A DNA stretch of 26,115 bases from a virus. The stretch is from positions 1-26,115 of IMG/VR virus record IMGVR_UViG_3300025280_000141. One strand, given 5' to 3'. Shown here one piece after another: positions 1-26,115 of the stretch (positions are counted from its first letter, which is position 1; the number at the start of each line of letters is the position of its first letter). The notes under the pieces are model-generated. The model saw only the letters and a program-made list of their open reading frames with translations. It did no database searches and had not been told where the DNA came from. The position numbers were made by a program, and so were the translations under genes.

Positions 1-133
1 GCCCCTGCTGCTGCATACTGCGTGCCCGTATGGATGAGCTTCAAGCGGAGTCCGAGGTGCTGTTCTGGTTGTGGCACGCGGATAATGCCTATGCCCCTTG
101 GGCAACGGGCACGCAGTATGCAGCAGCAGGGGC
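1..133. repeat. Perfect inverted repeat at the left edge (29-base arms 1-29 and 105-133)
   Basis: Bases 1-29 are the exact reverse complement of 105-133, and pairing stops at 30/104. The left arm begins at the very first base of the window and the right arm lies inside coding sequence. An arm that starts at base 1 with a loop of about 75 bases is typical of a fold-back (inverted chimera) made during amplification or assembly at a contig end. I therefore infer that bases 1-29 are not the native upstream sequence. A genuine hairpin genome end is the less likely alternative. Confidence 0.8.
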
Positions 134-1166
134 TTCGGGAGACAAACACTTTGATCAGGTAGAAGCTATGTATAAGGCGTTCCTCAGCCGCGATGCTGAG
201 GGGGGTGGCATGAAGGGCTATGTGTGGAACCCCCGTGCTTATAAATCCGGGGAACAGTTCACAAAGAGATTGGAGTATCTGTCTAATCTGATGACAGACT
301 ACGAGGCAGGTGGTGACCAGTTTGCCGCTGGAGCGTCAATGCCGCTACTCGCCATGTTTGGTGGGGATGATGGCTATAGCCGGTTCAGGATGGGAACTCT
401 GGCGAAGCTAAACGCTACGAGTGGGAACACGGACTATAATGCCTCAAGGATACATGGCGTGATGCAAAAGACAATGGACTGGTGGAGAAAGACGGGTGTT
501 TCCGAAGCGGAAATCTTCCGAAGGATGACGCAGCCCACCGAGGTGGCTACGGCATTTCCGGGGACAGGCCAACTAGGTGCGGGATATGATGACGACGGAG
601 ACTTGGGTGGGTACCCGGATGCCTATGGGGTGGACGGGGAAGTCTCGAAGTACGACTTCAGCGATCTGCTGGACATACGAAATAGACCTACATATTACGA
701 GATGGCAACTGACAGGGCTCCGCTTGGGTCAACGGTAAGGGAAGAGCAATACGACTTCACTGATCTAAAGAAACCAGATACATATTACCAAACCCAGACC
801 AGCGGTTCCTTGAGCCCTGATGAGGTTGCTATCCGAGAGGGAGAGGTAGATGCCTACCTTGAGGCTCAGTCTCCGTGGACGAAAATGGGGATTCCCGAGG
901 ATTATTTCCTTCAGAGCAGTGCGGCGTTAGGGAAGGGCGAAAAGTTTGACACAGGGTCATTCAAAGGCACGGATACTCGTACAGATATAGGAACGGCATA
1001 TGGCTATAACGAGGAAGAAGAAAAGAAGCGTAAGGCGGGTAAGCCGTATAGAACAGGACGATGGACTGAAGAGCCCAAGCATGTGTTTGATGCCAAGAGT
1101 GCGGAGGATAAGAAGAGGATAATGGCAGACCCGACAGTATGGAAAATGGGACCGATGCACAGGTAG
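30..1166 (+). CDS. Unknown acidic virion-module protein, 5'-truncated
   Basis: I do not recognise the family. The frame is open to the left edge, the ATG at 30 has no Shine-Dalgarno site, and it sits directly after the fold-back arm, so the true N-terminus is probably missing. The visible 378 residues start Trp/Tyr-rich and become acidic with low-complexity Gly/Asp stretches (about residues 190-205). The C-terminus is Lys/Glu-rich. A short motif, YDF[ST]DL followed by a Thr-Tyr-Tyr, occurs twice (from about residues 208 and 241), hinting at a repeated peptide that binds a partner. Its position ahead of the capsid genes suggests a virion or assembly protein, but no function can be assigned. 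Confidence 0.6.
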   Translation: MDELQAESEVLFWLWHADNAYAPWATGTQYAAAGASGDKHFDQVEAMYKAFLSRDAEGGGMKGYVWNPRAYKSGEQFTKRLEYLSNLMTDYEAGGDQFAAGASMPLLAMFGGDDGYSRFRMGTLAKLNATSGNTDYNASRIHGVMQKTMDWWRKTGVSEAEIFRRMTQPTEVATAFPGTGQLGAGYDDDGDLGGYPDAYGVDGEVSKYDFSDLLDIRNRPTYYEMATDRAPLGSTVREEQYDFTDLKKPDTYYQTQTSGSLSPDEVAIREGEVDAYLEAQSPWTKMGIPEDYFLQSSAALGKGEKFDTGSFKGTDTRTDIGTAYGYNEEEEKKRKAGKPYRTGRWTEEPKHVFDAKSAEDKKRIMADPTVWKMGPMHR

Positions 1167-1194
1167 GATTTAATAACACCAAGGAGGTAGGCCG

Positions 1195-1860
1195 ATGGTA
1201 AATGGTATTGGAAATTTAACGGGCCAGTGGGGAGGCGTACCGGGATGGGAAACAGCCGGGGCTGGGGGGTATACCGCAGCGGATGTGGGGGCAGGACTGA
1301 TCCCCGGCGATCTCGCTGGTTATCGCACGCCAGACATGGACTGGCAAAACCTGATGCGGAATGTTGGCCGCACATGGTCATCACGGGTGCCCCTGCAAGA
1401 CTTACGGAGTCAGCTAGAGACACGATATCAGTTGGAGCAGACCCCCGGACAAACCTTTTCTGGTTTCCTAGGGTCCAAGCTACCGGCTGGGGGTGGTGGG
1501 TATGCAAGCCGGATGTATCTTAGCCCAGAGGCACTGAGGGATCGTGCGGCAGAGGCTGTGAGGTTCGGGGGTATGTCAGAGGACGAATTCGGTGCGTACC
1601 AAATGGCCGTAGGGGGACCCGAATCGGCACAGGGGTTACGGGGCGCGAGCCTCCGGGATTACTTTGATCCCGTATCCCAGACGGGTCGGGCAAACCAGAT
1701 GGGCGTGGCCAACCTGCTCGCATTGCAACGCGGCGGTGGCGGGCAGTATCAGGGCAGGATGGCAGGGGCAATACAGGATGCCATACAAGCTATGGCTGCG
1801 TCACGCTTTGGTCAAGGGTATGACCCCGGTTCATTCCTGAATTGGTATCTACAGCAGTAG
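1195..1860 (+). CDS. Unknown Gly-rich protein of the head/ejection region
   Basis: This 221-residue protein is not recognised. A strong ribosome site (AAGGAGG) lies 9 bases before the ATG. The N-terminal third is rich in Gly and Trp. The middle (about residues 108-165) looks helical, with YLSPEALRDRAAEAVRF and a DEFGAYQMAV segment. The C-terminal part has a Gly run followed by an Ala/Gln-rich helix (about 190-205) and ends in FLNWYLQQ. It is followed 13 bases later by the next small gene with a similar ribosome site, so the two are probably translated together. No membrane segment or enzymatic motif is seen. A minor virion or assembly role is inferred from position alone. Confidence 0.65.
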   Translation: MVNGIGNLTGQWGGVPGWETAGAGGYTAADVGAGLIPGDLAGYRTPDMDWQNLMRNVGRTWSSRVPLQDLRSQLETRYQLEQTPGQTFSGFLGSKLPAGGGGYASRMYLSPEALRDRAAEAVRFGGMSEDEFGAYQMAVGGPESAQGLRGASLRDYFDPVSQTGRANQMGVANLLALQRGGGGQYQGRMAGAIQDAIQAMAASRFGQGYDPGSFLNWYLQQ

Positions 1861-1873
1861 TAAGGAGTAGGCC

Positions 1874-2212
1874 ATGACGATGCAGAACTCTGACATGTGG
1901 AAGGACTGGCTGGCTAGTGGGGTTCTTGAGCAGTATGAGCCTGCCCAGTACTATAGCTCGCCCACGGGCATGGCCTTTGGGCAGGGTAGTCCGCGCAGGC
2001 GCAGGTACTTCTCCAATGCTTACGATGATATTTTCAAGGAATACCTAGGGTCGGCTGGCACTTCCCTGCGTGGGGGGCAGCAGCCGACAAGCTTCATGGA
2101 GTTCCTTGAGACGGACCCGTGGACCAAGAGGTACTCGTCCTTGCCGCAGCAGAACAGGGGTGTAACAGGAATGGCGGCAAATCCACGGACGAGATTCCTA
2201 TATAACTTCTAA
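1874..2212 (+). CDS. Unknown small basic/aromatic protein
   Basis: This protein of 112 residues has a good ribosome site (AAGGAGTAGG) before the ATG. It has a short basic patch (RRRR, about residue 37-40) and many Tyr and Phe residues. It ends in a Pro/Arg-containing tail, RTRFLYNF. Like its upstream neighbour it carries a short Phe-x-x-[Trp/Phe]-Leu segment (SFMEFLETDPW), so the two could be distantly related, but I cannot show that. The stop codon TAA shares its last base with the ATG of the giant gene that follows, which has no ribosome site of its own. The two are therefore likely translationally coupled. Function is unknown. Confidence 0.6.
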   Translation: MTMQNSDMWKDWLASGVLEQYEPAQYYSSPTGMAFGQGSPRRRRYFSNAYDDIFKEYLGSAGTSLRGGQQPTSFMEFLETDPWTKRYSSLPQQNRGVTGMAANPRTRFLYNF

Positions 2213-5200
2213 TGGGTAGAATTACGCTAGAAAAACTACGGGCGATGGGGAAGCCTGCTCCTGAGGCACAAGCCCCCTCATCGGTCTTGGGCACTACGCT
2301 TAGCAGCCTAGAGCGCGTTGGTAGGTTAATAGGTGCTTATGGTGGTGCCGGTATTGCCACTAGTCTTCCGGGATGGGCAGGGCGGTTTATTCCGGGCGTG
2401 AGAGACTGGCTGCCTGACCCCCTAGACATCCCTGAAGCAGCGCGGCAGTTCGTGGATGTCAGTATGCAGGGTGACGTGGATGCTGGTATTGAGGCATATC
2501 AAGATGCGATGGCCGCAGGGCCCGGTTTCTGGGGTGCTTCTGAGGCGATTACGGGTGCGATTGCCCCAGTGGGCGCAGCGGCTGTGGGTGGTAGGGTGTT
2601 AGCAGCAGCACCACAACTGGGAAGGTTTGCTCCGTATGCTGTTGGCTTAGGTAAGACCCTGCGTGCTCCGTGGGAGATTGAGGAAGCGATAGGTCGCGGG
2701 GCAATGCTACCCTTCAAAGCTGGTGCGCGTTGGTTACGCGGCACTCCCCCACCTACAGCTCCGTTAGCAGAAACAGTACAGGAAGTAGCACTTGATGTCC
2801 CTCCCTCTGTTGTGGAGAGGGTTGTCCCGACAACGCGCAGGGCAGAAATACCCACTCCGCTGGAGAGGGCGAGGGTGAAACAGGCACAAGGGGAGATCGA
2901 CATAGGGGAGCAGGCACATGAGGTTCGTGGCAGAGAGTCTAAAATCGCCCATGATAAATATAGGGTTGAGTATATAACTGGCAAAGTTCGTGATTTAGAA
3001 AACGCTATGAACCTAGACCCGTCTGAGCTCTCGGATATACCGGGATACAGCTACTTCGAGAATCAAGTAATAAGGGCGCGCCAACAACTGGAGATACCTT
3101 CTGTAAGAATGAGGGTGACAAAGGGCGACAGGCGTGTCTCCGCTGCGGCGAAAGATGTTCTTCGTAAGGCCGACGAGATGCTTGCCGACCTCAAGGGCAA
3201 GGCAACGCTGGTGCAAAAGGACCTAGAAAGGTCTGAGTTGATGGTCCGTGGCCCTAGGGCCAAACAGGCAAGCCTTCAGTATCAGCAAGACATGAGGGAG
3301 TCCGAGATGCTCCAGATGCCGGGGAGTGGCCTAGTAGATGAGGCTGATGACCTAGTGGGACTGCCGCTACCAGAGGAGCAGGTTGCGCCCCCAATGCCCA
3401 CAGAGGGACCCAGTGGCCAGTATGGGCCTGAGGGCCCGTTGATGACTGACCTACAGGATATTGGCGAGGTCATTGATATCTCGCAACGGCCAGACGTGGG
3501 CCGCAAGCTTGCCAACTTCCCTGTCATAAAGCAGATATATGGTCCGCTGAACCGTGCTGCGGTAGCAGGGAAGGTAGAGCTACAGGCACTCGTTGGCAGA
3601 GCCATCCTGATGTCGCAGGGTCAGCAGAAGACTCAGGCGGCAATGTCAAGGCTCAGGGAACTGGGTAGCTTTGAGGATGTCTTTGGCAAGGTAGACAAAG
3701 ATACCGGGCTTATTGCAGAAGACCCTGTAAAGGGTGCGGGAATCCTTCCGTGGGGCGGTCGGGAAATGAGGTTGTCTGGCAGGACACCCGGCATGGTCAA
3801 CCCGCTTGCAAAGTTAGCCCCTAACGACATACGCACTCGACCTGATGACTTTGCTGGTATCACAACTCAGAAGCAGAAGGACTGGATTAAAGTAGCGCAA
3901 GATATTGAAGATGCCAAGTTGAAGTTCCTCGATGATAACGGCATTGATGTAAACGAACTGGGCTTTGATGAAGGCGGTGTATATGCGGGCAGGCGCGTCT
4001 ATGCCAAGAAAGACTCTAGTGGCAGGATTATTTCAACTCAGTCATTCTCCTCTCAGCCGGGGCCGGGGCGGGTAGGGTCAAAGATGACAAGTGAGGGCGA
4101 GCGGCAATTTGCAACTCAGGCCGAGGCTCTGAAAGAAGGGTACATGTATCTCCCTGAGGACGAGGCCCTCGCTCTCAATGTGCAGGCTGCGTATAACAAG
4201 GTAGCTAACAAGAAATTCTTGGATTGGTTGCAGGCGACTATTCCCGACACGCTCCCCGAAGGCGAGGCGGGACTCACCATGCGCAAGCTGAGCGCGGAGG
4301 AGTACAAGAAGATACGGTTCGGTGAGGAATATGTAGGAGACTTAGGCCCCGGCTTTGCAGGGGATGTGTTTGGTGGGGATAGGGCTGGGGAAGCGAAAAA
4401 AGCACTGGAGGCAGGACTGCACCCGCAATTTAGTAATGCGCTGGGGAAGGTGAATAAGGTGAATGCCCTAGGTAGGTTCTTCACCCTCGCTGCTGACGTG
4501 AGCCCCTTTAATATACAGCTCCTGTTCTTGTCTGGCTATAGACCGGGGATAGTGTATACCAAGGCCCTGCCGGGGTTCTTCAAGGCGATGGTTAACCCTG
4601 AGTTTCACCAAGCATACATGAATAAACACCGAGCTACCCTAGCGCGACATAATATACTCACTACCTTGCAGGGTAACGAGATGACTGAGGCAATGGAGAA
4701 GGGCGGGATCTTGCACTCACGGGCCGTTACTCCTATAAGGAAGCTCTTTGAGCCGTTCCAGCGTGGGTTTAACACGGCTCTAGATGTAGCGGGTGTCGAG
4801 CTTGCGGAGGGGCTTGAGCATCTGGCTAAAAACGCCGATGGCTCTGTTGATGCTGCGAAGATGGCTGACGTAGATGCCTTCATTAACGAGATTCGTGGTT
4901 TAGCATCCAGTCAAACTGTAGGCGCGTCAGCGCAAGTGCGTCAGTGGGAAACAACACTGTTACTTGCACCACGGTACAACAGGGCAATTGCGGCCCTGCT
5001 TTGGGATGCAACTCTTGGGGTTGTTGAAACAGTGGGCAGGGGTGGTCCCCAAACCATGCGGACGCGGTTAGCACGCGACGCAATGGTGAAATCTATGTCT
5101 GGGTTAATGGCACTCAACACGGCCATCACCACAGGGAGATATATGCTGAGGGTGGACCGGGATGACTGGAATATGGCCGATCTCCAAGATGATATAGGAG

Positions 5201-6750
5201 AGCACCTCGACCCCAGATCATCACGGTTTTTCACTTGGGATGTAGGGGGTAGGAACATAGGCCCCGGCACCAAGGTAAGGAGCGTCATACAGCTTCTTGG
5301 CAGGAGCTTCACAGACCCCAGTGCATTTGACCCCCGTAACATAGATGACGCGGGAGGGTTATATCAGTTTGCCATGAATAACCCTACCGTAAAGTTCTTG
5401 CGAGGCAGCCTTGCCCCTGTTCCCTCTGGAGCCACAGACATACTGTCTGGGTATACCTATATTGGGGAGCCGACGAGGGGCGAGATAGGCGATCCAAAAA
5501 CATACTTGAATGCGGCAACAGAAGTGGTGTTGCCAGACATAATGCCTATATGGACACAGGCACTGCTGCTTGAGGGTGGTTCGATCCGGGAGAGGGCCGT
5601 TGGGGCGGGGGTGGAGTTCATTGGTGGTCGCGGCTCCCCGATGTCAACAACACAGCGTATGCAGGAGATGCACAGGCTTGATCCTGCAACACGGGACACA
5701 CCTTATGAAGAGTTGTCGCTGTCACAGCTTGACGAGTATTCCGATAGGGTGGTAGAGGAAACCGGGGACCGTGCTTACCGTGGGCCTAGGGGCAAGGATC
5801 TGATGGAGAGGGACAGGATTAAACAGCTTGCCGTTGCCGATATGGCAAAGGCAGCGACACACCTGAAAGACACGCCATTCTCTAAGGGGCATCTTGGTAA
5901 GTATGTCAGGGAAGAGGTAGGGAGGATAGAGAGAAACAAGTTCAGGGAGCTATATGGCAAGTGGAATGAAGACTTGCAAAGGATGCAGGGAGGAGTCTAT
6001 GAGAGACTCTATCCCGGTCGGAAGCGCGATGAGCCAGAGAAAGATACTAGGGCCCACATCCTGTGGCGATACTACAAGATGTATGACGATGCGACTGTGA
6101 AAGAGGAAGTGGCCCCCTCGGTAGAGGGAATGCCAGCGACAAAGGCGGGGAGTCTGGATTTCGAGAAACTTGATAAACTGGAAGCGGATTTGTGGGGATC
6201 TCTGGATGAGGGCGAGAGAGAGTGGCTGCTCAACAGTATCAGGCGTGACGAGCAGGACTACCCCCCTGCTATACAGCAAATGAAACATGCTAAAAGGTGG
6301 CTTGGGGCTGTGAAGGTTGACCTAGAAGGTATTCCCACTGGGTACTGGGATATACCCGAACACCCCTCTGTTAAGAAAGTAATGCGATTAGCGGTGCCCG
6401 AACTTAGCACTGAAGAGATAGACTATTGGTTTGATGCAACATCCAGCGTGAAGGAGGGCCTTGAGGTTCAACCTCTGTATAGGCGACTAGCTCAAGTAAA
6501 GTCGCAGATGGAAAGGGGCACAGGGCCAGCTACTGGGCTTATCAAGCAGTTTAAGCTTCAGTTCCTGAATGCGGCACCAGAGGGCTGGTACTCTACTATG
6601 CTGATGTATGGATATCACGTTTATGGTGAAGGCCGTGGGCTGGATGCCATGAGGGAGGCATATATGGAGGGGGCTCCATTGCCCACGGTACCCTATGAGG
6701 AACTGTATGAGGAGAGCAAGATGGCCATGAATGGAGTGGGGGTTCCATAA
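2212..6750 (+). CDS. Very large (1512 aa) probable internal/ejection virion protein
   Basis: This is the longest gene in the window. An N-terminal Ala/Gly-rich hydrophobic region (about residues 100-150) is followed by a charged, probably coiled-coil stretch (about 215-370) and an acidic Pro-rich linker (about 375-410). Long helical segments follow. Residues about 895-980 contain LLLAPRYNRAIAALLWD, then an amphipathic helix, a layout seen in large phage polyvalent/virion proteins (LPD38-like by memory, not searched). The C-terminal third is charged and helical. The ATG overlaps the preceding stop by one base and has no ribosome site, suggesting coupling. Lying just before the scaffold and capsid genes, it is best read as an inner-virion or ejection protein. 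No peptidoglycan-hydrolase or peptidase motif was seen. Confidence 0.6.
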   Translation: MGRITLEKLRAMGKPAPEAQAPSSVLGTTLSSLERVGRLIGAYGGAGIATSLPGWAGRFIPGVRDWLPDPLDIPEAARQFVDVSMQGDVDAGIEAYQDAMAAGPGFWGASEAITGAIAPVGAAAVGGRVLAAAPQLGRFAPYAVGLGKTLRAPWEIEEAIGRGAMLPFKAGARWLRGTPPPTAPLAETVQEVALDVPPSVVERVVPTTRRAEIPTPLERARVKQAQGEIDIGEQAHEVRGRESKIAHDKYRVEYITGKVRDLENAMNLDPSELSDIPGYSYFENQVIRARQQLEIPSVRMRVTKGDRRVSAAAKDVLRKADEMLADLKGKATLVQKDLERSELMVRGPRAKQASLQYQQDMRESEMLQMPGSGLVDEADDLVGLPLPEEQVAPPMPTEGPSGQYGPEGPLMTDLQDIGEVIDISQRPDVGRKLANFPVIKQIYGPLNRAAVAGKVELQALVGRAILMSQGQQKTQAAMSRLRELGSFEDVFGKVDKDTGLIAEDPVKGAGILPWGGREMRLSGRTPGMVNPLAKLAPNDIRTRPDDFAGITTQKQKDWIKVAQDIEDAKLKFLDDNGIDVNELGFDEGGVYAGRRVYAKKDSSGRIISTQSFSSQPGPGRVGSKMTSEGERQFATQAEALKEGYMYLPEDEALALNVQAAYNKVANKKFLDWLQATIPDTLPEGEAGLTMRKLSAEEYKKIRFGEEYVGDLGPGFAGDVFGGDRAGEAKKALEAGLHPQFSNALGKVNKVNALGRFFTLAADVSPFNIQLLFLSGYRPGIVYTKALPGFFKAMVNPEFHQAYMNKHRATLARHNILTTLQGNEMTEAMEKGGILHSRAVTPIRKLFEPFQRGFNTALDVAGVELAEGLEHLAKNADGSVDAAKMADVDAFINEIRGLASSQTVGASAQVRQWETTLLLAPRYNRAIAALLWDATLGVVETVGRGGPQTMRTRLARDAMVKSMSGLMALNTAITTGRYMLRVDRDDWNMADLQDDIGEHLDPRSSRFFTWDVGGRNIGPGTKVRSVIQLLGRSFTDPSAFDPRNIDDAGGLYQFAMNNPTVKFLRGSLAPVPSGATDILSGYTYIGEPTRGEIGDPKTYLNAATEVVLPDIMPIWTQALLLEGGSIRERAVGAGVEFIGGRGSPMSTTQRMQEMHRLDPATRDTPYEELSLSQLDEYSDRVVEETGDRAYRGPRGKDLMERDRIKQLAVADMAKAATHLKDTPFSKGHLGKYVREEVGRIERNKFRELYGKWNEDLQRMQGGVYERLYPGRKRDEPEKDTRAHILWRYYKMYDDATVKEEVAPSVEGMPATKAGSLDFEKLDKLEADLWGSLDEGEREWLLNSIRRDEQDYPPAIQQMKHAKRWLGAVKVDLEGIPTGYWDIPEHPSVKKVMRLAVPELSTEEIDYWFDATSSVKEGLEVQPLYRRLAQVKSQMERGTGPATGLIKQFKLQFLNAAPEGWYSTMLMYGYHVYGEGRGLDAMREAYMEGAPLPTVPYEELYEESKMAMNGVGVP

Positions 6751-6757
6751 CAAGATG

Positions 6758-6786
6758 TTGTGCCTGTTGACGGAATGGTGTATATA
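6758..6786 (+). promoter_or_regulatory. Candidate promoter before the scaffold and capsid genes
   Basis: The 60-base gap before the scaffold gene is one of the few real gaps in the + strand block. It contains TTGTGC (6758-6763), a 17-base spacer and TATATA (6781-6786), within an alternating TATATATATA tract at 6781-6790. The -35-like box matches the bacterial consensus poorly and the -10-like box moderately. If the host were archaeal, the same tract would resemble a TATA box. A dedicated promoter for the highly expressed scaffold and capsid genes would make sense, but this is only a candidate. Confidence 0.35.
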
Positions 6787-6810
6787 TATAGAGGAAAAGG
6801 AGACTAGGAT

Positions 6811-7557
6811 ATGGTAATGCCAGAGGAGCCACAGGAAGTAGAGCAGCCAGTTAACTATCTGGATGAATCCGATCCCGATGTAGACGCAGGTCTGCCACCA
6901 CCACCCGAAGATACAGACGGTGGGAATATATCAGGAGCTATGGAGGCCGATGCGCCGCTAGTTAATGCGCCTGCTGGGGAGGCACAGGCACCACCTACTG
7001 CCCCGGCGGCTCCACAGTTAGACGAGAGGATGGTGCAAGAGGTACACCAGCGACGTGCCTTGGATCATCTCCAGCAGTGGAGGGATCAGGTAGGGCAATC
7101 AGCTCGCCAGTACGAGCAACGTCTGTCGCAGGCAGGATACTCCCCTGCTATGGCTCGTGATCAGGCGCGTCGTTATGTGCAGCAGGAACAAAGGTTTAGA
7201 GAACAGGGGCAGGAAGCTGCTGAAATCTTGGGGTTTGTTGAGGGCAGACAGGTGGCTGCTATTCATTACCTTGAGAAACACGGGCTGGCTGATAAGCAGA
7301 TGCTTAATGACTTACGCTTTCTGCAACAGACCGGCACCCCTGCGGAAATGGAAAAGGAAGCTAAGCGCATGAAGGAAGACAGGGCCTTACGGTCTGAGAA
7401 TGCGCGGCTAAAGCAAGGACAGGTCCCGGCGCAGACCTTCGACAACAGTCAGGGGTCAGCACCGGCATCGTCCAATGACCAACGCTTGCTGGATGCTTAT
7501 ATTTCAGGTGACAGGTCAGAGGCGGCTACTGCTGCCGTCAAGCGTATGATGCAGTGA
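6811..7557 (+). CDS. Probable capsid scaffolding protein
   Basis: This 248-residue protein has the usual build of a phage scaffold. The N-terminal 65 residues are acidic and Pro/Ala-rich and look disordered. A long Gln/Arg/Glu-rich helical, coiled-coil-prone core follows (about 70-205), and the C-terminal end is basic and helical (RSEAATAAVKRMMQ), the part that binds capsid protein in many scaffolds. The gene lies 21 bases before the major capsid gene, the standard arrangement. The start has AAGGAG about 10 bases upstream. Scaffolds nucleate procapsid assembly and are removed before or during DNA packaging. The call rests on composition and position, because scaffolds are poorly conserved in sequence. 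Confidence 0.75.
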   Translation: MVMPEEPQEVEQPVNYLDESDPDVDAGLPPPPEDTDGGNISGAMEADAPLVNAPAGEAQAPPTAPAAPQLDERMVQEVHQRRALDHLQQWRDQVGQSARQYEQRLSQAGYSPAMARDQARRYVQQEQRFREQGQEAAEILGFVEGRQVAAIHYLEKHGLADKQMLNDLRFLQQTGTPAEMEKEAKRMKEDRALRSENARLKQGQVPAQTFDNSQGSAPASSNDQRLLDAYISGDRSEAATAAVKRMMQ

Positions 7558-7578
7558 AGCTAGTATAGGAGGTGCGTA

Positions 7579-8439
7579 ATGGCACAGACAGCAACTACGG
7601 GTAATCTAGAGAATGCTCAAAGGATCATAATCTCGACTGCTCGTTACACAGAGGAGCATAATGCTCCAGCGATGAACCTGATTGAGCAATTCACATTGCC
7701 CAAGGGTTCAAAACAGGTCACTGTTCCCAAGGTGGGACAGATGGACATGAGCGACCTCGTTGATGGTCAGGACATCATAGACGAGGAAGACATCGGGATG
7801 ACCACGGTAGACCTCACAGCGGCTGAGGTCGGAGCCAAGATCATCATCACTGACAAGCTGGCACGGCAGAGTGCACAGAATGTGTTCTCCATTATAGGGA
7901 GACAGCTCGGTGACGGCATGGCGCGCAAGAAGGACAAGGACGTACTGGCTCTCTACAGCGGATTCAGCACCGACATTGGTTCAGCGGGTCGCGCCATGAG
8001 CCTTGCAAACGTGTCCGCAACTGTGGCGTATGCCAAGGGTAACAGGTTCGGGTCACAGGTCTACATCGTCCAGCACCCATTCGCGGTGTGGGACATTGCC
8101 AACACGGCAGTGACGGCATCGACCACATATCCCGTACCCGCAGGGTGGTCCGCTGACCTGCTCGGCAACTTCTTCAGTGGGCTAAGACCCATTAACGGAG
8201 TGCCGATATTCGAGGATGGAAATATCAGCATTGACTCCAGTGACGATGCTATAGGCGTTTGCGCTGACAAGTCTGCCTTAGCCGTACTCAAGAGTGTGGA
8301 TACTAGGACAGAGCGACAGAGAGACGCATCCATGAGAGCGACCGAGGTCGTGATCACCGCAGACTATGGCGTATTCGAGCTTGATGACAGCAAGGGTGTT
8401 GCTCTTACTCTGGATGCAGCGACACCAGCAACCAGCTAG
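7579..8439 (+). CDS. Major capsid protein (HK97-fold type)
   Basis: This 286-residue protein has the features of compact phage major head proteins: an N-terminal arm (about residues 1-40), a segment around LPKGSKQVTVPKVG that fits the E-loop, then LTAAEVGAKIIITDKLARQS and a long helix with the DGMARKKDKDVLALY motif that matches the spine helix. The later part (YIVQHPFAVWDI, then VPIFEDGNI) fits the A/P-domain strands. The protein builds the icosahedral shell. It follows a scaffold-like gene, precedes a probable decoration gene, and has a strong ribosome site (TAGGAGGTG). I saw no fused protease or long cleavable N-terminal delta domain, consistent with a separate scaffold. The fold assignment is from recognition, not from a search. 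Confidence 0.85.
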   Translation: MAQTATTGNLENAQRIIISTARYTEEHNAPAMNLIEQFTLPKGSKQVTVPKVGQMDMSDLVDGQDIIDEEDIGMTTVDLTAAEVGAKIIITDKLARQSAQNVFSIIGRQLGDGMARKKDKDVLALYSGFSTDIGSAGRAMSLANVSATVAYAKGNRFGSQVYIVQHPFAVWDIANTAVTASTTYPVPAGWSADLLGNFFSGLRPINGVPIFEDGNISIDSSDDAIGVCADKSALAVLKSVDTRTERQRDASMRATEVVITADYGVFELDDSKGVALTLDAATPATS

Positions 8440-8451
8440 TAGAGGTATCTG

Positions 8452-8796
8452 ATGGCAATAACAACTAAGGAACGCACTGAGTTGCGACAGGAATTGGTAG
8501 GTCAGGGTTACTCGTGGAAGTATATAGACGAGTGGCAACCCAAGGTCACGCTGTACCGCCATAGGGCACTAACAAATCCCAGTGGCGAGACGGTGAGTCC
8601 AGTGGGCACGAAGCTAGAGAATATGCCCGGGAACCCTGACTATGTGAACAAGAAGGCGAGAGCGGGCTTACTCTCGTGGCCTCCGGGTAGTGCGTGTACC
8701 TGTCGATGGTGCGTGCGGATCGTAGCTGAACAAGAAAAGGTTACAGCTATTCCCCGTGCTGCCAAGACTGGTCCGTATTACAGCCCAACCAGCTAG
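8452..8796 (+). CDS. Unknown small protein with a CxCxxC motif
   Basis: This 114-residue protein starts 13 bases after the capsid gene and has an AGAGG ribosome site. The N-terminal 35 residues form a charged helix (KERTELRQELVGQGYSWKYI). The middle is Pro/Gly-rich, and three cysteines in the pattern CTCRWC lie near residue 82-87. These could bind a metal or form a disulphide, although a fourth ligand is not obvious. It lies between the capsid and decoration-like genes, a place often filled by head-completion or accessory head proteins, but no known family is recognised. The gap of 77 bases after it contains a short 6-base inverted repeat and no gene. Confidence 0.6.
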   Translation: MAITTKERTELRQELVGQGYSWKYIDEWQPKVTLYRHRALTNPSGETVSPVGTKLENMPGNPDYVNKKARAGLLSWPPGSACTCRWCVRIVAEQEKVTAIPRAAKTGPYYSPTS

Positions 8797-8873
8797 GTGT
8801 AACGATTGCCGTGCCTAGCGATATATTAACAACGGCATTCGCAGGACTTTGAGCCTGTAGGAGGAGCTTTGAC

Positions 8874-9629
8874 ATGGCGTTTCCAACGACGATTTATTTA
8901 AGTTATGGGATGGAGAAGACTGAGACTTCTGAGCAGAAGCAGAAGCTCGGCACAAGAGCTGTTACCCCTGATGGCAGGGTGTTCTACTATGCCAAGAACA
9001 GCTCGACGGCGATTACGCCCGCAGGGAAGATTGTGGATGGCATTGCAGCAGTGGCAGCACACGACATGGACGTTGCCGCAGCGGCTACAGATGCAGGGAA
9101 GATCACGTTCACTAGCGGAACGAGCCTGACAACGACCAAGAACCAGTATGCTGACGGGTACGTTCTCTTCAATGACGGCCCAGCACAGGGCGAGGTCTAC
9201 CGTGTCAAGTCCAATACTGCGGTATCGGGTGCGACGGGCCTTTCGATAACCATCGACGAGCCAGACGGACTCAGAACTGCATTGACCACAGCGTCCCTCT
9301 TTGGTCTTGCATACAATCCATATACAGACGTTAAGGTCATTGACGGCGATGGGACGCAGACAACTGGTCCACTAGGGGTCACTGTTATCCCGGTCACGGC
9401 AAGCTACTACTGCTGGCTTCAGACAGCGGGCATTGCCTCTGTTCTATCAGGAGCAGCGGTAGCTGTTGTTGGTGATGCTGTCGGCGTTAGCCAAGCGTCC
9501 GGTGAGGACGGTGCCTTCGACTTGTGGGACGCGTCCTCGGAAGAGGATAGGCAGCCCATAGGCCATGCAATGGGAATCCCGTCCGTGGATACGGACAACC
9601 AGATTGTGATGCTCAATATTCGTAACTAG
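8874..9629 (+). CDS. Probable capsid decoration or other major virion protein
   Basis: This protein of 251 residues is rich in beta-strand-forming Thr, Val, Ala and Gly residues and has few charged patches. Its N-terminal third (GTRAVTPDGRVFYYAKNSSTAITPAG) resembles the start of many phage structural proteins that sit on the capsid surface. The middle contains GLSITIDEPDG, and the C-terminal part (QPIGHAMGIPSVDTDNQIVMLNIRN) is the type of ending seen in head-decoration or head-fibre-like proteins. It is close to the capsid gene and has a strong separate ribosome site (AGGAGG), fitting a high-copy protein. A tail-tube protein is a possible alternative, but no other long-tail genes are seen. 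No signal peptide or membrane segment is present. Confidence 0.6.
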   Translation: MAFPTTIYLSYGMEKTETSEQKQKLGTRAVTPDGRVFYYAKNSSTAITPAGKIVDGIAAVAAHDMDVAAAATDAGKITFTSGTSLTTTKNQYADGYVLFNDGPAQGEVYRVKSNTAVSGATGLSITIDEPDGLRTALTTASLFGLAYNPYTDVKVIDGDGTQTTGPLGVTVIPVTASYYCWLQTAGIASVLSGAAVAVVGDAVGVSQASGEDGAFDLWDASSEEDRQPIGHAMGIPSVDTDNQIVMLNIRN

Positions 9630-9637
9630 GAATTGGA

Positions 9638-9997
9638 ATGGTAACTGATCTATGGACTCCAACGGGGACTGCCCTAGTAGGGGTGGCCCCCGTTGGGAAC
9701 AACGCGGAGACAGGTAGCCCCATTGTGGCGCATACTATAATGCTCAAGGCCAAGGATAAGTTTGGTAAGGAGCATAAGATGCGTGTGCAGGTACTGGCTG
9801 ACAAGGACACAAGTCAGGCACAGGTGGAAGATATGATGGGGAATGCTGCCGAGAGGTTTGTGCAGGAAGTTGGGGAAAAGTATAACAAGCGGCCTCCGAC
9901 AGCAGAGGAGCGCAAGGAAATAGGCAAGGCTTTAAATGAGCTAAGGCAATATGCCAACAGGCGTATCGCTAGCACAAGTAAAAAAATTTATTTTTAG
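9638..9997 (+). CDS. Unknown basic helical protein
   Basis: This 119-residue protein is not recognised. The first 30 residues are neutral and probably extended. From about residue 35 the chain is charged and likely helical (KAKDKFGKEHKMRVQVLADKD), with a TAEERKEIGKALNELRQY helix near 89-106. The ribosome site is weak (GGAATTGGA), and the gene begins 9 bases after the preceding stop. The last codons fall in a very AT-rich stretch (9977-9997) that contrasts with the surrounding sequence. Its place between the decoration-like gene and a run of small genes suggests a minor virion or assembly protein, but I cannot say more. Confidence 0.6.
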   Translation: MVTDLWTPTGTALVGVAPVGNNAETGSPIVAHTIMLKAKDKFGKEHKMRVQVLADKDTSQAQVEDMMGNAAERFVQEVGEKYNKRPPTAEERKEIGKALNELRQYANRRIASTSKKIYF

Positions 9998-10012
9998 ATA
10001 AGGAATAGGAAT

Positions 10013-10258
10013 ATGGTGCAGGAAAATACTGATGTTAAGGTAGACATTACCCCCGAAGACGTTCAGACTGTTATGCAGTCGAACCCATTGATGGCGGTTC
10101 AGGTCCAGAATCGTGCCCTGTTTCGTAAACTAGGCGAGGCGTACAAAGAGATCGCAAGGCTCACCAAGGAGTTGGAACAGACACAGATGGAACTTCACGA
10201 CACACAGAACGACTATGCGTCCGGACGGAGAGATAACGAGGTTCTGAAGGAGGCGTAA
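10013..10258 (+). CDS. Small coiled-coil protein
   Basis: This is an 81-residue acidic protein with an AAGGAATAGG ribosome site. The first 35 residues include a PEDVQTVMQSNPLMAVQV segment. Residues about 38-72 form a clear heptad-like coiled coil (LFRKLGEAYKEIARLTKEL then EQTQMELHDTQNDY). It is followed by two bases and then a tiny Lys-rich gene, so it is part of a small-gene cassette. A dimerisation, chaperone or scaffold-like accessory role is possible. Family not recognised. Confidence 0.65.
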   Translation: MVQENTDVKVDITPEDVQTVMQSNPLMAVQVQNRALFRKLGEAYKEIARLTKELEQTQMELHDTQNDYASGRRDNEVLKEA

Positions 10259-10260
10259 CT

Positions 10261-10380
10261 ATGCCAAAGGTAGGAAAGAGGCAGTTCCCTTACACAACAA
10301 AGGGCAAGGCGGCAGCTCAGAGGTATGCAAAGGCCTCTGGCAAGCCCGTGACGAAGAAAAAGAAGAAGGGTGGGTACTGA
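10261..10380 (+). CDS. Tiny Lys-rich virion-module protein (39 aa) ending KKGGY
   Basis: This short gene is supported by a good ribosome site (GAAGGAGG) 7 bases before the ATG and by tight spacing: 2 bases after the previous stop and 1 base before the next ATG. The 39-residue product begins MPKVGKRQFPYTTKGKAAA and ends in a run of lysines followed by GGY. It is highly basic and has no membrane segment. Very small proteins of this kind (MPKVGKK.FPYT.KG) recur in environmental tailed-phage genomes; this is from memory and unsearched. A DNA-binding or packaged virion component is plausible. The KKGGY ending reappears about 400 bases later in a micro-ORF. Confidence 0.7.
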   Translation: MPKVGKRQFPYTTKGKAAAQRYAKASGKPVTKKKKKGGY

Positions 10381-10385
10381 TATGG
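10361..10385 (+). repeat. Copy 1 of a duplicated 25-base KKGGY/stop/start junction
   Basis: This junction carries the last codons of the Lys-rich gene (KKGGY, stop) and the ATGG start of the Pro-rich gene. It matches 22 of 25 bases with 10769-10793, where the same arrangement precedes a second Pro/Arg-rich gene. The copies differ at three positions and keep the coding meaning (Lys-Lys-Gly-Gly-Tyr-stop). Confidence 0.7.
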
Positions 10386-10765
10386 TAATGATGCCACCGG
10401 GTGGGCCTCCCCCACCAAGACCACAAAGACCACAAGGGCCGCCACCGCCTCCACCTGCTGGTCCCGGTGGGCCCGGGATGGACCCCGCTTTTGCTGCGGC
10501 AGTCAAGCTGATGATGCCAGCCATTGAAAGTGTTATGAGAACCCTCGGCCCAGAGGACATACAGGGTATCCTCGGCAATGGCCAAGGGCCCAGAAGGCCA
10601 AGCCCAATGGGGCGACCCGGCCCTGCGCCAAGGCCCGCTGGTGGGCCCGGGAGAGCGATGCCTAGGGGTGGCCCGCCAAGGCCAGCACCCGCTCGGGGTA
10701 GACCAGCCCCTGCTCCACGGCCTCCTGCTAGGAGAGCAGCCCCAAGGCCACGAGCCAGACCATGA
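10382..10765 (+). CDS. Pro/Arg-rich low-complexity protein
   Basis: The product is about 127 residues and dominated by Pro, Gly, Arg and Ala. An N-terminal PPGGPPPPRP tract leads to a Pro/Gly-rich linker. A short ordinary helix follows (about residues 35-66: MDPAFAAAVKLMMPAIESVM and onward to ILGNG), then a long Pro/Arg/Ala-rich basic tail. The ATG at 10382 follows the previous stop by one base. A GTG at 10370 would add four residues, and I prefer the ATG. The basic tail could bind nucleic acid or form a flexible virion extension. The reverse strand also has a long open frame here, but that is a by-product of the composition. Function unknown. Confidence 0.55.
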   Translation: MVMMPPGGPPPPRPQRPQGPPPPPPAGPGGPGMDPAFAAAVKLMMPAIESVMRTLGPEDIQGILGNGQGPRRPSPMGRPGPAPRPAGGPGRAMPRGGPPRPAPARGRPAPAPRPPARRAAPRPRARP

Positions 10766-10788
10766 CACAGAAGAAGGGTGGCTACTAA
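10762..10788 (+). other. Eight-residue micro-ORF MTQKKGGY
   Basis: A start codon overlaps the stop of the Pro/Arg-rich gene (ATGA), and the frame ends one base before the next ATG. The encoded peptide ends KKGGY, exactly like the end of the 39-residue protein at 10261-10380. It may be a decayed remnant of a duplicated gene, or a translated leader that couples the two Pro-rich genes. No ribosome site of its own is obvious. Confidence 0.35.
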
Positions 10789-10793
10789 GATGG
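10769..10793 (+). repeat. Copy 2 of the duplicated 25-base KKGGY/stop/start junction
   Basis: This matches 10361-10385 at 22 of 25 positions. It spans the end of the micro-ORF and the start of the 58-residue gene. Such a match at a gene junction suggests that a segment of this cassette was duplicated and the copy of the Lys-rich gene then mostly lost. Confidence 0.7.
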
Positions 10794-10966
10794 CAGGCCG
10801 AACAGTACAGAATGGCAGCCGTGGTCCTAAATCCCCTGCTAAGATACAGAATCCAGAGAAGCTGAAAGATCCTAAGTATGCGTTGGCACTGCATATCGTG
10901 CGCCAGCGACGCGCACAGCGTGGCAGGGGGATGCCGCCGGGTATGCCGCCAGCCCCAATGAGGTAA
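10790..10966 (+). CDS. Small basic protein with a Pro/Met-rich tail
   Basis: This 58-residue protein starts at the ATG at 10790, one base after the micro-ORF stop; a GTG at 10778 would add four residues. It is strongly basic, with a central helix (PEKLKDPKYALALHIVRQR) and a low-complexity tail (RGRGMPPGMPPAPMR) that resembles the composition of the preceding Pro-rich protein. The next gene begins 3 bases later. No domain is recognised. A nucleic-acid-binding or structural accessory role is possible. The duplicated junction ahead of it suggests that it and the Pro-rich gene share a history. Confidence 0.5.
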   Translation: MAGRTVQNGSRGPKSPAKIQNPEKLKDPKYALALHIVRQRRAQRGRGMPPGMPPAPMR

Positions 10967-10969
10967 GAT

Positions 10970-12232
10970 ATGCCAGTTATTCAGGGTCGCACCCGTGAAC
11001 AGTTACGGCAGCACATAGGTTATGCCCTTGGTGCTGTGTATGTCTCGTCGGCATCTACAAACGGGTCCACTACCACCCTTGTTGACAACACGTTGGTGTT
11101 GGGGGGTGCTGATAACTACATAGGGTACTGGGCTAGGTTCACGTCCGGGGATGATGACGGGGCAATCAGGCGCGTTACTGATTCCGCAATCTCCAGTAAC
11201 GTGACTACGCTTACCATCATGCCAGCCCTGTCTGCATCGTCCACGTCCGGGGATACCTACGAGCTATGGCAGGGCACATATAACCCTACGTCCATAGATG
11301 ATTTTATTAACCAGACAATCATTGGGGCGACTGGTAATGCCTATGACCCCATTGAGAACGTGGAGCTGCATGGCGACGGGAAGCAGCTCCGCTTTGACAT
11401 CCCCTCCAATATATCCATGATCTCCAAGGTTGAGTATCGGGACAAGGTGAAATCCACACGGATTCATGCCTGTAATGTTACTTTTGATGAAACAACTGAT
11501 AATGAAATGTCTCAAGAGGTGGATAGCAAGGACTTCAAGCAAGGGGGGTCATCACTTAAAATCACTACATCTGTCGGTGATGGCAGCTTTATCAGTGACT
11601 CTATCAGTTCACTAGATATCTCTGGGTATACCCATCTGGAGGGGTGGGTGAAGGCGACAACAGCCCTAGCGGCATCAGACTTCAATGTCCTTCTTGATGA
11701 CACTGCCGCCTGTGCTAGTCCCGTTGAGACGCTTGCAGTTCCTGCGGTTGCAGCGGATACATGGACGTTCTTCCGCATAGAACTTGCTAATCCTGAGTCA
11801 GATACAGCGATTGTTAGTGTAGGCATTGAGTACAACGCAAACTCAGGCACAAATAAAGTGTGGTTCGATGACCTCCGTGTTGTTCACAATGACACGGCTG
11901 AGTGGACAACACTGTCGCGCCACAACTGGAGGATAGACAAGGCGGCCCGTGACCTGATGCTCGTGAGGGACGGACATGATGCAGTGGGATACTCACTCAT
12001 TAAGCTGATTGGTGGCGATAAGCCAGCCTTGCTTACGAGTGATTCTGCGGCTACTGAGATTGATGAGAACTTCATAATAGCCAATGCTACCAACCTTGCC
12101 CTGATATCTACTTCAGGGGGGCCTGCTACAGACCCTGATGCAAAGAGGCAGCTTAGTGCCTACTGGGCTGCACAGGCAGAGCGTAGCAGGCGGGCGTTGC
12201 CCCTGCTTGTGAACGTGAGGCAAGTTGAGTAA
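10970..12232 (+). CDS. Virion neck/tail protein with a carbohydrate-binding-like beta-sandwich
   Basis: This 420-residue protein opens with TREQLRQHIGYALGAV and a beta-rich region with GADNYIGYWARFTSGDDDGAIRRV (about residues 45-70), a layout common in phage neck or tail adaptor proteins. Residues about 165-306 look like an inserted jelly-roll module of CBM type: GGSSLKIT, then LDISGYTHLEGWVKA, then WTFFRIEL, ending in VWFDDLRVVH. The C-terminus is helical and charged (DPDAKRQLSAYWAAQAERSRR). The CBM-like part may bind host surface glycans or decorate the particle. The stop overlaps the ATG of the next tail gene by one base. The assignment is from pattern recognition; the exact tail position is unknown. 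Confidence 0.6.
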   Translation: MPVIQGRTREQLRQHIGYALGAVYVSSASTNGSTTTLVDNTLVLGGADNYIGYWARFTSGDDDGAIRRVTDSAISSNVTTLTIMPALSASSTSGDTYELWQGTYNPTSIDDFINQTIIGATGNAYDPIENVELHGDGKQLRFDIPSNISMISKVEYRDKVKSTRIHACNVTFDETTDNEMSQEVDSKDFKQGGSSLKITTSVGDGSFISDSISSLDISGYTHLEGWVKATTALAASDFNVLLDDTAACASPVETLAVPAVAADTWTFFRIELANPESDTAIVSVGIEYNANSGTNKVWFDDLRVVHNDTAEWTTLSRHNWRIDKAARDLMLVRDGHDAVGYSLIKLIGGDKPALLTSDSAATEIDENFIIANATNLALISTSGGPATDPDAKRQLSAYWAAQAERSRRALPLLVNVRQVE

Positions 12233-14172
12233 TGACCTCCAAGGTTATAGATACCAACGAGATCTCCCTGAATGGGGTCTACTACCCTATTACACGTCCT
12301 GTTCGTAGCACGCTGGCTTCTATCTACCCTGCCAAGGTAGTCATAGGAGACACGAGTAAGGATTCCAACCTACGCTCCTCCATCATAGCGTGGTCTGACT
12401 GGCGTGGAGGGATTGGCATTAACCGCATGGAGGGTGGCGAGACTAGCAGGGCGTGGTATAGCACCTGTCAGTTACGATACAAGAACCATCTGGTGCTTCC
12501 CGGCCTTGCTACTGAGAGTAGCACCCCTACTCATAGCCTTACAGATGCCACGATAGGGGCAATCAATACGCTTTCCTCTGAGGTATATGCCTTCTGGAAT
12601 GGCTCTACCTCTGAGTCACCAAAGCTCTTCAAGTACAACAACACCAATGATAGCTGGGGGTCTGCCCTGACCCAGAGTGCCACCGATCAGGTTACTGACT
12701 CCGTGGTCTTCACGGATAGTGGGGGCACAACCTACCTAGTCTTTGCCCACTATGATGCTAATGGCAGCGGATATACCTACTCATCAGATGGGTCTAGCTG
12801 GACTACAGATGCCACAGACACACAGTTTGTGACCACATGGGACGAGCGTTTATGGGGCATATCTAATGTTGGACAGCTCTGGCATGCCACATCTATAGGC
12901 ACAGAGGTCAACGATGCAGTGTTGCCCCTGCCTGACGGCTCCGTAACTGCCCTGTTTGTAGCCCGTAATGCTATGGGTGTGCCAATTATCTATGCGGCTA
13001 CGGCTAGGGGACTGTATGCCCACAATGCGGACAACGCCATGTGGGAAGACACGCAGATGGACTTCCCCACCCACCCGGAGAACGGCAAGGGCACCGTGAG
13101 GTGGCGTGACTCGGTATACATTCCTTCAGGGAACGGAATTTACCGGTATGTTAACGGCAACAATGCGGCGGTTATCTCAGTGGTGGGCCCCGACAGGGAT
13201 GACGGCCTACCCTCTGATAAGCGTGGTTCCATACGCCACATGGCCGGGTCCCATAACGAACTGCTGGTGGGCATAGATGCCAGCACGTCACCATCAACCA
13301 TAAGCTCCACGGATGTCCCATACCAGTGGGTCAGTCACCAAGGATCAAAGGTTATTGCAGCAGATAGTGGGTATAGCACCATACTGGGGTACAACGATAT
13401 GGGGTGGGAAGTGAAGTGGCAGGCGAGCACGTCAGGGAAGGGCTTTGATTCCATGCACGTCTCAGACGCATATGACAAGCACCGTGTGTGGTGGGGTCAC
13501 AACGACATAGTGCATTTCATGGACTTACCCAGTGATATCATCAACCCGTCAGAGGTATCGGAGTTTTCCTATGCCCTAGAGGGGGTGCACGAGACACCGT
13601 GGTTCAATGCAGGGCAGTCAGAGATAGATAAGCTGGCATTAAAGCTACGCATTGAGGCACAGGATCTTAGCTCCACGGAGAAGGTCAAGGTGGAGTATGC
13701 CACCGACTATGCCGAGTCGTACACCACGGCTGTGGGAACGCTGGATGCTACAGAAATGGGAGCTGCGTCTGGGACATACACATATACGTTTGGCTCAAGC
13801 GCAGGCACGGTGTTCAGGGCTATCAAGTTCAAGCTCACCCTGAACCGCTCCACGGCTACAAGTACAGGGCTGGAGAAGTTCGAGACACCTGATGTGGTGA
13901 GCCTTACCCTTGAGTGGCGCAAGAAGATACCGGCTAAGTGGGGACACACCGTGGAGGTAGACCTCAATAATGAGCATAGGGGCAACCAGCCCAAGGACCT
14001 GCGGTCAGCACTTGTCAGTGCTATTGAGAGCACCACCCTCGTGGAGTTTACTTTCAGGGATGATGGAGGGGGTACGAGGAACTACTATGTGGATGTGATG
14101 GCAGCGGCGGGCATGGAGTATACAGGACATGATGAAAGAGGCACCACACAGATTTCTGTGGTGGAGCCGTAG
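12232..14172 (+). CDS. Beta-propeller-like tail/virion protein
   Basis: This protein of 646 residues is almost wholly beta. After an N-terminal segment (SIIAWSDWRGGIGINRM, about residue 50-66) there are several short repeats typical of propeller blades, such as VYAFWNGS, YTYSSDGSSWTTD, DERLWGISNVGQLWH and RGLYAHNADNAMWED. The C-terminal 200 residues (from about 445) look like beta-sandwich modules, with KLALKLRIEAQDLSS, FRAIKFKLTLN and VSLTLEWRKK. Proteins of this type occur in the distal tail of phages and probably form a hub or receptor-proximal structure. The start is coupled to the preceding gene by a one-base overlap. No enzymatic motif is evident. Exact role unknown. Confidence 0.6.
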   Translation: MTSKVIDTNEISLNGVYYPITRPVRSTLASIYPAKVVIGDTSKDSNLRSSIIAWSDWRGGIGINRMEGGETSRAWYSTCQLRYKNHLVLPGLATESSTPTHSLTDATIGAINTLSSEVYAFWNGSTSESPKLFKYNNTNDSWGSALTQSATDQVTDSVVFTDSGGTTYLVFAHYDANGSGYTYSSDGSSWTTDATDTQFVTTWDERLWGISNVGQLWHATSIGTEVNDAVLPLPDGSVTALFVARNAMGVPIIYAATARGLYAHNADNAMWEDTQMDFPTHPENGKGTVRWRDSVYIPSGNGIYRYVNGNNAAVISVVGPDRDDGLPSDKRGSIRHMAGSHNELLVGIDASTSPSTISSTDVPYQWVSHQGSKVIAADSGYSTILGYNDMGWEVKWQASTSGKGFDSMHVSDAYDKHRVWWGHNDIVHFMDLPSDIINPSEVSEFSYALEGVHETPWFNAGQSEIDKLALKLRIEAQDLSSTEKVKVEYATDYAESYTTAVGTLDATEMGAASGTYTYTFGSSAGTVFRAIKFKLTLNRSTATSTGLEKFETPDVVSLTLEWRKKIPAKWGHTVEVDLNNEHRGNQPKDLRSALVSAIESTTLVEFTFRDDGGGTRNYYVDVMAAAGMEYTGHDERGTTQISVVEP

Positions 14173-14180
14173 GAGTAAGA

Positions 14181-14474
14181 ATGAGAGTAGATACGGGCAT
14201 AATAACTGTTTCTTCGGCAGGCACAGGGGTTCAGGCCAGCAACGTGACCAACCGTGTTAAGTACATCAAGTTCAAAGCCCTTGCGGGGAACTCAGGCATT
14301 GCCTATGTGGGCATCAGCGATGTGGCCTCAACGACAGGGTACGAGCTGAGTGCAGGCAACGAGATAGATATGAACTTTGGAGAGTTCGGGGGCAGTGTCC
14401 CGGCTAATGTTTTCTACGCAGACGCAGCGACCAACAACGACAAGGTCTGCTGGGTGATGATACTGGAAGGATAA
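14181..14474 (+). CDS. Small beta-rich virion protein
   Basis: This 97-residue protein has a clear ribosome site (TAGGAG) and no charged coiled coil. It is beta-rich (RVDTGIITVSSAGTGVQASN; KYIKFKALAGNSGIAYVGIS). It resembles small virion proteins that cap, trimerise or decorate tail structures, although no family name can be given. It sits between the propeller-like protein and the nuclease-fold gene, and its stop overlaps the next ATG by one base. The role in the tail is inferred from position. Confidence 0.6.
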   Translation: MRVDTGIITVSSAGTGVQASNVTNRVKYIKFKALAGNSGIAYVGISDVASTTGYELSAGNEIDMNFGEFGGSVPANVFYADAATNNDKVCWVMILEG

Positions 14475-14872
14475 TGACAACACAGGCATCACAAGTACAG
14501 ATTCCTGCGAACTGGGCTGGATCAGGGCCTGAGTACATTGCGTACCAGACCTTCATACAGCTAGGCAAAGACCCGCAAGAGGACTTCACCTACCAGTCAG
14601 CGCGCATGGGTGGCCGTCTGGACAAGGGCGGTATCATACTGGACTTCCTATTCACTAACCCGCCAGATTTGGCTGTCAATGTGCAGGGGGTATACTATCA
14701 CTATGAGTTTGGAGTTGAAGTTAAGGCTCGTGATATAATGGCTCGTGCTATGATGGCAGGGAATGGTATAGCGTTAATCTTCATAGATGACGATGACTTG
14801 ATGAGGGACCCGACATACTATTGCAGGGAAGCTCTCAATTATCGTGACCACTCTCAGATAGGAGGCGGCTAA
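14474..14872 (+). CDS. Vsr-like PD-(D/E)XK nuclease-fold protein
   Basis: This 132-residue protein has the layout of small Vsr/MTES_1575-type nuclease folds: an N-terminal helix with a conserved-looking Glu (GPEYIAYQTFIQLG, E20), then GGRLDKGGIILDFLF with a candidate catalytic Asp (D57). The strand AVNVQGVYYHYE follows, with Gln71 at the usual Glu/Gln position and a His at residue 76. A helix and the terminal strand IALIFIDDDDL complete it. Family members cut or nick DNA. With Gln in place of Glu this copy could be altered in activity, though related phage proteins often carry this form (from memory). It is placed, unusually, between virion genes and directly before the tail fibre. Identification is by motif pattern only. 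Confidence 0.6.
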   Translation: MTTQASQVQIPANWAGSGPEYIAYQTFIQLGKDPQEDFTYQSARMGGRLDKGGIILDFLFTNPPDLAVNVQGVYYHYEFGVEVKARDIMARAMMAGNGIALIFIDDDDLMRDPTYYCREALNYRDHSQIGGG

Positions 14873-17643
14873 TGACAATCAATGTTGCGGGACATTTATA
14901 CAACGATGCTGGGACTGCCATCAGTGGAGCCAGCGTTAAGCTCCTTGAGACGGGCACGACCACACAGGAAGGGTCTACGGTTACTACTGGTAGTGGTGGG
15001 GAGTGGGCTTTTACTGAGGCTGATCAGGACCGCTATGACGTAGAGATAACGAGTGGGTCATCGGTACGGCGCATCCGCTGGGATGACCAGATATCCCTCA
15101 AGGAACTGGATGCCCGCAACAACACGGGGGCTACTACCCCTGCTGCTACATTCAGCAACATTACTAATGCTGTAGCTAACCAAGTAGCTGTATTTAGTGG
15201 TGCTAATTCAACCAAAGCAGACAATGACGAGATATACCTGTCCTACAAACTAGCTGATTCTGCTGGCAACCTCGATGAGTTTGCCCGGATGACAGTGGTT
15301 GCAACAGACGTGACATCTGGCTCTGAAGATGGGCAGATAGAGTTTGATGTCATTAAGGCAGGGACACTTACCAAGGTCTGGACAATCACTTCCAGCACTG
15401 GTGCGGCCATGTCCTTCGACATGAACGTGGATGCCCTGACCATAGGGTCTGGAGCTGACACGGATGTCAGCCTTACCTTTGATGCCAATAGTGCTGATGG
15501 GGTCATCACATGGATGGAAGACGAGGACTACTTCAAGTTCTCTGATGACATCCTGATGAACAGCACTGAGCGTATCAACTTCTATGACACGGCTATCTAC
15601 ATCTACTCCTCTGCGGATGGGCAGTTAGATCTGGTAGCTGATACCGAGGTGCAGATAGCAGCCACTACGATAGATATCAATGGAGCTGTTGCCCTCAATG
15701 GGGCAATAACAGGGGCAACGGACATCACCTTATCAGGTGAACTAGATGCGGCAACCCTAGATATATCAGGCAATGCCGATATAGACGGGACTACGAATCT
15801 GGATGCCGTGGACATAGATGGAAACGTACAGCTAGACGGTACATTGACTGTGGGGGTGGATGACACAGGGCTGGACGTGAAGTTCTTTGGGGCTACGGCG
15901 GGGAGTTTTATGTTGTGGGATGAGTCCGATGATGCTTTAGAACTAACGGACTCAAGCCCAATTAAAATCGGCGATGGTGGGGATATGACTATCTACCACG
16001 ATGGGAGCCACTCATACATCACCAATGCCACAGGAGCATTAAAGTTAGCTACTGAGACAAGTGGTATCGCTGTCACAATAGGACACGCCACATCTGAGGT
16101 CACCATTGCAGACAACCTTACGGTAACAGGAACGCTTACACTTGGATCTGGTGCAGAATTGGCCGAGGCAGAGTTGGAGCTGCTTGACGGCATCACCGCT
16201 GGTACAGCGATTGCTTCTAAGGTAGTTACTACGGATGCAAACATAGATACGTCAGGACAAAGAAACCTTACGATCACTGGTGAGTTAGATGCAGCAACAC
16301 TAGACATCTCAGGCAACTCAGACTTTGATGGCACTCTTGATGTAGCAGGCAACACTGTTATATCCGCAGGCACATTCACGGTTGGCTCAGATGGTAGCGG
16401 ACAGGATGTCATCTTCTACTCAGGGACATCAGGGGACAACCTCACTTGGGATTCCTCAGAAGAAGTTCTCCAGATAACAGGCACTAACGGGGCTACCGCC
16501 CTTGATGTTCTTGATGGTGATGTGCGGATTGTAGACAAGCTCTATTTCTTTGACCGTGGCGGTGAGTATATATCTAGCGATGGTGGTACGCTGACGATTA
16601 AGGGCGCGTCAACGATTGTGGACTCGACAGGCGGGAATTTTTATGTGAGGGCTGCTGGCGGTGGGCTGATTCTCCAATCGGCAGAGAATATATTCTTTGA
16701 TGCGAGTCAATATTTTACTTGGCGTGACCAAGATAATAGCGATAATGAGATACTAAAACTTAACAGTGCAACTGCGACTGTCGCACTTGAATTTCAGCAG
16801 GCATCCACCATCAGCACCAGTACGGGCATCCTATCTCTGGATGCTGGCTCTACATCCATTCGCCTAAATGAAGCGGGTGCTGATATTGATGTCTTTATAG
16901 AGTCTGCGAACAATAACAAAGTGTTCCACACCAACGCAGGCACAGACACCGTGGGCATTGGAGGGACGGGCGTAACCGAGTCCATGCTGGCTATCGTCGC
17001 TGGTGCTGTTGGGCATAATCTATATACGCAGTACGGCGTAGCCATCAATGTTTTCGCAGATACTTTCAACGATACTGGGAGTGCTGCGACAGATGCAATT
17101 ATACCCACGGTGTCCATTGCTCCATTAACCTATACAGGCACAAATGCCAACACCTACACAAACGCAGTCAGTCTATATATCCAAGGCCCACCTGTTGCAA
17201 GCACGAACATTACAATCACCAATGCTTACGCCCTCTGGGTAGATGCTGGGGTGAGTAGGCTTGATGGGGCTATTTCATTAGGCACTGACCACGGTGATGA
17301 TGGGCAGCAACTAACATCGGGCGGGGATGACGCAGCCTGTGATTGGACTGCTGCCAGTTCTCTGCGAGAGCATAAAAATATTGGAAGTGAGGCTGATGCA
17401 GGCCAAGCACTTCAGGCAATGCTGGACGCAACTCCATACCACTTCAGATACAAAGAGAAGCACGGCACGGGTGACTCAAGGACAGAGTATATCGGCGTGA
17501 TGGCTGATGATGCACCGTGGGCAATGCACTACAAGGGAACGATTGTCAATCCAGTTAATACTCTTGGGTATACTGTGCTAGCGGTACAAGCATTGAACGA
17601 TAAAATTGAGAGGTTAGAGTCCTTACTCGCAAAGGAGGCATAA
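14872..17643 (+). CDS. Tail fibre with C-terminal self-cleaving S74 chaperone domain
   Basis: This 923-residue adhesin binds the host. The N-terminus (about residues 1-75) looks like a carboxypeptidase-regulatory/SpaA-like beta domain that probably attaches to the tail. A long beta-rich shaft follows, with repeated motifs: GELDAATLDISGN occurs at residues 289-301 and 470-482, and a second related pair ([VG]G.D..G.DV.F) lies downstream of each. The last 95 residues match the S74 intramolecular chaperone: SSLREHKN, then a YIGVMADDAP segment, then LGYTVLAVQALNDKIERLE. Ser830 and Lys835 have the spacing of the catalytic dyad, so cleavage near 829/830 is predicted to release the chaperone after trimer folding. 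A strong ribosome site (AGGAGG) precedes it. Confidence 0.85.
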   Translation: MTINVAGHLYNDAGTAISGASVKLLETGTTTQEGSTVTTGSGGEWAFTEADQDRYDVEITSGSSVRRIRWDDQISLKELDARNNTGATTPAATFSNITNAVANQVAVFSGANSTKADNDEIYLSYKLADSAGNLDEFARMTVVATDVTSGSEDGQIEFDVIKAGTLTKVWTITSSTGAAMSFDMNVDALTIGSGADTDVSLTFDANSADGVITWMEDEDYFKFSDDILMNSTERINFYDTAIYIYSSADGQLDLVADTEVQIAATTIDINGAVALNGAITGATDITLSGELDAATLDISGNADIDGTTNLDAVDIDGNVQLDGTLTVGVDDTGLDVKFFGATAGSFMLWDESDDALELTDSSPIKIGDGGDMTIYHDGSHSYITNATGALKLATETSGIAVTIGHATSEVTIADNLTVTGTLTLGSGAELAEAELELLDGITAGTAIASKVVTTDANIDTSGQRNLTITGELDAATLDISGNSDFDGTLDVAGNTVISAGTFTVGSDGSGQDVIFYSGTSGDNLTWDSSEEVLQITGTNGATALDVLDGDVRIVDKLYFFDRGGEYISSDGGTLTIKGASTIVDSTGGNFYVRAAGGGLILQSAENIFFDASQYFTWRDQDNSDNEILKLNSATATVALEFQQASTISTSTGILSLDAGSTSIRLNEAGADIDVFIESANNNKVFHTNAGTDTVGIGGTGVTESMLAIVAGAVGHNLYTQYGVAINVFADTFNDTGSAATDAIIPTVSIAPLTYTGTNANTYTNAVSLYIQGPPVASTNITITNAYALWVDAGVSRLDGAISLGTDHGDDGQQLTSGGDDAACDWTAASSLREHKNIGSEADAGQALQAMLDATPYHFRYKEKHGTGDSRTEYIGVMADDAPWAMHYKGTIVNPVNTLGYTVLAVQALNDKIERLESLLAKEA

Positions 17644-17852
17644 TGCCATTAAGTGATTCGGAGAAGGTAACGCTGGTAACAGATGCGCTCAAAGACCACA
17701 TTCCTTATGAAGGGGCTGGAAGCGATACTAGGGACTTGGCAGCTTTGAAAGCGGCATTTCTCAAAAGGCACTTAGACGCTCTCGTGATCTCATACCAGAG
17801 GGCACAGGCCAATGCAACAATGGAAGTCATCGCCACTGAGACGGTGACCTGA
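17643..17852 (+). CDS. Small helical protein of unknown function
   Basis: This 69-residue protein starts with an ATG that overlaps the fibre stop by one base and has AAAGGAGG just upstream, so it is well supported. It is mostly helical (SEKVTLVTDALKDHIPY; DLAALKAAFLKRHLDALVI) and has no membrane segment. It might act with the fibre (small fibre chaperones often follow fibre genes) or belong to the lysis/accessory set that follows. The family is not recognised. Confidence 0.6.
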   Translation: MPLSDSEKVTLVTDALKDHIPYEGAGSDTRDLAALKAAFLKRHLDALVISYQRAQANATMEVIATETVT

Positions 17853-17867
17853 TATAGGTGGTGAACC

Positions 17868-18038
17868 ATGTTTGCTATGATGAGGATATGGCTGACCAAC
17901 AGGCCCTTGTTCCGGGCACTCTGTGCGTTGGCACAGGCCACGGAGGCTATACCGGGACGAGTGCCACCCGTGGCTAGGCAGAAGATCAACCATATATACT
18001 GGGCTAAGTATGATTCAGAAGGTGCGTGGCAACGGTGA
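17868..18038 (+). CDS. Small basic amphipathic protein (56 aa)
   Basis: This is a short open frame with an ATG at 17868 and a modest purine-rich site (AGGTGGTG) upstream. The product begins MFAMMRIWLTNRPLFRALCA, an amphipathic or weakly hydrophobic helix. It continues through a Pro-containing turn to a basic C-terminus (YWAKYDSEGAWQR). Its stop codon overlaps the GTG start of a holin-like gene (GTGA, four bases), which supports real translation of both. It may act in membranes with its neighbour, but the function is unknown. Confidence 0.5.
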   Translation: MFAMMRIWLTNRPLFRALCALAQATEAIPGRVPPVARQKINHIYWAKYDSEGAWQR

Positions 18039-18187
18039 TAGGCAAGGTCAGGCCCCAGATATTTTTAGCAATACTGGTGCTGGGTATTCTTGCAGGGGTT
18101 GGGGCTTGGCAGCAACAGCCTGAGATAGCCACCGGTACCATCGGTGGTATAATCGCGCTCGGCATGAAGGTATTAGAAGCGGAGTAG
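18035..18187 (+). CDS. Small holin-like membrane protein (50 aa)
   Basis: This GTG-start gene overlaps the preceding stop by four bases. The 50-residue product has a basic N-terminus (VIGKVRPQ), one clear membrane span (about residues 9-25, FLAILVLGILAGVGAW) and a second short Gly/Ile-rich hydrophobic stretch (about 33-44, ATGTIGGIIALGM), and it ends VLEAE. This size and layout are typical of phage holins, which form membrane holes that let the lysin reach the cell wall. No endolysin is seen next to it, so the lysis role is an inference from topology and position. Confidence 0.5.
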   Translation: MIGKVRPQIFLAILVLGILAGVGAWQQQPEIATGTIGGIIALGMKVLEAE

Positions 18188-18191
18188 GCTC

Positions 18192-19190
18192 ATGTGGATA
18201 GCAGAATTATTTATTAATTTTTTAATTGCCCTTGAGTTTGGGTGGTGGAGCTTTCTCCGCTCACCCGGCCACACATATCGCCGCACAATATTCTACCGTG
18301 ATTGGGTGTTGGCGAAGGTGGAGTATCTGCAATCTGAGAGTGCCAAGTGGCGAGCCTTATTTACCACGCTGAAGCTACCATACAGTGCGCTAAGGATGAT
18401 GGGCCTATCACCGAATATGGCGGTGTCTATGCTTGTGGCAGGGAGTGCAGTTGGTGGTGGAGCGATAGCAGCAGAAATGATGGAACCGCCATCATTTAGC
18501 AAGGGTGATGCTGGCATATATGACGCTCCGTTAGACACTCCCGTATTCGTAGCCGAGAGTTTCAACACCCTTAGAGTAGACCTTGGGTCTACGGCTGTGG
18601 GGAATATAACCATCAAGGACACCACGCTTGGCACGGCGTTCACGGGGTCGTCTTTGCCGTCGGGCGAAACGTCTCCCATAATCATCGGGGGCAAAGCAGC
18701 AGTGGTTGACCCTGCGTTCTCCGAGACTTTTCTTGAGACATCATATCTGTTGGTGGATAGGTGGCGGTGCGAGTCGCTCCTGATTACCAACTCAGAGGCG
18801 AACAAGCTGATAGTCACTGGCATGGTTTCAGACGGGCAGAGCCTTAGCCCTGTTCCAGCAGCTATCCGCATGCGGGCGGTGAATGGGGGAGTCAGGGCTG
18901 CTGACATGGAAGGCCATTCTAACTACTTTGACCAATTGCGCATACAGGCGACGAGCAGTGGGGTCAATGGCAAGGTCGATGTCTTAACCCTTTCCAATTT
19001 GTACAGCCGCGGAGGCTCGTGCCTGATAGACAGAGTTCTTGCGAATGTGATAGAAATCAGGTTAGGCGAGATAGGAGGGGATTCAGATTTAGCCACCAAG
19101 GCATTCCAGATCGCCGATACCGTTTCCTATACCACATTTGAGGCCGTTGGCAATGTTGAGGTAGCGATGGCAGTACCTGCCATCCAGTGA
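18192..19190 (+). CDS. Unknown protein with membrane-like N-terminus and beta-rich C-terminal part
   Basis: This 332-residue protein has a ribosome site (GGAGTAGG). The first 15 residues are hydrophobic (ELFINFLIALEFGWW), followed by a basic amphipathic region. A second hydrophobic stretch runs to about residue 95 (MAVSMLVAGSAVGGGAIAAE). The remainder is beta-rich, with about 220 residues of extended segments (FNTLRVDLGSTAVGNITIKD and similar). It may be a membrane-anchored or particle-surface protein. No lysozyme, amidase or peptidase motif is visible, so I do not call it an endolysin. It is not recognised as a known family. The first codons fall in an AT-rich patch (18205-18228). Confidence 0.55.
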   Translation: MWIAELFINFLIALEFGWWSFLRSPGHTYRRTIFYRDWVLAKVEYLQSESAKWRALFTTLKLPYSALRMMGLSPNMAVSMLVAGSAVGGGAIAAEMMEPPSFSKGDAGIYDAPLDTPVFVAESFNTLRVDLGSTAVGNITIKDTTLGTAFTGSSLPSGETSPIIIGGKAAVVDPAFSETFLETSYLLVDRWRCESLLITNSEANKLIVTGMVSDGQSLSPVPAAIRMRAVNGGVRAADMEGHSNYFDQLRIQATSSGVNGKVDVLTLSNLYSRGGSCLIDRVLANVIEIRLGEIGGDSDLATKAFQIADTVSYTTFEAVGNVEVAMAVPAIQ

Positions 19191-19195
19191 TAACC

Positions 19196-19399
19196 ATGTG
19201 GCCATTCAAGCGTAACAGGTGGAAGCCCCCGAACAGCCCCCTAACATCCTTCGCCTTTGAGAACCAAGGAACTTGGGAGATGTGGCAGGGGCTGATGGAT
19301 GTCCGAGAGAGGGTGGGCCGCATAGAGGGAGGGCTAATGTTGCTGATCCCACTGGTGTTGGCGATTCTGGGACTATTGATTGCGGAAGGTGTGAGGTAA
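19196..19399 (+). CDS. XhlA-like small membrane protein
   Basis: The product is about 67 residues (MWPFKRNRW...). A GTG at 19187 that overlaps the previous stop would give 70. A short helix with the pattern VRERVGRIEGG (about residues 38-48) precedes one strong C-terminal membrane span (LMLLIPLVLAILGLLI) and a short basic end. This is the layout of XhlA/haemolysin-type small phage proteins that sit in the host membrane and help lysis. It follows the 332-residue gene and is near the holin-like gene, supporting a late membrane cassette. No ribosome site is obvious, so coupling to the upstream stop is likely. Confidence 0.5.
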   Translation: MWPFKRNRWKPPNSPLTSFAFENQGTWEMWQGLMDVRERVGRIEGGLMLLIPLVLAILGLLIAEGVR

Positions 19400-19402
19400 A
19401 CT

Positions 19403-19486
19403 ATGGATTGGGTTGTCATAATGGCCCTGAGGTGCCTTAAAACGCCATGCAGGCATGGTGACAACCCTGCTAGAAATGAGGAATAG
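19403..19486 (+). CDS. Possible tiny ORF (27 aa)
   Basis: The short frame between two genes would encode a 27-residue, Cys-containing peptide (MDWVVIMALRCLK start). It begins 3 bases after the preceding stop and ends 2 bases before the next start. However, it has no convincing ribosome site and the peptide resembles nothing known. A CCATGC/GCATGG inverted repeat lies inside it. It may be only the leader region of the next gene. Confidence 0.2.
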   Translation: MDWVVIMALRCLKTPCRHGDNPARNEE

Positions 19487-19488
19487 GC

Positions 19489-19746
19489 ATGAGGCATTAC
19501 ATGGACTCGGATGTGAGACATGCTATGGAGGTCATAGAAACAGCCAGCACGGGGATCAGACTGGAGGTGGCGTGTTTGCTCATGCGCCAGTCGGCTATGG
19601 ATTCGTCAGTGGGAGTTGTTGGCAGGGGGTTCCTAAGAGAATCAGTAAGTGGACTACAGGCGGTACTCGACTGGATCTCTGTCGGTGACCGTGAGGCACT
19701 AGTGCCCAACGTAACAAGCGAGGAAATGGAAACGGAGGCATTATGA
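19489..19746 (+). CDS. Unknown small protein (85 aa)
   Basis: This 85-residue protein starts at an ATG with a GAGGAATAGG ribosome site. It appears helical, with an acidic C-terminus (ALVPNVTSEEMETEAL) and a central segment GLQAVLDWIS. No membrane span or known motif is seen. Its last codons overlap the next ATG by four bases, so the two are co-expressed. The function is unknown. Confidence 0.55.
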   Translation: MRHYMDSDVRHAMEVIETASTGIRLEVACLLMRQSAMDSSVGVVGRGFLRESVSGLQAVLDWISVGDREALVPNVTSEEMETEAL

Positions 19747-19973
19747 ATTGGATACTAAGGTTTCTACCAAAGGATACACAGCAGCTCCTTGTATTGGGTC
19801 AGAGGATCATCGCATCTCTGGATACACCGGAGGAGCGCAGGGCTGCTGTGCAGTACGGCATACATATGCTGTCTGTTGGATCTGATGGTGGGTCGCGCTG
19901 TACAGTGAGTGAGTGGGCAAGGTTCGGCTCGATGCTCGGGGTCTTAAAAGGACCTGCCCAGAAACCCAAGTAG
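19743..19973 (+). CDS. Unknown small protein (76 aa), last gene of the + strand block
   Basis: This protein of 76 residues overlaps the previous gene by four bases (ATGA). It starts MNWILRFLPKDTQQLLVLGQ and is mostly helical, with a Ser/Gly turn in the middle and a basic tail ending QKPK. No domain is recognised. It ends the rightward block; the next structures are hairpins and then leftward genes. Confidence 0.55.
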   Translation: MNWILRFLPKDTQQLLVLGQRIIASLDTPEERRAAVQYGIHMLSVGSDGGSRCTVSEWARFGSMLGVLKGPAQKPK

Positions 19974-20064
19974 GTGTCTCAGGGGCAGGGTAAGGGACAC
20001 AAGAGAAAAAAATAAATATAGAAACTGGTTCTCCTGCGTATAGATCGTTCTCCCTGCCCCACAT

Positions 20065-20105
20065 TACTTTACTACCCCCCTTAAAGGGGGGTAGTTAGTA
20101 AAGTA
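20065..20105. terminator. Strong hairpin, likely bidirectional terminator
   Basis: A nine-pair C/G-rich stem (20072-20080 with 20086-20094, loop TTAAA) is extended by seven more pairs (20065-20071 with 20099-20105) after a four-base bulge. It is symmetric in both directions and lies where the two gene blocks converge. A long T run is missing on both sides, so intrinsic termination would be of the U-poor type. The structure is clear and the termination role is inferred. Confidence 0.55.
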
Positions 20106-20185
20106 CCGGGAGAGTCAGCCCCTCTTACAACGTATCGTGGTTAGCTCCTCCGTGTACGTCACGGCCAATCTTTTCCGGGATCAGA

Positions 20186-20211
20186 CCCCACTACCGGGGC
20201 TTGGTGTGGGG
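20186..20211. other. Small hairpin in the convergent region
   Basis: Nine pairs with one bulged base form between 20186-20195 and 20203-20211, with a GGGGCTT loop. No T run follows on either strand. It may support termination or be chance in a GC-rich stretch. Confidence 0.3.
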
Positions 20212-20307
20212 GAAAGAGGAAGGATTTGGCACCTTATCCCTGAGCTGTTTCACCGTGACTCTCCCGATGTAGACTATTATACACTATCCTATCTCCGCCA
20301 CGTCTAT

Positions 20308-20324
20308 ATTATCCTAATTCCTCC
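20308..20324 (-). repeat. Orphan copy of the - strand initiation block
   Basis: On the - strand this reads GGAGGAATTAGGATAAT, the same block found directly before the starts at 20479 and 20771. Here the expected ATG is ATA, followed at once by a TAG, so no gene begins. It may be the remnant of a lost gene start or an element with its own function. Confidence 0.55.
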
Positions 20325-20479
20325 TATCTCCTTCTGCTATAGTTTCCTCGTTTTGCTTCTTTAAGTTGGCCTCTCCATTCGTAACGACATTTAGGACACA
20401 TAAACCATCCTGATGTTGTGTTACGCCTCAAGGGTTTCGGTTGCTCTATTTGGCACAAACTACATCTATGTTGTACCAT
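20324..20479 (-). CDS. Small zinc-ribbon-like protein (51 aa)
   Basis: The ATG at 20479 is chosen because it directly follows a strong initiation block (GGAGGCATTAGGATA); a longer reading to 20530 has no such site. The 51-residue product has CSLC (C6, C9) and CPKC (C28, C31), the two Cys pairs of a zinc ribbon, with an aromatic YEW after the second pair. A basic C-terminal tail (RGNYSRRR) follows. It probably binds nucleic acid or a protein partner. As the last gene of the leftward block it may be an accessory regulator. The zinc call is by motif; specificity is unknown. Confidence 0.6.
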   Translation of the reverse strand: MVQHRCSLCQIEQPKPLRRNTTSGWFMCPKCRYEWRGQLKEAKRGNYSRRR

Positions 20480-20496
20480 TATCCTAATGCCTCCAC
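20477..20496 (-). repeat. Initiation-block copy before the zinc-ribbon gene
   Basis: The 20-base block (GTGGAGG[A/C]ATTAGGATAATG on the - strand) includes the Shine-Dalgarno core GGAGG and the ATG of the zinc-ribbon gene. It matches the copy at 20769-20788 at 19 of 20 positions. Here it is non-coding. Confidence 0.7.
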
Positions 20497-20513
20497 TTCT
20501 AGGATTGTTCTTC

Positions 20514-20771
20514 TCATCGGGACGAACCATACGCTTCTCTCAGCATTGCTAGTTCTGTTGTGCCCAAGGCTACTTTCCCATCATAGGTTCCGTTGTTATA
20601 TCCACCGCGGAAACTTTCCACTTCTAGCGTGGCAGAGCCATCATGGTGAACATCTAGCCCGCGTGGTCTACACGAATATGATCGGCCTCTGTTTGTTTTG
20701 ATATAGATGGTTAGTCCCAATAGTGTTGTATGAAACGGAGTACCGAAATTGCTATAGTCCAGTATTGCCAT
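20514..20771 (-). CDS. Unknown small protein (85 aa)
   Basis: This 85-residue protein has its ATG inside the strong initiation block and shares one base with the stop of the RusA gene (TAATG). It seems beta-rich (TTLLGLTIYIKTNRGRSY; GSATLEVESF) and ends in a short helix (TTELAMLREAYG). No Cys pairs, membrane span or known motif is seen. Position after the resolvase suggests an accessory recombination or regulatory role, which is inference. Confidence 0.6.
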   Translation of the reverse strand: MAILDYSNFGTPFHTTLLGLTIYIKTNRGRSYSCRPRGLDVHHDGSATLEVESFRGGYNNGTYDGKVALGTTELAMLREAYGSSR

Positions 20772-20788
20772 TATCCTAATTCCTCCAC
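20769..20788 (-). repeat. Initiation-block copy overlapping the RusA 3' end
   Basis: The same 20-base block as at 20477-20496. Here it encodes the last codons of RusA (VEELG, stop) and at the same time carries the ribosome site and ATG of the 85-residue gene. Confidence 0.7.
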
Positions 20789-21127
20789 ATTTATGATCGT
20801 GTTATCTCGTATCCCTCGCTCGTATTGGAGCGTGTAACTGACGTGCAGTGCGTCATCATCCAACAGCAACCCAACGGCTACGAGGCCGTCGAGGTAACCC
20901 TTCATGCTTGACAGCAAATTATCAAGATCACGCTTCCTCTTGTCCTTGGCTATCCATGTAATGGTTATATGTGCCGTATCATAGGGACGGGCTGGTTTGC
21001 CCTGTGCCATGACCAAGGCAGCGGCCTCCTGTTTAGCTGCCGCCTTGGCCTTATATAGAGCCATGTAGTGTAGTCTCTTGTTGGGAGACAGGTCAGGATC
21101 AGGGAGGTGTCCCAGTTCAATTTTCAT
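20771..21127 (-). CDS. rusA: RusA-family Holliday-junction resolvase
   Basis: This enzyme cuts four-way DNA junctions, resolving recombination or replication intermediates before packaging. The 118-residue length is close to the usual 120. The family core is visible: KRDLDN (D67, D69, N70), K76 in the following helix, YLDGL (D80), and LLLDDDAL (D90, D91). These are the acidic metal-binding and basic residues of RusA. I chose the ATG at 21127, which has GGAGG 11 bases upstream and overlaps the previous gene by 11 bases; a longer frame to 21217 adds residues with no homology. It lies in a recombination cluster with a RecB-like nuclease, an SSB-like protein and a RecA-fold ATPase. Confidence 0.85.
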   Translation of the reverse strand: MKIELGHLPDPDLSPNKRLHYMALYKAKAAAKQEAAALVMAQGKPARPYDTAHITITWIAKDKRKRDLDNLLSSMKGYLDGLVAVGLLLDDDALHVSYTLQYERGIRDNTIINVEELG

Positions 21128-21503
21128 GCCCAGTGAATACCTCCAGCAATGTCTTGGGCTGGTCTGGTGCAAACGCCTTGGGTAGCCGTGGCTTCTGTGG
21201 GTTGCGAGGCAGCCCAAGGGATGTACGAAGCTGACGCACCCTCTCCCGGCTGATACCCAGCATAGTAGCTATGGCTGTATCAGGCTCACCGGCAGCGTGC
21301 GCCTCTCGCACGATATCTGTGTGGTTGTTATGCCACAGGGGCTGCCACTCGGCGATGTCCTGCATGATCAGGTACAGCCTGTTGTGTCGCTTGAAGGAGC
21401 GCAGGGACCCGGTGCGTATCCTGCTGGTTAAAGTCTCTTGGTTGACACCAGACTCCTCTGCTGCCTCGGTCAGGGTTAATAAATTTATTTTATTTTTTTC
21501 CAT
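21117..21503 (-). CDS. Two-HTH DNA-binding protein
   Basis: This 128-residue protein starts at the ATG at 21503, with AGGAGAGG upstream; a longer frame to 21521 is less likely. It has two helix-turn-helix-like parts. Residues about 10-40 (TLTEAAEESGVNQETLTSRI) resemble an excisionase/MerR-like HTH, and about 66-95 (VREAHAAGEPDTAIATMLGI then SRERVRQLRTSLG) resemble a sigma-region-4 or resolvase-type HTH. The C-terminus is Pro/Lys-rich. It probably binds DNA in regulation or recombination. It overlaps both neighbours (14 and 11 bases), so it is co-translated with the TubC-like gene and RusA. Its first codons are very AT-rich. Confidence 0.65.
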   Translation of the reverse strand: MEKNKINLLTLTEAAEESGVNQETLTSRIRTGSLRSFKRHNRLYLIMQDIAEWQPLWHNNHTDIVREAHAAGEPDTAIATMLGISRERVRQLRTSLGLPRNPQKPRLPKAFAPDQPKTLLEVFTGHEN

Positions 21504-21912
21504 TATCCTCTCCTGTGGCACAGGGTGTGCACCGTATCACTGCGTCATCCCTGCATTTGCCGGGGTCACACAGACATCCCTGACTATCAGGGTGTAGGGC
21601 TAGGTACATCTTCTCTACGTTGACCCAGTTATCCATCGTGTCATTGAGTGCGTTGTGGAGGTTGATGAGATGTTGCTGTGTCCTGTATAGCCACTGGCGC
21701 ACCGCCACTCCGTCTTCCATCATGGCCAGTACGTTCTGCTTATTCGCAGCCAGAGCACGGAAGACGATATGGAGGTTAGGGTCATCATGCTTCTCAGCCT
21801 GTGACATTGAGAGCTTGTCACCATTTCTGGCTAGCACAAGGCCATGCGCTTGGGCAAGGCTCAGGAGGCTAGCCGCTTTGTCCAGTTCATCCCAATTATT
21901 TAAGCTTCCCAA
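21490..21912 (-). CDS. TubC-like docking/Cys-cluster protein
   Basis: The preferred TTG start at 21912 has TAGGAG eight bases upstream and overlaps the ATPase stop; a GTG at 21957 is an alternative. The 140-residue product begins with a TubC N-terminal-like docking module (about residues 13-67: LLSLAQAHGLVLARNGDKLS, later NKQNVLAMM). A helical middle and a Cys cluster follow (C113, C115, C120, C128, C131) that could bind zinc. TubC-like modules mediate protein-protein contact and occur beside replication proteins of mobile elements. Here the gene sits between the RecA-fold ATPase and an HTH gene, so it may recruit one to the other. The assignment is by pattern and needs a profile search. Confidence 0.5.
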   Translation of the reverse strand: MGSLNNWDELDKAASLLSLAQAHGLVLARNGDKLSMSQAEKHDDPNLHIVFRALAANKQNVLAMMEDGVAVRQWLYRTQQHLINLHNALNDTMDNWVNVEKMYLALHPDSQGCLCDPGKCRDDAVIRCTPCATGEDNGKK

Positions 21913-23210
21913 TCTGTTGCTCCTACCGGGGGAATGGGTACACTCTGTGCCGCCCACTCCTCCTCCTCAGTCTTGATAGTCTCATAGAATCCCTTGCCAA
22001 CCACCTTGAACATATCCTTGTTGGAGCTTAGCTCCTTGCTGATATGGGTGCTGCCCTTGCCCAGAGCCTCTGCAATGTCTACAACAGACTGGGGGGCTGA
22101 GCACTCCTCTAGGTAGTTCTTAATGCGCTCCCTTACTGTCATCTCGCTCTCAAGCCGGGTCTTCTTAACATCACGCCGGGTGAACGTGGCCGTACCCTCG
22201 TCGTTGTCGAACCGGAGGCTCCACCCTAGGGGGTGGATCAGCCTGCTGTTGTTAGCCTTCTCATGGAGCAAGGCGAATTCAAACTCCTCGTCCTGTTCAC
22301 GCTGACTCTTCTTGACGTGGTACACCAGCCTGCTTGCATTGCGTTTGTAGACAGATCCGAACAGCACGTCAGACTTATTGGTGTGGTCAATGCAGAGGCT
22401 TGTCACTCCAAGGCTTCTGATAGCCCCGAATAACTTGAGCACCACCTCTGCGCTCTCTGGTTCACCCATGCAGGCAGACCCCAGAGAGTCACAAACCACG
22501 AAGGAGATACCCCTGTCCAGTATGATTTTCCTGACCACTGCTATGTCACTGGACAACCCCTGAGTCATGTACTTATACCATATGCCTGACTCTGTGTACT
22601 CAGACAGGCCAAGCCCCTTGCGTATCATGGCTAAACGGGACCCGATTTCCTGAAGGTCTGTCTCCCAATCCAGATACAATACCCTCGCCTGTTCCACCTC
22701 CAGCCCCGATGCACTCATGCCCTCGTGGACTAGGACACTCAGGTACTGGCCCAGCCATGACTTGCCAGAGGAGCCCTCTCCGTAGATCAGGGTGGGGTGC
22801 CCTGCCTGCACTAGCGGCTTGATCAGCCAGTGTCCCTCCGGGGCGGCCTTTATCTGTCCCACCATCTCTATCTCCGGGGCACCCCGGCGGTACGCATCGG
22901 TAGCTGCTACGCATAGCTGGCCTACGATATGTTTCCAACTGAGGCTCTCGTCCTCATCCTCGAGGCTCTTAATGTACGGCGCAGAGGGGTTGCTGAGGTT
23001 TACCCTGCGCCGCAGGACGTGTCCTGACGCGTTGGAGTTGGGTCGCTCCGAGGTGAACTCAACCTCAGCGGAGAGGCTGAGGTCAGGCATGACCTTGAAC
23101 AGGGACACATCAGCCTGAACGTGGAGGTTGGGCCAGTACAATTTGTACTGACCCCCTGATCCCTCGATGTCAAATGTGTTAAGCGGTGTTGACGGATCTT
23201 GGTCTAACAT
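21900..23210 (-). CDS. RecA-fold ATPase (AAA_25/RepA-like) with C-terminal winged helix
   Basis: This 436-residue ATPase of the RecA/DnaB-like fold probably acts as a helicase or helicase-related motor in replication or recombination. The N-terminal 120 residues are unassigned. Walker A is GEGSSGKS (144-151), and a Walker-B-like strand with an acidic end is VLYLDWE (177-183). A second acidic strand is FVVCDS (237-242), and CIDHTNK (273-279) fits the sensor region. Residues about 357-412 (VRERIKNYLEECSAPQSVVD then ALGKGSTHISKEL) look like a winged helix for DNA binding. The ATG at 23210 has GGAGG upstream and overlaps the preceding gene by 32 bases. AAA_25/RepA-type helicase is the best reading; a strand-exchange RecA is less likely. 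Confidence 0.75.
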   Translation of the reverse strand: MLDQDPSTPLNTFDIEGSGGQYKLYWPNLHVQADVSLFKVMPDLSLSAEVEFTSERPNSNASGHVLRRRVNLSNPSAPYIKSLEDEDESLSWKHIVGQLCVAATDAYRRGAPEIEMVGQIKAAPEGHWLIKPLVQAGHPTLIYGEGSSGKSWLGQYLSVLVHEGMSASGLEVEQARVLYLDWETDLQEIGSRLAMIRKGLGLSEYTESGIWYKYMTQGLSSDIAVVRKIILDRGISFVVCDSLGSACMGEPESAEVVLKLFGAIRSLGVTSLCIDHTNKSDVLFGSVYKRNASRLVYHVKKSQREQDEEFEFALLHEKANNSRLIHPLGWSLRFDNDEGTATFTRRDVKKTRLESEMTVRERIKNYLEECSAPQSVVDIAEALGKGSTHISKELSSNKDMFKVVGKGFYETIKTEEEEWAAQSVPIPPVGATDWEA

Positions 23211-23466
23211 CTACCCCTCCACTGTGATTCTGTTTCGCCGGGGCTGGTGGTGGCGGTGGTGGCGGTGCCTCTCTCCGTGGCCTCCGCATCCCACGGTACT
23301 CCAGCTCCAGCTCCTCTTCTAGCAATTCGTTGCGCCTCTCCAGTGCCAACACCTCGGCCTGCCGCAGTGCAAGGTGCTGGCAGTCCATGCACAGGTACTC
23401 CGACCGGGTGCCGTGCATTCCCCCACACAAAGGGATACCCATGCGTCCACCTCTAGGCGTTCTCAT
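23179..23466 (-). CDS. Cys-motif and coiled-coil protein
   Basis: This 95-residue protein has its ATG sharing one base with the nuclease stop (TGATG), and AAGGGGGTG upstream. The N-terminus holds Cys14, His18, Cys26 and Cys29 (CGGMH and CMDC), a candidate zinc site. A charged helix, probably a coiled coil, follows (about 33-58: RQAEVLALERRNELLEEELE). A run of seven prolines lies at 68-74. The tail overlaps the ATPase start by 32 bases. It could link nuclease and ATPase or bind DNA; no family is recognised. Confidence 0.6.
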   Translation of the reverse strand: MRTPRGGRMGIPLCGGMHGTRSEYLCMDCQHLALRQAEVLALERRNELLEEELELEYRGMRRPRREAPPPPPPPAPAKQNHSGGVDVRPRSVNTA

Positions 23467-24185
23467 CACTCACCCCCCTTCAGGAATGCCTTGGGGCGAG
23501 TAGCCCTGTATACCTGTAGCGATGCCTTGAACATTTCTTTGGCTACAGGGATGTCCACCCACTGCCACTCAACGTCCCTAGTGTCACGGGCTACATACAC
23601 GATGGCAGCCTGTGTGATAACAGGCCGCCCCATGTACTCCAGAGCCAGTAGGTAGCCACCCAACTGTGACGCGTGGCCTACCTGTCCTAAGTTCTTCTTC
23701 TGCTTCCCCTTGCTATCGAGGAAGTTCGCAGATTTCCAATCGAACAGGGTTGGCACCCCATCGACAATGCCGATGCTATCACAGGTGCCACCATAGCCAA
23801 GGCCACCGTGGTAGACCATCTCCTCTGTTACGACCCACCAGCCCACCCTCTCACCTACCGAGGCGTACCAGTTGGAGTACAGCATGGACGGGTCTTTGGG
23901 ATGCTCCTTGTTGGCAATGTAGTACTCTATCTCTGAGTGGAGTTGCGTACCCAGCGCACCAGCCTCGTCCCGTGCTGTCACGAACCTGTCGCGCTCTCCG
24001 GTGGCAATGTAATGGTCAATGCCCCAGTAGATGAGGCTGTCACCACCCCGGTCTACGAATCCACTCACCGTGCTACAGCTAGGCATGGGTACCGCCGGGT
24101 CTACCAGAGGATCGCCATCCACATAGTACAGGTGCTGGGAATTCCTACCCACCTTTTTTGTTTCCATCCTGACTGTGGCACTCAT
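23466..24185 (-). CDS. RecB/Cas4-like PD-(D/E)XK exonuclease
   Basis: This 239-residue nuclease of the RecB/lambda-exonuclease type probably resects DNA ends for recombination. The motifs are in order: an early STVSGFVDRGGDSLIYWGID region (38-57), GTQLHSEIE with His83 and Glu85/Glu87, a YGGTCDSIGIVDG strand with Asp136, DWKSAN giving Asp149 and Lys151 (the D-x-K of the active site), and QLGGYLLALE with Gln174 and Tyr178 (motif IV). No iron-sulphur Cys set of the Cas4 kind is visible. The ATG at 24185 overlaps the SSB-like gene stop by four bases; an inner Met at 24167 is possible. It works in the same cluster as SSB-like, RusA and RecA-fold genes. Confidence 0.8.
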   Translation of the reverse strand: MSATVRMETKKVGRNSQHLYYVDGDPLVDPAVPMPSCSTVSGFVDRGGDSLIYWGIDHYIATGERDRFVTARDEAGALGTQLHSEIEYYIANKEHPKDPSMLYSNWYASVGERVGWWVVTEEMVYHGGLGYGGTCDSIGIVDGVPTLFDWKSANFLDSKGKQKKNLGQVGHASQLGGYLLALEYMGRPVITQAAIVYVARDTRDVEWQWVDIPVAKEMFKASLQVYRATRPKAFLKGGE

Positions 24186-24841
24186 ACCTCAAACACCTCC
24201 GGGGCTGGCTCGTCCAAATCCCCAAGGGGAGGAGCTTCTCCATCCAATGGGTCTACCGGCAGGTCTACATCAGGTTCTTGGGCCTCTACGGGCCCTTCTG
24301 GGGCATTCTCTACTGGTGGTGTTGGCCCTCTGCGGATGAGGGGATAGATGACTTGCGCCAAGGTGTCAACTTCATTGAGCCACCCAGTGTCATCATAAGG
24401 CATAGGAATCTTACTAACAGCATTGTTTATCGCTGAGTTCCATGCGATCCTCTCGTCTATGCTGCCACCCCATGATGCCGGGGCTGGTGCTGGGCGTGTG
24501 TCCTCGGTGTCTGGCTCTTGTGGCGTGCCGTCCAGTGATGCCCTTAGTATTCGGGTGATATCGCGGAACACCCCGTTCCCATTGGGCGTAGGGGATTCGG
24601 TCACCTCGACCGCCAGCCACACCTCCCGGCCTGCGGTCATGTGGCCCTTGGCGTTCTGCATCCTCCCTATGATCTCAACATCCGTAGACCTCGCGTTGAT
24701 GGGGAACTCAAGCCCCGTTTTCTGGATGCTGACTGTCACAAATTCCTTACCGTTGCGGTTGGGCTTGAACACGATATCCGTAACGTCACCCTCAACCGTA
24801 GCGGTCTGTTTAATAACTGGTACACTGTTTGCGTTAGTCAC
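24182..24841 (-). CDS. OB-fold/SSB-like single-strand-binding protein
   Basis: The GTG start at 24841 is chosen because AGAGGA lies just upstream and it overlaps the previous stop as GTGA; a longer frame reaching 24895 lies inside the upstream gene. The 219-residue product has an N-terminal beta-rich part (about residues 7-95) consistent with an OB fold: KQTATVEGDVTDIVF, EFVTVSIQKTGLEFPI and REVWLAVEVTES. The C-terminal half is Pro/acidic and disordered-looking, ending PAPEVFEV, like the acidic tail SSB uses to recruit partners. It probably coats single-stranded DNA for the nuclease and ATPase. The OB fold is inferred by pattern and position. Confidence 0.5.
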   Translation of the reverse strand: MTNANSVPVIKQTATVEGDVTDIVFKPNRNGKEFVTVSIQKTGLEFPINARSTDVEIIGRMQNAKGHMTAGREVWLAVEVTESPTPNGNGVFRDITRILRASLDGTPQEPDTEDTRPAPAPASWGGSIDERIAWNSAINNAVSKIPMPYDDTGWLNEVDTLAQVIYPLIRRGPTPPVENAPEGPVEAQEPDVDLPVDPLDGEAPPLGDLDEPAPEVFEV

Positions 24842-25089
24842 TGTTGTCCTCTTTCTGTTGTGATTCTGTTGCCAAGGTTTCGTAGTTCCAGACACTCATT
24901 GAGAGCATCCAAGGTGTAGTAGTATCCCCTCCCAAATGGGAGGGATCTGAGCCAGCCTGTGTTACGCCACCTGTTGATGGTCCCTACACTGACTGCCCCG
25001 TCCGGGCCACCGCAGTAATCGGCGGCCTCTTGTGGTGAGTACAGCCTCACCGATGTGTCGTTGAGCCTGATCCATATCTGGTTCTGCAC
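24838..25089 (-). CDS. Excisionase-like HTH protein
   Basis: This GTG-start gene (25089) directly follows the stop of the upstream gene and has GGAGGTTAG before it. The 83-residue product carries a MerR/excisionase (HTH_17)-type DNA-binding unit: YSPQEAADYC (about 17-26), a turn, then VGTINRWRNTGWLRSLPFGR (about 35-54), with YYYTLDALNECL as the wing-following helix. It may regulate this operon or assist recombination. No integrase is seen, so an excision role is not claimed. Confidence 0.65.
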   Translation of the reverse strand: MQNQIWIRLNDTSVRLYSPQEAADYCGGPDGAVSVGTINRWRNTGWLRSLPFGRGYYYTLDALNECLELRNLGNRITTERGQQ

Positions 25090-25623
25090 CTAACCTCCAT
25101 TTCCCAGCGACTTACCCGGCAGGGCTGACGGCCCCGACCAGTTAGCCATCTGTAGTTTACATTGCGATAAATCAGACAACAGCTTCTGGTTTTCCGCTCG
25201 AAACCGATCCCGTTCCAGCCTCACGGTGTTGATCTCCACGTCACGCTGACGTAGGCCATCAGCTATAGCCTCGAAATACTCCTGCGGTGTGTATGTCTGG
25301 GGTGTATCTGGCTGCACCTCATCACCCAACAAATCATACATGGTGGTATCTGTGCTATCCTCCTGTGGCACTGGCTCTACGCCGTATACCCGGGGGATAT
25401 CCCTGTGGTGCATGACTGTGGCTTGCATAGCCTGTGCTACCTCCTGCACTGCTGCCAGCCCCTTGCGTTTACGTTGTTGGAGTATAGGGATCCCCAGCTC
25501 CCGTTTGAGTTTGACTATAGTCCCCACGCTAGTGCCAAACATATCCTTGATCTTCACAACTGCTATTCCAGCCCTGATTGCGTCCCTAATATACGTGCGT
25601 CTCTGTTCTGACATCCGTGGCAT
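25090..25623 (-). CDS. HTH plus coiled-coil DNA-binding protein
   Basis: The 177-residue protein starts at an ATG with GGAGG upstream. Residues about 8-50 form a simple helix-turn-helix (RRTYIRDAIRAGIAVVKIKD; then GTSVGTIVKLKRELGIP), the type that recognises DNA. A linker with many acidic and Thr residues (about 75-115) leads to a charged coiled coil (about 115-162), probably for oligomerisation. It is likely a regulator or a recombination accessory factor. It is immediately followed by the excisionase-like gene. Confidence 0.6.
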   Translation of the reverse strand: MPRMSEQRRTYIRDAIRAGIAVVKIKDMFGTSVGTIVKLKRELGIPILQQRKRKGLAAVQEVAQAMQATVMHHRDIPRVYGVEPVPQEDSTDTTMYDLLGDEVQPDTPQTYTPQEYFEAIADGLRQRDVEINTVRLERDRFRAENQKLLSDLSQCKLQMANWSGPSALPGKSLGNGG

Positions 25624-25624
25624 A

Positions 25625-25741
25625 TCACTCCTCCTTCTTTTTCCTTTTCCTAACCAATATCGCTGCCAGTACGCCCATGACTAGTCCAATCGTGCCTGCA
25701 ACGACCCACCCCACTCCCCTGTCCTCTAGGTCTATGTCCAA
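25625..25741 (-). CDS. Tiny single-span membrane protein (38 aa)
   Basis: A short TTG-start gene follows the upstream stop by 15 bases and has AAGGGGGTG just before the start. The 38-residue product starts MDIDLEDRG, has one membrane span (about residues 11-30: GWVVAGTIGLVMGVLAAILV) and a strongly basic end (RKRKKKEE). The acidic front and basic back predict N-outside, C-inside topology. Its stop lies two bases before the next ATG. No function can be assigned, but the topology and the clear ribosome site support a real gene. Confidence 0.5.
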   Translation of the reverse strand: MDIDLEDRGVGWVVAGTIGLVMGVLAAILVRKRKKKEE

Positions 25742-25756
25742 TGTTTCACCCCCTTT

Positions 25757-26020
25757 CTACTCCGAGCCGTAGCCCTCTTCACAATCGGCACAGATGAGTG
25801 CGTACCTATGATCAGTGCGAAGATGAAGGTTTCGGTGCGTAACTACAGTCAACTCGCGACAGAATGTACACCGCCCCCGGATAGTTGCTAGCTCCCTTAT
25901 AGTTTCCTGTACCCCTTGCATGGCCTCATGCACCTCACAGTACGAGCAGAGCCTGCGAGGGCTGAGGGCTATGCCCTCGCACTGTACGCACCTGATGAAT
26001 GGGTAGTCTAGTTTAGGCAT
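25757..26020 (-). CDS. Cys-rich double zinc-ribbon-like protein
   Basis: This 87-residue protein has an ATG at 26020 with AAGGCGGTG upstream. It contains four CxxC pairs: C11/C14, C25/C28, C51/C54 and C77/C80, with His at 62, 66 and 71 in the second half. The first two pairs could form one zinc site and the last two another, giving two ribbons joined by a helix (about 32-47). Phages often use such proteins in transcription or DNA-binding roles, but no specific family is recognised. Confidence 0.6.
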   Translation of the reverse strand: MPKLDYPFIRCVQCEGIALSPRRLCSYCEVHEAMQGVQETIRELATIRGRCTFCRELTVVTHRNLHLRTDHRYALICADCEEGYGSE

Positions 26021-26115
26021 TGGTCACCGCCTTGGTCTGGGCAATACCACAAACGAGGCAGTAGACATTCACGGGTATAGTTTCGCTGCCGTCATCCTCC
26101 AGTAGTAGTACCACC
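26013..26115 (-). CDS. Partial gene at the right edge, C-terminal part with CxxC
   Basis: This frame is open to the right edge and ends at 26013, overlapping the next start by eight bases. Only about 33 residues are visible, with the pattern YCLVCG and a short Ala/Asn tail. It is probably another Cys-rich protein cut by the window. The start is outside or at the edge. Confidence 0.4.
   Translation of the reverse strand, partial: VVLLLEDDGSETIPVNVYCLVCGIAQTKAVTNA

Follow-up and report, generated by a model that had tools for sequence, protein, structure and literature searches.

A TubC-like docking domain and a cysteine cluster in a phage protein encoded directly behind a RecA-fold ATPase

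The protein encoded in the last 6 kb of a 26115-base IMG/VR virus record (the whole of this stretch was analysed and is referred to below as the window) has an N-terminal β-hairpin docking domain of the TubC/EpoB/Kj12 type followed by a long helix and a cysteine cluster, and its gene lies directly behind that of a RecA-fold ATPase in diverse phage contigs. The fold, the homology, the gene pairing and the conserved cysteines were all obtained computationally, and both the fold and the pairing are well supported. We think it reasonably probable that a docking pair of the sort used in biosynthetic assembly lines here joins a phage replication or recombination ATPase to a probable zinc adaptor. 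In this proposal the docking gene would encode a small adaptor whose N-terminal hairpin domain grips the flexible C-terminal end of the upstream-encoded ATPase. As in the Kj12 megasynthase complex, the ATPase tail would extend the hairpin by one strand, lying next to its second strand, while the long helix would present a four-cysteine, probably zinc-holding cluster that may contact DNA or another replication or recombination protein. The coordinates of the features discussed are given in Table 1.

Table 1. Features of the window, with strand and the evidence for each.
Feature	Position	Strand	Evidence
Major-head-protein match	7579-8439	plus	phrog_267, E 4.5e-9
HTH_17 plus sigma70-region-4-like HTH protein, 134 aa, next after the docking gene	21117..21521	-	Pfam
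Docking/Cys-cluster protein, about 140 aa, likely TTG start	21490..21912	-	ORF; overlap start as in homologues
Cys cluster C-x-C-x4-C-x7-C-x2-C, probable metal site	21520..21576	-	Alignment
Long helix; tryptophan present in most homologues	21595..21711	-	Alignment, AlphaFold2
β-hairpin docking (TubC/EpoB/Kj12-like) domain, α-β-β-α-α	21715..21894	-	AlphaFold2, VIA-align, PDB profile
Second hairpin strand (KLSMSQ), predicted partner-peptide site	21799..21816	-	AlphaFold2; Kj12C binding strand as described in PMC6195595
Overlap, 13 nt, of ATPase stop and docking-gene start	21900..21912	-	ORFs
RecA-fold AAA_25 (RepA-like) ATPase, 436 aa	21900..23210	-	Pfam AAA_25, AlphaFold2, VIA-align
ATPase C-terminal tail ending T-D-W-E-A, predicted docking peptide	21903..21950	-	Low pLDDT; tail and charge tests

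Fold of the docking protein and its cysteine cluster

An earlier note, made from the DNA letters, had placed a reading frame at the position listed in Table 1, which is indeed present, and had likened the N-terminus of its product to the docking domain of TubC. AlphaFold2 applied to ten aligned sequences produced an α-β-β-α-α domain followed by a 39-residue helix and a short cysteine region, with a mean pLDDT of 78.6 (H22–37, E40–45, E48–53, H62–71 and H73–81 in the 155-residue numbering; the docking domain occupies residues 7–66 of the 140-residue protein). When this model was compared with known structures by VIA-align, the best seven rows, at Z 7.0–4.7, were EpoB, Kj12C, AerJ, Kj12B, Kj12A, EpoB again and the enacyloxin condensation protein, and the eighth, at Z 3.7, was unrelated; Z values under 8 are weak by themselves, yet the list consists purely of docking domains down to this step. 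A Foldseek search with the same model returned nothing at E 0.001 (best E 0.12). The sequence comparison agrees with the structural one, as a profile made from an 18-row alignment (A4) and run against 177635 PDB sequences had docking domains as all six of its best matches, at E 0.0023–0.32 (Kj12B 6ewt, 0.0023; AerJ 8aqq, 0.024; EpoB 5t7z, 0.038; Kj12C 6ewu, 0.1; Kj12A 6ews, 0.15; and the Kj12C–Kj12B construct 6ewv, 0.32). A second alignment (A7) placed docking domains in six of the seven best positions, with an unrelated chain third. The TubC-like N-terminus of the earlier note is thus borne out by the predicted fold, the VIA-align ranking and the PDB profile matches.

The search with the TubC_N family (PF18563) that the note had proposed gave a divided answer, being negative for the window protein and positive, over cut-off, in records of two of six relatives. 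TubC_N was the best Pfam match for 8 of the 16 docking proteins scanned singly (L059, L060, L067, L073, L077, L134, L178 and L190, with up to 25.9 bits in L190) and was absent from the scans of the window protein, L045, L047, L050, L052, L068, L081 and L136. In the record-wide search the L190 and L073 records scored 27.5 and 26.7 bits against a cut-off of 26, and the same L073 and L190 proteins fell just below it in hmmscan, at 25.0 and 25.9 bits. No record passed the cut-off in two further sets (0/3 and 0/5), nor did any of 14 control genomes in the record-wide search. We conclude that the window protein is a divergent homologue of proteins scoring at or close to the TubC_N threshold. No PKS/NRPS catalytic or carrier domain was found in it over cut-off, and the helix and cysteine cluster stand in their place.

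Five C-terminal cysteines, also reported in the earlier note, are present in the window cluster (GCLCDPGKCRDDAVIRCTPC), but only four of them are conserved, with cysteines 1, 3, 4 and 5 kept in 17 of the 18 rows of A7 (which omits L132 as containing an unread base) and the second variable. These four are conserved potential metal ligands in 17/18 homologues, and their spacing in most rows, C-x4-7-C-x7-14-C-x2-C, suits a single metal site. The note had named a missing TubC-like fold and unconserved cysteines as grounds for abandoning its reading, and we found the fold predicted and four of the five cysteines retained. The A7 row lacking the cysteine region is L050, where the docking protein (L050:5251-5559) ends before the tryptophan and the cysteine part, either by true loss or through an error of sequencing, and the ATPase is intact; the tryptophan preceding the cluster is missing from both L050 and L136.

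Pairing with the ATPase gene and the surrounding operon

Plus-strand genes fill the left three quarters of the window and minus-strand genes the last 6 kb. The minus-strand order begins with unassigned small proteins, an HTH_17-like protein (below cut-off) and an unassigned 237-aa protein, continues with an exonuclease match (phrog_298, E 1.1e-16), a small Cys-containing protein, the AAA_25 ATPase and the docking/Cys-cluster protein, and ends with an HTH/sigma70-region-4-like protein and a RusA-type resolvase match (phrog_34, E 8.4e-17). The earlier note had also drawn attention to an adjacent RecA-fold ATPase, and this neighbour is confirmed by an AAA_25 match at E 6.3e-18 (65.5 bits against a Pfam cut-off of 27) and by a core close to RAD51, RadA and RSF1010 RepA in VIA-align (Z about 21). 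The RecA-fold core is held in common with the RSF1010 RepA helicase and the RadA/RAD51 recombinases, to which the phage ATPase, as modelled by AlphaFold2, adds a β-rich N-terminal domain, a C-terminal winged-helix-like region (so labelled from its order of helices and strands) and a flexible tail in which the final two pLDDT blocks are 56.

The longer mechanical reading frame of the docking gene starts from a GTG at 21957 and encodes 155 aa. We regard the TTG at 21912 as the likelier start, since the resulting 13-nt overlap with the ATPase stop matches the ATG starts of L017 and L021, and since internal ATGs in L006 (7299) and L007 (7314) give the same overlap; the mechanical reading frames of L006 and L007 likewise start 58 nt before the end of the ATPase gene. 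With the likely starts taken, the two genes overlap by 4–22 nt in the relatives (28 in L050); this arrangement probably couples their translation and would favour joint production of the partners.

Single-sequence searches with the window protein found nothing useful beyond near-identical contigs. It received neither a PHROG nor an NCBIfam assignment (DUF2240 and TIGR04222 were weak and far below cut-off) and had no match among phage records, and PHROG scans of 10 + 10 homologues returned no convincing family. The relatives were reached through the ATPase: in L006–L010 a small protein with the same cysteine pattern overlaps the ATPase end, and an alignment of five such proteins (A1) used as a query found further loci, again beside the ATPase. 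The set of homologues was then enlarged by further ATPase scans and one docking-protein query. The docking gene lies directly behind the ATPase in 102 of the 199 loci with an ATPase reading frame, many of which are repeat contigs, and six more loci (L060–L062 and L127–L129) have an adjacent docking gene whose mechanical reading frame starts upstream. When the ATPases were clustered at 70% identity, 18 of the 72 clusters had the docking gene in this position and 54 did not; these final counts, like those of the tails below, exclude L035, L065, L130 and L111, in which the ATPase comes within 200 nt of the locus end, and L081, with its non-adjacent docking gene, is counted among the 54. Starting from the docking protein instead, the ATPase was directly upstream in 24/24 loci (22 contigs), most of which were also reached with an ATPase query. 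Linkage of the docking protein to a RecA-fold ATPase therefore holds across diverse phage contigs, and we consider the pairing well supported.

Scanning genomes with the docking profile gave no match, and with the ATPase profile gave four MAG loci, none with an adjacent docking match (one of the four, L035, is truncated close to the end of the ATPase). The four genomes carrying these loci, one of them a Chloroflexi MAG, gave no match to the docking profile, nor did 301 genomes from the phylum of that MAG; as a check, the profile found four of four virus records, of which one (L060) is a row of the alignment and three are not. Relatives used as tblastn queries against phages or plasmids yielded weak matches at most, and the best place for L010, in Roseobacter phage CRP-403, was dropped as no ATPase is annotated in the 6559 bases examined. 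The L032 and L033 ATPases were set aside as too distant and lacking a docking gene, and a helicase-loader or primase label was rejected for want of a match.

The exonuclease and RusA-type matches together with the AAA_25 ATPase, and a CHC2 protein in a relative, make a role for the operon in replication or recombination, as suggested in the earlier note, plausible. The latter protein (L082:40-525; DnaG-type CHC2 zinc finger, PF01807, 57.5 bits) is encoded by a gene that runs into the beginning of the ATPase gene, and its presence favours a role in replication in L082. We note that a small protein with paired N-terminal cysteines is encoded just upstream of the ATPase in the window (23179-23469), L010 (5754-6017) and L017 (3489-3758), as judged by eye. 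In several relatives the gene following the docking gene has a sigma70-region-4-like HTH segment at its end and differs in its N-terminal part (window 21117-21521, by Pfam; L008:3909-4274, L010:7756-8283 and L017:5446-5931, by eye).

The ATPase tail and the second hairpin strand

In the Kj12 complex, as described in PMC6195595 and PMC9113145, the upstream subunit's five C-terminal residues (L-R-G-E-I) run along the second hairpin strand, with strand residue 24 paired with tail position -2, strand residue 28 paired with tail position -4, and the terminal isoleucine buried. We took the charge rule from these papers and the strand numbering from a HMMER alignment to Kj12B, and omitted L050, which lacks the Cys part, and L081, in which the gene is not adjacent. 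Among the first 17 pairs, which had been inspected by eye before the formal test, the Kj12 rule gave 13 opposite and no like charges (permutation p 0.0004–0.0006), and among their 13 representatives 8 opposite and none like (p 0.009–0.01). Five later pairs, found after the rule had been set and with strand letters read by eye, gave 3 opposite and none like (p 0.30 alone). All 22 rows gave 16 opposite and none like (p 0.00006, from a permutation that ignores relatedness), and 17 representatives gave 11 and none (p 0.003, still naive as to common descent). Each of ten control registers gave a weaker result, but in both sets, of 17 and of 13 rows, two of them still had p below 0.05. The charge rule of Kj12 thus fits the pairing of docking protein and ATPase tail at the level of sequence.

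The C-terminal residue of the ATPase is I or V in 9 of the 18 docking-bearing clusters and in 6 of the 54 others (Fisher p 0.0012, relatedness ignored); an initial version of this test, still including L035, L065 and L111, had given 8/12 and 7/41. The later docking-bearing members contributed one such end in five, and the window tail itself ends in A. A conserved tail tryptophan was at one point considered as a binding residue and dropped because it tracks the overlapping start codon, its position following the overlap length. L008 and L077 have tails ending I-D-T-E-V and I-D-V-E-F, respectively, and in neither does the reading-frame relation force a tryptophan.

Such a by-product raises the question of whether the whole tail pattern merely reflects the overlap, with its start codon and ribosome site, in which case the genes would be coupled and the proteins need not dock through the tail. 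The behaviour of the tryptophan speaks for this, and the acidic tail residues may likewise reflect a ribosome-binding site, but a simulated null for overlap coding puts I or V at the end in about 10% of cases, against 9/18 observed, and would not predict covariation with charges in the hairpin, and we regard this explanation as quite unlikely. A docking domain that is real but has another partner, either dimerising or binding some other phage or host protein, is possible though on the unlikely side. The TubC domain is described in PMC6195595 as a homodimer with the hairpin forming part of the dimer face, the tail test is weak in the five held-out pairs, and in L081–L083 a docking-like gene is separated from the ATPase; against this stand the position directly behind the ATPase in 18 clusters and all 24 loci reached with docking queries, and the 16-to-0 charge complementarity with the ATPase tail. 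Finally, that the resemblance to docking domains is due to chance, and the protein simply a small Cys-rich DNA-binding phage protein, is hardly credible given that the sequence profile and the structure both point to the same small family, even with no TubC_N match for the window protein and a best Foldseek E of 0.12. Docking of the ATPase tail on the hairpin is the reading that we retain, and it proposes a likely partner site, the C-terminus of the ATPase, that the earlier note had not named.

The separated genes (L081:2029-2517 and L082:2533-3021) encode docking-like Cys proteins. Each immediately follows a RusA-like gene and lies three genes downstream of the ATPase, whose tail there ends GGMNE.

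Relation to known docking systems

The phage domain shares its order of fold elements, N-terminal position and pattern of hairpin residues with Kj12A/B/C, EpoB, AerJ and TubC (TubC_N, PF18563), as well as having a candidate C-terminal partner peptide on the protein encoded upstream. It differs from these in belonging to a phage protein without a condensation, cyclisation or other biosynthetic domain, where it is followed by the long helix and cysteine cluster and encoded in a DNA-metabolism operon. That phages carry the domain is not in itself new, because a BFVD entry already names it in an uncultured phage protein: A0A6J5MQD0 (uncultured Caudovirales phage, 160 aa), of similar length and called a 'TubC N-terminal docking domain-containing protein', was row 32 of our Foldseek listing at E 0.55, and it is through this row that it was compared.

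In the portions of the literature available to us, β-hairpin docking domains are described solely as connectors within PKS/NRPS-type biosynthetic pathways. The matches listed for TubC-type domains concern cyanobacterial genome mining, fungal peptides and cyanobacterial megasynthases, and among the matches listed, from a literature lying mostly outside the subscription journals, there was neither a paper on docking domains in phages nor an earlier report of the conserved ATPase pairing and tail rule. The occurrence of such a domain in a gene pair conserved among phages points to a peptide-docking module of more general use, which may predate the assembly lines or extend beyond them. The observation also provides a functional hypothesis for an unnamed family of phage proteins, with exact residues predicted on both partners, and protein engineering gains a new candidate docking pair.

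Short acidic C-terminal peptides also recruit partners in the case of SSB, whose C-terminal tip does so. Similar ends in PF, mostly acidic, are found in ATPases of 8 of the 55 clusters filed without an adjacent docking gene (L063, L093, L113, L115, L116, L117, L160 and L174; the 55 include L060, which bears a docking gene and ends WTI) compared with none of 17 docking-bearing clusters (Fisher p 0.18).
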